From contig JABSQO010000002.1 in NCBI GenBank assembly GCA_013215775.1, positions 1 through 64,000 of the forward strand: DNA of 64,000 bases, written 5' to 3'. Made by a program: the position numbers and the translations under genes. Source of the stretch: Piscirickettsiaceae bacterium. Its GTDB lineage: Bacteria; Pseudomonadota; Gammaproteobacteria; Nitrosococcales; Methylophagaceae. The notes beneath the pieces were generated by a model. It was not told the origin of the DNA, ran no database searches, and worked only from the letters and a program-made list of their open reading frames with translations. Each line of letters starts with the position of its first letter. Within the stretch, counting starts at the first letter, position 1. Below are positions 1 to 64,000 of the stretch, piece by piece.

Positions 1-2
1 AT

Positions 3-650
3 GATCTACACCTGATAGCAAATGCTGTGGGTATCAATGAACATCATCACCGTATGGATACCATGGATTCAGTATTGGATGCTGACGACCGTAATGAGTT
101 AATTAATTGGTTACGTCACCAACCTTTATTTCATCATGATGCCGATCTTGATTTTAGTATGGTACATGCAGGATTGCCGCCACAGTGGTCATTGAAAAAA
201 GTAATAAAAAGATCGAAAGAAGTTGAAACTGCTTTACAAGGTGAACATTGGCAGGACTTTTTTAAGCATATGTACGGCAACAAACCAAACGAATGGTCAA
301 AGAAGTTAAAAGGGTGGGATCGATTACGTTATATCACCAATTGTTTTACTCGTTTACGTTATTGTCATGATGATGGTCGTTTAGCGCTCAAATTCAAGGG
401 CGAGCCGAAAGACAAACCGATCGGACAAATAGCTTGGTTTGAGATGCCTAATCGTAAGACTGTTAATGACAAGATTGTTTTTGGTCACTGGTCAACCTTA
501 GGAACGGGACAATACGATAATGTGTTTTCTTTAGACAGTGGTGCCGTGTGGGGAGAGCAGTTAACAGCAGTTCGAATTGATAAAAAACCATATCGGTGGT
601 TTATAGTTGATGCTGATCCAGCCGGATTGCCGCATGCCAAAAACAAGTAA
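3..650 (+). CDS. apaH: ApaH, symmetrical diadenosine tetraphosphatase (5'-truncated by window edge)
   Basis: This is the 3' part of the gene for the cytoplasmic enzyme that splits Ap4A into two ADP. The frame is open to the left edge and reads DLHLIANAVG, which continues the GNHD metal-binding block of the calcineurin-like phosphatase family, so the track's start at the internal GTG at 27 is not the real one. Visible family blocks are HAGLPPQW (about residue 55 of the visible part) and FGHWSTL (about residue 162), both matching E. coli ApaH as I remember it. About 60 N-terminal residues, including the GDVHG metal site, lie outside the window. It is followed by a 99-bp gap before ribH. Confidence 0.93.
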   Translation, partial: DLHLIANAVGINEHHHRMDTMDSVLDADDRNELINWLRHQPLFHHDADLDFSMVHAGLPPQWSLKKVIKRSKEVETALQGEHWQDFFKHMYGNKPNEWSKKLKGWDRLRYITNCFTRLRYCHDDGRLALKFKGEPKDKPIGQIAWFEMPNRKTVNDKIVFGHWSTLGTGQYDNVFSLDSGAVWGEQLTAVRIDKKPYRWFIVDADPAGLPHAKNK

Positions 651-749
651 ACCCTGTCGCTTCATCATTGTGAACATCGACTTGTTAGGCATAAGCAGTT
701 AAACAAAGTACAATACTCCTATCTCAAATCTTGGAATTTTTGAATAACC

Positions 750-1232
750 ATGAGTAATATCACAACATTTTCTGGTGACTTTTCAGCCGAAGGGCTAAAA
801 ATAGGTATTGTCGCTGGCCGTTTCAATGACTTTATTGTTAATAATTTAATTTCAGGTGCCATTGATTGCTTAGTGCGTCATGGTGTAGATGAAGCTGATA
901 TTGAATTAGCTCGTGTTCCTGGTGCGGTAGAAATTCCATTAGCAGTTCAGCGTATGGGCCGTACGGGTAAATATGATGCCATCATTGCATTGGGTGCGGT
1001 AATTCGCGGTGGCACGCCACACTTTGAATATGTTGCTGGTGAGTGTGCTAAAGGTTTAGGTCAATTAACCTTACAGCTTGATATTCCAGTCTCTTTCGGT
1101 GTGTTGACGGTTGATACGATTGAACAAGCTATTGAACGTGCGGGCACTAAAGCTGGTAATAAAGGCACTGAAGCAGCCATGGGTACCATTGAAATGGTCA
1201 ATGTGCTTCGCCAAATTGAGAGTGCAAAATAA
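750..1232 (+). CDS. ribH: 6,7-dimethyl-8-ribityllumazine synthase
   Basis: This enzyme condenses 5-amino-6-ribitylaminouracil with 3,4-dihydroxybutanone phosphate to make lumazine, the penultimate step of riboflavin synthesis. The 160-residue length is normal for the family. Seen motifs are GRFND near residue 23 and the active-site block [14 protein letters not shown] in the middle, followed by the SFGVLT strand. It ends two bases before nusB, the ribH-nusB pairing common in gammaproteobacteria, so the two are almost certainly cotranscribed with thiL and pgpA. No ribB/ribE or FMN riboswitch is visible in the 99-bp upstream gap. Confidence 0.97.
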
Positions 1233-1234
1233 TA

Positions 1235-1690
1235 ATGGCAAGAGCCTTACCCCGATCTCATGCTCGCCGTGCAGCTGTTCAAGCATTGTATCAAGCACTC
1301 GTTAATGGCCAGACAAGCTCTGCTAAAGATGCCTTAGATTTTGTCACCGCGGAAAATTCAGACAAAATGGACATGAAGTACTTCACTATGCTGGTGGATG
1401 GTGTTTCTAAAGAGATAGATACTTTAGACACTGAATTATCCTATGCGGTAGATCGAAACTTATCCGATATTGACCCCGTTGAAAGCTCTGTACTTCGTTT
1501 GGCTGTGTATGAGTTTATTCATCGACCAGAGATCCCATACCGGGTGGTATTAAATGAGGCGGTAGAGTTGGCTAAAGCCTTTGGTGGTGAAAAAGGCCAT
1601 AAATATGTCAATGGTGTATTAGATAAAATGGGCTCTAAATTGCGGGCTGATGAATATAAGTCATCAAAGGCGAAACGTAATAAATCGTAA
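1235..1690 (+). CDS. nusB: Transcription antitermination factor NusB
   Basis: NusB binds boxA RNA together with ribosomal protein S10 and supports antitermination, chiefly on rRNA operons. The all-helical family is recognised from the N-terminal RRAAVQALYQ block, SSVLRLAVYEF in the middle and the C-terminal block NEAVELAKAFGGEKGHKYVN. The length of 151 residues is a little over the usual ~140, because of a lysine/serine-rich tail (SSKAKRNKS). The start is the ATG two bases after the ribH stop; its ribosome site lies in the end of ribH. It is followed by thiL after 9 bp. Confidence 0.97.
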   Translation: MARALPRSHARRAAVQALYQALVNGQTSSAKDALDFVTAENSDKMDMKYFTMLVDGVSKEIDTLDTELSYAVDRNLSDIDPVESSVLRLAVYEFIHRPEIPYRVVLNEAVELAKAFGGEKGHKYVNGVLDKMGSKLRADEYKSSKAKRNKS

Positions 1691-1699
1691 GGATTCCAT

Positions 1700-2671
1700 T
1701 TGGCTACACTGTCCGAATTCTCTTTAATTCAACACTATTTTGAACAATTAACACCTCAGCGTGAAGATGTCTTATTAGGCATTGGTGATGATTGTGCTTT
1801 ATTGCAATGTCCAGCCGGTCATGTTGTTGCTGCGTCAATCGATACCCTAGTTGAAGGTGTCCATTTCTTTGCTGATGTTGACCCTGAAAGTTTAGGTCAT
1901 AAAAGTTTAGCGGTTGGTTTGAGTGATTTAGCTGCGATGGGTGCAACACCTGCGTGGTTTACTTTGGCAATAACCTTGCCAGAGATTAATGAAAGTTGGC
2001 TGAAAGGTTTTGCACAAGGTTTGGCAACACTAGCAAAACAGCACAAGATTCAATTAGTGGGGGGCGATACCACTAGAGGCCCACTGACGATTAGTATTCA
2101 GGTGCATGGTTTTGTCAGACCGGAACAAGCATTACGACGAGATGGAGCCCAAGTTGATGATTTTATTTATGTGACCGGTACCTTAGGTGATGCTGGCGCT
2201 GCCCTGCAATTGAAACTCCAACAATTGAATGAGTCTTCACTCCATGATGAAGATAAACACTATTTACAACAAAGATTAGAACGACCGACGCCACGAGTTG
2301 AAATCGGGCAAAAATTACTCGGATTAGCCACGTCAGTCATTGATATTTCTGATGGTTTATTAGCTGATTTAGGTCATATCATTGACAAAAGTGGTGTCGG
2401 AGCAAGGTTAGAATTAGCTCAGTTACCATTGTCAGTAGCACTACAGAAACTGAATTCAAATACTGCGGAGCAGTTAGCATTAATGTCAGGCGACGATTAT
2501 GAGTTATGCTTCACGGTTTCAGCTGACAATGCGGCCCAAGTTGAAAGTTTGCTTGTAGAACAATGTACACGGGTCGGCGTAATTAATGATCAATCAGCTA
2601 TCTCATGTGTCGATCAAAACGATCAAGTGATTGAATTTCAAGGAACAGGTTATGACCACTTCCCAGCCTAA
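1700..2671 (+). CDS. thiL: Thiamine-monophosphate kinase
   Basis: ThiL phosphorylates thiamine monophosphate to thiamine diphosphate, the active cofactor. The PurM-like fold is shown by GIGDDCALL near residue 27, DTLVEGVHF, LSDLAAMGA, GGDTTRGP, DISDGLLADLGH and SGDDYELCF, in the same order as in E. coli ThiL. The start is a TTG at 1700 preceded by AAGGA; no in-frame ATG would leave the N-terminal EFSLIQ block intact. The 3' end overlaps pgpA by 20 bp, which fits the thiL-pgpA pair seen widely in gammaproteobacteria and implies translational coupling. Confidence 0.96.
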   Translation: MATLSEFSLIQHYFEQLTPQREDVLLGIGDDCALLQCPAGHVVAASIDTLVEGVHFFADVDPESLGHKSLAVGLSDLAAMGATPAWFTLAITLPEINESWLKGFAQGLATLAKQHKIQLVGGDTTRGPLTISIQVHGFVRPEQALRRDGAQVDDFIYVTGTLGDAGAALQLKLQQLNESSLHDEDKHYLQQRLERPTPRVEIGQKLLGLATSVIDISDGLLADLGHIIDKSGVGARLELAQLPLSVALQKLNSNTAEQLALMSGDDYELCFTVSADNAAQVESLLVEQCTRVGVINDQSAISCVDQNDQVIEFQGTGYDHFPA

Positions 2672-3140
2672 AGTTAACTTTCGTGAGTTATTGAAAAGAC
2701 CGATATGTTTTCTTGGGCTAGGTTTTGGCACAGGATTGGCTCCAAAAGCACCGGGTACTTTCGGTACATTAGCTGCCCTGCCTATTTATTGGCTAATGCA
2801 GGATCTATCGTTAGCTATCTATTTAGCGATAACCATAATTGCTTTTGTAGTCGGTATCTGGATTTGCCAGAAATCTGCAGATTGGCTTGGCTCAGATGAT
2901 CCTTCTGCCGTTGTATGGGATGAAATAGTCGGTTATTTGGTTACGATGATTGCAGCGCCAACAGGTTGGCAATGGATGTTAGCTGGCTTTGTATTATTCC
3001 GAATCTTCGATATATGGAAACCTTGGCCAATTAGTTGGGCAGATAAAAACCTGCATGGCGGGATTGGTATTATGGTTGATGATGTGATTGCAGGCTTGTT
3101 TTCGATATTGATATTACAATTATCTTTAATATTATTTTAG
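2652..3140 (+). CDS. pgpA: Phosphatidylglycerophosphatase A
   Basis: PgpA dephosphorylates phosphatidylglycerophosphate to phosphatidylglycerol in the inner membrane. The family blocks [17 protein letters not shown] near residue 30 and [11 protein letters not shown] near residue 95 are both present, with about four hydrophobic membrane segments. I chose the ATG at 2652 (162 aa) rather than the track's TTG at 2631 because AAGGAACAGG lies just before it and the extra residues NFKEQV are not family-like. The gene overlaps the end of thiL by 20 bp. Its last 4 bp overlap, tail to tail, with the PilE-like gene on the other strand. Confidence 0.95.
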
Positions 3141-3562
3141 CGATTCCAACAGTTTGCAGCTGTTCCTGAACCACTTATTGTTTCTGAATTACTTTCATTG
3201 GTAACAAAATTTGCACACTCTCCATCATTTGTCGCTTGCGCACCTTGTGGTACAGCCGTTATGGTATACGCTGTTGCAGAAGCACCTGTAACTGTTACTT
3301 GGTAGTGACCATCAGCAGAAGCTTGGGCGGCATCACCTGCATATCCGAAATTTGTCATTGCATTAGTATATGCTGAATTATTAGCCCGCCATTTCTCTTG
3401 TGCTAATTGTACAGTTAGTATTGTATCTTTTGCATCTGCTCTACGTGCACGAGTGACATAATCGGTATACGCAGGCAGTGCTATTGCAGCTAAGACACCA
3501 ATTATCACAACGACAATCATTAACTCAATAAGGGTAAAACCTTTAATTAATTTGATATTCAT
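3137..3562 (-). CDS. Type IV pilin, PilE-like
   Basis: This 141-residue protein has a classical class III prepilin signal, LIKG followed by [22 protein letters not shown], so the peptidase PilD would cut after Gly8 and methylate the new Phe; Glu5 of the mature pilin is present. The body contains one late Cys pair (GECANF and AANCWNR) that would form the usual D-region disulfide. The region [16 protein letters not shown] and the length match PilE/minor pilins that normally close the fimU-pilV-W-X-Y1-E operon. Here it is divergent from the other pilin genes, separated by 186 bp, and could be a minor pilin or a main subunit. Confidence 0.85.
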
Positions 3563-3748
3563 AGATTCACCTACACATATTTTTTTGGGATATAATTTTA
3601 GTTAAACAATAGACCAAATATGACAATAGGTCACTATAAAAGTGTGCGCCACATCACAAAACAATATAAAAAATGATGATATTTGCTATGAAAGTCTATT
3701 ATTAGGGGGCTATAATCCACCTTATCTATAAAAAGGTATTGCTTTGTA
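3563..3748. promoter_or_regulatory. Divergent intergenic region between pilE-like and minor pilin operon
   Basis: This AT-rich 186-bp gap must hold the promoters of both the PilE-like gene and the rightward pilin operon. A perfect TATAAT lies at 3711-3716, with only a weak TGAAAG-like -35 sixteen bases upstream, for rightward transcription. I found no clear sigma-54 (GG-N10-GC) element in either direction, though a check with a weight matrix is needed. Leftward promoter elements are not convincing by eye. Confidence 0.4.
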
Positions 3749-4282
3749 ATGATGGATCAAAAACAAAAAGGTTTTACTCTTATTGAATTAATGGTAGTTG
3801 TGGTAATTTTAGGAGTTTTAGTAGCCATTGCCTTCCCATCATTTGTAGAGACACTTGATCGCAGAAAATTAAAAGGTGCGGGTGATAAACTGTTTGCAGA
3901 CTTATTATTTGCCAAAACAGAAGCGATTAAACGAAATACGCCGGTCAGAATAACCTTTAAAGGGAATGGGGCTACATGGTGTTATGGAATAGCAGAAAAT
4001 GTTGCTTGTGACTGTACTGCGGCAGACTGTGTGATTGATGGTGTGAGTAAAGTTGTGAATCAAGATGACTATTCTGCAGCTGTCAGTGTAGATGGCACCG
4101 CCTCCTTTGCTGCAGATGATGCGAATGCATTTACTTCATTCACTCCATTGCGAGGTGCTGCGAATGCAGGGAATTTACAATTCTCAATTGCTAGCGGTGC
4201 CGAATTGCGAGTGGTTGTTTCTTCATTCGGTCGAGTGAGACTCTGTTCTGATACAGGTGCCTTCGGGCATGCGGGTTGTTAA
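3749..4282 (+). CDS. GspH/FimT-type minor pseudopilin
   Basis: This is a prepilin-like protein of 177 residues with cleavage site KQKG followed by FTLIELMVVVVILGVLVAIAFP. The segment RRKLKGAGDKLFADLLFAKTEAIKRNTPVRITF is the typical GspH/FimT signature following the N-terminal helix, and the C-terminus SFGRVRLCSDTG.FGHAGC is also like FimT/FimU. Four to six cysteines are clustered (VACDCTAADC). It is first in a four-gene pilin operon with 9 bp to the next gene. In Pseudomonas-type systems the equivalent FimU starts the minor pilin operon that primes pilus assembly. Start choice between the two adjacent ATGs (3749, 3752) is open. Confidence 0.88.
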   Translation: MMDQKQKGFTLIELMVVVVILGVLVAIAFPSFVETLDRRKLKGAGDKLFADLLFAKTEAIKRNTPVRITFKGNGATWCYGIAENVACDCTAADCVIDGVSKVVNQDDYSAAVSVDGTASFAADDANAFTSFTPLRGAANAGNLQFSIASGAELRVVVSSFGRVRLCSDTGAFGHAGC

Positions 4283-4291
4283 GGATAAATA

Positions 4292-4879
4292 ATGAATAAG
4301 AAGCAACGGGGAATTACATTAATAGAAATGATGATTGCCATGCTACTTGGTTTGGTGGTGACAGGTTCGATCATTGCAATATTTATTAGTAATGTGAAAT
4401 CGAGTAGCGAAAATATCAGAATGATTAGACTTAACCAGGAATTAAGAGGCACGATGACCTTTATTTCGGATGAAATAAAAAGAGCAGGTTACTCTGGTGC
4501 TCCACCAAGTTCAGATTTCATGGATGACTTTAATTTTGACGCCGGCTCAAGTTGTTTACGATATTCTTATGATGAAAATGGTGATGGTGTGCGCCAAGCA
4601 GAGGAAAGATTTGGCTTTCAACTAACAGCTAATGCCATACAATGGACTAATCGAGTAACTTCTGATACTTGTGCAGGAACTAATTGGCAAGATATTACAG
4701 ATACCAATATTGTTTCAATTACAGTGTTCACTGCGCCGGAGAGTTCTATTCCTGTTGGCACTACTATCAATGTTAATCAATTGCTTGTAACGTTGACAGG
4801 TCAAATAGTATTGAATCCTGGCATAGCAAGTCGAACGATTATTGAAACAATTAGAGTTAGGAATGAAGATGCCAGTTAG
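4292..4879 (+). CDS. pilW: PilW-type minor pilin
   Basis: The protein (195 aa) starts MNKKQRG and continues ITLIEMMIAMLLGLVVTGSII, a type III prepilin signal with Glu5. The stretch following it, NQELRGTMTFISDEIKRAGYSG, is the characteristic PilW block (helix, then D-E-hydrophobic-R-R-A-G-Y). PilW is a minor pilin that, with FimU, PilV and PilX, forms the pilus tip or priming complex at the inner membrane. The C-terminal half is a beta-rich domain with two cysteines and a DENGDGV loop that looks like a calcium-binding D-x-N/D-x-D turn (inference). It is shorter than the ~270-330 residues common for PilW. Confidence 0.85.
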   Translation: MNKKQRGITLIEMMIAMLLGLVVTGSIIAIFISNVKSSSENIRMIRLNQELRGTMTFISDEIKRAGYSGAPPSSDFMDDFNFDAGSSCLRYSYDENGDGVRQAEERFGFQLTANAIQWTNRVTSDTCAGTNWQDITDTNIVSITVFTAPESSIPVGTTINVNQLLVTLTGQIVLNPGIASRTIIETIRVRNEDAS

Positions 4880-4903
4880 GATTGGTCAATGAGGTAATTA
4901 ATT

Positions 4904-6157
4904 ATGCATAATTCAAATATAACGCCTTTAAAGCAACAGCAGGGTGCGGCAGTGTTGTTTATTGCAGTGATATTACTGATAGGTGTTACATTAATTGTAC
5001 TGTTTGCATCGCGAGTTGGTTTGTTGGATCAACGAATATCGGGTAATGAATATCGACATAAAGAAGCTTTTGCCAATGCTGAGGGAGCCTTGGAGCAGGC
5101 GGCAGCTTTTTTACGGGTTAATCCCTCGTTATATGACTCTAGCACTGTTGGTTGGGTAAGCTGTGTAGGAAGTACGAGTATCTATCCTTGTGATACAGCA
5201 GGGGCAGAAATGGTTTATGGCTCAATAAGTGGTGGTGGTATTACATCGACGTTACCTCCAGCCGCTGCAAATGCTACTTCATTTTTAGTTAAAACAGCAT
5301 CAACTATTTTAGCTATTGGTGTTGGGGCTTCGGATGACGGGACTGGTGCTGCCACAGCTCAGGTGGCATATGCAAAAATAAGTCTCATTACTCCTGGTGA
5401 AATACCACCAATTATGGGGCCACAATTAAACCTAAATGGTAACTTTACAATAGTTGCCGATCCTAATAACGGTATTGGAACAACTGGTGTCCCTATTTCG
5501 GGTTGGACTTCATCAAATACTAGTGGAACAGGTTCATGGCAAACATGCCAATTAGGTTCATTCACCGATGGAGGAGAAATTTGTAGTGAAATATATACAT
5601 CTGGGGATGACTGGAGTGGTTGTGCGTGCACTGACGTCTTAAGTAATAAAGACATCCCTGTAAGTGAAATGGTAGATATATTCACCGACTCTTCGGGTTT
5701 TCCAGATCCTTTTGAGTATATATTTGGACCGGGTGCTACTGTAGATAGTATTCGACCACGTTTTATAGACAACGGGCAATATTACGAAGGGGATTGTACG
5801 GGGTTAGATACATTGGATTTGGCTACGTTATCAAAACCATGGGTCTGGGTTGATGGTAATTGTAATGTTCCAAGTATTGGTACAGCAGATTTACCTGTAC
5901 TTCTTGTCGTGGAAGGAACGATGAGATTAAATGCGACTACGGATGCTTGGGGGCTTTTGATTTCTACAACTGAAGTTAAATCAAATGGTGCTGCGATTGT
6001 TCACGGGTCATTGGTGGCTGATTTAGTGTCTGACATCGCTAATGGGGGCTACAAACAAGTCTATGATGAAAGCTTACTCGATGCACTGGCCAATGACACA
6101 ATTAATACGGATATAGGTAAAATTAAATATAGCTGGCGAGATTTTACTCCGGCCTGA
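4904..6157 (+). CDS. pilX: PilX-type minor pilin with long C-terminal domain
   Basis: The N-terminus QQQG followed by AAVLFIAVILLIGVTLIVLFA, then DQRISGNEYRHKEAFANAEGALEQA, is the PilX N-terminal signature; as in many PilX/GspK-like proteins the Glu5 of pilins is lacking. After residue ~70 the protein continues for about 340 residues, much more than the ~170-200 of Pseudomonas PilX. The extension contains paired cysteines (CSEIYTSGDDWSGCAC, GDCTG, GNCNV) and a repetitive beta-like end (VEGTMRLNATTDAWGLLIS). It sits between pilW and pilV and presumably belongs to the pilus tip. The function of the extension is unknown. Confidence 0.78.
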   Translation: MHNSNITPLKQQQGAAVLFIAVILLIGVTLIVLFASRVGLLDQRISGNEYRHKEAFANAEGALEQAAAFLRVNPSLYDSSTVGWVSCVGSTSIYPCDTAGAEMVYGSISGGGITSTLPPAAANATSFLVKTASTILAIGVGASDDGTGAATAQVAYAKISLITPGEIPPIMGPQLNLNGNFTIVADPNNGIGTTGVPISGWTSSNTSGTGSWQTCQLGSFTDGGEICSEIYTSGDDWSGCACTDVLSNKDIPVSEMVDIFTDSSGFPDPFEYIFGPGATVDSIRPRFIDNGQYYEGDCTGLDTLDLATLSKPWVWVDGNCNVPSIGTADLPVLLVVEGTMRLNATTDAWGLLISTTEVKSNGAAIVHGSLVADLVSDIANGGYKQVYDESLLDALANDTINTDIGKIKYSWRDFTPA

Positions 6158-6197
6158 TTTTATACTCCGAAGCTGTTGTTTATAGGAATAGACGGAT

Positions 6198-7988
6198 ATG
6201 AACATGAAATTTAAAACAAACACAAAGTCGAAAGGCTTTAGCCTTATTGAGGTGATGATTGCTTTGGTCGTGTTAGCAATAGGGATATTAGGTATATCAA
6301 AGTTGCAAGGCACGTTGATTCGTAATAGTTCTGATGCACATCAACGTACGGTGGCCGTTTCAATTGCCCAACAAAAAATAGATGATTTGAGAAGTTATAG
6401 TAAGCTGAATTCAGATTTATCATGGGCTGCTGCTTTAGCAGAAGTTTCACCTGAAACTGAAATGGCCTATGAACATATCACCGGTAATACCAATCTAGAG
6501 ACCTATACTGAGACGGGTGGCTTAATTCTACCGACTTCCTCAAGGATAGTGGGAACTACAAGCTATTCGTTGAATTGGACTGTGGAAAACTATTGGTACG
6601 AAGATGCAGATGGAAATGATGCGACATTATTAACTCATACATCGACTATACCGACACCCGCACCAGCAAGATCTGATTTCAAATTACTCACTGTCGTTGT
6701 TGCATGGGATGATGTGGAAGGTACGAGCCAAAGTATTTCGCTAGACACAGTCATAGATGCTTATTCATTGATAAATACAGCATTCTCTGCTTCTGTACAT
6801 AACGGTGGAGACTCCCCTATTATTCCTTATACACCATTGCAAGCGCCAGATGTTGTACCTGTCACATTGGATTCGGATGGGTTGAAAAAAGAGACGAGCA
6901 AACCTATTCCAGATGTGAGTAAGAAAGGATATAGTACAGTGGTTACGTTTGAAACAGTGACTTATAACACTAATTTGGATACTGTAAAAAGAGAAGAATT
7001 TAGAACTGTGGCATGCCGCTGTGGCAGTGGTAGTACGATTAGTTCTCATTTGTATGGACAGACAGAATGGGATGAGCAAAATGTCAAACTCACGGACAAC
7101 ACATATGACGACTTTACATCTGTGTCGAATACATCTGTGAATAATGGTGGTGGTGAGACACAAGCGGCTGAGTGTACGACTTGCTGTGCTGATGGTCCTG
7201 ATGTTGCTGGCACAGTATTCAAAGCATGCAGGTTAAAGCGGATTGATGGCATTTTGCGTTATTTCCCACCATGGAAAATGGTTGCATTTTCTATTATCCC
7301 AGCGTCTTTTTTCGATGCGAATGGTATTCCAACAATGACAGCGGTGGTAGCAGGGGCGAATATTTCTACCTATTCTGATCATGTAGAGGCTCTTGTCCGA
7401 GCAGGTGCAGCGCTGTCTGAGGCTGGTTTTAATGCTTCTTCGGCAATAGATACAAGCTTTGCCCCAGCTGGATTTACATCACTGGATCATTTGATATTTA
7501 CTGCTGGAAATGGGAATGATAGACCTATACAACTACGAGTTGTCTATATGGATTACCCTCCGTCAGGTATCTATGATGATTGTTCACCATGTACTGCAGC
7601 TACTGTGCCATTGGATAGGATCCCATTTTATGAAGTTAATTTAACGCAGCTTGTGGGCTGGACTCCAGATAGAAATAATACTACATTATTTACGTCAGAT
7701 TTCGCTCATTATGACTATGTAAGCCAACATGACAATGTAGGTAACAGTCCTGGATGTAACCCAGCAACGGCGCCTAATACTAGAACCTATATTACTAATG
7801 ATACTTTAGAAAATGGTTGTGAGTTGTCCCATTCTAGAGGTGAATTTTTCCCTAGAGTAGCAGATGTTGATGCAACAAGTCCTACGACAGTTCAGACTAT
7901 TATCTATACTAGCAATGATGGCATTGTAGATCAGATTATTAATATTGAACCAACCATTACATCCACGATTGATATTACTACTCAATAA
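6198..7988 (+). CDS. pilV: PilV-type minor pilin with very large C-terminal region
   Basis: The N-terminus KSKG followed by FSLIEVMIALVVLAIGILGISKLQ, then RNSSDAHQRTVAVSIAQQKIDDLRSY, is that of PilV (type IV pilus modification protein). The protein is 596 residues, about three times a usual PilV. The extra ~400 residues are cysteine-rich (ACRCGSGS, ECTTCCADG, DDCSPC, SPGCNP, NGCELSHSRG) with no domain I recognise. It is the last gene of the operon, where pilY1 would be expected, so the extension may take over a tip adhesin role; this is inference. A strong hairpin terminator follows at 8023. Confidence 0.78.
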   Translation: MNMKFKTNTKSKGFSLIEVMIALVVLAIGILGISKLQGTLIRNSSDAHQRTVAVSIAQQKIDDLRSYSKLNSDLSWAAALAEVSPETEMAYEHITGNTNLETYTETGGLILPTSSRIVGTTSYSLNWTVENYWYEDADGNDATLLTHTSTIPTPAPARSDFKLLTVVVAWDDVEGTSQSISLDTVIDAYSLINTAFSASVHNGGDSPIIPYTPLQAPDVVPVTLDSDGLKKETSKPIPDVSKKGYSTVVTFETVTYNTNLDTVKREEFRTVACRCGSGSTISSHLYGQTEWDEQNVKLTDNTYDDFTSVSNTSVNNGGGETQAAECTTCCADGPDVAGTVFKACRLKRIDGILRYFPPWKMVAFSIIPASFFDANGIPTMTAVVAGANISTYSDHVEALVRAGAALSEAGFNASSAIDTSFAPAGFTSLDHLIFTAGNGNDRPIQLRVVYMDYPPSGIYDDCSPCTAATVPLDRIPFYEVNLTQLVGWTPDRNNTTLFTSDFAHYDYVSQHDNVGNSPGCNPATAPNTRTYITNDTLENGCELSHSRGEFFPRVADVDATSPTTVQTIIYTSNDGIVDQIINIEPTITSTIDITTQ

Positions 7989-8022
7989 TGAGTAAATAGA
8001 TAAAGAGGATGCACTTAAAATT

Positions 8023-8060
8023 AAGCCTCGGTACATACTTGTATGTGCCGAGGCTTTTTA
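8023..8060. terminator. Bidirectional intrinsic terminator between pilV and pfkB-family gene
   Basis: AAGCCTCGGTACATAC and GTATGTGCCGAGGCTT form a near-perfect stem of about 16 bp with one T-G pair and a tiny loop, followed by TTTTTA on the plus strand and preceded by an A-rich run. It lies between two convergent genes and can stop transcription from both sides. Confidence 0.9.
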
Positions 8061-8096
8061 TATTGAAAAGATAAAAATTAATAGCTTTTTTATTTG

Positions 8097-9020
8097 TTAA
8101 CCAAAATTTTCTTCAAATCTGGCGGTAAACTCGTCGATAGTGAAAGTATGGTTTTGAGTACCATGCTGTTCGATTTTGATCGCGCCTAATAAAGAAGCAA
8201 TTCGTCCTGTTGTTTCCCAATCTTTACCATGCAGTATGCCGTGCATTAAACCGGCACGATAGGCATCACCACACCCTGTAGGGTCAACCAGTTTTTCTGC
8301 TTGAGCACAAGGAATATCAATACGTTTCCCATCAGTATAAATATGCGATCCTTCACTACCTTTGGTAATGATTAATGCTTTAACATGATCGGCAATTTCG
8401 TGTGGCGATAAACCTGTACGATCTTGGAATAGCTGTGCTTCGTAATCATTTAACGCGATATAGCTGGCTTGCTTGGCAAAGCTTAATAAATCTTCACCAT
8501 CAAACATCGGTAAACCTTGGCCGGGATCGAAGATAAATGGAATGTCTGCTTCATGTAATTGCTGAGCGTGTTGAATCATGCCATCACGACCATCAGGCGC
8601 CACAATGGCCAATTTAATATCTTTAGCTTCACTAATATGTGTTTCGTGAGCTAAATTCATTGCACCGGGATGAAATGCTGTAATTTGATTATCGTCCATA
8701 TCGGTGGTGATAAATGCTTGAGCAGTATAGTTACCTTGTTTGACATGCACATGGCGGCGATTGATACCATGTTTGTCCATCCATGTTGCGTAGCTGGCAA
8801 AGTCACTACCGACGGTACCCATAGGAATGGGGTCATCACCTAATAATTTTAGATTATAAGCAATATTGCCAGCACAACCACCAAATTCACGGCGTAGTTC
8901 AGGAACTAAGAAAGCCACATTCAACATATGTACTTTATCGGGCAAGATATGATTTTTAAATTGATCCGGAAATACCATAATAGTGTCATAAGCAAATGAG
9001 CCACAAATTAATGCTGACAT
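8097..9020 (-). CDS. PfkB-family sugar/nucleoside kinase (adenosine kinase-like)
   Basis: The 307-residue protein has the ribokinase-family layout: an N-terminal CGSFAYDTI strand, the substrate loop GGCAGNIAYNL near residue 47, and the C-terminal anion-hole/catalytic motif DPTGCGDAYRAG, in which the usual GAGD is GCGD and the catalytic Asp is kept. This subgroup is usually annotated as carbohydrate or adenosine kinase in proteobacteria; the real substrate cannot be read from sequence. It lies 12 bp downstream of rnd on the same strand, so the two are probably cotranscribed. Confidence 0.88.
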   Translation of the reverse strand: MSALICGSFAYDTIMVFPDQFKNHILPDKVHMLNVAFLVPELRREFGGCAGNIAYNLKLLGDDPIPMGTVGSDFASYATWMDKHGINRRHVHVKQGNYTAQAFITTDMDDNQITAFHPGAMNLAHETHISEAKDIKLAIVAPDGRDGMIQHAQQLHEADIPFIFDPGQGLPMFDGEDLLSFAKQASYIALNDYEAQLFQDRTGLSPHEIADHVKALIITKGSEGSHIYTDGKRIDIPCAQAEKLVDPTGCGDAYRAGLMHGILHGKDWETTGRIASLLGAIKIEQHGTQNHTFTIDEFTARFEENFG

Positions 9021-9032
9021 AATTTTTTGTCC

Positions 9033-10178
9033 TTATTCTTGTGTGTATAGCTGAGTGGTATCGGCGGTAATGCTGAGTTTTCCATTGATAAATGCTTGCA
9101 AGTGTTGGCCCACAATTTCATATCGCCAGCCTTGTAATATTGGAATGTCTATTTCGCCTTTCACTAAACGTTCAATGTCTTTTCGAACAGCCACTGCAAC
9201 AGGTGAAATGGCTTGTTCAGCACATGTTTTTCTTAAGAGTGCGAGTAGAGCATCCACTATCGCATCTTGTTGAGTAGTTAAAGGTTGTGATTTCTTTACT
9301 GTTGGCCATTGTTCTTTAGTTAAGGTTTTGGCTTGTTTAATAATGTCTAGAAATTCTTTCCCATGACGTTCAATAGTACGAGCTTCAAGCCCACGGATAA
9401 GGCTAAATTTATCGACTGAATCAGGGCTAAGCTTGGCAAGATCGATCAGTACGTCATCTTTCAAAATCCAACGGCGAGGTCGATTGGACTTGAGTGCACG
9501 ATGTTCACGCCAAGCACCAAGCTTTTGTAATATGGCAAGTTGCAGGTCTTTTAGTCGGCCTGCGCCCTTAATTTTCCGCCAAATATTATCGGGATCAGCT
9601 TGATATGTTTCTAACTTGGTTAAATTAGCAAAATCATCTTCTAACCAATAAGTACGGTTCTTTTGCTCAAGTTGTTGTGTGAGTAATTTATACACGTCTC
9701 GTAAGTAACGAACATCATCTGCTGCATAATCTATTTGAGCAGGATCAAGAGGGCGCTTAGTCCAATCGGTACGAGAGTGAGCTTTATCAAGATCAACATT
9801 AAGGCATTGTTTAACGAGATTGCCATAACCTATTTGTTCGCCATAACCTAAGACTGTCGCCGCTATTTGCGTATCAAAAATAGGTGAAGGCAATGAGCCA
9901 CGTAATAGATAAAATAATTCTAGATCTTGGCGAGCAGCATGGAATACGACGGTGATATTTGGATTATAAATCAGGTCTAGAATCGGTGTGAGGTCTTCTA
10001 GTATCAGAGGATCAATACAAGCGATATTGTCTTCAGTCGCGACTTGGATTAAACATAGTTGAGGATAGTAGGTTTTCTCACGTAAGAATTCTGTATCAAC
10101 AGCCATCCATGTGGTGTCAGCAATTTTCTGACAGAAAACGGCTAAATCCGTTTGTTGGGTGATAAATTCGACAGTCAT
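9033..10178 (-). CDS. rnd: Ribonuclease D
   Basis: RNase D is a 3'-5' exoribonuclease that trims tRNA precursors. The DEDD exonuclease motifs are present: DTEFLREKTYYPQL (Exo I) near residue 28, FDTQIAATVLGYG with upstream FHAARQDLE (Exo II), and DYAADDVRYL (Exo III) near residue 150. The C-terminal half fits the HRDC RNA-binding domain (KLGAWREHRALKSNRPRRWILKDD). Length of 381 residues matches the family. It starts 39 bp from the next upstream gene on the same strand. Confidence 0.95.
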   Translation of the reverse strand: MTVEFITQQTDLAVFCQKIADTTWMAVDTEFLREKTYYPQLCLIQVATEDNIACIDPLILEDLTPILDLIYNPNITVVFHAARQDLELFYLLRGSLPSPIFDTQIAATVLGYGEQIGYGNLVKQCLNVDLDKAHSRTDWTKRPLDPAQIDYAADDVRYLRDVYKLLTQQLEQKNRTYWLEDDFANLTKLETYQADPDNIWRKIKGAGRLKDLQLAILQKLGAWREHRALKSNRPRRWILKDDVLIDLAKLSPDSVDKFSLIRGLEARTIERHGKEFLDIIKQAKTLTKEQWPTVKKSQPLTTQQDAIVDALLALLRKTCAEQAISPVAVAVRKDIERLVKGEIDIPILQGWRYEIVGQHLQAFINGKLSITADTTQLYTQE

Positions 10179-10216
10179 CGTATCTGCTTATAAAAAACCG
10201 ACAGTATAACGAGTTT

Positions 10217-11110
10217 TTATGGCAAGCTCATAGCTCGTGCAAGCTGTGTGACTTGTAATATTGCCTCAATGATAATTTCAGGCTGTTGTCTAGGTATGTC
10301 ATGACCACTATTATTAGCAAATATATGCTGACTAATGGGTGATAAACGCATTAAATCCTGTTGCAATTCAAGCCATATTTTTTCACGATGTTGAGCATTT
10401 ATATCACCAGACCATTCTGCTTTGCCACGACTAATAACCACTAAAGGTACAGTTGGGATTTTGCCATAAAGTTGCACTTGGCGAGCACTTTGGTACAAAG
10501 CTGCAATTTCTTCACCGGCTGTCCGATAGGCATGGTCACGCAGTATTTGAGGCTTATTACTATCAGCAGTACTTTCCGTTTCTTTGGCGACAATGACAAT
10601 ATTGCGGCGACCTTTATAGGGTAGTGGTAATTTTATATTTAAGCGATCGTACTGTAATTCGTGTGAAGATTCGACCAATATTAGACCCGCAATATCGTCA
10701 GGATGTGATGCAGCAAAGAGTCGCAAATTAAATCCTCCAAATGAGTGACCTACTAAGATATAAGGCGGAGAAATATTAGCTGCATCAAGGAGTAAGCCTA
10801 ATTCATAAGCAATGCGCCTACTATTACGAGGTCTAGGCCCATAATCGCTCCAGCCATAACCAGAGCGGTCATATATGCATGTTTTAGTGATAGGGGCTGA
10901 TTGTTGAAGAATAGTTTGCCAGTCAGAAGAATCATCACCTAATCCAGTATCAATGATAACGGTAGGACTTCCTTCGCCCATACAATTAATGTGAAGCCGA
11001 TGACTGCCAATATCATAACGATTACCTGGCATCGGAGGCATCTCACTGGCATGAGTTGAAGTAATCGCTCCGCCAATCATGAGTGCAATCAAACTTAAAA
11101 ATATCGGCAT
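10217..11110 (-). CDS. Secreted alpha/beta hydrolase
   Basis: A signal-peptide-like N-terminus (IFLSLIALMIGGAITSTHAS) suggests export to the periplasm. The fold is shown by the nucleophile elbow GHSFGGFN near residue 120, the oxyanion-region block IDTGLGDDSSDW, the strand CIYDRSGYGWSD and a C-terminal catalytic His in NNSGHDIP. The family is that of small ester/lipid hydrolases; substrate unknown. It stands alone between rnd and a glutaredoxin-like gene, all on the minus strand. The 61-bp gap upstream makes cotranscription with moaB possible. Confidence 0.85.
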   Translation of the reverse strand: MPIFLSLIALMIGGAITSTHASEMPPMPGNRYDIGSHRLHINCMGEGSPTVIIDTGLGDDSSDWQTILQQSAPITKTCIYDRSGYGWSDYGPRPRNSRRIAYELGLLLDAANISPPYILVGHSFGGFNLRLFAASHPDDIAGLILVESSHELQYDRLNIKLPLPYKGRRNIVIVAKETESTADSNKPQILRDHAYRTAGEEIAALYQSARQVQLYGKIPTVPLVVISRGKAEWSGDINAQHREKIWLELQQDLMRLSPISQHIFANNSGHDIPRQQPEIIIEAILQVTQLARAMSLP

Positions 11111-11171
11111 ATGTCATCCTAATGTACATGTGTAGTACTAATATTACTGACGTGATAAATGTTTTAAAGTT

Positions 11172-11420
11172 TCAACTGGATTGAAGTTGTCCTATTTTTA
11201 TTTCAAGATCGTGATGGTTAAAGGGCCAGTTTAGCTCACTATCATCGTTAAACTTTACAACGGGTATTGTGGTGCCATAACGCAAGACGAGATCGTCATC
11301 ATCACCAATTTCAGTTGGATTAATAGTCACTTGATGATGTAGTGATAAGTCATTTAATAAGGTCTCTGCCAACTCACAAAGATGGCAACCTGCAGTGGTA
11401 TAAAATGTTATTGAGATCAT
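11172..11420 (-). CDS. Glutaredoxin-like protein (DUF836)
   Basis: This 82-residue protein begins with a thioredoxin-fold strand and the redox motif CHLC (TTAGCHLCELAETLL), followed by TTIPVVKF with the cis-Pro and a C-terminal LNWPFN. These features fit the DUF836 glutaredoxin-like family, for which a thiol-disulfide role is assumed. It overlaps the end of moaB by 4 bp, so it is translated from the same mRNA. The role in the moaB context is unknown. Confidence 0.85.
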   Translation of the reverse strand: MISITFYTTAGCHLCELAETLLNDLSLHHQVTINPTEIGDDDDLVLRYGTTIPVVKFNDDSELNWPFNHHDLEIKIGQLQSS

Positions 11421-11932
11421 TTTTCCAATAATCTCGGCATTAATTCAACAAAATTACAGGGGCGATGACGGATATCAAGTTGTTCTTTAAGAATATCATC
11501 CCAAGCTGTTCTGCATGCGCCTGAGGAACCCGGTAAGCAGAATATAAAGGTACCATTAGCCACGCCGCCTAATGCTCGAGATTGAATGGTTGATGTTTTA
11601 ATATCTTGATATGAAATTTGGCGGAATAACTCACCAAAGCCTTCGATTTCTTTATCAAATAATATCTTCACTGCTTCAGGTGTGCCATCACGACCTGTTA
11701 AACCTGTACCGCCCGTTGTGATGATGGTTTGGATGTTAGAATCCGCTATCCATTGAGAAATGATAGCGCGGATTTGATACATATCATCAGCGACGATTTG
11801 TTGCGCTACGAATTGATGACCAGCGTCTAAAACACGTTCTCGAAGAACTTTTCCCGAGGTATCGTTATCTATAGTTCTAGTATCGGAAATAGTGAGCAGG
11901 GCGATGTTGACTGGAATAAATTGTGTTTCCAT
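11417..11932 (-). CDS. moaB: Molybdenum cofactor biosynthesis protein B
   Basis: MoaB/MogA-type proteins adenylylate molybdopterin before metal insertion. The signature GGTGLTGRDGTPEAV and the N-terminal LTISDTRTIDNDTSGKVL are visible. I use the ATG at 11932 (171 aa), preceded by CGAGAAACACATC, instead of the track's start at 11974, because the extra MTILTFNYFTEKHI is not family-like. No other moa genes are in the window. The gene is divergent from the OmpA-like lipoprotein gene, leaving a 96-bp region for both promoters. Confidence 0.92.
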   Translation of the reverse strand: METQFIPVNIALLTISDTRTIDNDTSGKVLRERVLDAGHQFVAQQIVADDMYQIRAIISQWIADSNIQTIITTGGTGLTGRDGTPEAVKILFDKEIEGFGELFRQISYQDIKTSTIQSRALGGVANGTFIFCLPGSSGACRTAWDDILKEQLDIRHRPCNFVELMPRLLEK

Positions 11933-12028
11933 GATGTGTTTCTCGGTAAAATAATTAAAGGTCAGTATAGTCACCCTAAGGACTTAGATCTAGAATAGCC
12001 TTAAGGAACAAGTATAGGAGTACTTGAA

Positions 12029-12721
12029 ATGAAGAAATTAGTATTAGTTACCGCTATGGCAACAATGCTCAGCGCATGTGCTACAACAGATGATCCCAAT
12101 AAGAATGCAAAAACAGCTGCTGCGATAGGTGCTGCTGCAGGTGCCATTATTGGGTATGCCGTTGATGATGGTGCCGGTGGTGTACTTGTCGGTGCAGCAG
12201 TTGGTGCGGCTGCAGGAGCAGGTATTGGCCATTATATGGATAATCAACAAAAAGAAATGGAAGCAGCGTTAGCTGAAGAACAAGCTCGACACGATATTGA
12301 AGTGAAACGCCTACAGGATGAAACCTTGAAAATTGATATTTCGAGTGAAATATCCTTTGATTTTGGTAGCGCGGCATTAAAACCAGCCTTTATGCCTACT
12401 TTGCAAAAAGTGTCTGATATCTTAAAACGTTACCCACGGACAATTATTCATGTCGTTGGTCATACCGACAGCGTGGGTTCAGAAAGTTATAATATGGAGC
12501 TTTCGCGCCATCGTGCTCAATCGGTTGTTAATTATTTTGTATTACAAGGTATTTCTCAAAGTCGGTTAGTGACGGTAGGTCGTGGTGAGTTAGAACCTAG
12601 AGCTAGCAATGAAACAGAAGCTGGCCGCCAATTAAATCGTCGAGTAGAACTTTATGTCAAACCAATCATTGAAGGACAAGAATCAGAAGCATATGAAACG
12701 CCGCAGGGTAGCCAAATCTGA
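12029..12721 (+). CDS. OmpA-family lipoprotein with glycine-zipper region
   Basis: The N-terminus MKKLVLVTAMATMLSAC is a lipoprotein signal with lipobox LSAC (Cys17). Residues ~30-70 are a glycine-zipper segment (AAAIGAAAGAIIGYAV, GAAVGAAAGAGIGHYM), followed by a short coiled-coil stretch and an OmpA C-terminal peptidoglycan-binding domain from ~105 (HVVGHTDSVGSESYN, LSRHRAQSV, NRRVEL). It resembles E. coli YiaD and would anchor the outer membrane to the cell wall. Its last codons overlap rlmB by 29 bp, an unusual partner. Confidence 0.92.
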   Translation: MKKLVLVTAMATMLSACATTDDPNKNAKTAAAIGAAAGAIIGYAVDDGAGGVLVGAAVGAAAGAGIGHYMDNQQKEMEAALAEEQARHDIEVKRLQDETLKIDISSEISFDFGSAALKPAFMPTLQKVSDILKRYPRTIIHVVGHTDSVGSESYNMELSRHRAQSVVNYFVLQGISQSRLVTVGRGELEPRASNETEAGRQLNRRVELYVKPIIEGQESEAYETPQGSQI

Positions 12722-13472
12722 CGGAAATTCTGTAACGGGGAATGATTTAGTTTTTGGTTTACATGCCATACAAGCGGCACTTGAAGTTCCCGTTACCCGT
12801 GTAAAGGAAATTTGGCTAGCGGATGAGCGTGAAGATTCTCGTATTATATCGTTAATTAAATCGGCTGAAAAACACAACATTACACCACAAAAGATTGCTA
12901 GAGAAGAACTTGATGAGATGGTGCCGGATGCTCGCCATCAGGGTGCTATAGCGCGATGTGTACCATTAGGTAATTTAGATGAAACAGATTTGTTTAAATT
13001 ATTAGATGCGTTAAATGAATCACCATTGTTGTTGATTTTGGATGGTGTGCAAGATCCTCATAATCTAGGTGCGTGTATGCGTACAGCTGAAGCGGCAGGT
13101 GCTCATGCTGTTATTGCACCAAAAGATCGCGCTTCAAGTCTAACGAATACTGCATTGAAGGTATCGAGTGGTGCGGCTGAACGCTTACCGTTTATTCAAA
13201 TCACCAATTTGGCTCGTGTTTTACGTGAGTTGCAACAACGTGGTATCTGGTTGGTGGGAACGTCAGGTGAGAGTGAAACATCACTATATGAAGCTGATTT
13301 AAAAGGACCTTTAGCCATTGTATTAGGGGCCGAGGGTCGAGGTATTCGCCGTTTAACTCGGGAAACCTGTGACCAAGTTATGTATATACCAATGAAGGGT
13401 GAAGCGGAAAGTTTGAATGTATCGGTAGCCGCAGGTGTCTGCCTTTTCGAAGCAATGCGTCAGCGAACTTAA
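12693..13472 (+). CDS. rlmB: 23S rRNA (guanosine-2'-O-)-methyltransferase RlmB
   Basis: RlmB methylates G2251 (E. coli numbering) in the peptidyl-transferase P loop. The SPOUT fold is shown by LILDGVQDPHNLGACMRTAEAAG, IVLGAEGRGIRRLT and the knotted end IPMKGEAESLNVSVAAG. The ATG at 12693 gives 259 residues with a short basic leader (MKRRRVAKSDGN); the track start at 12654 would add 13 residues and is less likely. The start lies 29 bp inside the preceding OmpA gene, in another frame. In E. coli rlmB lies near rpsF as rnr-rlmB...rpsF; here too it is just upstream of rpsF, without rnr. Confidence 0.94.
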   Translation: MKRRRVAKSDGNSVTGNDLVFGLHAIQAALEVPVTRVKEIWLADEREDSRIISLIKSAEKHNITPQKIAREELDEMVPDARHQGAIARCVPLGNLDETDLFKLLDALNESPLLLILDGVQDPHNLGACMRTAEAAGAHAVIAPKDRASSLTNTALKVSSGAAERLPFIQITNLARVLRELQQRGIWLVGTSGESETSLYEADLKGPLAIVLGAEGRGIRRLTRETCDQVMYIPMKGEAESLNVSVAAGVCLFEAMRQRT

Positions 13473-13559
13473 TTTGTTCATCGTCAATAATTAGAATATT
13501 AGTACCTAGTAACCGCTTAGTCACTCTATTTATTGAGGCGCTACGGGACAAACCTACCG

Positions 13560-13599
13560 TTAACTTTAGTTGAAGTTAAGGTGTTCACTGGTATATAAT
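13560..13599 (+). promoter_or_regulatory. rpsF operon promoter with inverted repeat over the -35
   Basis: TTGAAG at 13570-13575 and TATAAT at 13594-13599, 18 bp apart, form a good sigma-70 promoter ahead of rpsF. A perfect 7-bp inverted repeat, TTAACTT-N6-AAGTTAA (13560-13579), covers the -35 box and could be an operator, though this is inference. Confidence 0.7.
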
Positions 13600-13607
13600 T
13601 GTGAGCT

Positions 13608-13657
13608 GCCTATTGGATAGGCATACTCCTTGCCTCTAAGTTGTATTTATTAGGGGC
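13608..13657 (+). promoter_or_regulatory. rpsF leader RNA hairpins, possible S6:S18 autoregulatory site
   Basis: The leader downstream of the promoter can form GCCTAT-TGG-ATAGGC (13608-13622) and an 8-bp stem GCCTCTAA/TTAGGGGC (13632-13657) followed by AAACCGTGAGGAG just before the rpsF start. Many bacteria carry an S6:S18-binding leader with a conserved CCG; the layout is suggestive but I cannot fit the published consensus by eye. Confidence 0.35.
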
Positions 13658-13680
13658 TGTATAAACCGTGAGGAGCTCAT

Positions 13681-14031
13681 ATGAGACATTACGAAATTGT
13701 GTTTCTGGTCCACCCTGATCAGAGCGAACAAGTACCTGCAATGATTGAGAAATATCAGCAAGTATTAACAAGCCAAGGTGGTTCAATTCACCGCATGGAA
13801 GATTGGGGTCGTCGTCAATTGGCATACCCAATCAACAAAATTCACAAAGCACACTATGTATTGATGAACGTTGAATGTGACGTTGCTCAACTAGAAGAAG
13901 TGACTACTGCTTTCCGTTTTAATGACGCTGTTATTCGTCATCTTGTTGTGAACAGTGATGAAGCTGTTACCGAGCCATCACCTATGATGCGTAAAGATGA
14001 TGACGACAAAAAATCGCGTAACCGCGATTAA
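13681..14031 (+). CDS. rpsF: 30S ribosomal protein S6
   Basis: S6 binds S18 and the central domain of 16S rRNA. The protein starts [25 protein letters not shown], contains [14 protein letters not shown] and ends with a family-typical acidic tail followed here by a basic KKSRNRD. Length is 116 residues. GAGGAG lies just upstream of the ATG. It is first in the rpsF-rpsR-DUF2232-rplI operon. Confidence 0.98.
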
Positions 14032-14048
14032 TACTGAGGAGCATAATA

Positions 14049-14276
14049 ATGGCACGTTTTTTTAGACGTAGAAGATTTTGTCGCTTCACCGCTGAAGGTG
14101 TTAAGCAAATCGATTATAAAGATGTAAACCTTTTGAAAAATTACATCACAGAAACAGGAAAAATTGTTCCTAGCCGTATCACAGGTACCAAAGCACGTTA
14201 CCAACGTCAACTTGCTACTTGTATAAAACGTGCGCGTTTCTTGGCGTTAATTCCTTATTGCGATATGCATAAGTAA
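14049..14276 (+). CDS. rpsR: 30S ribosomal protein S18
   Basis: S18 (75 aa) begins [13 protein letters not shown] and contains [26 protein letters not shown] and [23 protein letters not shown], the full family pattern. It pairs with S6 in the 30S platform. It is 17 bp after rpsF with the site GAGGAG in between. The N-terminal CRFTAEG keeps only one Cys, so this is the zinc-free form. Confidence 0.98.
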
Positions 14277-14325
14277 GAAGGTGTTATTGTTCAAAACATC
14301 AAATCAAAATAAAGCGTAACGATTG

Positions 14326-15249
14326 ATGCTGCGAGGTATTGCAGTATTTTCAATGCAAGGGCGTTGGCAGTCTGCCATCGCGATTGCATTATTGTCGGTA
14401 GCAGCTTTGATGCTACCACCATTTAGTTATTTAGCTAGTGGTGTTATTGCGCTCTGTACCTTACGTATGGGGCCAAAAGAAGGAGTAAAAATTGTTGTAG
14501 CAGCAACAGTGATATTGACATTAATCACTGGTTTGTTGATGAAGCAAATTTTTATCTCTGGATTGTTTTTGTTATCAAGTTGGCTGCCGATGTTGGTTGT
14601 CAGTTTGGTATTGGGTTATACAAGGTCATTAGCGGCAAGTTTATTAGCAGCGAGTGGCTTAGGCATAGTGTTGGTCGTAGGCTTCTATTTATTTTTGCCA
14701 GAACCAACAGTGTGGTGGCAACAGTTCCTTGCGCCATTTATGGATATGTTAAGTCAGCAGCCAGGTTGGCAGTTTGACCAAACACAAACGCAAGAAATTG
14801 TGCTGAGAGTGGCGAGCATGATGACCGGTTTAGTCGCAGCAGGGTTCAGTATTAACCTGATGTTGGGTTTATTGATTGGTCGGGCTTGGCAAGCAAAATT
14901 GTATAATTCAGGTGGTTTTGCAAGTGAGTTTTATCAACTAAAACTTGGCAAATCTGCAGCAATAATGTTGATCATATTGATGGCGGTGGCACTATCACCG
15001 TTAAGTGATACATTATCAGTGTTGCGAGATTTTCTGCCAGTGATGTTGGTTGTGTTTACTTTGCAAGGTTTGTCGATAGTTCACGCTATTGTCAAACAAC
15101 AACAAAGACAGTCATTTTGGTTAGTAACAGTTTATGTGTTGCTAGTCATGATGTTGCCACAAATGATGGTGATATTAGCGGCTATAGGTGTTTTGGAACA
15201 ATGGTTTAATTTTCGTAAACATTCTTTGAATGATACGAGTGGACGGTAG
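14326..15249 (+). CDS. DUF2232 multi-pass membrane protein
   Basis: A 307-residue hydrophobic protein with about eight predicted membrane segments (for example ALLSVAALMLPPFSYLASGV and MLVVSLVLGY), of the DUF2232/YybS-like type that sits between rpsR and rplI in many gammaproteobacteria. Its function is not established. The ATG at 14326 directly follows the track's TTG at 14323 and is the better start. The upstream gap of 49 bp has no terminator, so it belongs to the ribosomal operon. Confidence 0.85.
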   Translation: MLRGIAVFSMQGRWQSAIAIALLSVAALMLPPFSYLASGVIALCTLRMGPKEGVKIVVAATVILTLITGLLMKQIFISGLFLLSSWLPMLVVSLVLGYTRSLAASLLAASGLGIVLVVGFYLFLPEPTVWWQQFLAPFMDMLSQQPGWQFDQTQTQEIVLRVASMMTGLVAAGFSINLMLGLLIGRAWQAKLYNSGGFASEFYQLKLGKSAAIMLIILMAVALSPLSDTLSVLRDFLPVMLVVFTLQGLSIVHAIVKQQQRQSFWLVTVYVLLVMMLPQMMVILAAIGVLEQWFNFRKHSLNDTSGR

Positions 15250-15287
15250 AATTAAAGCAGTATTTGACTGCGAATGAGGGTAGAACG

Positions 15288-15836
15288 ATGCAAGTGATTT
15301 TGCTAGAAAAAATGCAGAAACTTGGTAATTTGGGTGATGAAGTACAGGTTAAATCTGGCTTCGGACGTAATTTCCTAGTACCAACAGGTAAAGCGTTACC
15401 TGCTAACAAGAAAAACAGAGAAGTGTTTGAAGCACGTCGTGCTGATCTTGAAGCAGCCGCTGCTAAATTGCAGGCTGAAGCAGAGAAACGCAAAGAGAAA
15501 CTAGTTGCAGCTGGTGATGTGAATATCATGGCTAATGCAGGTATCGAAGGAAAATTGTTCGGTTCTGTTGGTGCGATAGATATTCTTGAAGTATTGAATG
15601 CTGCTGGTGCTGATATTGAACGTAATGAAGTACGTCTTCCGGATGGTCCATTACGTCACACTGGTGAATTTGATATCAATATCCAATTACACGCAGATGT
15701 GGTTGTTGCTGTAAAAGTGACCATCACTTCAGAAGCGCAAATTCAAGCGGTAGCCGAAGCTGCATCAGCAGACAAAGCTAAAGCAGCTGCTTTAGAAGAA
15801 GCAGAAGCGATTGCCAAAGCGCAAGAAGAAGCGTAA
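15288..15836 (+). CDS. rplI: 50S ribosomal protein L9 with C-terminal extension
   Basis: L9 starts MQVILLEKMQKLGNLGDEVQVKSGFGRNFL, the classic N-terminal domain, followed by the long connecting helix and the C-terminal rRNA-binding domain. The ATG at 15288, with GAGGG upstream, is right; the track start at 15264 is too early. The protein is 182 residues against ~149 in E. coli because of an alanine/glutamate-rich tail (EAASADKAKAAALEEAEAIA). A terminator follows 12 bp after the stop. Confidence 0.97.
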   Translation: MQVILLEKMQKLGNLGDEVQVKSGFGRNFLVPTGKALPANKKNREVFEARRADLEAAAAKLQAEAEKRKEKLVAAGDVNIMANAGIEGKLFGSVGAIDILEVLNAAGADIERNEVRLPDGPLRHTGEFDINIQLHADVVVAVKVTITSEAQIQAVAEAASADKAKAAALEEAEAIAKAQEEA

Positions 15837-15847
15837 AAAGTAAGACC

Positions 15848-15880
15848 AATGGAGCTGTTTTTAACAGCTCCATTTTATTC
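15848..15880 (+). terminator. Terminator of the rpsF-rplI operon
   Basis: AATGGAGCTGTT and AACAGCTCCATT form a 12-bp perfect stem with a TTT loop, followed by a T-rich stretch (TTATTC). It lies directly after rplI and before dnaB. Confidence 0.88.
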
Positions 15881-15954
15881 TATTTAACTAATGCCGTTGA
15901 TTATGTGGCTTTAGTTGTCTTTAAATAATGAGATAGATAAGTTCGAGGACTAGT

Positions 15955-17343
15955 GTGGACGATAATTCCTACAAAGATATAGCCACAGAGGCGTTAAAAG
16001 TCCCTCCTCATTCTATTGAAGCTGAGCAATCTGTGCTTGGCGGTCTTATGTTGGATAATACAAGCTGGGAAAAGGTAGCGGACTTAATAGTCGAGAATGA
16101 CTTTTATCGCCGTGGTCATCAGCTTATCTTTAAGGCTATCGCGGAACTATCTGAAAACTCTCAGCCAGTAGACGTTATCACGCTTGCCGAATACCATGAT
16201 TCGCGAGGTGAGCTTGATCAGGTAGGAGAATTAGCTTATCTGGGCACATTAGCTCGCGATACTCCTAGTGCAGCCAATATTGTTGCCTACGCTTCAATTG
16301 TGCGTGAACGCTCAATCTTAAGGCAACTCATCACGGTGGGTACCTCCATTTCAAATGTCGCCTTCAACCCTGAAGGTCGTAGTAGTGAACAGATGTTGGA
16401 TTTGGTTGAGCGCCAAGTTTTCGAGATCGCTGAAAAGGGTGCCAAACGCTCTGGTGGCTTTATTCAAGTTAAACAAGTATTGAGTAAGGTTGTTGACCGT
16501 ATTGATACTTTATTTGAACAGGACAGTCCCATTACAGGTTTAGCCACAGGCTTTACTGATTTTGATATGCAAACGGCAGGTCTGCAACCTGCTGATTTGG
16601 TCATTGTTGCGGGTCGTCCTTCGATGGGGAAAACGAGTTTTGCGATGAATCTTGCTGAGAATGCGGCGATTAAAAGTAAACAACCCGTCGCGGTATTCAG
16701 TATGGAAATGCCGGCAGAGTCACTGGCAATGAGAATGTTGTCATCACTGGGTCAAATCGACCAAACTCGTTTACGAACAGGTAAGTTGAATGATGATGAT
16801 TGGCCGCGTTTAACCTCGGCCATTGCCCTGTTAAATGAAGCCCCATTATTTATTGATGATACGCCAGCATTAACAGTGACAGAATTGCGTGCTCGAGCGC
16901 GACGATTAAAACGTGAACACGGTCTTAGTTTGATCGTGATTGATTATATTCAGTTGATGCAAGGTAGCGGCAACAGTAATGAAAATCGTGCTACTGAAAT
17001 ATCTGAAATATCACGCTCACTTAAAGCCTTGGCAAAAGAACTCAGTGTGCCTGTTGTGGCCCTGTCACAGCTCAATCGTAGTTTGGAACAACGTCCCAAT
17101 AAACGGCCTGTGATGTCAGATTTACGTGAGTCAGGTGCGATTGAGCAAGATGCCGATGTAATTGTATTTATCTATCGTGATGAAGTGTATAACGAAGATT
17201 CACCGGAAAAAGGCAAGGCAGAAATTATTATTAGTAAACAGCGTAATGGTCCTATCGGTACTGTTGCTTTGACTTTCCAAGGGAAATATACTCGATTCGA
17301 GAATTTTGCCTATAACAATTATGATGATTATGGTGATGAATAG
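15955..17343 (+). CDS. dnaB: Replicative DNA helicase DnaB
   Basis: DnaB is the hexameric 5'-3' helicase of the replication fork. N-terminal domain PPHSIEAEQSVLGGLMLD, then the RecA-like core with Walker A GRPSMGKTSFAMN near residue 220, Walker B LIVIDYIQLMQG, and the C-terminal SDLRESGAIEQDADVI are seen. The start is GTG at 15955 after CGAGGA. Length 462 is normal and no intein is present. It stands 118 bp after rplI and 2 bp before alr. No dnaC is present, but a DciA-like gene is (51027-51464). Confidence 0.98.
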   Translation: MDDNSYKDIATEALKVPPHSIEAEQSVLGGLMLDNTSWEKVADLIVENDFYRRGHQLIFKAIAELSENSQPVDVITLAEYHDSRGELDQVGELAYLGTLARDTPSAANIVAYASIVRERSILRQLITVGTSISNVAFNPEGRSSEQMLDLVERQVFEIAEKGAKRSGGFIQVKQVLSKVVDRIDTLFEQDSPITGLATGFTDFDMQTAGLQPADLVIVAGRPSMGKTSFAMNLAENAAIKSKQPVAVFSMEMPAESLAMRMLSSLGQIDQTRLRTGKLNDDDWPRLTSAIALLNEAPLFIDDTPALTVTELRARARRLKREHGLSLIVIDYIQLMQGSGNSNENRATEISEISRSLKALAKELSVPVVALSQLNRSLEQRPNKRPVMSDLRESGAIEQDADVIVFIYRDEVYNEDSPEKGKAEIIISKQRNGPIGTVALTFQGKYTRFENFAYNNYDDYGDE

Positions 17344-17345
17344 TT

Positions 17346-18434
17346 GTGCAGTCATATCCTGTTGCCAATATTGACCTAGCTGCACTTAAACACAATCTAT
17401 TCCGGGTTAAGCAACTCGCGCCTAATAGCCAAGTCATGTCAGTGATTAAAGCAAATGCTTATGGCCATGGTATTGTCCAAGTGGCACAAGCATTATCAGA
17501 TAGTGATGCCTTTGCGGTGGCAAGACTATCAGAAGGTCTACAATTACGACAAGCAGGTATTCAGCAATCGATCGTATTATTAGAAGGCGTGATATCACAG
17601 CAAGAACTGCAACTCGCTGCTGAAAATTCACTTTCAGTTGTCTTTCATAACCAAGCACAAATTAAATTGATCAGTGAAACTAAGCTGGAAAAACCATTGA
17701 GCTTTTGTTGGTTGATGATCGAAACCGGTATGCATCGTTTAGGCATTAATATTGAAAATGTTGAAACGTCACTAGCAAGCTTAACTGCTAGTGCCTCAAT
17801 TTCAGGTCAAGTGGGTTTAATGAGTCATTTTGCCAATGCCGATTATGTGGATGATTCACGCAATCAGCAACAATTAGATAAATTACGACAGTGTGTAACC
17901 GATCAAAATAGCCCATTAAGTATCGCTAATTCCGGTGCTATTTTATCTTTTTCGGATAGTCATATGGACTGGGTTCGACCAGGCCTCATGCTCTATGGCA
18001 TCTCACCTTTCGAGAATCAATCTGCCAGTGAGTTAGGTTTAAAACCAGTGATGAAACTGGAATCGGTATTGATTGCAACTCAAGATTTGAATGTCGGCGA
18101 TCAAGTTGGCTATGGTGGAGATTGGATAATGACTGAGCCTACCCGTGTAGGGATTGTTAGTATTGGTTATGGTGATGGTTATAGTCGCAAACTTTCAAAC
18201 AATAGTTTGGTGTTGATTAATGGCAGCTTGGTGTCCGTAATAGGTCGGGTATCAATGGATATGATTGTTATTGATATATCCAATATTACTGGGATTGAGA
18301 TCAATACCGAAGTGACGTTGTGGGGAAGTGATGATCTATCTGTCGAACGGGTTGCACAATATGCTGAGACTATTCCGTATGAATTACTATGTCAGATTAG
18401 TGATCGAGTGAAGCGGAATTATCACCATGGCTAA
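17346..18434 (+). CDS. alr: Alanine racemase
   Basis: This PLP enzyme converts L- to D-alanine for peptidoglycan. The PLP-lysine block is VMSVIKANAYGHG near residue 35, with the pair MIETGMHRLG and the second-subunit Tyr block IGYGDGYSR further on, as well as VSMDMIVIDIS. Length 362 matches. The start is GTG at 17346. It follows dnaB by 2 bp and overlaps radA by 8 bp; dnaB-alr adjacency is common in gammaproteobacteria. Confidence 0.97.
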   Translation: MQSYPVANIDLAALKHNLFRVKQLAPNSQVMSVIKANAYGHGIVQVAQALSDSDAFAVARLSEGLQLRQAGIQQSIVLLEGVISQQELQLAAENSLSVVFHNQAQIKLISETKLEKPLSFCWLMIETGMHRLGINIENVETSLASLTASASISGQVGLMSHFANADYVDDSRNQQQLDKLRQCVTDQNSPLSIANSGAILSFSDSHMDWVRPGLMLYGISPFENQSASELGLKPVMKLESVLIATQDLNVGDQVGYGGDWIMTEPTRVGIVSIGYGDGYSRKLSNNSLVLINGSLVSVIGRVSMDMIVIDISNITGIEINTEVTLWGSDDLSVERVAQYAETIPYELLCQISDRVKRNYHHG

Positions 18435-19818
18435 GATTAAACGTGTTTATAGCTGTAAAGAATGTGGCGCACAAACGCCACAGTGGGCAGGGCGCTGTAG
18501 TGACTGTGGCGCATGGAATAGCTTAACAGAAGAAATTCAGACTCCAACTTCAGCAACCGGCCAGGCGGTAATAACACGCCATAGTGGTTATGCTGGCCAA
18601 CAGAAAAATGAAGTCCAATCATTAAGCCAAATCACTTCCGAAAAAGCGGTACGCTGGACTACGGGTTTGACTGAATTAGATCGGGTTTTAGGTGGTGGTT
18701 TAGTGACGGGTTCCGTCGTTTTAATTGGTGGCGATCCGGGTATTGGCAAATCGACATTGTTATTACAAGCCATGGCAATGATGGCGAAAACGAGTGGTGT
18801 TAACCCGTTATATATCAGTGGTGAAGAATCACTGCAACAAATACGATTACGAGCAGAACGGTTGCAATTAGAAAATACGCCGCTTGATTTGCTCACCGAA
18901 ACACATGTAGAACAAATGATTGCGATTGCCCAAGCGCGACAACCGCAAGTAATGGTGATTGATTCAATTCAAACTGTCTTTACTGAATTATTACAATCAG
19001 CACCAGGCACGGTGGCACAGGTGCGTGAGAGTGCCGCCCAATTAGTGCGGTTTGCCAAATCCAGTGGTACTACATTGATTTTAATTGGACATGTGACCAA
19101 ACAAGGTGCGATTGCAGGACCACGAGTATTAGAACATATGGTGGATACGGTATTGTATTTTGAGGGTGATACATCGACACGATTCAGAATACTGCGTGCG
19201 GTTAAAAACCGTTTTGGTGCAGTAAATGAATTGGGTGTGTTTGCGATGACTGAACTTGGTTTGAAAGAAGTGAGCAATCCGTCAGCTATCTTTCTATCAA
19301 GAGGCACAGAGTCACTTTCAGGTAGTGTAGTCACCGTTATTCGAGAGGGTAGTCGCCCGATGTTGGTGGAAGTACAAGCCTTGGTTGATGATAGTCCCTT
19401 GGGTAATCCAAGGCGTGTTTCAGTAGGTTTGGAGCAAAATCGACTTGCGATGTTATTAGCAATATTGCATCAACATGGTGGAATTACCTGTAGTGACCAA
19501 GACGTATTTATTAATGTTGTGGGTGGGGTGAAGCTGAGTGAAACAGGTGCTGATTTGGCGGTATTGGCAGCGGTATTATCAAGCCTAAGAAATAAACCAA
19601 TACCACAAAGTTGGATATTATTTGGTGAGGTAGGATTAACAGGTGAAATCCGACCTGTGCAAGCAGGCGAAGAACGAATTTATGACGCCGCTAAACATGG
19701 TTTCACTCATGTTATTGTACCGAAAGCGAATGCGCCTAGAAAAGCGATTAAGGGTATTAAAGTCATTCCTGTTCAGCATTTATCAGAAGCCATAGAGGCT
19801 TTAAAGCAGGCTGAGTAA
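18427..19818 (+). CDS. radA: DNA repair protein RadA
   Basis: RadA processes recombination branch structures. The N-terminal zinc ribbon CKECGAQTPQWAGRCSDCG, Walker A GGDPGIGKST, the Walker B region QVMVIDSIQTV, the RadA-specific KNRFG motif and the C-terminal Lon-like domain (DVFINVVGGVKLSETGADLA) are all present. Length 463 is normal. Its start lies in the end of alr (8-bp overlap), so it is the third gene of dnaB-alr-radA. The stop is only 1 bp from the tail of a PilZ gene on the other strand. Confidence 0.97.
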   Translation: MAKIKRVYSCKECGAQTPQWAGRCSDCGAWNSLTEEIQTPTSATGQAVITRHSGYAGQQKNEVQSLSQITSEKAVRWTTGLTELDRVLGGGLVTGSVVLIGGDPGIGKSTLLLQAMAMMAKTSGVNPLYISGEESLQQIRLRAERLQLENTPLDLLTETHVEQMIAIAQARQPQVMVIDSIQTVFTELLQSAPGTVAQVRESAAQLVRFAKSSGTTLILIGHVTKQGAIAGPRVLEHMVDTVLYFEGDTSTRFRILRAVKNRFGAVNELGVFAMTELGLKEVSNPSAIFLSRGTESLSGSVVTVIREGSRPMLVEVQALVDDSPLGNPRRVSVGLEQNRLAMLLAILHQHGGITCSDQDVFINVVGGVKLSETGADLAVLAAVLSSLRNKPIPQSWILFGEVGLTGEIRPVQAGEERIYDAAKHGFTHVIVPKANAPRKAIKGIKVIPVQHLSEAIEALKQAE

Positions 19819-19819
19819 A

Positions 19820-20197
19820 TTAATTAATTAATGCTGATAATTCGCGATGTAGTAGTGCTTCATCACCTAAATTCAGTTCGACTAATCGTTTTAAATGGGT
19901 AATGCTCTCTAAATCAATATGTTCACAGGTAAAAGCAACTGATTTTTCATCGATATGGGCTGCAGAAGCTATCATTTTAATAACGAGTTGGCTGTCGTCT
20001 AGTAATATATCAATTTGGTATTTATCATCCATTTTGCCGTACCAGCCTTCAGGTTTAACAAGTAGAATACCCTTTAGCGATATATCAATAACTTCACAGT
20101 TTAGATGCAATTCACCTTTTTCAGTATTAATATGTGCTTTAGCGTGAAACGGAATGCGACTGAAACGACGACGTTCAGCAGGGTTATTGGTTGGCAT
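19820..20197 (-). CDS. PilZ-domain protein (likely c-di-GMP receptor)
   Basis: A 125-residue single-domain PilZ protein. The two c-di-GMP-binding motifs are visible: RRRFSRIPF (RxxxR) near residue 9-15 and DISLKGILL (D/N-x-S-x-x-G) near residue 39. It therefore probably binds c-di-GMP, unlike the non-binding PilZ type of Pseudomonas; this is inference from motif retention. It is divergent from hemJ by 60 bp and convergent with radA by 1 bp. The window also holds pilins and an HD-GYP phosphodiesterase, so a common signal is plausible but unproven. Confidence 0.88.
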   Translation of the reverse strand: MPTNNPAERRRFSRIPFHAKAHINTEKGELHLNCEVIDISLKGILLVKPEGWYGKMDDKYQIDILLDDSQLVIKMIASAAHIDEKSVAFTCEHIDLESITHLKRLVELNLGDEALLHRELSALIN

Positions 20198-20257
20198 GGG
20201 CGCCTCCGTGATAGATTAATTGAATATTAACACTGATTAGTAAAAAAGGAGTAGAGC

Positions 20258-20683
20258 ATGTTGTGGGTGAAAGCCTTTCATATTATCTCGGTTGTAACAT
20301 GGTTTGCAGCGTTATTTTACCTGCCACGGCTTTTTGTCTATCACGCTATGTGTGAGGATAAGGTGGGAAGTGAACGATTTAAAATAATGGAGCTAAAATT
20401 ATATCGAGGTATTATGACACCAAGTGCAATATTGACTTTAGTCTTTGGTGGCTGGTTATTGAGTTTTTACACAGTAGAACAAATTACCATGATGCATTGG
20501 CTGCATATTAAACTACTCTTGGTCCTATTATTATTTGTTTATCATGTCTACTGTGGTCGCTTGCTTAAACAATTTAGTAATGACACCAATCATCATTCAC
20601 ACGTATTCTACCGTTGGTTTAATGAAGTACCGGTATTGGTACTTATTGCGGTGATTATCTTGGCAATTGTGAAGCCTTTCTGA
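20258..20683 (+). CDS. hemJ: Protoporphyrinogen IX oxidase HemJ
   Basis: HemJ oxidises protoporphyrinogen IX in heme synthesis. The N-terminus LWVKAFHIISVVTWFAALFYLPRLFVYH holds the conserved His and the FYLPRLFVYH signature of the family. Four hydrophobic helices are visible across 141 residues, the normal length. The gene is preceded by a GGAG site and stands alone on the plus strand. Confidence 0.93.
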   Translation: MLWVKAFHIISVVTWFAALFYLPRLFVYHAMCEDKVGSERFKIMELKLYRGIMTPSAILTLVFGGWLLSFYTVEQITMMHWLHIKLLLVLLLFVYHVYCGRLLKQFSNDTNHHSHVFYRWFNEVPVLVLIAVIILAIVKPF

Positions 20684-20732
20684 ACAAAGGTGACCGACCC
20701 CTTCAATTTTTGAGGGATCAATAGCGTCTATA

Positions 20733-21308
20733 TTAGTCCGTATATTCGAATATCTTCACCACACGTTGCACACCAGCAGAGTTAGTAACGATATTTAGGG
20801 CGTCTTGAGCTTCTGTACGGCTGACAATACCCATTAAATAGACGATACCGTGTTCGGTAACAACTTTGATAAAGAAGGGGTTAATTTCGTCGCTCGTTGT
20901 GAATTTAGCTTTAATTTTTGATGTAATCCAAGTGTCACTACTGCGTGATGGTAATGCGCTTGGTGCCGCAATAATCAATTCATTGTGGATGCGGCGAACT
21001 TTAGAGATAGCTTTTACTTCTGCCGTGATTTTTTGTTTTAGTTCTTCGGTCAATGTTTCACCTGTGATCAGTACAATGCCGTTATAACTAGTGACATTAA
21101 TATGACTTTGGTCATAGATTTCTTTATTGGAAAATAAGGAATAAGATGCCTTAAATTCAATTCCTTGGTCATCAATGACTGCGCCAGCAGAACGGCGGTC
21201 ATGTATAAGTGCTGCGCCTGTTGCACCACCTGTGACGACAGCTGTAGCACAGCCCTGCAATAAAATAATAGGAATCAATAGTAATAAAACAAATTTGATA
21301 TTTGACAT
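20733..21308 (-). CDS. BON-domain outer-membrane lipoprotein, DolP/YraP-like
   Basis: The protein begins MSNIKFVLLLLIPIILLQGC, a lipoprotein signal with Cys20, and carries two BON domains (residues ~50-110 with GIVLITGETL, ~125-190 with GIVYLMGIVS). E. coli DolP has the same layout and supports outer-membrane integrity. I use the ATG at 21308 (191 aa) because GAG lies 8 bp upstream; the track's ATG at 21314 is almost on top of it. The order dolP-yraN-lpoA facing rsmI is the E. coli order except that diaA is missing. Confidence 0.88.
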   Translation of the reverse strand: MSNIKFVLLLLIPIILLQGCATAVVTGGATGAALIHDRRSAGAVIDDQGIEFKASYSLFSNKEIYDQSHINVTSYNGIVLITGETLTEELKQKITAEVKAISKVRRIHNELIIAAPSALPSRSSDTWITSKIKAKFTTSDEINPFFIKVVTEHGIVYLMGIVSRTEAQDALNIVTNSAGVQRVVKIFEYTD

Positions 21309-21370
21309 TGTCATATCTCGTTAGAATCGAAGTGGTTATTATCACCGGATAGTGAGCACTTGGCTACTAT

Positions 21371-21733
21371 TTAATATGTCATTTGAAAAGCATTTTTCAC
21401 CCAGACAATGTCGGTAGTATTATCGTTTGAGCTTATGGCTACTACATCGAAACGATATTCTAAAGAGTCCGATTCATTCTGCTGAAGATAATGTTGTGCG
21501 GTCTGTATGATGCGTAATTGTTTCTGATGATTAACACTTTCTAACGCGGTGCCAAATCGTGCAGACTTTCGATAACGTACTTCAACAAAGATCAGCGTGT
21601 CATCATCACGCATAATTAAATCAATTTCACCACGACGACTACGATAGTTTTGAGTAACTATGATGAGTCCTGCATTTTCCAGATGTCTTAACGCTAACAA
21701 TTCAGCCTGATCGCCAATGTCTTTTGAAGACAT
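21371..21733 (-). CDS. yraN: YraN family (UPF0102) endonuclease-like protein
   Basis: A 120-residue protein with the UPF0102 pattern: GDQAELLALRHLENAGLIIVTQNYRSRRGEIDLIMRDDDTLIFVEVRYR. The GEIDLI...FVEV(K/R) arrangement is a PD-(D/E)xK nuclease-like active site, although no activity is established. Its start codon shares a base with the lpoA stop codon, so the pair is translationally linked. A 62-bp gap follows to the BON gene; diaA, usual here, is absent. Confidence 0.92.
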   Translation of the reverse strand: MSSKDIGDQAELLALRHLENAGLIIVTQNYRSRRGEIDLIMRDDDTLIFVEVRYRKSARFGTALESVNHQKQLRIIQTAQHYLQQNESDSLEYRFDVVAISSNDNTTDIVWVKNAFQMTY

Positions 21734-23613
21734 TACTGAATACTGTTTTCGGCGCTTGGCGCTAAGAGTTTAATCTTCCCTTTACTAAAGGTGGCCCAGG
21801 GTGTTTCTCGGTTGATATGTCCAGCCTCATTGATTGATAACTTGCCCGTTGCACCTTGGAAGGTCAAGCTTGTAGACCGGCTCAACCCATTTAATTTAGA
21901 AATTAATCGGTATGAATCTGCACCTAAAGCATAAAGACGGATATAACGATCGAAGTGTTCTGGTGGGTTATTGTGTAATGCGATATAGGCAGAATCATTG
22001 AAGGCAATATTGTTAAATACCCAAGGAATATCATTAATAATAAGACCGTTAATATCAATATCCTGTTGGCTGTTCTCATGGCCAGAATATGCGTGAGATG
22101 TCGCAATGACAGGAAGTGAACTTGAACGATGGAATTTTAACTGTGGTAATAATTGTCGTGCTTTTAATGGCCGAGCAACAAGGAAAAGAAAATCAATGTC
22201 TTGACGTCGGCGAGGTTCAAACTCGACGGATATGCCCAGCGTTTGTTTCAAAGATCGGTAGCGTTGCTTGCTTGCAGCTAAGCCCAGCAACGGGGTAATG
22301 ATAGATGAAAAATCATTATTAGATGCGTTGTAGTGGGCACTATTGAGTAAAACACCACCATTATTTAACCATTGGTCAGTAAAGGCGGATGAGACTCGGT
22401 CACCCCATGCATCGGATGGAGAAATAATAACAGCACGTTCATAGCCTTGCTCTATCGCGTAATTTGCAGCTGAAATCGCGTCATCTTCAGGGGCAAGACC
22501 AAATTGGAATAAATTTTCTTTTTGTAACTGGTTAGTGAGACGGTTTAATGCTAATACCGGGATAGGTAATGATTCTGCTTCGGACAAGATCCGAATAGAT
22601 TCTTTATCTAAAGGGCCAATAGCAAGATTAGCATTGAGTTCAACCGCTTGTTGATATTGTTGCCAGACATTACTTGTCCCAGTATTGCTATCCGTTACAA
22701 CATCAAAAAAGTGTAATCGAGTATTTGATTGAGCAGCATAATGAGCAGCTACAATGCCCTGTTTAATTGCTTGGGCGGCGGTTGCATACGGACCAGTAGT
22801 TGGTAATAGGATGGCAATGTCATTTAGTTGTTGTGGCAGTCGAGTCCCTGTTGAGACGCTTTTTTTATACAGTGCAGGATTAGCAGGATGATTTGGATAA
22901 TTTCTACGCCAATCTTCTAAGGCAACAATCATTGCATCAGGATTGTTTTGATACGACTTGATAGCATAAGCCAATGCAAACCAACCACTATCCACAGCCG
23001 GTGGAATACCAGGATTAAATAAATCTAATGATGGAGGCGTTAACATCATTAATGCCTGCCAAAGTGCTTGTTGATTTTGTTCGCGTTCAAAGTCAGGTAG
23101 CAATAATGCTAACTCAATATGACTATTTGCCTTTTCTAACCAATTTTCGGTGAATTCATAGGCGCGAATCCTTAGTTCAAGAATACTTTTCTGCTGCTGC
23201 TCTGTTGCATTATTGATGTCATAGGGATCAAGCGCTGCTAATGCGTGTTCGGCTTCAGATTGACTTAATGCGATATCGGCCTCTAATATTGCGGCATCAA
23301 ATTGTTTTGCTACACTTAATAGTGAACGATTAACATTGGTCAAACTACGGTCAGCCTGATCAAGTTGATTAGCTTGCCAAAAGGCCAAGGCGGCACGTAA
23401 ATAAAAGTGCGCTTGCTGTTGATCGGTTGATGTTTCTGCTAAGTCGAGATATTGTTGTGCAGCAGCGAGAAAGTCCCCAGTTCTCTCTGCCTGCTCTGCT
23501 TCCATGATGGCTGAACTATCAGGTTGTGCTGGTATTATCGTTCCAGTTGGCTGGCAGGCACTGAGCATGAAAGTAGCAACAATCAGTAAGGGTAAATAAG
23601 TTCGCAGAGTCAT
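21733..23613 (-). CDS. lpoA: Penicillin-binding protein activator LpoA
   Basis: LpoA is an outer-membrane lipoprotein that reaches the periplasmic PBP1A and stimulates peptidoglycan synthesis. The lipobox LSAC gives Cys20. An N-terminal TPR-like helical half (to ~240; AGRTLA-like repeats such as AAQQYLDLAE) is followed by a periplasmic-binding-protein-like half starting at LPQQLNDIAILLPTTGPYATAAQAIKQG. The length of 626 residues is near E. coli's 678. It is divergent from rsmI as in E. coli. Confidence 0.93.
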   Translation of the reverse strand: MTLRTYLPLLIVATFMLSACQPTGTIIPAQPDSSAIMEAEQAERTGDFLAAAQQYLDLAETSTDQQQAHFYLRAALAFWQANQLDQADRSLTNVNRSLLSVAKQFDAAILEADIALSQSEAEHALAALDPYDINNATEQQQKSILELRIRAYEFTENWLEKANSHIELALLLPDFEREQNQQALWQALMMLTPPSLDLFNPGIPPAVDSGWFALAYAIKSYQNNPDAMIVALEDWRRNYPNHPANPALYKKSVSTGTRLPQQLNDIAILLPTTGPYATAAQAIKQGIVAAHYAAQSNTRLHFFDVVTDSNTGTSNVWQQYQQAVELNANLAIGPLDKESIRILSEAESLPIPVLALNRLTNQLQKENLFQFGLAPEDDAISAANYAIEQGYERAVIISPSDAWGDRVSSAFTDQWLNNGGVLLNSAHYNASNNDFSSIITPLLGLAASKQRYRSLKQTLGISVEFEPRRRQDIDFLFLVARPLKARQLLPQLKFHRSSSLPVIATSHAYSGHENSQQDIDINGLIINDIPWVFNNIAFNDSAYIALHNNPPEHFDRYIRLYALGADSYRLISKLNGLSRSTSLTFQGATGKLSINEAGHINRETPWATFSKGKIKLLAPSAENSIQ

Positions 23614-23704
23614 AGTTTGTATCTATGGTGGATAATATAAGGAAACATCTTACCTGTTAGCGTATATTACGACCAGAACTGAATAATTAATAAGGTTGTC
23701 CTTG

Positions 23705-24553
23705 GTGTCAGACAATGAAACAGCAACGCTATACATCGTTGCCACTCCTATCGGTAATTTATCAGATATATCACAGCGTGCGATTGATATTTTGCAACAT
23801 GTCGCCGTGATTGCTGCCGAAGATACACGGCATAGTGGGCATTTGTTGCAACACCATTTAATTAGCACTCCAACAGTTTCATTGCATGAGCATAATGAAC
23901 AACAACGCAGTGAAACACTATTACTCAGACTGCAACAAGGAGAATCAGTTGCACTCATTAGTGATGCTGGTACGCCATTGATTAGTGATCCTGGCTATCG
24001 ATTAGTTTCCCTTATCAGAGAACATAATATTCCAGTTGTACCGGTACCAGGAAGTTGTGCCTTAATTGCAGCTTTGTCAGCATCTGGATTACCATCAGAT
24101 AGTTTCGCTTTTGAAGGTTTTTTGCCAGCGAAACAAGGCGCTCGCCAACAGGCATTACAAAATCTCATTGCAGAAACACGAACCTTAATATTTTATGAAA
24201 GCCCGCGCCGTTTACAGGCATCATTACAAGATATGGTGACTGTATTTGGAGAGGAACGTCGCGGATGTTTAGCGCGCGAGTTAACTAAATTACATGAAAC
24301 CATCATGACTAAACCATTAGCTGAGCTGTTAGATTGGGTGACTAATGATAGTAATCAACAACGTGGTGAATGTGTGGTTCTGATACAGGGTGCGGCTAAG
24401 CAACAAGAGTCTGATGAAGCAGAAATAAATCGTGTGCTGACAGTGCTGTTAAAAGAATTGCCAACAAAACGTGCAGCAGTGGTTGCCACCTCACTATTAT
24501 CAGTCAGTAAAAATAAAGCCTATGACATGGCATTGAAACTTCAACAAAAATAA
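23705..24553 (+). CDS. rsmI: 16S rRNA (cytidine-2'-O-)-methyltransferase RsmI
   Basis: RsmI methylates C1402 in the 16S decoding centre. The tetrapyrrole-methylase fold is seen in TLYIVATPIGNLSDISQRA, AAEDTRHSGHLLQ, SDAGTPLISDPGY, the motif GLPSDSFAFEGFLP and YESPRRL. The start is uncertain among TTG 23696, TTG 23702 and GTG 23705; AAGG at 23692 favours the last two. The rnpB RNA gene starts 24 bp after the stop. Confidence 0.94.
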   Translation: MSDNETATLYIVATPIGNLSDISQRAIDILQHVAVIAAEDTRHSGHLLQHHLISTPTVSLHEHNEQQRSETLLLRLQQGESVALISDAGTPLISDPGYRLVSLIREHNIPVVPVPGSCALIAALSASGLPSDSFAFEGFLPAKQGARQQALQNLIAETRTLIFYESPRRLQASLQDMVTVFGEERRGCLARELTKLHETIMTKPLAELLDWVTNDSNQQRGECVVLIQGAAKQQESDEAEINRVLTVLLKELPTKRAAVVATSLLSVSKNKAYDMALKLQQK

Positions 24554-24577
24554 TGATGTTGGGTTAAAATTCACACT

Positions 24578-24932
24578 TGAGATGGCCAGGCAATCGCGTT
24601 GTTAGCATGACTAGCAATGAGGAAAGTCCGGGCTCCAATGGGCAGGGTGCCAGATAACGTCTGGAAAGCGTGAGCTTATGGCAAGTGCCACAGAAAATAT
24701 ACCGCCTAATTCGTTAGGTAAGGGTGAAATGGTGCGGTAAGAGCGCACCGCGCAGCTGGTAACAGTTGTGGCAGGGTAAACCCCACCTGGAGCAAGACCA
24801 AATAGAAGAGCAGTTTACTTCGGTAAACAGATACGGCCCGTATCGTTCTTGGGTAGGTTGCTTGAGGCAAGCGGTGACGTTTGTCCCAGATGAATGATTG
24901 TCCTCGACAGAACCCGGCTTATGGCCATCTCA
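24578..24932 (+). ncRNA. rnpB: RNase P RNA (bacterial type A)
   Basis: The catalytic RNA of RNase P, which removes tRNA 5' leaders. The helix P1 is formed by TGAGATGGCCA at 24578 and TGGCCATCTCA at 24922-24932. Signature regions are present in order: GAGGAAAGTCCGGGCTCC, CAGGGTGCCAG, GTAAACCCCACCTGGAGCAAG, and near the 3' end TGAATGATTGTCCTCGACAG. A TAAAAT -10 box at 24565-24570 fits a start near 24578, and TTTTT just after P1 fits termination. This copy is complete; a second, decayed copy of its last ~61 nt lies at 32175. Confidence 0.97.
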
Positions 24933-24937
24933 TTTTT
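24877..24937 (+). repeat. Left copy of rnpB 3'-end direct repeat (candidate attL)
   Basis: ACGTTTGTCCCAGATGAATG...TTTTT, the end of intact rnpB, aligns without gaps to 32175-32235 with about 53 of 61 identities counted by eye. Two such copies in the same orientation bound the signalling cassette, as expected for integration into an RNA gene 3' end. Confidence 0.75.
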
Positions 24938-25310
24938 CTTATTAGCCTTAGGATATCAGTGAGCTAGTTTTCTTCTACTATGAGAGGCTAACTTTTGGCA
25001 CACAGCTATCTCACTTTAGGGGCGATATATTATTTTCGTTATCGTTGCCAGCGCATCATGATAAGAGCGTGAATTCTAAAGAGGTTAAGGGACTTAAGGT
25101 TCCTCGGCTTTACGGTTGTGCCAGTTCGATTCCGTCCCTAGTAGCAAATATGAAAGTCATAATACTAAACGTTGCTAAGGCTTTTGAGTCCATACATCAC
25201 CTCCCAATTTGATATATCTATCACTCCACTCTCAATCATCCACAAAAGATCAACTCAAGCTAAATACTTTTTTGACTAAAGTACTTGGACAATGTACGCT
25301 CTCGCAAAAA
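24938..25310. other. Gene-free stretch after rnpB
   Basis: No protein gene on either strand is convincing here. Its only recognisable content is the tRNA-Leu-like relic at 25065-25146, with a TTGACT sequence at 25272 that may be a -35 element without a clear -10. The stretch is the left border of the proposed island. Confidence 0.6.
25065..25146 (+). pseudogene. tRNA-Leu(UAA)-like relic
   Basis: The block AGGGACTTAAGGTTCCT has the shape of a tRNA anticodon arm with loop CTTAAGG, anticodon TAA (Leu). It is followed by a long variable arm CGGCTTTACGGTTG, then TGTGCCAGTTCGATTCC like a T-arm, and ends near TAGTAGCA rather than CCA. Upstream GCGTGAATTCTAAAGAGGTT resembles a D-arm. The T-stem and acceptor stem do not pair, so a functional tRNA is unlikely. 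The 3' half is best kept, as in attachment-site tRNA fragments. Confidence 0.55.
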
Positions 25311-25346
25311 CAGAAATAGCAGAAATAGCAGAAATAGCAGAAATAA
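25311..25346. repeat. Four tandem copies of a 9-bp unit
   Basis: CAGAAATAG occurs four times head to tail, the last ending in A (CAGAAATAA), directly upstream of the GTG start of the HTH-receiver gene. It sits between any promoter and the ribosome site, so copy-number change could alter the leader but not a reading frame. Confidence 0.9.
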
Positions 25347-25358
25347 CGGAAACGCATA

Positions 25359-25958
25359 GTGAATACATTCTTGCCATTTATAAAAAAAGAAATCTACACG
25401 ACCCATGAAGCGGCCACCATATTGGGTGTAACAGCACGTACGATACAGCTTTGGGCTGATAGCGGTGTCATTAACGTCTGGAAAACACCTGGTGGTCATC
25501 GGCGAATTAATTTAGAGGAACTGGAGAAATTACTTAATGCTGTTTCCAGTATACCTCTATGCAATAAGTCGGAAAAAAATATGCTCAATCTTCTCATCGT
25601 CGAAGATGATGTTGATTTACTAAAGCTTTATCAATTGAAAATATCTCATTGGGATATTGATTTGAATCTAAATTGTGTACGTGATGGTTATGAGGCTTTA
25701 TTGATGATTGGTGAAACATCTCCAGACATCATCATTACTGATTTACATATGCCCAATTTAGATGGGTTTCATATGCTAGATGTTTTATGTAATCGAACTG
25801 AGTTACAGCATACTGAGTTCATCGTTGTAACAGGGTTAAGTCCTGAAGAGGTAGAAGAGAGAGGTGGAATTCCAGAGCGCGCTAAATTATTTCCTAAACC
25901 TACGCCGTTTGAAACGTTAGCATCTATTATTCATCAGCGAAGTAAGCGTGTTTCGTGA
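25359..25958 (+). CDS. MerR/excisionase-type HTH fused to a response-regulator receiver domain
   Basis: Residues ~10-60 are a MerR-like DNA-binding domain: YTTHEAATILGVTARTIQLW, then KTPGGHRRINLEEL. Residues ~75-195 are a receiver domain with acidic pair VEDD, phospho-acceptor Asp128 in ITDLHMPNLDG, the conserved Thr in VVTGLS and Lys in FPKPT, so it should be phosphorylatable. The HTH-before-receiver order is the reverse of usual response regulators. Start is GTG at 25359 with a weak CGGAA site. It heads a one-direction six-gene cassette with a kinase-like and a real kinase gene directly after. The target genes are unknown. Confidence 0.88.
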   Translation: MNTFLPFIKKEIYTTHEAATILGVTARTIQLWADSGVINVWKTPGGHRRINLEELEKLLNAVSSIPLCNKSEKNMLNLLIVEDDVDLLKLYQLKISHWDIDLNLNCVRDGYEALLMIGETSPDIIITDLHMPNLDGFHMLDVLCNRTELQHTEFIVVTGLSPEEVEERGGIPERAKLFPKPTPFETLASIIHQRSKRVS

Positions 25959-25973
25959 TAATGGGGAAATGTA

Positions 25974-27092
25974 ATGCCTTTTGTAAACCTGTTTGATGAA
26001 ATGACTGATGCAGTATTGATTGTCACCAAAGATGGAGAAATCTCATACCGTAATAACTCAGCTATCGAAATGATTGGTGGAGAGTCAATAGATGAGTTTG
26101 AATCTATCCATTTGGCTCGTGTGCTGACAGAGTTACTGGCAGGAAATATAGAGCCTCCGCTTAAAGTCTATATCAGGCGCGGGGTTGAAGTACGGGTAAG
26201 TGCTCTGAAGAATGGCTATTTACTGCTTGGTAAAGATATAACATCCAGCAAGCAATATGAAACACTAAAACAAAACTTCTTTAGCTTGCTTAATAACGAA
26301 CTACGTATACCCATACAGAATTTTGTAGACAAAATATCATTGGTATCAGAACAGTTGTCTAACCTCGATTGTGGTCAAGTCACGATTGAGAATGCGGTAA
26401 AAAATACTCAAAAAAGCAGTCGCGAGATCCAGTATAAAATGGATCGATTACTTTTGCTTTGTGAGCTATATGGTGAGCATAAGATTGTAACCGATGAACG
26501 CATTTTACCAGCAGAACTAATGCACGATGTTAGAGAGATGGTTGCTAGTCAAATCAATGAGAAAGAACTGCTCGTTACCATTATAACCAAAGACATTGAT
26601 GGTGCTGTTCTTTACGGTAGCAATGTATGGCTTTCACTGGCATTACGTGAGTGTTTAAGCAGAATGATTGATCAATGTAGCCAAGGCAGTACTATTTATC
26701 TAAAGCTTGTTCAACATGCTTATTTTCTGACTGTAGTAATCCAAAATTATGGATTAGGAGGGGCGCCTCAGATTGATGATGAAAATGTGGCTCCATCATT
26801 GTTAGATGAAACTTCCTCATTTTGTGTCGACCATAATTTGGACATCGGTTTATCAATCGCCAATATGATAGTCGAATTTCATGGCGGATCACTGAAAGTT
26901 GCTGAAGGGCTTGATGACACAACAATTATAGAGTTGCCTATTGGAGATGCGCGTATATTGTTTAAAGATGAGCTCGGTATCGAACAAACAAAACGATATG
27001 CTGACGATATCTCAACAATGATGGAGCGCGGTTATGTTATGAGCAGCTCTGATAGTGTTGCTACGACGAGCGAATCAGACAATGTTAAATAG
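25974..27092 (+). CDS. Histidine-kinase-like protein lacking the phospho-acceptor His (pseudokinase)
   Basis: The protein (372 aa) has an N-terminal PAS-like part (DAVLIVTKDGEISYRNNSAIEMIG, ~10-90), a helical dimerisation-like part from ~93 and an ATPase-like part (~180-315). In the H box the sequence is NNELRIPIQ where active kinases have HELRTPL, so Asn108 replaces the His. The N box (LRECLSRMID) and G1 box (QNYGLGG instead of DxGxG) are also altered, while GLSIANMIVEFHGG recalls the G2 end. It is likely inactive as a kinase and may act as a scaffold or regulator. No transmembrane segments. It overlaps the next gene by 11 bp. Confidence 0.8.
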   Translation: MPFVNLFDEMTDAVLIVTKDGEISYRNNSAIEMIGGESIDEFESIHLARVLTELLAGNIEPPLKVYIRRGVEVRVSALKNGYLLLGKDITSSKQYETLKQNFFSLLNNELRIPIQNFVDKISLVSEQLSNLDCGQVTIENAVKNTQKSSREIQYKMDRLLLLCELYGEHKIVTDERILPAELMHDVREMVASQINEKELLVTIITKDIDGAVLYGSNVWLSLALRECLSRMIDQCSQGSTIYLKLVQHAYFLTVVIQNYGLGGAPQIDDENVAPSLLDETSSFCVDHNLDIGLSIANMIVEFHGGSLKVAEGLDDTTIIELPIGDARILFKDELGIEQTKRYADDISTMMERGYVMSSSDSVATTSESDNVK

Positions 27093-30000
27093 CACAAAAA
27101 TCATTTTCTTTGCGACCTCTATTCTGATGGGCTTGGCAGGAAATATTGCCAATCTCGAACTTTTTTTTGGTGTTAACTTCCTATTTGGCAGCATAGCCAC
27201 AATGCTCGTGTTACGTATATCAGGTTGGGCTTGGGGTAGTTTGGCTGGATTTTTAATTAGCCTATATAGCCTTTATCTCTGGGGACACCCCTATGCCATT
27301 ATTATTTTTACTTTGGAGGCTGTTGTTGTTGGTTTTTTAATCCACAGCAAAAGGTTTGATGACTATGTACTAGCTGATATTACCTACTGGATTGTGATTG
27401 GTGGCCCACTTATCTATCTATTTTACACTCAAATGTTAGAGTTAGATGACCAAGTCAGCTACTTAATTATCGTTAAGCAATCTCTTAACGGCATATTAAA
27501 TACTGTTATTTCCAGCCTGATATTCATTGGTATATTATCTATAAGGCCAAACTTTTCCAGCTTAAAAATTCTGTTAAAACACGAATCTTGGCCATTACAC
27601 AAGTTAGTGCGTGTCGTACTCATGTTCTTTGCTATCGTGCCATTAATCATTATCATGACTATTTCAAATAGTTCTGAATTTAACAAAATTGAAACGCATT
27701 TAGATACTCAGATCAATGAAAAATTAATTATCGGTAAAAAGAGGCTTAATCAGTTCATCACTTGGCATGCCGCTCATGGGGATGTTTTAGTTGACCTTCT
27801 TGCCGACAGTCTCAATGACCAAAATGAAATTAAAAATAGTTTTGCAGACTGGTATTTACTGTCAACGCCACAAGAAATAGAGGGCTTAGTCATTGTTGAT
27901 AGCCAACACATATCACATGTTTTCGGTTCCAATGACTATAAGAATAAAATGGCCGAACTCACAGTAAATGAGCTTGATGCAATGTTGAGACAGGCTCCCT
28001 TAGAACTGAATTTTTCTAAACAAGATCAATTATTCTATCTAATACTACCTCGAAACCCAAAAGGTTTCACGGCACTTGTTGTGATGAAGGATGAAAGTAT
28101 TACTAAATTCTTACAGCAACTTTCTCCTAGCACTAACTGGTTTAGCGCTCTACAAGATAGTAATGGCAATGTGCTTGCGGATAATTCTACTAACGATATG
28201 TTTTTACTTAAAGACTATGTGCATAGCGAAGACACGTCTTATCTTCACCCTAAATTAGAGTCTAATTCACTACTTAAGCATTGGAAAACGTCCTATCGCT
28301 TTTCTGATGTTTCAGTAGCCAGCAATGATGCCATCAGACTTATGTTTGCAACGCCGATGGATGAGTATATTGATCTACTACAGAACACTTACTTTAGAAC
28401 GACCTTAATGACAATTCTTGCAGCTATTTTTATTCTCTTTGTTGCTCCCTTAGCATCAAGACTGTTCTTGAATCCCATTGAAACATTAATCGCTAATATA
28501 AAGCTGTTATCGAAATCCACTGCAAGAGATGATATTACATGGCCAAACTCATTATCTTCAGAGTTGAAATCTTTATTGGATAATTTTAAAAGCTTAATTT
28601 CAACAGTTAACAATAAGCAAGCTGAATTGTTGTTACTGCAAACAAAGAGCAGAAAACTAGCCGACAATGCAGTCTCAAGTGAGTCTTATATTAACCAAAT
28701 CCTGAATAATGTTGAAGATGGCATTGTGACAGCTGATGAACAAGGGATTATAAAGTCTGTTAATAAAGCAATTTATGGTTTATTTGACTATACGGCTGAT
28801 GAACTAATTGGCAAAAACATTGATATTTTTGTACCAGAAACATATAAAAAAGCGCATTCACAAGGATTTCATCGCTATCTACAAGCAGGAGAAAAGCATT
28901 TATTAGGGCTAAGAAGTGTAGAAGTAAAAGCGATAAAAAAAGGCGGTGAAATATTTGATATTGAAATTGGCGTTAGTGAATTAAAAACAGATGAAGAAAG
29001 AGTTTTTATTGCCATCATGCATAACATTTCGCACAGAAAGCACATTGAACACCGATTAATAGTAGAAAAACAGCGGATGTCTCGATTTTTTAATGCATCA
29101 ATGGAAGGTTTGTTTTTCCATGACAACGGCATAATTGTTGATGTTAATCAAACTGGCTTAAGGATGTTTGGGTATAGAAATGATGAAGTTGTCGAACATT
29201 CCTTCTTTGAATTTATCCCAGAACAATATCAAGAGCTTGCCATATCAATGATGGCAAAACATTCAACAGAAACATGGGAGCTTGAAGTTATTAAGAAAGA
29301 TGGCTCACTTATCCCTGTTGAAATACAAGGACAAGAAACGATTATTGATGATAAAAACATTCGAATTATTGCAATAAGGGACATCTCTGAACTTCATGCT
29401 TATCGAACTAAAATGGAGCAGCTTGTTAAGAAACGGACACAAGAGCTTAATGCTATTTGTACCTTAAGCCCTGATGGCTTTGTATTAATAAATCCACAGG
29501 GCAATATTGTTTATGCTAATGACTCATTTACCCAGATGACAGGACTATCCTTTCAAGGTTATGGCAGTATGACAATTGAGGATTTTTACCAGCAATTGTT
29601 TTTGTTGAGTGATGGATCTAAAAAGTTAGACACTAATAAACGTATTAACGGAAATTTACCTTCACAAACGATTCATCTAATTCGCCCTGCTAAACGAGTG
29701 TTAAGGTTTACCTCACGGAAAATGCAAGATCAAGATCAAGATCAAAACCAAAAGCTTCAGGGGACAGTATTATATTTTCATGATATCACTCATGAATCTG
29801 AACTAGATGAAATGAAGAGTGAGTTTTTGTCTACTGCTGCTCATGAATTGCGCACTCCGCTGGCGAGTATTCTAGGTTTCAGTGAACTGCTATTGATGCA
29901 TGACTATGATGAAGTTCAGCGTGTAGATTTAATCGATACAATTCATCGACAATCAGTAAATCTCAAACATTTATTGGATGAGTTATTAGATCTGGCACGT

Positions 30001-30516
30001 ATAGAGTCAAGGGCAGGGAAAGATTTTACTATTCTCTCGACTACTGTTGAGTCTGTTTTGTCTTTGTGCTGCCGGGATATGCGTAGTCTTAGTGGTAACT
30101 GTACATTAAAGAAAAAAATATCTGAAAGTTGGCCAAAAGTTCTGATAGATGAAGATAAGATACTTCAAGTATTGACCAATGTGATTGGTAATGCATTTAA
30201 GTATTCACCTGCAGGTGGTGAAGTCATTATCTCAACTGCAATACGTGAAAGTGAAGAAAAATCTCAATTTGGAATAATTGTTGAGGACCATGGTATTGGT
30301 ATGACGCTTCAGCAAATTAGTCGAGTTGGAGAACGGTTTTTCAGAGTTGATAATACAGGTTCAATTCCCGGAACAGGTTTAGGAATGGCTCTTGTAAAAG
30401 AAATTATAGAAATACATGGCGGTACGATAGAAATAGAGAGTCAGATTGGACTAGGAACAACAGTTTCATTATGGCTCCCAATAGATAATTCGGTTAGGGG
30501 GAGTAATGATGAGTAA
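27082..30516 (+). CDS. Multi-PAS membrane sensor histidine kinase
   Basis: An 1144-residue protein with an N-terminal multi-helix membrane region (to ~200), a periplasmic-like sensor region (~205-440), another membrane helix (~441-465), a linker, three PAS domains (about 538-650, 668-770, 793-900), a HisKA domain with His921 in AAHELRTPLAS, and an HATPase domain with N box NVIGNAFKYS, G1 DHGIGM, F box FFRVD and G2 GTGLGMAL. All catalytic parts are intact. The ATG at 27082 overlaps the stop of the preceding gene by 11 bp; the track's TTG at 27055 is less likely. A DQDQDQNQ stretch lies before HisKA. It should phosphorylate one or more of the three nearby receivers. Confidence 0.9.
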   Translation: MLNSTKIIFFATSILMGLAGNIANLELFFGVNFLFGSIATMLVLRISGWAWGSLAGFLISLYSLYLWGHPYAIIIFTLEAVVVGFLIHSKRFDDYVLADITYWIVIGGPLIYLFYTQMLELDDQVSYLIIVKQSLNGILNTVISSLIFIGILSIRPNFSSLKILLKHESWPLHKLVRVVLMFFAIVPLIIIMTISNSSEFNKIETHLDTQINEKLIIGKKRLNQFITWHAAHGDVLVDLLADSLNDQNEIKNSFADWYLLSTPQEIEGLVIVDSQHISHVFGSNDYKNKMAELTVNELDAMLRQAPLELNFSKQDQLFYLILPRNPKGFTALVVMKDESITKFLQQLSPSTNWFSALQDSNGNVLADNSTNDMFLLKDYVHSEDTSYLHPKLESNSLLKHWKTSYRFSDVSVASNDAIRLMFATPMDEYIDLLQNTYFRTTLMTILAAIFILFVAPLASRLFLNPIETLIANIKLLSKSTARDDITWPNSLSSELKSLLDNFKSLISTVNNKQAELLLLQTKSRKLADNAVSSESYINQILNNVEDGIVTADEQGIIKSVNKAIYGLFDYTADELIGKNIDIFVPETYKKAHSQGFHRYLQAGEKHLLGLRSVEVKAIKKGGEIFDIEIGVSELKTDEERVFIAIMHNISHRKHIEHRLIVEKQRMSRFFNASMEGLFFHDNGIIVDVNQTGLRMFGYRNDEVVEHSFFEFIPEQYQELAISMMAKHSTETWELEVIKKDGSLIPVEIQGQETIIDDKNIRIIAIRDISELHAYRTKMEQLVKKRTQELNAICTLSPDGFVLINPQGNIVYANDSFTQMTGLSFQGYGSMTIEDFYQQLFLLSDGSKKLDTNKRINGNLPSQTIHLIRPAKRVLRFTSRKMQDQDQDQNQKLQGTVLYFHDITHESELDEMKSEFLSTAAHELRTPLASILGFSELLLMHDYDEVQRVDLIDTIHRQSVNLKHLLDELLDLARIESRAGKDFTILSTTVESVLSLCCRDMRSLSGNCTLKKKISESWPKVLIDEDKILQVLTNVIGNAFKYSPAGGEVIISTAIRESEEKSQFGIIVEDHGIGMTLQQISRVGERFFRVDNTGSIPGTGLGMALVKEIIEIHGGTIEIESQIGLGTTVSLWLPIDNSVRGSNDE

Positions 30517-30895
30517 TAAAAAGATATTAATTATCGATGACCATGGTGATTTGAGAAAACTAGTCAGGATGACACTTGCATTTGGTGGCTATGAATTGCA
30601 TGAAGCAGAGGATGGTCAGCAAGGGCTTAGTTTGGCGAATGTTATTCAGCCAAAGGTAATAATTCTCGATGTGATGATGCCGGGAAGTTCTGATGGATAT
30701 GACGTCTGCCACAAAATAAAACTAAATCCTGCAACACAAGATATATTTGTCATCTTACTGACGGCAAGAGGACAAAAAAAAGATATTGAACAAGGAGGGT
30801 TGGTAGGTGCTGATTCCTATTTAGTTAAACCTTTTAGTCCATTAGAGCTTATTGAAAAAGTAAACGAGGGGATGAATACAATTGAAACAATGTGA
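30506..30895 (+). CDS. Single-domain response regulator (receiver only)
   Basis: A 129-residue receiver with IIDD acidic pair, Asp55 in ILDVMMPGSSDG, LLTARG and VKPFSP. No output domain is attached. It overlaps the kinase gene by 11 bp and the HD-GYP gene by 14 bp, so all are cotranslated. It resembles the receiver at 31731 closely (DLRKLVR, LVKPFSP), suggesting local duplication. As the next gene is an HD-GYP protein without its own receiver, this may be the separated receiver of an RpfG-like pair, which is inference. Confidence 0.9.
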   Translation: MMSNKKILIIDDHGDLRKLVRMTLAFGGYELHEAEDGQQGLSLANVIQPKVIILDVMMPGSSDGYDVCHKIKLNPATQDIFVILLTARGQKKDIEQGGLVGADSYLVKPFSPLELIEKVNEGMNTIETM

Positions 30896-31685
30896 TGATA
30901 CATTAAGGCTCGGATCGACAATATTTTCCCATGAGTTACTACCTCAAATAAATGCTGAATCACTCAATAGAAAGTTATTTGCCGTAGAACAGGAAAAGCT
31001 AACGGCTTATAAGCAGCTTGAGCGCTATAGCAGCGATATAGTCACAATAATTAAACAACGAGAAGATGCTTATAATGCTGTGGCAATGGCTCATCTTGAC
31101 ACGCTTCAACGGCTTGCTGTTGCAGCTGAATACAAAGATGATGATACAGGTGTTCACATTCTGAGAATGAGTAACTTCTCAGCCATCATTGCTCGCGCTT
31201 ACGGAATGGATAAAGAATATTGTAGATTATTGTTACAAGCCAGCCCCATGCATGATATTGGCAAAATCGGCATTCCTGACCGTGTGTTAAAAAAGCCAGG
31301 AAAACTGACTGAAGATGAATGGGAAGTTATGCGTAAACATCCTGAATATGGTTATGAGATACTTTCTGGCTCTGAAGTTCCTGTGATTATGTTGGCGGCA
31401 GAAATAGCCCTTGCACATCATGAAAAGTTCGATGGTAGTGGTTATCCAAATGGACTTTCCGGTACAGAAATTCCTCTTAGTGGTCGTATCGTAGCATTGG
31501 CAGATTTTTTCGATGCTGTAACAATGGATCGTTGTTATCGCCCTGCTATGACCGATGATAATGCACAATCTTTAATTGAAATAGGTAAAGGAAAACATTT
31601 CGATCCAGAGGTTGTTGATGCGTTTTTATCGGTACTAGATGAGCTTATAGCAACTAGAGATGAGATTAATAAATCTGATTTTTAA
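30882..31685 (+). CDS. HD-GYP domain c-di-GMP phosphodiesterase
   Basis: HD-GYP proteins hydrolyse c-di-GMP. Residues ~85-255 hold the HD motif (HDIGKIGIPD, His124), the AHHEKFDGSGYPNG block with a complete GYP, and the KGKHFDPEVVDAF end. The N-terminal ~80 residues are a helical, probably coiled-coil region (QEKLTAYKQLERYSSDIVTII). Unlike RpfG it has no fused receiver; the receiver is encoded by the preceding, overlapping gene. The start is TTG at 30882, inside the end of that gene. All metal ligands that I can identify are retained, so it is probably active. Confidence 0.9.
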   Translation: MKQCDDTLRLGSTIFSHELLPQINAESLNRKLFAVEQEKLTAYKQLERYSSDIVTIIKQREDAYNAVAMAHLDTLQRLAVAAEYKDDDTGVHILRMSNFSAIIARAYGMDKEYCRLLLQASPMHDIGKIGIPDRVLKKPGKLTEDEWEVMRKHPEYGYEILSGSEVPVIMLAAEIALAHHEKFDGSGYPNGLSGTEIPLSGRIVALADFFDAVTMDRCYRPAMTDDNAQSLIEIGKGKHFDPEVVDAFLSVLDELIATRDEINKSDF

Positions 31686-31730
31686 TTAGAGACAGTAGAT
31701 TGAACATATAAAATAATAGCGGGAAATAAC

Positions 31731-32099
31731 ATGCAAAAACAACTGCTTATTGTTGATGATGATGCTGATTTGAGAAAGTTAGTACGTAAGATATTAGAAT
31801 TTAGTGATTTTGAAATACATGAGTCTGACAATGGTCAAGATGCATTAAACTTTGTACTCCACACAAAGCCTGAAGTGGTTATTCTCGACATAATGATGCC
31901 TGGTGAAATTGATGGTTTTGAAGTTTGTAGGCAAATAAAATCAAATATAGCGACAGCTCATGTGAGAGTTGTTTTGTTGTCGGCATTATGTTTGAAAGAG
32001 GACCTTCAGAAAGGGGGTGAATCTGGTGCTGATGCCTACTTAGTTAAGCCATTCAGCCCTCAAAGCTTGCTGGATACAGCGAAAATTGTAGGGGGTTAG
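31731..32099 (+). CDS. Single-domain response regulator (receiver only), paralogue of 30506 gene
   Basis: A 122-residue receiver with IVDDD, Asp53 in ILDIMMPGEIDG, LLSAL and VKPFSP. It shares DLRKLVR, the D-I/V-MMPG core and AYLVKPFSP with the receiver two genes before. It lies 45 bp after the HD-GYP gene and is the last of the cassette; 75 bp further on is the rnpB relic. No partner outside the cassette can be named. Confidence 0.9.
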   Translation: MQKQLLIVDDDADLRKLVRKILEFSDFEIHESDNGQDALNFVLHTKPEVVILDIMMPGEIDGFEVCRQIKSNIATAHVRVVLLSALCLKEDLQKGGESGADAYLVKPFSPQSLLDTAKIVGG

Positions 32100-32174
32100 T
32101 GTCAAGTTAGAAAGGTGATGATGAAACGACAAAGTCCAGTAAGTTCTTGTCAAAGGAAAGGGTAAAGAGCTATT

Positions 32175-32235
32175 ACGTTTGCCCCAGAGGAATGATTGTT
32201 CTCGACAGATCCCAGCTTATGACCATTTAATTTTT
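32175..32235 (+). repeat. Decayed second copy of the rnpB 3' end (candidate attR)
   Basis: ACGTTTGCCCCAGAGGAATGATTGTTCTCGACAGATCCCAGCTTATGACC...TTTTT matches the last 61 nt of rnpB including the poly-T, with about eight substitutions and no gap. The P1 partner half is not present, so it cannot be a functional RNA. A further weak match, GTTCTTG at 32143, keeps the right spacing, so the original duplication may have been longer. Confidence 0.85.
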
Positions 32236-32537
32236 TATCCTACATAGACCTGGATGTTGGTTTTACTTTGTATGTGAATATTAGCTTATAGAGTCAAAGT
32301 GGGTTGCAAAGTTAGACTTCCGCTAATAGTTAATTTTTCCCTCCTTGAAATCCTTTGCTTGAATAACTTTTCTATTTATCTAGCAGTCTTATTTTAATCT
32401 AGAATTTACTTTAACTTATCACGCCACTTTTTTGATAAAAAAGTAGTCTTGTAGGACAATCGAACAGTTAATCTCCCACTTTAATAAAAATACGCTAAGT
32501 CATTGACGGTAAAAGGGGATTTTGTTGTTTTCGATGC
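32236..32537. other. Gene-free stretch upstream of mraZ promoter
   Basis: No ORF or known RNA is recognised. The only structure is an AT-rich hairpin ACTTTTTT-GAT-AAAAAAGT near 32427, which could be a weak terminator for the preceding cassette. Otherwise I see nothing in it. Confidence 0.5.
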
Positions 32538-32566
32538 TTGACACACCCTGATCACACTCCTATAGT
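32538..32566 (+). promoter_or_regulatory. dcw operon promoter (mraZ promoter)
   Basis: TTGACA at 32538-32543 and TATAGT at 32561-32566 with a 17-bp spacer form a near-consensus sigma-70 promoter. Transcription would start near 32573, just at the MraZ boxes. Confidence 0.85.
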
Positions 32567-32574
32567 GTCAAAAA

Positions 32575-32600
32575 GTGGGGAAAAGTGGATCAAAGTGGAT
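32575..32600 (+). promoter_or_regulatory. MraZ operator, three GTGG boxes with 10-bp period
   Basis: GTGGGG, GTGGAT and GTGGAT start at 32575, 32585 and 32595, separated by exactly one helical turn. This is the known MraZ recognition layout in other bacteria and implies autorepression of the dcw operon by its first product. Confidence 0.85.
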
Positions 32601-32621
32601 CATAAAAATGGAGAGTAACAA

Positions 32622-33074
32622 GTGTTTCGAGGCGTAGCAACTTTCAATCTAGATGTAAAAGGACGGATGGCAATACCTGCTAAGTTCCGTAAGCACTTGG
32701 ATGTCAGTTGTGAAGGTCGATTAGTTGTCACGATTGATCATGCTGAACACTGTTTACAGTTATATCCTTTGCCTGAATGGGAAGAGGTTGAACAAAAATT
32801 AGCTAAGTTACCTAGTTTAAATCCTCAAGTACGGAAATTAAAACGCATGTTGCTTGGTTATGCAACGGAATGTGAAATGGATAATAACGGTCGTATTTTA
32901 TTACCAGCGAAATTAAGAGAGTTTGCCGGTATGACAAAAAGTACGGTAATGATTGGTCAAGGTAACAAATTTGAATTATGGGATGAGCAAACTTGGAATG
33001 CCTTGATGGAAGAATGTTTGGAAGAAAATTTTGACGGTATATTACCGGCTGAGTTAGAAAACCTGTCTATTTAG
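32622..33074 (+). CDS. mraZ: Transcriptional regulator MraZ
   Basis: MraZ is an AbrB-like ring-forming DNA-binding protein that represses the dcw operon. It shows MFRGVATFNLDVKGRMAIPAKFR at the N-terminus and the repeated second half MDNNGRILLPAKLREFAG, the two swapped-hairpin DRxG-like motifs. Length is 150 residues. Start is GTG at 32622 with GGAGAG upstream. The operator boxes lie ~20 bp before the start, as expected for autoregulation. Confidence 0.97.
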   Translation: MFRGVATFNLDVKGRMAIPAKFRKHLDVSCEGRLVVTIDHAEHCLQLYPLPEWEEVEQKLAKLPSLNPQVRKLKRMLLGYATECEMDNNGRILLPAKLREFAGMTKSTVMIGQGNKFELWDEQTWNALMEECLEENFDGILPAELENLSI

Positions 33075-33084
33075 GGGTCTGATT

Positions 33085-34023
33085 ATGATTGAGCGTCATT
33101 CAGAACATTTACCCGTCCTGTTGAATGAGACAGTAGCCGCTTTGGCGATAAAAGAAGATGGATTTTATGTCGATGGCACCTTTGGTCGGGGTGGTCATGC
33201 TCGAGTAATGTTATCTCAATTATCAGAAAAAGGCCGTTTGCTTGGTTTGGATAAAGATCCGGCAGCGATTGCTGAAGGCCAACGATTAGCGCAACAAGAT
33301 TCTCGGTTTAGTATCGAACAATGCTCTTTTGCTGATTTAGCTGAACCGATCAATGGACGCTTATGGCAGGGAAAGGTAGATGGCATCTTATTGGATATTG
33401 GTGTGTCGTCTCCACAGCTTGATGTGGCAGAACGTGGTTTTAGTTTTCAAAAAGAAGGTCCATTAGATATGCGGATGGACCCCGACTCTGGCATGAGTGC
33501 TGCACAATGGTTAGCCACTGCTGAGATGGGTGAGATTGCTGTTGTATTGAAAACATTGGGTGAAGAGCGATTTAGTAAGCGTATTGCTCGAGCTATTGTT
33601 GAAACGCGTGAACAGTCACCATTGACGACCACTACGCAATTGGCAGCACTAATAGAAAAGGCGAGTCCTTTCCGTGAAAAGCACAAACATCCTGCCACGC
33701 GAACATTTCAAGCCATTCGAATCTATATTAATAACGAATTAGAAGATTTAAAGATCGCTCTTGAGCAGTCATTGAATGTATTAGCTGTTGGTGGGCGATT
33801 AGCTGTCATTAGTTTTCATTCTTTAGAAGATCGTATTGTGAAGCGTTATTTCCGTGATCAAGCAAGGGGTGATGATTTTCCTGCTCATTTCCCCGTAACA
33901 GCTGATCAGCTCAATCCTCGGATACGGTTAATTGGCAAAGCGATCAAAGCGAGTGAAGCTGAATTGATAATGAATCCACGTGCACGTAGCGCTGTGTTGC
34001 GAGTGGTGGAAAAGTTAGCATGA
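33085..34023 (+). CDS. rsmH: 16S rRNA m4C1402 methyltransferase RsmH
   Basis: RsmH (MraW) N4-methylates C1402, the same nucleotide that RsmI, encoded upstream of the island, methylates on the ribose. The motifs HLPVLLNETV, DGTFGRGGHARVML, LLDIGVSSPQLD, RGFSFQKEGPLDMRMD and FHSLEDRIVKRYF are all present. Length of 312 residues is usual. Its end overlaps ftsL by 4 bp. Confidence 0.98.
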   Translation: MIERHSEHLPVLLNETVAALAIKEDGFYVDGTFGRGGHARVMLSQLSEKGRLLGLDKDPAAIAEGQRLAQQDSRFSIEQCSFADLAEPINGRLWQGKVDGILLDIGVSSPQLDVAERGFSFQKEGPLDMRMDPDSGMSAAQWLATAEMGEIAVVLKTLGEERFSKRIARAIVETREQSPLTTTTQLAALIEKASPFREKHKHPATRTFQAIRIYINNELEDLKIALEQSLNVLAVGGRLAVISFHSLEDRIVKRYFRDQARGDDFPAHFPVTADQLNPRIRLIGKAIKASEAELIMNPRARSAVLRVVEKLA

Positions 34024-34304
34024 GATTATTTGAAGCCCTCCGTGCAAATCTATCCATGTTGGTGATGATATTTGCTGTGATTTCAACAGCAATAGCAGTG
34101 ATCTATACCAAACATAGTGGGCGGGTAGAGTTTATTAAGTTGCAAAAATTAGAACAACAACGTGATCATTTAAACGAAGAATGGGGACGTTTGTTATTGG
34201 AACAAAGCACATGGGTAGGGCAAGGTAGGATCGAACGGCAAGCACATGATCGTCTTAATATGATTGTGCCAACAGCAGAGATGATCGTGGTAATTACTCC
34301 ATGA
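34020..34304 (+). CDS. ftsL: Cell division protein FtsL
   Basis: A 94-residue bitopic membrane protein: short cytoplasmic N-terminus, one transmembrane helix (LSMLVMIFAVISTAIAVIYT) and a periplasmic leucine-zipper-like coiled coil ending in LNMIVPTAEMI. FtsL joins FtsB and FtsQ to activate FtsWI. Sequence conservation is low in this family; size, topology, the coiled coil and position between rsmH and ftsI give the call. It overlaps neighbours by 4 bp on both sides. Confidence 0.93.
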   Translation: MRLFEALRANLSMLVMIFAVISTAIAVIYTKHSGRVEFIKLQKLEQQRDHLNEEWGRLLLEQSTWVGQGRIERQAHDRLNMIVPTAEMIVVITP

Positions 34305-36007
34305 GTCGTCAACGCAGAACAATTAATCATATTGGTGTTTGGCGCTTAAATGTAGTGCGTTTAGTGTTTATCAGTGTAGTGCTGGGTTTAGGCTGGCGGT
34401 TGGCTGATATTCAGGTATTAAATCCTGATTTCTTACGCGATCAAGGTGATGCGAGACATATTCGTAAAGTCCCTGTGGCAGCACATAGAGGGATGATTTT
34501 AGATCGTCATGGTGAACCATTAGCCATTAGTACACCGGTACATTCTGTTTGGTTAAATCCTCAGGAAGTGAATGCGACTCCCACACAAATAGCCAATCTT
34601 GCCAAGGTGCTTCAGCTTAACGCGAACACTATTCAGAAAAAGATTAAACAAAATCAGAATCGTGAGTTTATTTATCTTAAACGACGTGTGACTCCTGAAT
34701 TGGCCAATAAAATTAAACAACTCAATATTAGCGGTGTGGCCTTACAGCGTGAATACAAACGTTATTACCCGACTGGTGAGGTAACGTCACATCTTGTCGG
34801 TTTCACTAATATTGATGATAGTGGTCAAGAGGGTTTGGAATTAACACACGATGCTGTGTTAAAAGGTGTACCCGGCCTGAAACGTATGATACGTGATAGT
34901 CATGGTAATTTTGTTGGTGGTGGAGAACAGTTAAAAGCCACTAAAAATGGCAAAAATATTAGTTTGAGTATCGATCTCAGATTGCAATATTTGACTTATC
35001 AAGCACTAAAAGCAACGGTGAACAAATATAAGGCTCGCTCTGGTTCAGCAGTTATTGTTGATATTGAAACCGGTGAAGTCTTGGCGATGGTGAATCAACC
35101 TTCATTTAATCCCAATAATCGCCGTGGATTAAGAAGTAGTGATTTTCGTAATAGGGCTGTCACTGATCTATTTGAACCAGGCTCTACCGTTAAACCTTTT
35201 ACGGTGGCTAGTGGTTTGAAGTCAGGAAAATTTACACCTTCAACAATTATTGATACTCGACCTGGGACATTCCGAGTAAGCGGCCATACCATTAAAGATT
35301 TTCGTAATTATGGTCAGATTGATGTATCAACATTGATACAAAAATCCAGTAATGTTGGTGCAAGTAAAATGGCGCTATCAATAGAGCCAGATCAGTTATG
35401 GCAAGGGTTCTCATCATTTGGCATGGCTGCTCCGACTGGAGCTTATTTCCCTGGTGAAGCGATGGGACATTTACCCGATCCTCAAACATGGCGGAAATTA
35501 GATAGAGCGGTATTGGCCTATGGTTATGGCGTCTCAACATCTGCATTACAATTGGCTCGTGGCTATATGGTATTGGCAAATGGCGGTATTTTACGACCAG
35601 TTAGTTTTATAAAAACAGAAGAAGTACCTGCCGGACGCAGAGTATTTTCACGTAAGGTGATGAAGCAAGTCCTGACAATGATGGAGCGAGTGGTTCAGCT
35701 TGGTGGTACAGCTCGAAAAGCAGCCGTTGAAAATTATACGGTGGCGGGTAAAACGGGCACGATTAAACAAGCGACTTCGGGTGGTTATGCTGAAGGTCGT
35801 TATGTATCAACGTTTGCGGGAATTATTCCGGCGAGTCAACCTCGTTTGGCAATGGTGGTGGTGATTGATGATCCACAAGGTAAGGAATATTACGGTGGTT
35901 TGGTAGCCGCACCTGTGTTTTCAGAAGTGATGACTGGCGCCATGCGATTATTGAACATTTCACCAGATAATTTGCCAGTGAATCGGTTACAGGTGGCACA
36001 TAAATGA
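34301..36007 (+). CDS. ftsI: Septal peptidoglycan transpeptidase FtsI (PBP3)
   Basis: FtsI cross-links septal peptidoglycan. There is an N-terminal membrane anchor (VVRLVFISVVLGLGWRLADI), the PBP dimer block AAHRGMILDRHGEPLAIS, and the catalytic triad of motifs: S295 in GSTVKPF, KSSNVGA (SxN) and KTGTIKQ. Length 568 is normal. It overlaps ftsL and murE by 4 bp each. Confidence 0.98.
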   Translation: MSRQRRTINHIGVWRLNVVRLVFISVVLGLGWRLADIQVLNPDFLRDQGDARHIRKVPVAAHRGMILDRHGEPLAISTPVHSVWLNPQEVNATPTQIANLAKVLQLNANTIQKKIKQNQNREFIYLKRRVTPELANKIKQLNISGVALQREYKRYYPTGEVTSHLVGFTNIDDSGQEGLELTHDAVLKGVPGLKRMIRDSHGNFVGGGEQLKATKNGKNISLSIDLRLQYLTYQALKATVNKYKARSGSAVIVDIETGEVLAMVNQPSFNPNNRRGLRSSDFRNRAVTDLFEPGSTVKPFTVASGLKSGKFTPSTIIDTRPGTFRVSGHTIKDFRNYGQIDVSTLIQKSSNVGASKMALSIEPDQLWQGFSSFGMAAPTGAYFPGEAMGHLPDPQTWRKLDRAVLAYGYGVSTSALQLARGYMVLANGGILRPVSFIKTEEVPAGRRVFSRKVMKQVLTMMERVVQLGGTARKAAVENYTVAGKTGTIKQATSGGYAEGRYVSTFAGIIPASQPRLAMVVVIDDPQGKEYYGGLVAAPVFSEVMTGAMRLLNISPDNLPVNRLQVAHK

Positions 36008-37557
36008 TAGCCATCAATAATATGAAATCGATTGCTACTTTGTTAGTAGGAATGTTGTCAGATCCCTCGGTGATAGACGATGTTGTGGTAGAAGGAATAA
36101 GTTTAGATAGCCGAAATGTACAAGCAGATTGGTTGTTTTTATCACTGTCTACAGAAGGTTTCTTAAGAACCAAATATTTACAGCAAGCACTATCTCAGGG
36201 CGCGCTGGTTGTACTGTTTGAAAGCTCTCAGGCGTTAACCGACGATGAAATGGTAGCGTTAGAACACGCTAATGCATCAGCCTATGCCGTCAAAAACTTA
36301 TCTGATAAAGCGGCAGAGATTGCTGCCCGATTCTACGGTCACCCATCCTTAGCATTAACCGTTATTGCTGTTACCGGTACTAATGGCAAAACATCAGTGA
36401 GCCAGTTTATAGCTCAAGCACTTGAATCATTAGAGCAGCCATGTGGTGTGATAGGTACCTTAGGTGTAGGTCGAGTTACTGATTTAAAGACAACAGGAAT
36501 GACGACCCCTGATCCGGTTACATTGCAGGCTATGTTGGCTGATTTTTGTCAACAAGCTATCAAATATGTTGTGATTGAAGCTTCATCGCATGCACTTGAT
36601 CAAGGGCGTTTAAACAGTGTTGCTATTGATGTGGCGATATTGACTAATTTGAGTCGCGATCATCTTGACTATCATCAAGATATGGCAGGATATGCTGCTG
36701 CAAAAAAACATCTATTCAATTTTGACAGTTTAAATACAGCCATCGTTAATAGTGCAGACGATTTTGGCCAAACACTTATCGAAGATTTGGCTAAACGGTC
36801 TAATATTTCATTGTCGACGTATAGCTCTCAGACAGAAGAAATAGCTACTCTTTATGCATCAGATATTGAAAGTACGGTTAACGGCTTAAGTTTTACTCTC
36901 CATAGTGAATCTGGTGTTGCCAAGATTCAAAGTTCTCTCATTGGCCGTTTTAATGTCGATAATCTTCTGGCGACATCAGCCTATTTATTAGCAACAGGCA
37001 TTTCTTTTGATAATGCAGTGAATGCAATACAACAATGCCAAGCAGTTGATGGGCGAATGCAAACATATGGTACAGCTCAACAAACCCATATTGTGATTGA
37101 TTTTGCTCATAGCCCTAGTGCATTGACACAGGCATTACAATCTTTGCGTACACATGTACCGGAAAATGGTCATTTATGGTGTGTATTTGGCTGTGGTGGT
37201 GATCGTGATATTGGTAAACGCCCATTAATGGGGCGTGCGGCAGAATTATATGCCGATAAAGTTGTATTAACGGATGACAATCCTCGCAGCGAACAAAGTG
37301 AGGCAATTATTAGCGATATTCTTTCTGGTTTTGAAAAACCAGAAAAAGTACAAATTGAACAGGACAGGAAGTTAGCAATTACTAACACGATTTTAGCGGC
37401 CAAAACTAAGGATATTATTTTAGTGGCTGGAAAAGGCCACGAACAGTATCAAGAAATAACAGGTGTTCAACATCCTTTTAGTGATGCCAAGGTTGTGATG
37501 CAAGCGCTGCAAGCCGCAAATGATGACTCACACCTACTAGCAGGTGCAAAACAATGA
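36004..37557 (+). CDS. murE: UDP-MurNAc-tripeptide synthetase MurE (meso-DAP type)
   Basis: MurE adds meso-diaminopimelate to UDP-MurNAc-L-Ala-D-Glu. ATP site TGTNGKTSVSQF, domain 2 block TTPDPVTLQ, SSHALDQGR and the DAP-recognition motif DNPRSEQ are visible; the DNPR motif separates DAP from Lys ligases. Length of 517 residues is typical. It overlaps ftsI and murF by 4 bp. Confidence 0.98.
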   Translation: MIAINNMKSIATLLVGMLSDPSVIDDVVVEGISLDSRNVQADWLFLSLSTEGFLRTKYLQQALSQGALVVLFESSQALTDDEMVALEHANASAYAVKNLSDKAAEIAARFYGHPSLALTVIAVTGTNGKTSVSQFIAQALESLEQPCGVIGTLGVGRVTDLKTTGMTTPDPVTLQAMLADFCQQAIKYVVIEASSHALDQGRLNSVAIDVAILTNLSRDHLDYHQDMAGYAAAKKHLFNFDSLNTAIVNSADDFGQTLIEDLAKRSNISLSTYSSQTEEIATLYASDIESTVNGLSFTLHSESGVAKIQSSLIGRFNVDNLLATSAYLLATGISFDNAVNAIQQCQAVDGRMQTYGTAQQTHIVIDFAHSPSALTQALQSLRTHVPENGHLWCVFGCGGDRDIGKRPLMGRAAELYADKVVLTDDNPRSEQSEAIISDILSGFEKPEKVQIEQDRKLAITNTILAAKTKDIILVAGKGHEQYQEITGVQHPFSDAKVVMQALQAANDDSHLLAGAKQ

Positions 37558-38906
37558 GTATGTACCTACTTCTATCACAGATTGCTGACGTATTAGGCTG
37601 TGATATGCCGATTAAAGATGTCACGGTGACAGGTGCTGTGATCGATAGTCGAAAAGTACAACTAGGCTCTTTATTTATAGCTCTAGATGGTGAACATGTT
37701 GATGGACATGATTATTTATCGGCAGCACGCCAGTTAGGTGCAAGCGCTGCATTAGTATCAAAACGACAAGATGATGAATTGCCACAAATAGTAGTCACTG
37801 ACGTAGTGAAAGCATTTGGTGAGCTGGCAGCATACTGGCGACAACAATGTCAGGCTAAAATTGTTGCGATTACAGGGAGTAATGGCAAAACAACAGTTAA
37901 AGAAATGGTGGCATCCATTCTGGGTCATTGCGGTTCTGTTGTGGCAACACTAGGTAACTTAAACAATGACTTAGGGGTTCCTCTGACCTTGTGTCGTTTG
38001 AGTAAGGACACCGATTATGCGGTGATTGAAATGGGCGCTAATCATTTGGGTGAGATTGCGAATCTGGTTGAGATGGTAAACCCTGATGTTGCCGTGATTA
38101 ATAATGTGGCTGATGCCCATCTGGAAGGTTTTGGCGGAATTGAAGGTGTGGCGCAAGCAAAATCGGAAATTTTCTCAGGGTTAAATGAGAAGGGCGTCGG
38201 GGTGATGAATGCTGATATGGATTTTATTGATACATGGAAGCAAGTGCTTACTAATAAGTCACACCTAACATTTGCAATGAATAATGATGCAGATATTACT
38301 GCGAAGGATATTCAGCTCGGCCCTAGATCAAGCCATTTTATGGTGGAAGTAGAGGATGTTTTGCATTATGTCAGTCTACCGTTGCCTGGTTTACACAATA
38401 TTGCAAACTCACTGGCCGCAATAGCGTCAGCGTCAGCTTTGAATATATCAATGCCCAATACAATCAAAGGGTTATCTGTGGTTCAAGGTCTACCGCACCG
38501 TCTTCAACTAAGAGCTGGGATACATCAATCACAGCTGATTGATGATAGTTATAACGCTAACCCCGGTTCGTACAAACAAGCACTTTCGACCTTAACAGCC
38601 TTTTCTGGTGAGCATTGGTTAGTGTTGGGTGATTTTGGTGAGTTAGGTGATGAAAGTGAGCAGTTACACTTTCAATTAGGGATAGATGCCAAAGCTTCAA
38701 ATGTTCAGCGTTTATTAACTATTGGCAACGAAAGTCAACGAGCAAGTGAGGCATTTGGTGATGGTGCAGAGCACTTCTCAGATGTAACAGTATTGCAACG
38801 CCAATTAGAAAATGAACTTACACAAGGTGTGACTTGCTTGATTAAAGGCTCACGTTTTATGAAATTAGATCAGTTAGCTGATGTGCTGGCGGTAGGGGAA
38901 AGCTAA
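37554..38906 (+). CDS. murF: UDP-MurNAc-pentapeptide synthetase MurF
   Basis: MurF adds D-Ala-D-Ala to complete the UDP-MurNAc-pentapeptide. The N-terminal [23 protein letters not shown] loop [22 protein letters not shown], and the Mur ligase blocks [15 protein letters not shown] and LGDFGELG are present. Length 450 is normal. Its stop codon shares a base with the mraY start. Confidence 0.98.
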
Positions 38907-39988
38907 TGCTATTAATGCTAAGTGAATATTTAAGTCAGTTTCATAGTGGATTTAATGTATTCCAATATCTAACATTACGAGCAATTTTAGGTGTTATTAC
39001 TGCCTTAGGTATTGCTTTAGTCGTCGGTCCAACGATGATCCGTCATCTTAGTTTTAAGCAGATTGGTCAAGTGATACGGAATGATGGCCCTGAATCACAT
39101 TTAGTGAAAGCTGGAACACCAACAATGGGCGGTGCGTTAATTTTGGTTGCTATTGCGATCAGTACTTTGCTGTGGGCAGATTTAGCTAATCGTAATGTAT
39201 GGATAGCATTAGTGGTGACATTATTGTTTGGGGCGATTGGTTTTGTTGATGATTATATTAAATTGGTACGACAAGATCCCAAAGGTTTACTGAGTCGTTA
39301 TAAATATTTTTGGCAGTCGGTAGTGGGTGCGGGTGCAGCAGTCATTTTATATTTCACGGCAGTCCTGCCAGCAGAAACACAGCTGATAATACCGTTTTTC
39401 AAAGATATCGTTATTCCCCTAGGTGGCTGGTATATGTTGTGGACCTACCTCGTTATTGTAGGTAGTAGTAATGCCGTTAATTTAACCGATGGTTTGGATG
39501 GCTTAGCGATTATGCCAACAGTAATGGTGGCCGGAGCATTAGGTTTATTTAGCTATCTAACAGGTCACTACGAATTCGCACGATATTTATCTATTCCATA
39601 TATACCTGGTGCAGGTGAATTGACGGTATTCTGTGCGGCGATGGTGGGTGCTGGTTTAGGTTTTCTCTGGTTTAACACTTACCCTGCGCAAGTATTTATG
39701 GGAGACATTGGTGCATTAGCTTTAGGTGCTGCATTAGGTACGGTTGCGGTTTTGGTACGACAAGAATTAGTACTCCTTATTATGGGTGGCGTGTTTGTGA
39801 TTGAAACCCTATCAGTGGTACTGCAAGTGGGATCATACAAATTGCGTGGTAAACGCGTATTTTTAATGGCACCGATACATCATCACTATGAGTTAAAAGG
39901 TTGGCCAGAGCCTCGAATCATTGTGCGTTTTTGGATTATTACGGTGTTTTTAGTCTTGATTGGTTTAGCGAGTCTGAAAATTAGATGA
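38906..39988 (+). CDS. mraY: Phospho-MurNAc-pentapeptide transferase MraY
   Basis: MraY transfers phospho-MurNAc-pentapeptide to undecaprenyl phosphate, making lipid I, in the inner membrane. About ten membrane helices are visible. The conserved DDYIKLV (after GFVDDY), [28 protein letters not shown] and the loop [18 protein letters not shown] are all present. Length 360 equals E. coli. Its end overlaps murD by 4 bp. Confidence 0.98.
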
Positions 39989-41343
39989 TCAATATGGCAA
40001 ATAAAACTGAGCATATACACTCATTCCTGATAATTGGTTTAGGCCAAACAGGATTGTCTTGTGCTCGATTTTTAGTGCAACAGGGTTATGCCGTTGCCAT
40101 TATGGATACTAGGGAACAGCCACCTTCACTTTCAATAGTGCAGCAAGAGTTACCAGAAGTATTAGTGAATACTGGCGGATTGATCAGTGAATGGATGTTA
40201 AAGAGTGACACTATTGTGTTGAGTCCAGGCGTGGATCCTCGATTACCAGAAATTAAAGCCGCACGAGATGCAGGTATCGAAATTATTGGTGATATTGAAT
40301 TATTTGCACGTCATGCGAATGCATCAATTGTTGCGATTACCGGTTCGAATGGTAAAAGTACCGTGACGACAATGATTGCAGAAATGGCGGTAACGGCAGG
40401 TAAGCAAGTTCAAGTGGGCGGCAACCTTGGCACACCGGCATTAGAGTTAATTATTGAGCCTGCGCCAGATTTTTATATTCTGGAATTATCTAGTTTTCAA
40501 TTAGAAACCGTAGCATCGTTGGATGCCACTGTATCGGTAGTGTTGAATATTAGTCCTGACCATTTAGATCGTTATGATAGTGAACAACAATATCAAGATG
40601 CTAAAGCCAAAATTTATAATGGTTCTGGTGCAATGGTAATCAACCGTGATGATGTTTTGGTGAGTAGTTGGGCAATAACATCACGCGATCAAATCGGTTT
40701 CACACTAGATCAGCCTGTGGATAATGATTTTGGATTGATCAGACAAAATGGAAAGGACTGGTTAGCTCAAGGTTCACAGCCATTGTTAGCGGTAGAAGAC
40801 TTATACGTTGTCGGAAAACATAATGTTTCAAATGCATTAGCGGCATTAGCGATAGGCTCGGCAATGGCGCTTGCGATGCCCGCTATGCTGACAGCAATAC
40901 AAAGTTATCGAGGCTTACCTCACCGCTGTTATTTGGTAACTGAATATCAGGGCGTACGATGGATAGACGATTCTAAAGCAACCAATGTTGGCGCTTGTTT
41001 AGCCGCTATTGAAGGTTTAGCCGATAGTGGAAATATTATCCTCATCGCTGGTGGGGTAGCAAAAGATCAGGACTTTTCAGCCTTAACAGAAGCATTAAGT
41101 AAGCACGTTAAAGTCATTATTTTGTTTGGACAAGATGCTGAGTTAATTGCCCAAGTGGTGCCTGATAATGTACAGAAGGTTGATGCGAGTGACATGGATG
41201 ATGCGGTTGCTAAGGCGCAGCAATTAGCCAGTAAAGGTGACAGTGTCTTGTTATCACCTGCGTGTGCCAGCTTTGATATGTTCACCAGTTATATCGAACG
41301 TGGTGAACATTTTACACAAGCGGTGAAGGAATTGATTGCATGA
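39985..41343 (+). CDS. murD: UDP-MurNAc-L-Ala:D-Glu ligase MurD
   Basis: MurD adds D-glutamate to UDP-MurNAc-L-Ala. The Rossmann-like [18 protein letters not shown] loop [30 protein letters not shown], and the C-terminal [23 protein letters not shown] are seen. The real start may be ATG 39985 or 39994. Length 452 is usual. It overlaps mraY and ftsW by 4 bp each. Confidence 0.98.
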
Positions 41344-42479
41344 ATGCAGCGACTTATCACTTTGATCGTGGATTAATTTTTGTTGCTTTTGCATTATTAG
41401 GTCTTGGCTTGGTAATGGTTGGATCAGCCTCTATTTCAATGGCAGCCAGTAAATTCGATCAGCCATTATTTTATTTTAATCGTCAATTGATATTTGCAAT
41501 TATAGGCTTATGCTTAGCGTGGGCAGTCGTAAAGGTGCGTCTTTCAGTTTGGCGTGAAATGGCACCGATATTATTGCTAATAGGTGTGATATTGCTTATT
41601 TTGGTCCTTATTCCCGGTATTGGCCGAGAAGTAAATGGTAGTCGTCGGTGGCTATCTTTGGGTCCAGTGAATGTTCAAGTAGCTGAGCTTATTAAGTTAT
41701 TTTCGATTATCTATGTTGCTGATTATTTGCAACGCCATCATGGCCAGCTCCAAGGTTCATTTTTCAAAGTATTTGGCCCGCTAATATTACTTGCTGTTGC
41801 TGCTGTGTTGCTATTGTTGCAACCAGATATGGGATCAGTCGTAGTGATCTTATCAACGGTATTGGCAATGATGTTTTTAGGTGGTGCTCGCCTAGATGTA
41901 TTTATTGCATTGATCATAAGCTTAGGCGGTGCGTTTGCTGCATTAATCTGGTTTGCACCTTATCGAATGCAGCGCCTACAAAGCTTCATGGATCCATGGG
42001 CAGATCCTTTTGGTAGTGGCTTTCAATTAACACAAGCCTTGATTGCATTTGGGCGAGGTGACTGGCTGGGTGTTGGTTTAGGGAGCAGCATGCAGAAATT
42101 ATTTTATTTGCCCGAAGCGCATACCGATTTTCTATATTCGATATTGGCAGAAGAACTTGGCCTTCTAGGTGCCATGAGTGTGTTGTTGTTATTTCTTGTA
42201 TTCATTTGGCGAGCCCTATCAATAGGACGTGCTGCAGAATTATCTGGACAAGTCTTTGGTTCACAGATTGCTTATGGCATTGGAATTTGGCTCGGTCTAC
42301 AGGCTTGCGTCAATATGGGTGTGAATATGGGCGTATTGCCGACGAAAGGTTTGACATTACCTTTGATGAGTTATGGCGGCAGTAGTTTGGTATTGGTGTG
42401 TGTAGCCATCGCATTATTGTTTAGGGTTGATTTAGAAACTCGTTTTCCGGAAAAAGCGGCTGTGAGGATAAAACGATGA
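41340..42479 (+). CDS. ftsW: Septal glycosyltransferase FtsW
   Basis: FtsW is the SEDS-family polymerase of septal glycan, partner of FtsI. Ten membrane helices with the SEDS blocks GREVNGSRRWLSLGPVNVQVAEL, LLQPDMGSVVVI and the end GLTLPLMSYGGSS are seen. Length of 379 residues is usual. It overlaps murD and murG by 4 bp. Confidence 0.98.
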   Translation: MNAATYHFDRGLIFVAFALLGLGLVMVGSASISMAASKFDQPLFYFNRQLIFAIIGLCLAWAVVKVRLSVWREMAPILLLIGVILLILVLIPGIGREVNGSRRWLSLGPVNVQVAELIKLFSIIYVADYLQRHHGQLQGSFFKVFGPLILLAVAAVLLLLQPDMGSVVVILSTVLAMMFLGGARLDVFIALIISLGGAFAALIWFAPYRMQRLQSFMDPWADPFGSGFQLTQALIAFGRGDWLGVGLGSSMQKLFYLPEAHTDFLYSILAEELGLLGAMSVLLLFLVFIWRALSIGRAAELSGQVFGSQIAYGIGIWLGLQACVNMGVNMGVLPTKGLTLPLMSYGGSSLVLVCVAIALLFRVDLETRFPEKAAVRIKR

Positions 42480-43555
42480 TGTCGCGGATCTTAATTATGG
42501 CTGGTGGAACCGGTGGCCATGTGTTTCCAGCGCTAGCCGTCGCAGATCTAGTGAAACAACGTGGTGTTGATGTGTTTTGGATGGGTACAGCGAAGGGGAT
42601 TGAAGCACAATTAGTTCCTGAAGCAGGTTATCCACTTAGCTATATTAGTGTGCAAGGTCTTCGTGGTAATGGCTTATTAGGTTGGTTATTAGCACCATTT
42701 CGGTTAATTAAAGCAGTGGTGGAAGCTATTTCAGCTATCCGTTCAATTAAACCTGATGTTGTATTAGGTCTAGGTGGTTTTGCTTCAGGTCCAGGAGGTG
42801 TAGCAGCTTGGTTATTAAGAAAGCCTGTTGTCATTCATGAGCAAAATGCCATTCCAGGTTTAACAAATCGCTTACTGTCATCTATTGCTAAACGAGTATT
42901 ACAAGGTTTCCCCAACAGTTTTGAAAGTAAGGTACATGCACGATGGGTTGGTAATCCCGTACGTGACAGTATCACGTCACTGCCAACTCCCGAACAACGA
43001 TTAGTGAATCGCAATGGAGTCGCTAATTTATTGATATTGGGTGGTAGCTTGGGTGCACGTTCATTGAATACTATTCTGCCACAAGCACTTGCATTGATAG
43101 ATGAGCAACAACGTCCTCAAATAAAACATCAATGTGGTCAGAAACATGTTGATGATTGTCGGCGTGCTTATGATGTTAACAATATTACCGTTGATGTGAT
43201 GCCGTTTATAAGTGATATGGCAGCCGCCTATCAGTGGGCGGATTTAGTAATATGTCGAGCAGGGGCATTAACAATCGCCGAATTAGCTGCCGTCGGTTTA
43301 GGTTCAATTTTAGTGCCTTATCCTTATGCCGTTGATGATCATCAAGCACATAATGCATCAGCACTAGTTAGAGTTGGTGCTGCTTGGGTAATTAATGAAT
43401 GTGAATTAACAGCAGAGTTGTTAGCGCAACAACTGAGTGAATTAATAAGTGACCGCCCACAATTACTAGCAATGGCAACAGCGGCACGGCACCAATCAAA
43501 AATTGAAGCAGCTAGCACGATCGCTGATGTCTGTGCGGAGGTCTGTAATGGATAA
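42476..43555 (+). CDS. murG: Lipid II synthase MurG
   Basis: MurG adds GlcNAc to lipid I at the inner face of the membrane. The N-terminal glycine-rich loop [46 protein letters not shown] and the donor site [15 protein letters not shown] with [10 protein letters not shown] are seen. Length 359 is typical. It overlaps murC by 8 bp. Confidence 0.98.
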
Positions 43556-44966
43556 GCTGACATCTGCAATGCAAAGCCGCATTAAACATATTCATTTCAT
43601 TGGTATTGGTGGTGTGGGTATGGGAGGCATCGCTGAAGTATTACTCAATTTAGGATATCAAGTTTCGGGCTCAGATCTGCGTGAAAATGCATTAATTCAA
43701 CATTTACGTGAATTAGGTGCAACGGTGATGATTGGTCACGATGCAACTTATCTAGCGGATACGGATGTTGTCGTTGTGACCACCGCTATTAATGAAGAAA
43801 ATCCAGAGTTATTAGCGGCGAGAGAACGACGTATTCCTATTGTGCCCCGCGCAGAAATGTTAGCTGAATTAATGCGATTTAGTTACGGTATTGCTGTTGC
43901 AGGTACACATGGAAAAACGACAACAACTAGCCTCGTGGCAGCATTATTAAGTGAAGGTGATCTTGACCCGACATTTGTGATTGGTGGACGTTTAAACAGT
44001 GCTGGTAGTAATGCACGTTTAGGTAGTGGCCGCTATCTGGTGGCTGAGGCAGACGAGAGTGATGCATCATTCTTATATCTACAACCTGTGATTGCCGTGG
44101 TGACGAATATCGACCAAGATCATATGGCCACTTATGAAGGTGACTTCAATAAGTTAAAAGCGACGTTTATCGAATTTTTACATCATTTGCCTTTTTATGG
44201 GCTGGCAGTGATGTGTATTGATGATTCTGTGATACGTGAGATATTACCTGAGGTAACACGACCAGTTTTAACTTATGGTACTGCTGAGGATGCAGATTTT
44301 CAATTAGTTGACCTTCAACAAGCAGAAGGCATTAGCCATTTCAAGGTGTTGGACAAAAAGGCAAATCAAGACTTTGCTATTACTTTGAATATGCCTGGCG
44401 AACATAATGCATTGAACGCCATAGCCGCATTGGCTATTGCTAGAAATTTGGGTGTGTCTGTTGATGCTTGCCAAACCGCACTAAATAAATTTTCAGGTAT
44501 TGGTCGTCGGTTCAATATCATGGGCGAATTATTAGTTAACACTAATAAAGTATTGCTTATTGATGATTATGGCCACCACCCTACAGAGTTGACAGCCACT
44601 ATTACAGCAACACGAGCCAGTTGGCCTAATCGCCGTGTAGTCGTGGTGTTTCAGCCACATCGTTATAGCCGAACTCGTGACTTATTTGATGATTTTGCTC
44701 AGGTGTTATCGACAGTTGATGTATTAGTGATGCTTGAAGTTTACCCAGCAGGTGAAACATTGATCGCGGGTGCTGATTCGAAAAGTCTATGTCGTGCAAT
44801 TCGCTTACGTGGGCAAGTTGAACCCGTCTTTGCTGAAAGTAATGATGCCTTATTTGATATTTTGCCCAGCCTGCTTGCAGATAATGATGTGTTGTTAGTG
44901 ATGGGTGCGGGTGATATTGGAACAACAGTACGTGAGTTAGAAATAAAATTGGGAGGGCAAGATTGA
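43548..44966 (+). CDS. murC: UDP-MurNAc:L-Ala ligase MurC
   Basis: MurC adds L-alanine to UDP-MurNAc. N-terminal [21 protein letters not shown] loop [21 protein letters not shown], and [11 protein letters not shown] are present. The ATG at 43548 with GCGGAGG upstream gives 472 residues; the track start at 43503 adds 15 residues unlike the family. It overlaps murG by 8 bp and touches murB by 1 bp. Confidence 0.98.
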
Positions 44967-45856
44967 TGGTTGCTTTAGCCCAAACATTACAAGGTGAATT
45001 GCGTTTCAATGAACCATTATCTAAATATACTTCATGGCGAGTTGGTGGTAATGCACAACGTTTTTATCGGCCTACGGGCGTGCAAGATTTAGCATTATTT
45101 TTAACACAATTGTCCTCATCGGAACCTCTCCTATGGTTAGGTTTAGGTAGCAATTTGCTAGTGCGCGATGGCGGTTTCGCAGGTACCGTTATTTCCACTG
45201 CGGGCACATTGCAGGATTTTGAAATTCAAGGTCAATCCCTTTATGCGGAAGTAGGAGTGTATTGCAGTAAGTTGGCTAAACAAGCTGCACGAGCAGGGTT
45301 GTCAGGTGCTGCATTTTTAGCTGGTATTCCTGGTACGTTAGGTGGGGCTTTAGCAATGAATGCAGGAGCACATCAAGCTGAAATATGGGAGTTAGTATCT
45401 GAGGTTACTACAGTCGATCGTCAAGGCGTACTACGACAGCGGAAACCGGAAGAATTTAAGGTGTCTTACCGTCATGTGGAAAGACCTGCTAATGAGTGGT
45501 TCGTATCAGCAACGTTAGCGCTTGTTGAAGGTGATAAAGAGAGTGAAACGGCAGAAATTAAAGCATTACTAAAAAAACGTAATATGAGCCAGCCGACCAA
45601 TCAACCCTGTGCAGGCTCGGTTTTCCGAAATCCTGAAAATGATTTTGCTGGTCGGTTAATCGAGAGTAATGGTTTGAAAGGTTTAAATGTGGGTGGCGCC
45701 CATGTGTCAGATAAGCATGCCAATTTTATCGTGAATGATGGGTCAGCAACGGCGGCAGATATTGAGTCATTAATATTACTTGTGCAGCAGAAAATTGAGT
45801 TAGCTGAAGGTGTGACATTACAGCCAGAAATTCATATTGTTGGAGAAATTGCATGA
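44966..45856 (+). CDS. murB: UDP-N-acetylenolpyruvylglucosamine reductase MurB (short type)
   Basis: MurB reduces the enolpyruvyl group to make UDP-MurNAc, with FAD. Blocks are YTSWRVGGNAQRFYRP, LGLGSNLLVRDGG, AGIPGTLGGALAMNAGAH, and the catalytic CAGSVFRNP plus a C-terminal Glu in QPEIHIVG. The ATG at 44966 in TGATG is preferred over the track's TTG at 44963. 296 residues puts it in the short (type II, Bacillus-like) class rather than the E. coli type of 342. Confidence 0.96.
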   Translation: MVALAQTLQGELRFNEPLSKYTSWRVGGNAQRFYRPTGVQDLALFLTQLSSSEPLLWLGLGSNLLVRDGGFAGTVISTAGTLQDFEIQGQSLYAEVGVYCSKLAKQAARAGLSGAAFLAGIPGTLGGALAMNAGAHQAEIWELVSEVTTVDRQGVLRQRKPEEFKVSYRHVERPANEWFVSATLALVEGDKESETAEIKALLKKRNMSQPTNQPCAGSVFRNPENDFAGRLIESNGLKGLNVGGAHVSDKHANFIVNDGSATAADIESLILLVQQKIELAEGVTLQPEIHIVGEIA

Positions 45857-46794
45857 TGAGGCACTCAATCATGTCAGCTTCTGAATTTGGCAAAGTAGCC
45901 GTATTGATGGGAGGGCGTTCAGCCGAACGTGATATTTCATTGACTAGCGGTCAAGCTGTACTTAATGCACTTGTTAGTCAAAATATTGATGCCCATAAAG
46001 TGGATGTTGGTTTAGATATTAGTGAGCAGTTGGTATCTGGAAAATTTGATCGAGCCTTCATTATTCTGCATGGCCGTGGTGGTGAAGATGGTGAGATTCA
46101 GGGTGTCTTAGAATCATTGTCCATGCCTTATACCGGCAGTGACATTACGGGTGCCGTGTTATCAATGAATAAAATATTGAGCAAAGATTTATGGTTGCAA
46201 CAAGGTTTACCCACTGCGGACTTTGAGCAAGTAACAGCAGATAGCGATGCAGATTCTTTAGTGGAAAGACTGGAGTTACCGTTGATTATTAAACCAGTCA
46301 ACGAAGGTTCTAGCATTGGTATGACGAAAGTAAATTCTGCTAGTGAATTAACGAAAGCGATTGAAATTGCGACACAATTCGATGCTGAAGTGATCGCTGA
46401 ATGTTGGATTGAAGGTGAAGAGTATACGGTCGGGGTTTTAGAACAGAAGGTTTTGCCGGTTATTCAATTAAAAACACCTCGAGAATTCTATGATTTCGAA
46501 GCTAAATATCAATCAAATACCACTGAATATTTATGTCCATGTGGCTTAAGTGAACAGGATGAACTTTTGTGCCAGCAAATTGCATTAGATGCATTCAACG
46601 GTTTACGGATGACAGGCTGGGGGCGTGTTGATTTTATGCGTGATCAATCTGGTCAATTTTATTTGTTAGAAGCTAACTGTATTCCGGGTATGACGGATCA
46701 TAGTTTGGTACCAATGGCTGCTAAGCACGCTGGGCTGAACTTTGAGGATCTTGTTTGGCAGATTTTAGAAACCAGCATGGGGGTAAAAACTTAA
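45853..46794 (+). CDS. ddl: D-alanine-D-alanine ligase
   Basis: Ddl joins two D-alanines for MurF. ATP-grasp blocks are visible: MGGRSAERDISLTSG, ILHGRGGEDGEIQG, KPVNEGSSIGMTKV, and the metal site LLEANCIPGMTDHSL. Start at the first ATG (45853, with GGAG upstream) or at 45871. 313 residues is normal. It touches ftsQ by 1 bp. Confidence 0.97.
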   Translation: MMRHSIMSASEFGKVAVLMGGRSAERDISLTSGQAVLNALVSQNIDAHKVDVGLDISEQLVSGKFDRAFIILHGRGGEDGEIQGVLESLSMPYTGSDITGAVLSMNKILSKDLWLQQGLPTADFEQVTADSDADSLVERLELPLIIKPVNEGSSIGMTKVNSASELTKAIEIATQFDAEVIAECWIEGEEYTVGVLEQKVLPVIQLKTPREFYDFEAKYQSNTTEYLCPCGLSEQDELLCQQIALDAFNGLRMTGWGRVDFMRDQSGQFYLLEANCIPGMTDHSLVPMAAKHAGLNFEDLVWQILETSMGVKT

Positions 46795-47573
46795 TGGCTG
46801 GAAGAATAAAACGTGGTGCAACTCGTAAACCTGTTCGCAAGGTGCGTCAACCTGTTGCTTGGCAACAGACATTGCGTCATATGGTTTTGGCAGTAATGGT
46901 GCTCGGAATCGTATCGGGAGGCGTGTATCTACACCAAGAAGATACCTTGCCAATTGTTCATGTCACGGTAGAAGGTGCGTTTACTCATGTGGATAAAGAA
47001 GCATTGGTTGCAGCGGTTAGTCCATATGCTCGAGGTAGTTTTACCAGTGTTGATGTGGCTAGTATTCGTGCAGCAGGTGAAGCTCTACCTTGGGTTAAGC
47101 AAGTTCGAGTAAGAAGAGTATGGCCTGATAGTCTGCATTTAATCGTTGATGAACAAGTCGCTATTGCACGTTGGGGAAATAAAAGTTTGGTCAATGAACA
47201 GGGTGAGAAATTTCTGTCACCTGACAATGCCTTTCCAGCAGGGTTGGCAATGTTGAACGGACCAGACAACAGTCAGAAGGTGGTGACAAAACGTTACCAA
47301 AAAATGGCTGAAGCATTAAGTGGATTAAATTTGGCGATTAAGCGTTTGGAAATGGATCAGCGACGTGCATGGAGTATGACCTTGAGTAACAACATGAAAG
47401 TGATACTTGGTCGTGCAGATAGTGAGCAGCGATTTAAACGATTTTTAAAAGTATATAAAAATGTACTACACCGTTATCAAGCACAGATTGCTGAAATGGA
47501 TATGCGGTATACCAATGGTTTGTCAGTGATTTGGAAACAAGGTCAAAAACCCGATTTTAATGGAACAGTATGA
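46794..47573 (+). CDS. ftsQ: Cell division protein FtsQ
   Basis: FtsQ is a bitopic divisome protein that recruits FtsL/FtsB. A basic N-terminus is followed by one membrane helix (MVLAVMVLGIVSGGVYL), the POTRA domain (IVHVTVEGAFTHVDKEAL; GEALPWVKQVRVRRVWPDSL) and the beta domain to LRYTNGL-like MRYTNGLSVIWK. The ATG at 46794 gives 259 residues; the track start at 46755 is inside ddl. It overlaps ftsA by 4 bp. Confidence 0.97.
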   Translation: MAGRIKRGATRKPVRKVRQPVAWQQTLRHMVLAVMVLGIVSGGVYLHQEDTLPIVHVTVEGAFTHVDKEALVAAVSPYARGSFTSVDVASIRAAGEALPWVKQVRVRRVWPDSLHLIVDEQVAIARWGNKSLVNEQGEKFLSPDNAFPAGLAMLNGPDNSQKVVTKRYQKMAEALSGLNLAIKRLEMDQRRAWSMTLSNNMKVILGRADSEQRFKRFLKVYKNVLHRYQAQIAEMDMRYTNGLSVIWKQGQKPDFNGTV

Positions 47574-48823
47574 TGTCTAAAAAAAACGAAAGAGAACTAA
47601 TTGTTGGTCTAGATATTGGTACTTCGAAAGTGGTAGCAATTGTTGCCGCCCCGGTTATTGATGCTGGTCCAAATGATAATGCAGTCGAAATTATTGGCAT
47701 TGGCTCGCATCCGTCACGAGGAATGAAGAAAGGTGTCGTGGTCAATATTGAGTCGACTGTTCAATCAATCCAACGAGCTGTTGAAGAAGCTGAACTGATG
47801 GCAGGTTGCCAGATCCATTCAGTATATGTAGGTATTGCAGGTAGTCATATTCGTAGTCTTAATTCACATGGTACGGTTGCTATTCGTGATAAAGAAGTCA
47901 TGCAAGGCGATATTGATAGGGTGTTAGATGCAGCCAAAGCTGTGCATTTTCCAGGCGATCAGCAGCTACTTCATGTCATGCCGCAAGAATATATTATCGA
48001 TAATCAAGAAGGAATACGTGAGCCTATTGGAATGTCAGGTGTACGTTTAGAAGCAAAAGTTCATTTAATTACAGGTGCAGTCAGTGCTGCTCAAAATATT
48101 ACAAAATGTATTGAACGCTGTGGTTTGACAGTCGATGGCATTATTTTGGAACAAATGGCATCAAGTTATTCGGTTCTTGAACACGATGAAAAAGAGTTAG
48201 GGGTTTGTTTGGTCGATATTGGTGGTGGTACGACAGATATTGCTGTTTTTGTAGATGGTGCTATCCGCCATACAGCTGTCATCCCAATTGCGGGTGATCA
48301 AGTTACTAATGATATTGCGATAGCGTTAAGAACACCTACGCAATATGCCGAAGAAATCAAGATGAAATATGCCTGTGCGTTGACACAATTAGCACGTGAG
48401 GATGAAACCATCGAAGTGCCGAGTGTCGGTGAGCGTCCTCCTCGTCAATTAGCACGACAAACATTAGCTGAAGTCGTGGAGCCTCGATACGAAGAATTAT
48501 TAATGTTAGTGCAAGCTGAATTGAGACGTAGTGGTTTTGAAGAATTGTTGGCAGCAGGTGTAGTGCTTACAGGTGGTAGCTCGAAGATGGAAGGGGTAAT
48601 CGAATTGGCTGAAGAGGTGTTCCATCTCCCTGTCCGATTAGGTTTACCGCAGCATGTAGGAGGTTTGATTGATGTGGTACGAAATCCAATACACGCAACA
48701 GGTGTGGGCTTATTGTTATTAGGTAATGCTGAGGAAGTAAATGCGCAATCAGAAGCGCAATTAGGTAGTGGATTTAAGGCTGTTTTGGCACGAATGAAAA
48801 GTTGGTTTCAGGGTAATTTTTAA
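47570..48823 (+). CDS. ftsA: Cell division protein FtsA
   Basis: FtsA is the actin-like protein tethering FtsZ to the membrane. ATP site LIVGLDIGTSKVVAIV, the 1C domain block GSHIRSLNSHG, LVDIGGGTTDIAVF, and TGGSSKMEG are seen, as is the C-terminal amphipathic helix (LARMKSWFQGNF), which serves as membrane target. Length 417 is near E. coli's 420. It follows ftsQ with 4 bp overlap. Confidence 0.98.
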   Translation: MMSKKNERELIVGLDIGTSKVVAIVAAPVIDAGPNDNAVEIIGIGSHPSRGMKKGVVVNIESTVQSIQRAVEEAELMAGCQIHSVYVGIAGSHIRSLNSHGTVAIRDKEVMQGDIDRVLDAAKAVHFPGDQQLLHVMPQEYIIDNQEGIREPIGMSGVRLEAKVHLITGAVSAAQNITKCIERCGLTVDGIILEQMASSYSVLEHDEKELGVCLVDIGGGTTDIAVFVDGAIRHTAVIPIAGDQVTNDIAIALRTPTQYAEEIKMKYACALTQLAREDETIEVPSVGERPPRQLARQTLAEVVEPRYEELLMLVQAELRRSGFEELLAAGVVLTGGSSKMEGVIELAEEVFHLPVRLGLPQHVGGLIDVVRNPIHATGVGLLLLGNAEEVNAQSEAQLGSGFKAVLARMKSWFQGNF

Positions 48824-48881
48824 GATTGTACATAATACGAAGATTTGATTTTTAGATAAATAAAAACTGGGGAGAGAGAAA

Positions 48882-50042
48882 ATGACATTTGAACTAATAG
48901 ATACATATACACAAAATGCGGTTATTAAAGTTATCGGTGTGGGCGGCGGTGGCGGTAATGCACTAGAGCATATGGTGGTTAATAATATTGAAGGTGTCGA
49001 TTTTATTTGTGCGAATACTGATGCGCAAGCATTGCGTAAAAGTTCAGCAACAACACAATTACAACTCGGAACTGATATTACAAAAGGTTTGGGTGCAGGT
49101 GCTAATCCGGATATTGGTCGCCAAGCAGCATTGGAAGATCGTGAACGAATTATCGAAGTGATTAGTGGTGCAGATATGATATTTATTGCTGCAGGCATGG
49201 GTGGTGGTACAGGAACTGGTGCGGCACCTGTCGTTGCACAAGTGGCGAAAGAAATGGGTATTTTAACAGTAGCCGTTGTAACCAAGCCCTTTCCTTTTGA
49301 GGGTAGTAAACGGTTGAAAATAGCTGAGGCTGGTCTGAAGGAATTAAGCCAACATGTTGATTCATTAATTACCATTCCTAATGAAAAATTAATCGCAGTG
49401 TTAGGCAAAGAAATGAGCTTGCTTAACGCTTTTAAAGCCGCCAATGATGTGTTGCTGGGTGCCGTGCAAGGTATAGCTGAATTGATTACTCGTGAAGGCA
49501 TGATTAATGTGGATTTTGCAGATGTTCGTACTGTGATGTCTGAAATGGGTATGGCTATGATGGGTACAGGTAAGGCTACTGGTGAAAATCGTGGTATTGA
49601 AGCAGCAAAACATGCTATTTCTAGTCCCTTATTGGAAGATGTAGATTTATCAGGTGCACGAGGCGTATTGGTTAATATTACTGCCGGATTGGATATGACG
49701 ATTCAAGAATTTGAAGATGTCGGTAACACCATCAAAGAATTTGCTTCAGAAGATGCAACAGTGGTTGTCGGCACAGTGATTGATCCTGAAATGACAGATG
49801 AATTACGTGTCACAGTTGTTGCAACAGGTTTAGGCGGCTCAAAAACGGCAAAAGTTGATCTGCCTCGCGAAGTGGACTTGCCACAAATTGAAATCGTAAG
49901 AAGATCAACAGAAGTGAATTACGATGAACCAACAGTAATTAGAAATAAAAGCCAAGAACAGCAAAAACAAGTAGTTAATGGTGATGTTGTGATGGATGAT
50001 TATTTAGATATCCCAGCATTTTTACGCAGACAAGCCGATTAA
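48882..50042 (+). CDS. ftsZ: Cell division protein FtsZ
   Basis: FtsZ polymerises into the Z ring. The tubulin signature GGGTGTGAAPVVAQVA, NTDAQAL, VTKPFPFEG and the C-terminal conserved peptide DYLDIPAFLRRQAD (for FtsA/ZipA) are present. Length 386 is usual. The 58-bp gap from ftsA may contain an extra promoter. An inverted repeat ATTAATTCA/TGAATTAAT spans its stop codon. Confidence 0.99.
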   Translation: MTFELIDTYTQNAVIKVIGVGGGGGNALEHMVVNNIEGVDFICANTDAQALRKSSATTQLQLGTDITKGLGAGANPDIGRQAALEDRERIIEVISGADMIFIAAGMGGGTGTGAAPVVAQVAKEMGILTVAVVTKPFPFEGSKRLKIAEAGLKELSQHVDSLITIPNEKLIAVLGKEMSLLNAFKAANDVLLGAVQGIAELITREGMINVDFADVRTVMSEMGMAMMGTGKATGENRGIEAAKHAISSPLLEDVDLSGARGVLVNITAGLDMTIQEFEDVGNTIKEFASEDATVVVGTVIDPEMTDELRVTVVATGLGGSKTAKVDLPREVDLPQIEIVRRSTEVNYDEPTVIRNKSQEQQKQVVNGDVVMDDYLDIPAFLRRQAD

Positions 50043-50112
50043 TTCATTAGTATTCATATGGTTGAATTAATGATATTATTTGCTGATTATTAATGAAGAG
50101 GGTAAGCACGTA

Positions 50113-51030
50113 GTGATCAAGCAGAGAACATTGAAAAATGTAATTCGTGCCACTGGTGTCGGTTTGCATAGTGGCGAAACGGTTTATTTAACCTTACGCC
50201 CAGCAGCTCCTAATACAGGCATTATTTTCAGACGTGTTGATCTTGATCCTGTTGTTGAGATCGCCGCTAAAGCTGAAAATGTAGGTGAAACCGCACTATC
50301 AACAGCGCTCATTGAAAACGGGCAAAAAGTATCAACGGTAGAACATTTATTATCTGCTTTTGCTGGATTAGGCATCGACAATGCCTACATCGATCTTAAT
50401 GCACCAGAAGTTCCGATTATGGATGGTAGCGCTGGTCCGTTTGTTTTCTTAATTCAGTCTGCCGGTATTGAAGAACAGGCGGTGGCCAAACAATTTATCC
50501 GTATCATTAAACCAGTATTATTGGAAGATGGTGATAAATGGGCGAAGTTTGAGCCATTTGATGGTTTTAAAGTGTCATTTACCATTGATTTTGATCATCC
50601 TGCCTTTACTGGCCGACCACAACAAGTTGATGTTGATTTCTCCTCCACATCATTTGTACGTGAAGTAAGTCGTGCTCGTACTTTTGGTTTTATGAAAGAT
50701 ATCGAAAAATTGCGGGAAAACAATCTAGCCTTAGGCGGCAGTTTGGATAATGCTATTGTTGTTGATGACTATCGGGTGGTGAATGAAGATGGTTTACGCT
50801 ATGAAGATGAATTTGTACGCCATAAAGTTTTAGATGCTATTGGTGATTTGTACTTACTTGGACATAGTTTGATCGGCGCTTTCAATGGCTATAAATCCGG
50901 TCATGAAGTTAATAATAAACTGTTGCGTAAATTACTAGCACAAAAAGATTGCTGGGAACTAGTGAGCTTTGATGATGAAAAAGATTCGCCTATATCATTT
51001 AGCCGACCAGCAGCATCTATTGTTACCTAA
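50113..51030 (+). CDS. lpxC: UDP-3-O-acyl-GlcNAc deacetylase LpxC
   Basis: LpxC performs the first committed step of lipid A synthesis. The N-terminal [41 protein letters not shown] (zinc His), [37 protein letters not shown] and [10 protein letters not shown] are all present. The GTG at 50113 gives 305 residues, the same as E. coli; the track start at 50080 is too early. It converges with the DUF721 gene (4-bp overlap). Confidence 0.98.
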
Positions 51031-51464
51031 ATAGCGCGTTTAACCAGTTTTTCAAGTGCTATTTTAAGCGGTTCGTTATCAACCGTTTGAGCTGCTTGCA
51101 GTAAAGATGCAGCCGCCGATTTTGGTAACGAAATAGAGTTTACATTTGTCCTTTGTAGCGGAACATAATTGGGTCTTACCTTAACGTCAATTTTGTCGAT
51201 GGGCATATCCAATTCGGTTGATAGTGTCTTGCAGAGTACTGGAGCTTGAAAACGAATTAAACTGGCATAGGATGCATTATCAGTATGGATGATAAGTGTT
51301 GCATCATGAATATTGGCAAGACGGCAGTGTGCTGCGAATGGAGTGGGTAGCGCTTGCTGAAGTAAATAATTAAGCTGCTCCAGAAGTCTGGCACGTCGTG
51401 ATAACTGATTCAGCATGGAATTATGCTGGCAAACTGAATCTATTCGCTGTGGCTGTTTAGTCAT
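51027..51464 (-). CDS. DUF721 protein, DciA-like helicase loader candidate
   Basis: A 145-residue basic protein with the DUF721 pattern: an N-terminal helical start ([46 protein letters not shown]). The family is DciA, proposed as a DnaB loader in bacteria lacking DnaC. The location between lpxC and secA is typical of proteobacterial DciA. DnaB in this window (15955) has no dnaC next to it, which agrees. Assigned by family and place; sequence conservation is low. Confidence 0.78.
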
Positions 51465-51496
51465 AGTAATAATAGTAGCAATCGAAAGAGGACACT

Positions 51497-52393
51497 ATGC
51501 AGATTATCATTATTTCACCCAATAATACGACTCATCGACATTGGCATGTGCCGCCAGTCAAGTTAGCAATGATCAGCATAATCACTTTGACAATCATTGT
51601 GATGCTAACATTATTTACCTATCAGTCATTGTATTCAACTCCAGCGACTATCAATGCAATATTAGCTGTCCAACAGAAAGATTCTGTGTCCAATAATGAT
51701 AAGTTCACTCAGCAATCAGAAGAGGTGCAGACGTATTATGCCCAACGTCTAGGGGGCTTGCAGGCTGAGGCAATTCGACTAAAAGCATTAACAGAAAAAT
51801 TAGCGAGAATGTCGGGTTTGGATACGGCAGAATATCTGTTAGATGTTGAACCTGCGCAAGGTGGGATTGAACGTGATGAATTGGCGATCACCGCGGATGA
51901 ATTCGAATTCAATTCAACAGAATTAGCCGCACTATTTGACCAGCAATCATTACAACTTTCGAGCATACAAGATTACTTAATTACAGAAGATAATATTGAA
52001 TCAGCTATTCCAAGCGGCAGACCCGTTAAAGCTGGTTGGGTATCTTCCTATTATGGGCAACGAGTTGATCCTTTTACTGGAAAAAAAGCATTCCATCACG
52101 GATTAGATTTTGCTGGTAAGGCGGGTAGTGGTGTGTATTCTGTCGCGGATGGTATCGTCAGTTGGACGGGAAAGCGAAATGGTTATGGCGTCATGATAGA
52201 CATCGATCATGGCAATGGTTACGTTACTCGTTATGCACATAACAAAACATTAAAAGTGAAAGAAGGTGACCGAATCACTAAAGGTCAAACCATTGCTTTG
52301 ATGGGCTCTACTGGTCGCTCTACCGGACCACATGTTCATTTTGAAATATTACGAGATGGCAAAACAGTTAATCCGTATAATTTTGTAAAATAA
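51497..52393 (+). CDS. M23 (LytM-type) peptidase, membrane-anchored
   Basis: A membrane helix (IITLTIIVMLTLFTYQSL, ~30-47), then a coiled coil, then a LytM peptidase domain from ~170: HHGLDFAGKAGSGVYSVADG (HxxxD zinc motif), and GPHVHFEIL (HxH), so both zinc motifs are intact. It probably cuts peptidoglycan cross-bridges in the periplasm. It precedes secA, a common place for such a gene in this group. GAGGAC lies upstream of the ATG. Confidence 0.9.
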   Translation: MQIIIISPNNTTHRHWHVPPVKLAMISIITLTIIVMLTLFTYQSLYSTPATINAILAVQQKDSVSNNDKFTQQSEEVQTYYAQRLGGLQAEAIRLKALTEKLARMSGLDTAEYLLDVEPAQGGIERDELAITADEFEFNSTELAALFDQQSLQLSSIQDYLITEDNIESAIPSGRPVKAGWVSSYYGQRVDPFTGKKAFHHGLDFAGKAGSGVYSVADGIVSWTGKRNGYGVMIDIDHGNGYVTRYAHNKTLKVKEGDRITKGQTIALMGSTGRSTGPHVHFEILRDGKTVNPYNFVK

Positions 52394-52532
52394 TAAACTT
52401 GTATTTGTCGCTTTGTGGCACCATCTATTGAGAAATAGAATTTAGACCTCACACACGGTACACGGTATAATCACGCGATTTGTCTTCAATATAATGCTCG
52501 GATATATTCCGTAAATACAGGTAGTCACAACA
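52394..52532 (+). promoter_or_regulatory. secA upstream region with two TATAAT boxes
   Basis: TATAAT occurs at 52466-52471 and again at 52490-52495. The first has a weak TTAGAC-like -35 eighteen bp upstream. No secM-like gene or arrest peptide is found before secA, so secretion-coupled regulation of E. coli type is not visible. Confidence 0.4.
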
Positions 52533-55256
52533 ATGGTAAGCAAGTTTTTCAGCAAGATCTTTGGTAGTCGAAATGACCGTGCGCTTAAACAGATGCAAAA
52601 AGTCATTGATGAGATTGCCACTTTTGAAACGGATATCGAACAGCTGGATGATAATGCTCTGCAAGCTAAAACAGCTGAATTTCGCCAGAGATTAACCGAG
52701 GATAAAACATTAGACGATATTTTACCTGAAGCATTTGCTGTTGTTCGAGAAGCAGGTAAGCGTGCTTTAGGTATGCGTCATTTTGATGTGCAAATGATCG
52801 GCGGCATGGTACTAAATGACGGAAAAATTGCTGAAATGCGTACGGGTGAAGGTAAAACCTTGGTGGCGACATTAGCAATCTATCTTAATGCGCTTGAAGG
52901 CGAAGGCGTGCATCTTGTCACGGTAAATGATTATCTCGCCCAACGTGACTCACAATGGATGAGCCAACTTTATAGCTTTCTTGGTCTAACAACTGGTGTC
53001 ATCGTAGCAGGTATGGATTCTGATGCCCGTCGTGAAGCATATGCTTGCGATATCACCTATGGCACCAATAATGAATTTGGTTTTGATTATCTACGCGATA
53101 ACATGGCCTTTACCCTAGAAGAAAAAGTACAACGTTCATTGAACTTTGCGGTTGTCGATGAAGTGGATTCAATTTTAATTGATGAAGCACGAACTCCCCT
53201 CATTATTTCAGGTACTGCAGAAGATAGTTCTGAGCTATACCAACGTATGAATTCTATGATTCCAGGTCTAATCCGCCAAATAGGTGGAGAAGGCGAAGAT
53301 GAAGAGATCGAAGTTGAAGGTGATTATACGGTCGATGAAAAGGCCAAGCAGGTTCATTTCACCGAAGCAGGACATGAAAAAATTGAAAACCTATTAACAG
53401 AAGCCGGTATTTTAGATGAAGCGGCTAGTTTATATGACGCAGCAAATATTAGTTTAATGCACCATGTCACAGCAGCACTTCGCGCTCATGTATTATTCCA
53501 GCGTGATGTTGATTATATCGTGCAGAACAATCAAGTTGTCATTGTTGATGAATTTACCGGACGCACCATGCAGGGTCGCCGTTGGTCTGAAGGTTTACAT
53601 CAGGCGATGGAAGCAAAAGAAGGCGTGGAAATTCAAAGTGAAAGTCAAACCTTTGCATCAATAACATTCCAAAATTATTTCCGCTTGTATAACAAATTAT
53701 CAGGCATGACCGGCACAGCGGATACTGAAGCGTTTGAATTACAATCAATCTATGGTCTTGAAGTACTTGTTATTCCAACGCATAGAGAAATGACACGTAA
53801 AGATGAACCCGACCAAATTTATCTAACACCAAAAGAAAAATATCAGGCAATTGTTGTTGATATTGAACGTTGTGTTAAAGAAAAACAGCCAGTATTAGTG
53901 GGTACATCTTCAATTGAAAATTCTGAATACCTACATGAGTTATTGGAAAAATCCAAGATTACTCATGAAGTGTTAAATGCTAAACATCATGAACGAGAAG
54001 CTCAGATTATTGCTCAAGCAGGTCAACCTGGAGCAGTGACGATTGCCACTAATATGGCCGGCCGTGGTACAGATATTGTATTAGGTGGTAATTTAGATGC
54101 TGAATTAGCGGCATTAGGTGAAGATGTATCTGATGCTGATAAAGAAAAAGTAACACAAGCATGGCAACTTCGTCACAATGAAGTATTAGCGGCGGGTGGG
54201 TTACATATTATTGGTTCAGAAAGACATGAATCACGGCGAATTGATAATCAATTACGAGGTCGCTCTGGCCGCCAAGGTGATGCGGGCTCTAGTCGTTTCT
54301 ATTTATCATTAGAAGATAATTTAATGCGTATTTTTGCATCAGAACGCATGAAAGGTTTGATGCAAAAATTAGGCATGGAAGAAAACGAAGCAATTGAGCA
54401 TCCTTGGGTGTCACGTGCTATTGAGAATGCTCAACGTAAAGTGGAAGGTCACAACTTTGATATTCGTAAGCAATTGCTTGAGTTTGATGATGTGGCTAAT
54501 GATCAGCGTAAAGTGATCTACGAACAGCGTAATGAATTAATGGCAATAGATGATATGTCGGAAGCGGTTATTGCGATGCGAGCAACCGTATTGGATGATG
54601 CCATTAGTCGTTATATTGCACCTGATAGCATTGATGAGCAATGGAATGTTCCTGGTTTAGAGGAATTATTACGTGATGAATTTTCTCTGGATCTACCGAT
54701 AGCGACTTGGTTAGAGCAAGATAGCGAATTACATGAAGAAACTTTACGACAACGTATTATAGAAGCGGCTGAAGAAGCATGCCAAGAAAAAGAGAAAACA
54801 GTTGGTGGTGAAGTGATGCGCCATTTTGAGAAAGCGATTATGTTGCAGACTTTAGATGGACAATGGAAAGAACATCTGGCGCAAATGGACTATTTGCGTC
54901 AAGGTATCAATTTACGTGGTTATGCCCAAAAAGATCCAAAACAAGAATTTAAACGCGAATCTTTTGAATTGTTCACCTCAATGTTATCAAGCATCAAACA
55001 TGATGTTATTTCGCTTATTTCACGAGTGCAAGTCCGTGCGCAGGAAGATGTGGATGCTGTTGAAGAACAACGTCGCCAGTCAGGTGAGGTTGAATATCAG
55101 CATGATCAAGTTGAGGGTATGACAAGTGAAGGTGAGGATGAACATCCATCACATCATAAGCCTATTACTAGAGATGGTAAGAAGGTCGGTCGTAATGAAC
55201 CTTGCCCATGTGGTAGTGGTAAGAAGTTTAAACAATGCCATGGTGCAATAAGCTAA
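52533..55256 (+). CDS. secA: Protein translocase subunit SecA
   Basis: SecA is the ATP motor for Sec export. Walker [10 protein letters not shown] near residue 107, [37 protein letters not shown], the helical scaffold and the C-terminal zinc motif [16 protein letters not shown] are present. Length 907 is typical. It is followed after 1 bp by argJ. Confidence 0.99.
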
Positions 55257-55257
55257 T

Positions 55258-56484
55258 ATGCCCGTTAATTTATCTACGCCTAAGCAATCAGTTTTATTGC
55301 CTATCGCAGGGATAAAATTGGGCATAGCCAATGCTGGAATTAAATCAATTGACCGTGCAGATTTAGTCTTAATTCAATTAGATGAAGGTACGACTACTGC
55401 TACTATTTATACCCAAAATGCTTTTTGTGCAGCACCTGTCACCATAGCAAAACGACATCAACATGAAACGTCGCCACGTTATTTGTTGATTAATTCAGGT
55501 AATGCTAATGCGGGGACGGGTGAAGCAGGATTGCAAGCAGCACAAGACTGTTGCCAGGCGGTTGCAGATCTAGCGAATTCTACCAGTAATGCTGTCTTAC
55601 CTTTTTCGACGGGTGTGATTGGTCAACAATTACCGGTCAGTAAAATCAAACAAGCATTACCCGATGCATACCAAAATCTAACAACGGATAATTGGTTTGC
55701 AGCAGCTCATGCCATTATGACCACGGATATTGTGGCTAAAGCAATATCAAAGCAAATACAAATTGGTGGTAAAACGATCACCGTCACAGGTATGGCAAAA
55801 GGTTCAGGTATGATTCGCCCTAATATGGCGACCATGCTGTCTTACATTGCAACGGATGCGGCGGTAGAACAATCAGTCCTTGATAACATGTTATTAAATG
55901 CGAGTGAGCAATCATTTAATCGTATTACAATTGATGGCGATACATCGACTAATGATGCCTGTGTATTGATGGCAACCGGTAAAGCTGGTAATGATGTAAT
56001 GACTAGCGGCGATACACCCGCGGCAAGGGCTTTATATAAAGTAATTGCAGATGTCAGTCAGCAACTTGCCCATGCGATTGTGCGTGATGGTGAGGGTGCT
56101 ACTAAATTTATAGAAATTCAGGTCCAACAAGGTATTGATACAGAAGAATGTCGGCAAGTTGCCTATACCATTGCTCATTCTCCGTTAGTCAAAACGGCGA
56201 TGTTTGCATCGGATCCAAATTGGGGAAGAATTTTAGCGGCAGTTGGACGGAGTGGAATTGATAATTTTGACTTAACTAAAGTGGCTATTTATTTGGGTGA
56301 TATTTGCCTTGTAAAAGGTGGTGAGCCCGCTGAGAATTACACCGAACAAAAAGGCCAACAAGTGATGGATCAAGATGAAATCACTATAAAAGTTACACTA
56401 GATCGTGGTGATGCCAATGATACGGTTTGGACGTGTGATTTTTCCTATGATTATGTGAAAATAAACGCCGAATATCGCACGTAA
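55258..56484 (+). CDS. argJ: Bifunctional glutamate N-acetyltransferase/amino-acid acetyltransferase ArgJ
   Basis: ArgJ recycles the acetyl group from acetylornithine to glutamate in arginine synthesis. The conserved KGSGMIRPNMATMLSYIATDA contains the self-cleavage Ala-Thr site, and TSTNDACVLMATG and SPLVKTAMFASDPNWGRILAA are characteristic. Length 408 is normal. It starts 1 bp after secA; argJ next to secA is a frequent gammaproteobacterial order. Confidence 0.97.
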   Translation: MPVNLSTPKQSVLLPIAGIKLGIANAGIKSIDRADLVLIQLDEGTTTATIYTQNAFCAAPVTIAKRHQHETSPRYLLINSGNANAGTGEAGLQAAQDCCQAVADLANSTSNAVLPFSTGVIGQQLPVSKIKQALPDAYQNLTTDNWFAAAHAIMTTDIVAKAISKQIQIGGKTITVTGMAKGSGMIRPNMATMLSYIATDAAVEQSVLDNMLLNASEQSFNRITIDGDTSTNDACVLMATGKAGNDVMTSGDTPAARALYKVIADVSQQLAHAIVRDGEGATKFIEIQVQQGIDTEECRQVAYTIAHSPLVKTAMFASDPNWGRILAAVGRSGIDNFDLTKVAIYLGDICLVKGGEPAENYTEQKGQQVMDQDEITIKVTLDRGDANDTVWTCDFSYDYVKINAEYRT

Positions 56485-56545
56485 AAGATAAGAACTCTGA
56501 GTAATTAGTTAACCTTAGATTTATCGCATAAAGTCACACAGATAT

Positions 56546-57595
56546 ATGACAACAAATAAAATCACAACGTTAAGCGAGTTCCTTCACCAAAGTGGTGCTA
56601 AATATCGTGTGTTTGATATGGGTCGCCGTGTTGTAAAACTATCACCAGATGATTTTGTGGGGTTTGAACGAGCAAAAACATCGTATCCTTATCCATTACA
56701 GAAAACGGCTCATTTTGGTGTTATTTTTTGGAATCCGGCAATACCCGATAAACACTATGTTTGGTTTTTAAAATTCCCACTTGATGAACAAGGTTTATTA
56801 ATTCAAGCGGCACGAGATGAATTTTTAGTCATGTTGCTCGACCGCGTTGGGGAGTCTATGCTGGCGGCGTCAAACGGTGAAGATATTGAAGGCGCCTTAA
56901 AAGACAGTGCGTATACTTTTACACCACGTGAAGATAAAATGGCGGCATTTAATGCTCAAGCGACCAAGAGTTTAGCGGCAAAACCATCCTCTTATTATCC
57001 CGATGCATTGGCTTATTTTACTGGCCAAAAACAAATAGAGGATTGGCAATCCCTTGGTATGCAAGGTGTTGCTGATGTAGCAGTCAGGCTTGAAGATTAT
57101 GATGAAACCCTTAGCTTGATTGAAACCATTCCTAAATTGCCTGATGAACCATTTTCAGTGTTAAGTACCTTCCTTGAAATTACCGAGCCTCAAGCAGGGC
57201 TTGTTGAAGTATTCGCTCAGCGTGTTGATATGGAACTACAGGAAAAAAAACCGGATATTGTTCGGATCTGTGCTTGTCTACGAGCGGCATCAAATAGTCC
57301 GGCTAAAGGTTTGGTTGACCAGATGGTGATGCATGTCTTAAAACATCAATGCAGTCAAAATATTGAAGTATTAGCAACCATTTCAGGCCGAATCTGGCGA
57401 GTACTTGAACAGGATAATATTTGTCAGTTATTTGTGGAACAATTGGCACGCAATGATGCAGGTCAGACAGCATTTAGCCAAATATTGGCAGATGTGATGT
57501 ATATGCCAAATATGAGGCAACATATTATGCAGGCTTTGCGTTCAACCACACGCTCTGCTCAGCTTTCTCGAGCAGTGGGTATCATGTTTGGCTAG
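56546..57595 (+). CDS. DUF3549 family protein
   Basis: A 349-residue soluble protein with the N-terminal pattern GAKYRVFDMGRRVVKLSPDDF and PYPLQKTAHFGVIFWNP, then HYVWFLKFPLDEQGLLIQAARDEFL, typical of DUF3549. The function is unknown. It is helical in its second half (~190-349). It lies 61 bp after argJ and converges head-on with def with no gap (57595/57596). Confidence 0.82.
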   Translation: MTTNKITTLSEFLHQSGAKYRVFDMGRRVVKLSPDDFVGFERAKTSYPYPLQKTAHFGVIFWNPAIPDKHYVWFLKFPLDEQGLLIQAARDEFLVMLLDRVGESMLAASNGEDIEGALKDSAYTFTPREDKMAAFNAQATKSLAAKPSSYYPDALAYFTGQKQIEDWQSLGMQGVADVAVRLEDYDETLSLIETIPKLPDEPFSVLSTFLEITEPQAGLVEVFAQRVDMELQEKKPDIVRICACLRAASNSPAKGLVDQMVMHVLKHQCSQNIEVLATISGRIWRVLEQDNICQLFVEQLARNDAGQTAFSQILADVMYMPNMRQHIMQALRSTTRSAQLSRAVGIMFG

Positions 57596-58132
57596 TTAGT
57601 GATTATCGCTAATTAATTTTAACCACTCTTGTTCCATCATAATATCGAGTGAGTTCTCAACACGATCCAAGAAAACTTTACCATTGAGATGATCGAGTTC
57701 ATGTTGAAATACACGGGCCAGAAAGCCAAAAAACTCTGTCTGAATAGATTCACCTGTTCGAGAAGTGTATTCCACTTTTATAGCTGTGTGGCGTGGAACC
57801 AATGCTCGAATACCGGGAATACTTAAACAGCCTTCCCAGTCTTTTTCAATTTCAGATGATGACCATACTATTTCAGGATTAATGACAAAAGTTGGTTCCA
57901 TTTCGGGCGCAGAAGGGTAGCGGCTATTAGGTCGAGAAGACATAATAAAAAGTCGTTGTGAGATGCCAACTTGAGGTGCTGCAATTCCCATCCCCTTTTT
58001 ATCTAAGACGAACTGTAATAAATCATCCAAAAAAGATTGGGTATGATTATCGGTAATATCCATCACAGCCTCAGCCATTTTGCGTAAAATGGGATCACCC
58101 AATTGTCGAATTTGAAAAGTGCTATTAGTCAT
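57596..58132 (-). CDS. def: Peptide deformylase
   Basis: PDF removes the formyl group from nascent proteins. All three motifs are present: GMGIAAPQVG, EGCLSIPG and QHELDHLNG, with the Cys and two His for the metal. The ATG at 58132 (178 aa) is used; the track's start at 58177 gives an extra MIVIASLAGLGSINT. The gene overlaps the oxygenase gene by 8 bp. A fmt gene does not follow, so it may be a second PDF rather than the main one, which is inference. Confidence 0.95.
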   Translation of the reverse strand: MTNSTFQIRQLGDPILRKMAEAVMDITDNHTQSFLDDLLQFVLDKKGMGIAAPQVGISQRLFIMSSRPNSRYPSAPEMEPTFVINPEIVWSSSEIEKDWEGCLSIPGIRALVPRHTAIKVEYTSRTGESIQTEFFGFLARVFQHELDHLNGKVFLDRVENSLDIMMEQEWLKLISDNH

Positions 58133-58745
58133 AGTGTTGATTGATCCTAAACCAGCCAGCGATGCTATAACGATCACGATTAGCCGTTAATACTTCATGT
58201 GGGAAGCGCTCACTTAGGAATATTACCATTGTTCCAAACTCAGGCGATACGCGACGAAATATTTCAGTATTATCAGGCTGGTAAATAATTAACTCTCCAC
58301 CATACTCCTGTTGCCAGTCGGGGTTTAGATAGAAAACCGTAGATAAGATGCGATTTGAACGGCCTTTAAAGGCATCTAAGTGGCGTTGGTAATAACTTCC
58401 AGCAGCATAAATGGCAAAGTGTGCTTCATAATCAAATAAACCTAAAAATAGCCGTTGATTAAGTTGGAGACGACATTCATCCATTATTGTTAGATACGAC
58501 TGTTCGATGGGTTTCTTGTCCGATAGCCATCTCGTTTGATCATTACGAACCTGCTGATTTAGTTGCATATCATTGTTTCGCCCAATGCCTGCCGGTTTGA
58601 ATGATTGAGCAGATAAAGAACGGACATAATCAAATAATTGTTGGGTGAGTTCAGCAGGTAAGAAGTTGGGCAGAACAATCGCACCTTCATTAAAAAGTGC
58701 ATCAGCAATAAGGTCATAATTTGTATCTAGTTGCATTTGTATCAC
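58125..58745 (-). CDS. 2-oxoglutarate/Fe(II) oxygenase (prolyl-4-hydroxylase-like)
   Basis: The 206-residue protein has the iron facial triad: HLDAFKG (HxD) near residue 125, FPHEV with the distal His, and the 2-oxoglutarate-binding Arg in RYSIAGWFR. The blocks YYQRHLDAFKGRSNRILSTVFYLN and YGGEL are typical of the SM-20/prolyl 4-hydroxylase group. Its substrate is unknown, possibly a ribosomal or translation protein in view of the overlapping def gene, but that is inference. Confidence 0.85.
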   Translation of the reverse strand: MIQMQLDTNYDLIADALFNEGAIVLPNFLPAELTQQLFDYVRSLSAQSFKPAGIGRNNDMQLNQQVRNDQTRWLSDKKPIEQSYLTIMDECRLQLNQRLFLGLFDYEAHFAIYAAGSYYQRHLDAFKGRSNRILSTVFYLNPDWQQEYGGELIIYQPDNTEIFRRVSPEFGTMVIFLSERFPHEVLTANRDRYSIAGWFRINQHYD

Positions 58746-58805
58746 TATTAATGGACGTGTCGGGGTTGACTAAGAATGACGATATTATCTCAAGGAAAGG
58801 CTATT

Positions 58806-60035
58806 TTAACCAAAGAACCAATAGGCCACAGCAATCGCAGCCAATATTCCTGCAATATCAGCCGCGATACCACAAGCTGCTGCATGGCGAATATTCTTAA
58901 TACCAACTGAGCCAAAATAAACAGCAAGGACATAAAATGTTGTTTCGGTACTACCTTGCACAATGGATGCAAGTCGACCCGAAAAGGAATCAGCACCATA
59001 AGTCTGCATGGTGTCGACCATCATAGCGCGAGCACCACTACCACTAAATGGCTTCATTAAAGCGGTAGGCATAGCATCAATAAAGCGATCATCCATATTT
59101 AATGTCAACACAAGGTGTCTTAATCCATCGGCTAATAAGTCTAAAGCACCACTAGCACGGAATACGCCAATGGCCACTAACATTGCAACGAGATAAGGAA
59201 TAATCTTTATTGCTGTTTCAAATCCTTCAACAGCACCATCAATAAATGCTTCGTAGGCATTTACTTTTTTAATGACGGCACCAGCAATGAATAACATCAC
59301 TAATGAAAACAAGATAACGTTACTGATCAAAGCGGATTGACTGAGCATCTCGGCTTGAGATAAGTTGGCGAAGTAACTCAATAAGGCGACCACTAATAAG
59401 GTGAAACCGCCAAGATAACTGACAATAACCTTATCAAGTAAATTGATTTTTTGTATTGATGCCACAGCTAATAAACCAATCAAAGTAGAGGCATAAGTTG
59501 CAATGAGAATAGGGATAAAGACGTCGGTCGGATTAGCGGCGCCCATTTGAGCGCGATAAGTAAAAATAGTGACTGGGAATAAGGTAACTGCCGAAGTATT
59601 AATCACTAAAAACAGAATTTGAGCATTACTCGCAGTGTCTTTTAATGGATTGAGTTTTTGTAGCTCCTTCATTGCCTTAATGCCCAAGGGTGTAGCGGCA
59701 TTGTCCAAGCCTAATGCATTGGCTGACATATTCATTACCATCGCACCTAATGCGGGATGGTTTTTAGGTACTTCTGGCATGAGCTTGCTAAACAGCGGGG
59801 TTAACCATCGAGTCAGTAAATCAATAAAACCACTACGTTCACCAATCCGCATAATACCGAGCCATAGGGCTAATATTCCGGTCAGTCCTAATGAGATTTC
59901 AAAAGCCGTTTTGGATAGGCTAAACATAGCGGTCATTAACTGACCAAATATTTCGGTATCACCAAAGGCAAACAGTTTTATCAACGCAACGATAAATGCG
60001 GTAGTAAAAAAGAAGATCCAGATGATATTAAGCAT
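58806..60035 (-). CDS. Nucleoside-recognition (Gate) membrane protein, fused SpmA-SpmB type
   Basis: A 409-residue multi-pass membrane protein. Its two halves look like SpmA (GLTGILALWLGIMRIGERSGFIDLLTRWLTPLF; MNMSANALGLDNAATPLGIKAM) and SpmB (ETAIKIIPYLVAMLVAIGVFRASGALD; GSGARAMMVDTM; QGSTETTFYVLAVYFGSVG). These are Gate-domain proteins, split in Bacillus. Transported substrate is unknown. Start at 60035 is an ATG on the reverse strand. Confidence 0.88.
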   Translation of the reverse strand: MLNIIWIFFFTTAFIVALIKLFAFGDTEIFGQLMTAMFSLSKTAFEISLGLTGILALWLGIMRIGERSGFIDLLTRWLTPLFSKLMPEVPKNHPALGAMVMNMSANALGLDNAATPLGIKAMKELQKLNPLKDTASNAQILFLVINTSAVTLFPVTIFTYRAQMGAANPTDVFIPILIATYASTLIGLLAVASIQKINLLDKVIVSYLGGFTLLVVALLSYFANLSQAEMLSQSALISNVILFSLVMLFIAGAVIKKVNAYEAFIDGAVEGFETAIKIIPYLVAMLVAIGVFRASGALDLLADGLRHLVLTLNMDDRFIDAMPTALMKPFSGSGARAMMVDTMQTYGADSFSGRLASIVQGSTETTFYVLAVYFGSVGIKNIRHAAACGIAADIAGILAAIAVAYWFFG

Positions 60036-60091
60036 GAGCGTTATTCTTACATGCTGAAAGAAAGAGTGGAAGATTTGTTTGTGAGAGATAT

Positions 60092-60121
60092 AAAAAAGCC
60101 CCCTAAGAAGGAGGCTTTTTT
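60092..60121 (-). terminator. Terminator downstream of the DeaD-type helicase gene
   Basis: AAAAAAGCCCCCT and AGGAGGCTTTTTT form a hairpin with one mismatch and a short loop, ended by runs of A on one side and T on the other. It acts at the end of the helicase gene and before the Gate-domain gene. Confidence 0.85.
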
Positions 60122-60129
60122 AGTTGGTT

Positions 60130-61956
60130 TTATTTGTCACGATTTTGGCTTGGGCGTCTTGCCGTATCACGAGGGCGAATACGTGCTTTCCCTGAGCGTT
60201 TAGGTTTACGATGGGTATCAGAACGAGGACTATCTGAAGCTTCATCATGGTTAACAAGGCTGAGTTCCAGTTGTTTGTTACATACCCAGACTTTACGTAG
60301 CTGTTGGAACAAATCTTTTGGCATGCCTTGCGGTAAATCAATGGTACTGTAATCATCTTGTAGGCTAATTCGACCAATATCTTTACTATCGATACCGGCT
60401 TCATTCGCAATGGCACCTACAATATTTTTCACTTCGACACCATGAGTTCTACCGACTTCAACACGGTATGTTTGCATGCCATCTTCACTACGATGTGGGG
60501 CTGACTGATTGCCACGACGAGGAGAACGTGCACCACGATCAGAACGTGCACCACGATCAGAACGTGCACCACGATCAGAACGACTACCGGCTTCACGTTC
60601 TTTTCTTGCTGGGCGTTCACGCACATGAACAACAGGTTTAAGTGGGCGATTTTTTTGCACTAAATAGGTTAGTGCAGCAGCTACTTCAAGCGGATCGGAA
60701 TCATGAGATTCTTGATAATTAGCCATAACTTCTTGGAAAAAGCCTAAATCTTGAGATTCAATTGTTTCACTTAACATTTGTGTGAATTGCATTACACGAC
60801 GATCGGCAATATCTTCAGTGCTAGGTAATTGCAACTTCTCAATAGGTTGACGTGTTGCTTTTTCAATGGCAAACAACATACGTTTTTCACGTGGTGATAC
60901 AAATAAAATTGCTTGACCTTTACGGCCTGCACGACCAGTACGTCCGATACGATGAACATAAGATTCAGTATCGTAAGGAATATCGTAATTGATTACATGA
61001 CTGATGCGTTCAATATCTAAACCACGAGCTGCCACGTCAGTGGCAACAAGAATATCAAGCTTGCCTTTCTTCATACGTTGAATTGCTTTTTCACGTGCCG
61101 CTTGGTTCATGTCACCATTTAAAGGTGAGCTAGAATAACCACGCGCTTCTAATTTTTCAGCCAACTCAGCAGTCGCATTTTTAGTGCGAACAAAGATGAT
61201 CATGGCATCAAATTCTTCAACCTCAAGAATACGTGTTAATGCTTCTAACTTATGCATTCCTGTCACTTGCCAGTAGCGTTGGGTAATTGTATCAATTGTT
61301 GATGTTTTTGATTTAATACGAATTTCAACAGGATCTTTTAGGTAACGTGTTGCAACACGATGAATAGGGCCCGGCATGGTTGCTGAAAATAAGGCAACTT
61401 GGCGTGATTCTGGTGTTTCTTTCAGGATGGTTTCAACATCATCGATAAAGCCCATTCGTAACATTTCATCAGCTTCATCCAAAACAAGTGATTTGAGTTC
61501 ACCTAGTTTTAATGTGCGACGACGAATATGATCAAGGATACGACCAGGTGTGCCGACAATTACTTGTGGATTACGTTTTAATTGGCCTAGTTGAATTCCC
61601 ATGCTTTGACCACCATAGATGGGTAATACATGTAAACCTTTAAGGTGACGAGCGTAAGATTGGATGGCTTCAGCAACTTGAATAGCCAATTCTCGTGTTG
61701 GTGCTAACACCAACATTTGGGGCATTTTATTTTTAACATCAATGCGGCTTAATAATGGCAATGCAAAAGCGGCTGTTTTACCGGTACCTGTTTGTGCTTG
61801 GCCTAATAAATCGCGACCTTCTAAAAGAGGTGCGATACTTTGTGCTTGAATAGGAGAGGGTGTTTCATAACCAGCTTCATCAACAGCTTTAAGAATAGGA
61901 GCGGATAAGCCCAAATCCGAAAAGGAGATAGCTGGAGTTTGTTCTGTGTCTGACAT
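60130..61956 (-). CDS. deaD: DEAD-box RNA helicase, DeaD/CsdA-like
   Basis: A 608-residue ATP-dependent RNA helicase involved in cold-adapted ribosome assembly and mRNA decay in E. coli. Q motif SPIQAQSI, AQTGTGKT, APTRELAIQ, LDEADEMLRMGF, SATMP, VATDVAARGLD, and YVHRIGRTGRAG are seen. A C-terminal RNA-binding domain (QTYRVEVGRTHGVEVKNIVGAIANEA) and a basic tail follow; a repeat of SDRGAR three times lies between them. A 219-bp gap to dodecin upstream gives room for a cold-shock leader. Confidence 0.95.
   Translation of the reverse strand: MSDTEQTPAISFSDLGLSAPILKAVDEAGYETPSPIQAQSIAPLLEGRDLLGQAQTGTGKTAAFALPLLSRIDVKNKMPQMLVLAPTRELAIQVAEAIQSYARHLKGLHVLPIYGGQSMGIQLGQLKRNPQVIVGTPGRILDHIRRRTLKLGELKSLVLDEADEMLRMGFIDDVETILKETPESRQVALFSATMPGPIHRVATRYLKDPVEIRIKSKTSTIDTITQRYWQVTGMHKLEALTRILEVEEFDAMIIFVRTKNATAELAEKLEARGYSSSPLNGDMNQAAREKAIQRMKKGKLDILVATDVAARGLDIERISHVINYDIPYDTESYVHRIGRTGRAGRKGQAILFVSPREKRMLFAIEKATRQPIEKLQLPSTEDIADRRVMQFTQMLSETIESQDLGFFQEVMANYQESHDSDPLEVAAALTYLVQKNRPLKPVVHVRERPARKEREAGSRSDRGARSDRGARSDRGARSPRRGNQSAPHRSEDGMQTYRVEVGRTHGVEVKNIVGAIANEAGIDSKDIGRISLQDDYSTIDLPQGMPKDLFQQLRKVWVCNKQLELSLVNHDEASDSPRSDTHRKPKRSGKARIRPRDTARRPSQNRDK
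60524..60577 (-). repeat. Three perfect 18-bp tandem repeats in deaD
   Basis: GAACGTGCACCACGATCA occurs three times head to tail without a mismatch, coding SDRGAR in the basic linker after the helicase core. It can change copy number without a frameshift. Confidence 0.9.
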
Positions 61957-62175
61957 GAATGCGCCTGTGAAATTCAGTTATGAGTATAAAACTGAGCTAG
62001 GGGAAAAATAAGCGGCTAATTATACGCAAGTACCCATACAAAAGATATATAAATCATATATTTAATTGCAAGGATGCTTTAGATATTACAAACTATGATA
62101 TAACCATTATTAATGACTTTGATAATTCTAAGATCAAGTCTGAATAATGTCGTTGTATTTTATAAGGAAACAATC

Positions 62176-62382
62176 ATGACTGAACATACATACAAACATA
62201 TTGAACTCACAGGCAGTTCAGCAGAAAGTTCTGATCAAGCTATTCAAAATGCGATTGCAAAGGCCGCTGAAACCATTAAAAATATGCACTGGTTTAATGT
62301 AATTGATACACGTGGATATATTGAAGATGATGGTGTCAAATATTGGCAAGTCACTATCAAAATAGGCTTTAGAGTAGATTAA
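62176..62382 (+). CDS. Dodecin (flavin-binding protein)
   Basis: A 68-residue dodecin: HTYKHIELTGSSAESSDQAIQNAIAKAAETI, then HWFNVIDTRGYIEDDGVKYWQV. The Trp in HWF stacks on the flavin. Dodecins form dodecamers storing FMN or riboflavin. I chose the ATG at 62176 with AAGGA upstream; the track start at 62113 is wrong. Divergent from deaD; ribH in this window makes the precursor of the stored flavin. Confidence 0.93.
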   Translation: MTEHTYKHIELTGSSAESSDQAIQNAIAKAAETIKNMHWFNVIDTRGYIEDDGVKYWQVTIKIGFRVD

Positions 62383-62487
62383 TGACCTAGATTTAAAGAA
62401 TCTACGAGCGTAAATGAACGGAGAATAAAACCGATCATTTATTTCTAACAGTTGATAGTGTGCTTGCTTAAGCTGAGCGTGAATTTT

Positions 62488-62820
62488 TTATGCTGTTTTG
62501 CTAAATTGATGCACCCATACTTTGTGGCTTTCATTCCATTTCATACCAGCATGCATCCGTAGGATAATGGCTTTATAAGCTTCCATATTTGGATAGCCTT
62601 CCGCTTGTGCATCCGCGTCGGTCATATCGCCTAATGTTTTACGCTCAAGACTTGTCACCGTAAATTCAACACCTTCTAATTCAAAGGTTTCTCCGGGATA
62701 AGCATAAACTCCATCACGACGTTGTTGTGTTTTAGTGCCAGCTAAAGCAGATTCAACTAATTTGGGATGAGTCACTAGCCGATCTATTTCGCAGCTTTTT
62801 TCTGGGTATTCATTTGTCAT
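62488..62820 (-). CDS. ASCH domain protein
   Basis: A 110-residue protein with the pattern of ASCH (PUA-like) domains: LVESALAGTKTQQRRDG, then YPGETFELEGVEFTVTSLERKTLGDMTDADAQAEGYPNMEAYK. The domain is thought to bind RNA or modified nucleosides; no function is known here. It is 1 bp downstream of the Ysc84-like gene and may be cotranscribed. Confidence 0.72.
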   Translation of the reverse strand: MTNEYPEKSCEIDRLVTHPKLVESALAGTKTQQRRDGVYAYPGETFELEGVEFTVTSLERKTLGDMTDADAQAEGYPNMEAYKAIILRMHAGMKWNESHKVWVHQFSKTA

Positions 62821-62821
62821 C

Positions 62822-63382
62822 TTATTTTACAATTTTGCTAAATTTAGAGCCTTCTATGGTTAAATTGAACATGAGTCCTTTGTTGCTAAATACAAAACCG
62901 ACAATGGGATCTTCAATATCAATGGTATTGATATCTTCACCTACACCCCACTCAATAACCGCGACTGAACCATCCACACCGGCTTTCCAGCCTTTGCTAG
63001 ATTGAAAGTGTTTTAGTGCCTCATCAGTCATAAATACTAATACAAGGGATTTAGATTGAGCACCTAACTGAAAACCAATTGAAGCTGCTGCTGTGCTGTA
63101 GTAGGAGTCGGTTTTGCCACCAATGATCATAGCGCCTTCACCGTACTCGCCGCCAATACCAAAACCTACTTTGATTACGCTAGGAAAGACAAGAACGGCT
63201 TTGCCACGCTTTAAAAATTCCTCGCCTCCTGCAATATCTTGGCGGAAACGTTTTAATGTTTCGATAACGCCAATATCAATTTCGGTGGCCGATGAGGCAT
63301 TTGCCATGGAGCTAAATGACAAACTGAAACTAGTTAATAGAACAGCAAAAAAAGTGACTAACGAGAAGCGTGTTATGGACAT
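62822..63382 (-). CDS. Secreted Ysc84-like (lipid-binding) protein
   Basis: Signal peptide (ITRFSLVTFFAVLLTSFSLSFSSMANA) then a Ysc84-like domain: GKAVLVFPSVIKVGFGIGGEYGEGAMI and SIGFQLGAQSKSLVLVFMTDEAL. Proteins of this family are assumed to bind lipids. I use the ATG at 63382 (GAAGGA upstream) rather than the track's 63484, which adds 34 residues ahead of the signal peptide. Confidence 0.85.
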   Translation of the reverse strand: MSITRFSLVTFFAVLLTSFSLSFSSMANASSATEIDIGVIETLKRFRQDIAGGEEFLKRGKAVLVFPSVIKVGFGIGGEYGEGAMIIGGKTDSYYSTAAASIGFQLGAQSKSLVLVFMTDEALKHFQSSKGWKAGVDGSVAVIEWGVGEDINTIDIEDPIVGFVFSNKGLMFNLTIEGSKFSKIVK

Positions 63383-63496
63383 GATGTTTCCTTCATTCAA
63401 GTTGATTACTGATACGTTAGCACGGAGTGATATTTGAAACAAAGCACTCATCAACAAAAATGGCCAGATAAAATATCTGGCCACAGAAAATGACTA

Positions 63497-64000
63497 TTAT
63501 TTAACACCTTGGCTGACTAGGTATTCTTCGTACGTCCCTTTAAAATCCACAATTCCTTCAGGAGTCATATCAAAAATGCGAGTTGCCAATGATGATACAA
63601 ATTCACGATCATGACTGACAAAGAATAATGTGCCTTCGTATTGCTCTAGCGCCATATTGAGCGATTCAATAGATTCCATATCCATGTGATTGGTTGGTTC
63701 ATCCATGATCAGAATATTGGGTTTTTGTAATAGTAATTTACCAAACATCATTCGGCCTTTTTCACCACCAGATAAGATGCGGGCTTTTTTCTCAATTGAA
63801 TGTCCAGAAAATAGCAAGCGACCTAAAGTACCGCGAATGACTTGTTCATCATCTTGAGATGAAGCCCATTGCGACATCCATTCGAATAGATCCAAATCAT
63901 TCTCAAAGAAATTTTCATGATCTTGGGCGTAATAACCAATATTGGCATTTTCTGACCACTTAACCGCACCGTCTTTAGGCGGTAATTCGGTAGCAAGTGT
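63497..64000 (-). CDS. ybiT: ABC-F family ATPase, YbiT-like (5' part outside window)
   Basis: The visible part is the C-terminal ATP-binding cassette. In-frame reading continues through the window edge ([20 protein letters not shown]), so the track's start at 63895 is not real. [35 protein letters not shown] holds the signature and Walker B motifs and SHDREFV the H switch. It matches E. coli YbiT closely as recalled. ABC-F proteins act on the ribosome; they do not transport. Confidence 0.93.

Follow-up and report, generated by a model that had tools for sequence, protein, structure and literature searches.

A widespread response regulator family with its BldC-like DNA-binding domain ahead of the receiver and 9-bp direct repeats upstream of many of its own genes

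Which DNA site does a response regulator recognise, and what does it control, when its helix-turn-helix (HTH) domain precedes the receiver? The question is raised by a gene that heads a signalling operon in the window, the stretch of 64,000 nucleotides from a Piscirickettsiaceae bacterium analysed here (Table 1). The first-pass annotation had described a reversed-order regulator with an intact receiver, had suggested an excisionase captured by signalling within a mobile element and had named a nearby 9-bp array among the first DNA sites to examine. The reading that we favour, and consider rather probable, is that of a phosphorylation-controlled, self-regulating response regulator of BldC type, belonging to a widespread family with the same reversed domain order.

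Table 1. Coordinates of the regulator gene, its proposed operator, the operon it heads and the flanking repeats in the window
Feature	Position	Strand	Basis or remark
3' end of intact rnpB (24578-24936), left flanking repeat	24870..24937	+	RF00010, 337.6 bits; repeat D2
9-bp direct-repeat array, proposed operator	25302..25354	+	four CAGAAATAG/A units plus degenerate units on either side
HTH-receiver (HTH-REC) response regulator gene	25359..25958	+	ORF, 199 aa, GTG start
BldC/excisionase-like winged HTH with GGHRR wing	25395..25538	+	residues 13-60; HTH_17, NCBIfam and BldC structure matches
Receiver domain	25593..25928	+	residues 79-190; Response_reg and conservation; phospho-acceptor D128 at 25740-25742
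PAS and degenerate histidine-kinase-like protein	25974..27092	+	phospho-histidine replaced (NNELRIPI)
Membrane PAS sensor histidine kinase (HisKA and HATPase_c)	27055..30516	+	Pfam/NCBIfam domain matches
Stand-alone receiver	30506..30895	+	Pfam
HD-GYP-type (HD_5) protein	30882..31685	+	Pfam HD_5, E 2.5e-34; HD and GYP motifs in translation
Stand-alone receiver	31731..32099	+	Pfam
Duplicated rnpB 3' end, right flanking repeat	32168..32235	+	84% to left copy, 68 bp

The reversed order is confirmed by Pfam, which places HTH_17 (E 1.8e-10) ahead of Response_reg (E 9.6e-13) and also finds a MerR match in the HTH (E 5e-7), all over the curated cut-offs. The HTH is of the BldC-like type that had been proposed, as seen from NCBIfam matches to excise (2.7e-11) and HTH_BldC (1.1e-10) and from phmmer matches to the BldC structures 6amk and 6ama (E 3e-4 to 4e-4); the HTH_BldC match lies under its cut-off (41.2 bits vs 77 for NF033787), and the protein is therefore not filed as a BldC-family member. 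Across 55 homologues W32, T43, the GGH (45-47) of the GGHRR wing (residues 45-49) and R49 are invariant. On comparison with the interface residues of BldC, F21 was found to correspond to L22, hydrophobic in all 55 homologues, W31 to W32, present in all of them, and L43 to position 44 (P44 in the regulator), which is mostly small or apolar and charged in two; BldC Arg30 is replaced by Leu31. The BldC trait of a lone winged HTH is not shared, since a receiver comes after it. This receiver has the full set of response-regulator residues, with the acidic pair D83/D84, D128, T158 and K180 conserved; each of D128, T/S158 and K180 is retained by 54 of 55 homologues, so that the earlier description of intact phosphorylation residues holds. 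AlphaFold, run on 44 homologues, predicts two confident domains at a mean pLDDT of 91.7, with a loose linker between them at about residues 66-70. A structure search found no solved structure spanning HTH and receiver together. The family profile matches the receiver of 3CNB (E 4.7e-29), and as this entry carries the name 'DNA-binding response regulator, merR family', the architecture was already visible in annotation. A role in anti-phage defence was considered and rejected, the matches to HTH and receiver being weak only.

A profile built from eleven homologues detected full-length HTH-receiver proteins in at least about 46 of 369 genomes for the class and at least about 73 of 399 for the phylum, across which this domain order is widespread and found mainly on chromosomes. 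Matches at 80% cover occurred in five of 72,556 plasmid records, and no full-length member was found among 50,697 phage records or, in a single-protein scan, in viral contigs; E. coli genomes gave no DNA match. At 36 of 44 loci the regulator has a histidine kinase no more than about five genes away. For tyrosine integrases, only one of the 150 strongest matches listed from 47 genomes with an HTH-receiver gene falls less than 20 kb from that gene (15 kb, in G410).

The window cluster (24938-32167, 7.2 kb) lies between rnpB and mraZ, with a GC content of 34-38% vs about 39-44% in the flanks. The mobile island of the first-pass annotation is thus real in outline, given its lower GC and the rnpB 3'-end repeats on either side, but it comes without an integrase: none was found among the ORFs of the cluster, nor was a recombinase gene found inside this cluster or that of G011. 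Of 28 other species in the genus, two were found to have related clusters, G011 beside gcvP and G007 elsewhere. The G011 cluster is placed between 397-bp direct repeats, 94% identical (L071 1250-1646 and 8908-9296), that hold the 3' end of gcvP together with the beginning of the gene that follows. As the window copy is flanked by rnpB repeats and the G011 copy by gcvP repeats, the cluster is inserted at different sites. Many relatives carry different cargo in the rnpB-mraZ interval, and three of them (G019, G002, G005) short rnpB 3'-end fragments. Two other repeats were observed in the window. Ahead of mraZ (32573-32602) lie three direct repeats that contain GTGG, have a period of 10 and resemble the known MraZ operator; a perfect 18-bp tandem repeat of 3.3 copies, AGAACGTGCACCACGATC, occupies 60523-60582.

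The repeats that flank the cluster bear on the proposal that an excisionase (recombination directionality factor) was taken up by signalling and acts at the ends of a mobile element. Excisionases also have HTH_17, and the insertion between rnpB repeats, as well as that of the related cluster between gcvP repeats, would suit such an origin. The fold is, however, common to excisionases, BldC and others and gives no evidence of descent, while the chromosomal spread of the architecture, the lack of full-length members in the phage records and viral contigs scanned, and linkage to kinases rather than integrases all argue against capture. Most of what the first-pass annotation had named as speaking against its proposal is thereby observed, namely a widespread and chromosomal architecture with no integrase linkage. 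Moreover, the arrays described below precede the gene start, at promoters where these are visible, and do not lie at the insertion ends. On these grounds we regard the excisionase proposal as highly improbable.

The 9-bp array named by the first-pass annotation proved to be real. Its perfect part spans 25311-25345 (3.9 copies), and the array ends right before the GTG start. The two-unit pattern has four matches in the window vs 0.14 expected, and at the stringency used this is the only array of its kind in the 2.2-Mb genome. Further targets in the same genome were sought and rejected: with up to three mismatches, the two-unit pattern was hardly commoner than the control, and a one-mismatch match sits within a hisS-like gene.

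A period of 9 had drawn attention in advance, since the HTH has BldC as its nearest characterised relative, and BldC binds 9-bp direct repeats. For each of 55 members, direct repeats of period 5-15 in the 200-bp upstream region were scored against dinucleotide shuffles; start codons were set by rule, so that array-to-gene distances are approximate. Period 9 alone stands out, with a mean z of 2.44 against at most 0.46 for other periods. After removal of members more than 60% identical (n=38), the mean z at period 9 was 2.30 and that of other periods at most 0.5. A z above 2.5 at period 9 was reached by 17 of these 38 vs 10 of 150 controls, taken upstream of other ORFs at these loci (Fisher p 1.1e-7). 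A replication set comprised 40 members, each sharing less than 60% identity with those of the first set; 15 of them exceeded z 2.5 (p 4.6e-6), with a mean z of 1.80 and other periods at or below 0.32. Period 9 is thus a family trait and the lead offered by the window array is strongly strengthened, even with over half of the non-redundant members having no array at the z 2.5 threshold. Arrays reach about 6-8 units. The repeat sequences vary between members, many sharing the form of an A/T-rich run followed by YG or CG (TAAAATCGA, TAAATTTGA, AAATATCGG and CAAAATCGA are examples); the window unit AAATAGCAG is without the YG step of this wider consensus. If the regulator were an ordinary one, its promoter binding unremarkable and its reversed order of no mechanistic consequence, the canonical receiver and so common a family would be accounted for. 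Such a reading would leave unexplained the period-9 repeats that distinguish family members from control upstreams of the same loci, and we give it the slightest chance of all the readings weighed here.

Where else do such arrays occur? Three-unit patterns derived from the arrays ahead of HTH-receiver genes in five genomes (G511, G504, G353, G168 and G281) match only there; as the patterns were built from regulator-gene arrays, the new information is the absence of other matches. In G000 and G011 the three-unit array is likewise found only ahead of the regulator's own gene. G007 has two additional 9-bp arrays of the same motif besides that of its own gene (L230 8170-8221 and L231 7813-7873). 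One heads a type IV pilus-like operon, whose products are a histidine kinase, a receiver, a GAF-GGDEF-EAL protein, a STAS-MshEN-T2SSE ATPase and a T2SSF protein, and the other precedes the gene of a 135-aa orphan protein; both operon and orphan gene are candidate targets. At the G011 locus, as at all three of G007, a promoter-like -10 box on the correct strand ends 2-12 bp ahead of the array, so that the array would cover the transcription start. Four of five arrays examined thus directly follow such a box; the exception is the window array, ahead of which no promoter above threshold was found.

The array motif was also found to vary with residue 30, which lies in the recognition helix: R goes with WCG (7/8), H with TTGCA (6/11) and Q with TGAT (7/16), with a permutation p <0.0002 for categories set after seeing the data and a statistic that ignores kinship. 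A blind Mantel test over the whole set gave a weak overall correlation between HTH identity and array similarity (rho 0.10, p 0.10), and this correlation was dropped.

Such arrays could instead be bound by another protein, serve as sites in leader RNA (such as the GGA of CsrA-type regulation) or be functionless products of slippage. Perfect copies, as seen in the window and in G011, speak for slippage, GGA occurs in some units, and the array probably lies within the leader. GGA is nonetheless missing from many arrays of the family, for example TGTCGATTT, TAAAAACGA and ATTTGATAA, for which reason CsrA-type leader sites were rejected. Furthermore, the period stays at 9 in unrelated sequences, the place ahead of the same gene is conserved and the motif covaries with the recognition helix. 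Considering all these points, this group of explanations appears to us quite improbable.

The second gene of the operon encodes a kinase-like protein that matches a PhoR-type model (E 1.7e-15) with a weak Pfam HATPase_c match, and its phospho-histidine column has no His in two related proteins either. In three species (the window, L071 7085-8146 and L075 7160-8254) the regulator is followed by such a pseudo-histidine-kinase that lacks the phospho-histidine; it is possibly a partner that modulates the regulator or the kinase. The membrane PAS kinase is the likely cognate kinase of the regulator, and the HD-GYP-type protein, judged from its motifs, is a probable c-di-GMP phosphodiesterase. At other loci, substrate-binding-like proteins adjoin HTH-receiver genes (L075 6348-7157, L072 6628-7422, L073 7369-8166, L289 8006-8830). 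The L075 protein matches PhnD-type models, the L072 protein has no NCBIfam match, and those of L073 and L289 are alike by eye. The membrane part of the window kinase and a periplasmic sensor part may be able to stand in for one another. A second group of HTH-first receivers, all of one family (f140) and adjoining kinases and receivers, was also observed, with GRGNNRV or GRGNYRV in place of GGHRR (L289 7421-7981, L290 7145-7705, L291 6981-7565, L292 8314-8973).

In the reading that we favour, the HTH would most likely bind the 9-bp repeats ahead of its own gene with one protomer per repeat, and the protomers would line up head to tail on the array as in BldC. The regulator would thereby control the signalling operon that it heads, comprising the pseudo-kinase, the PAS kinase, the receivers and the HD-GYP protein. 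D128 would be phosphorylated, probably by the PAS kinase, and the phosphorylated receivers would pack differently, by which the protein chain on DNA could be either strengthened or broken. The bound state most likely represses, an option favoured because the arrays of relatives begin just downstream of the -10 box, and phosphorylation most likely lifts this repression, by analogy with the response regulator HnoC of Shewanella oneidensis. The chances are about even for the broader proposition that this class of response regulators forms BldC-like chains on arrays at their own promoters, with repeat number and phosphorylation together setting the switch and the recognition helix predicting the repeat.

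HnoC also suggests an alternative. It is reportedly a tetramer, possibly of HTH-first domain order, and is said to bind an inverted repeat; such an operator, if so, would argue against head-to-tail assembly. In three genomes (G183, G295 and G391) the gene right after that of the HTH-receiver protein encodes an H-NOX, for which reason HnoC, a part of the H-NOX/HnoK network, may itself be a family member. The whole family could then consist of tetrameric repressors that sit on an inverted repeat over the promoter and are released when phosphorylated, the 9-bp repeats being part of a complex operator. The location of the arrays at likely transcription starts agrees with this, as does the H-NOX neighbourhood. 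However, the signal seen in the family comes from direct repeats of precisely 9 bp in up to about 6-8 units. We hold the alternative to be unlikely, though in its favour phosphorylation is reported to relieve the repression that HnoC, a DNA-binding response regulator, exerts on its own signalling regulon (PMC8738867). The two systems share a c-di-GMP context, represented in the window cluster by the HD-GYP protein; unlike the HnoC network, the cluster is without an H-NOX.

Taken together, a large receiver-bearing group with 9-bp arrays ahead of its own genes constitutes a widespread and little-studied family, and a DNA site can be proposed for many genes labelled merely 'response regulator' or 'helix-turn-helix protein'. 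If the chain model is right, the family would provide a second example of head-to-tail assembly on DNA, here under the control of a signal, period-9 arrays would be a simple rule for locating targets, and phosphorylation would be tied to filament length in a testable manner.

Amongst known proteins, the structural-genomics target 3CNB from Colwellia psychrerythraea has a name that implies the same pairing of HTH and receiver; its receiver alone has been solved, and to our knowledge it has no known function. OmpR/PhoB-type response regulators likewise combine a receiver and a winged HTH, and some bind direct repeats, but they are receiver-first and their winged HTH is different. Excisionases and other recombination directionality factors such as Xis and RdfS share the HTH_17 fold and can build head-to-tail filaments on DNA (PMC11963761); unlike the family, which has no integrase linkage, they are without a receiver and are partnered by an integrase.

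Literature searches for a link between HTH-receiver proteins and BldC returned nothing apart from the 2018 BldC study, which described BldC as the only MerR-like regulator known to act on direct repeats through its winged HTH alone and left open the role of its many relatives (PMC5859096). BldC of Streptomyces (NF033787; PDB 6AMA/6AMK) binds 9-bp direct repeats head to tail with the consensus AATTXXXX(C), and its optimised site, in the same frame as the family units, reads ACAATTCGG (quoted in PMC5859096). It differs from the family in being a protein of 68 aa without a receiver, and the window HTH differs in turn by its sub-threshold score and the Leu at Arg30, as does the family by its varying motifs. 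The two nevertheless have in common the MerR-like winged HTH with its GGHRR wing and invariant Trp, the hydrophobic head-tail positions, and 9-bp direct repeats with an A/T-rich part, in arrays that vary in length and occur in either orientation.
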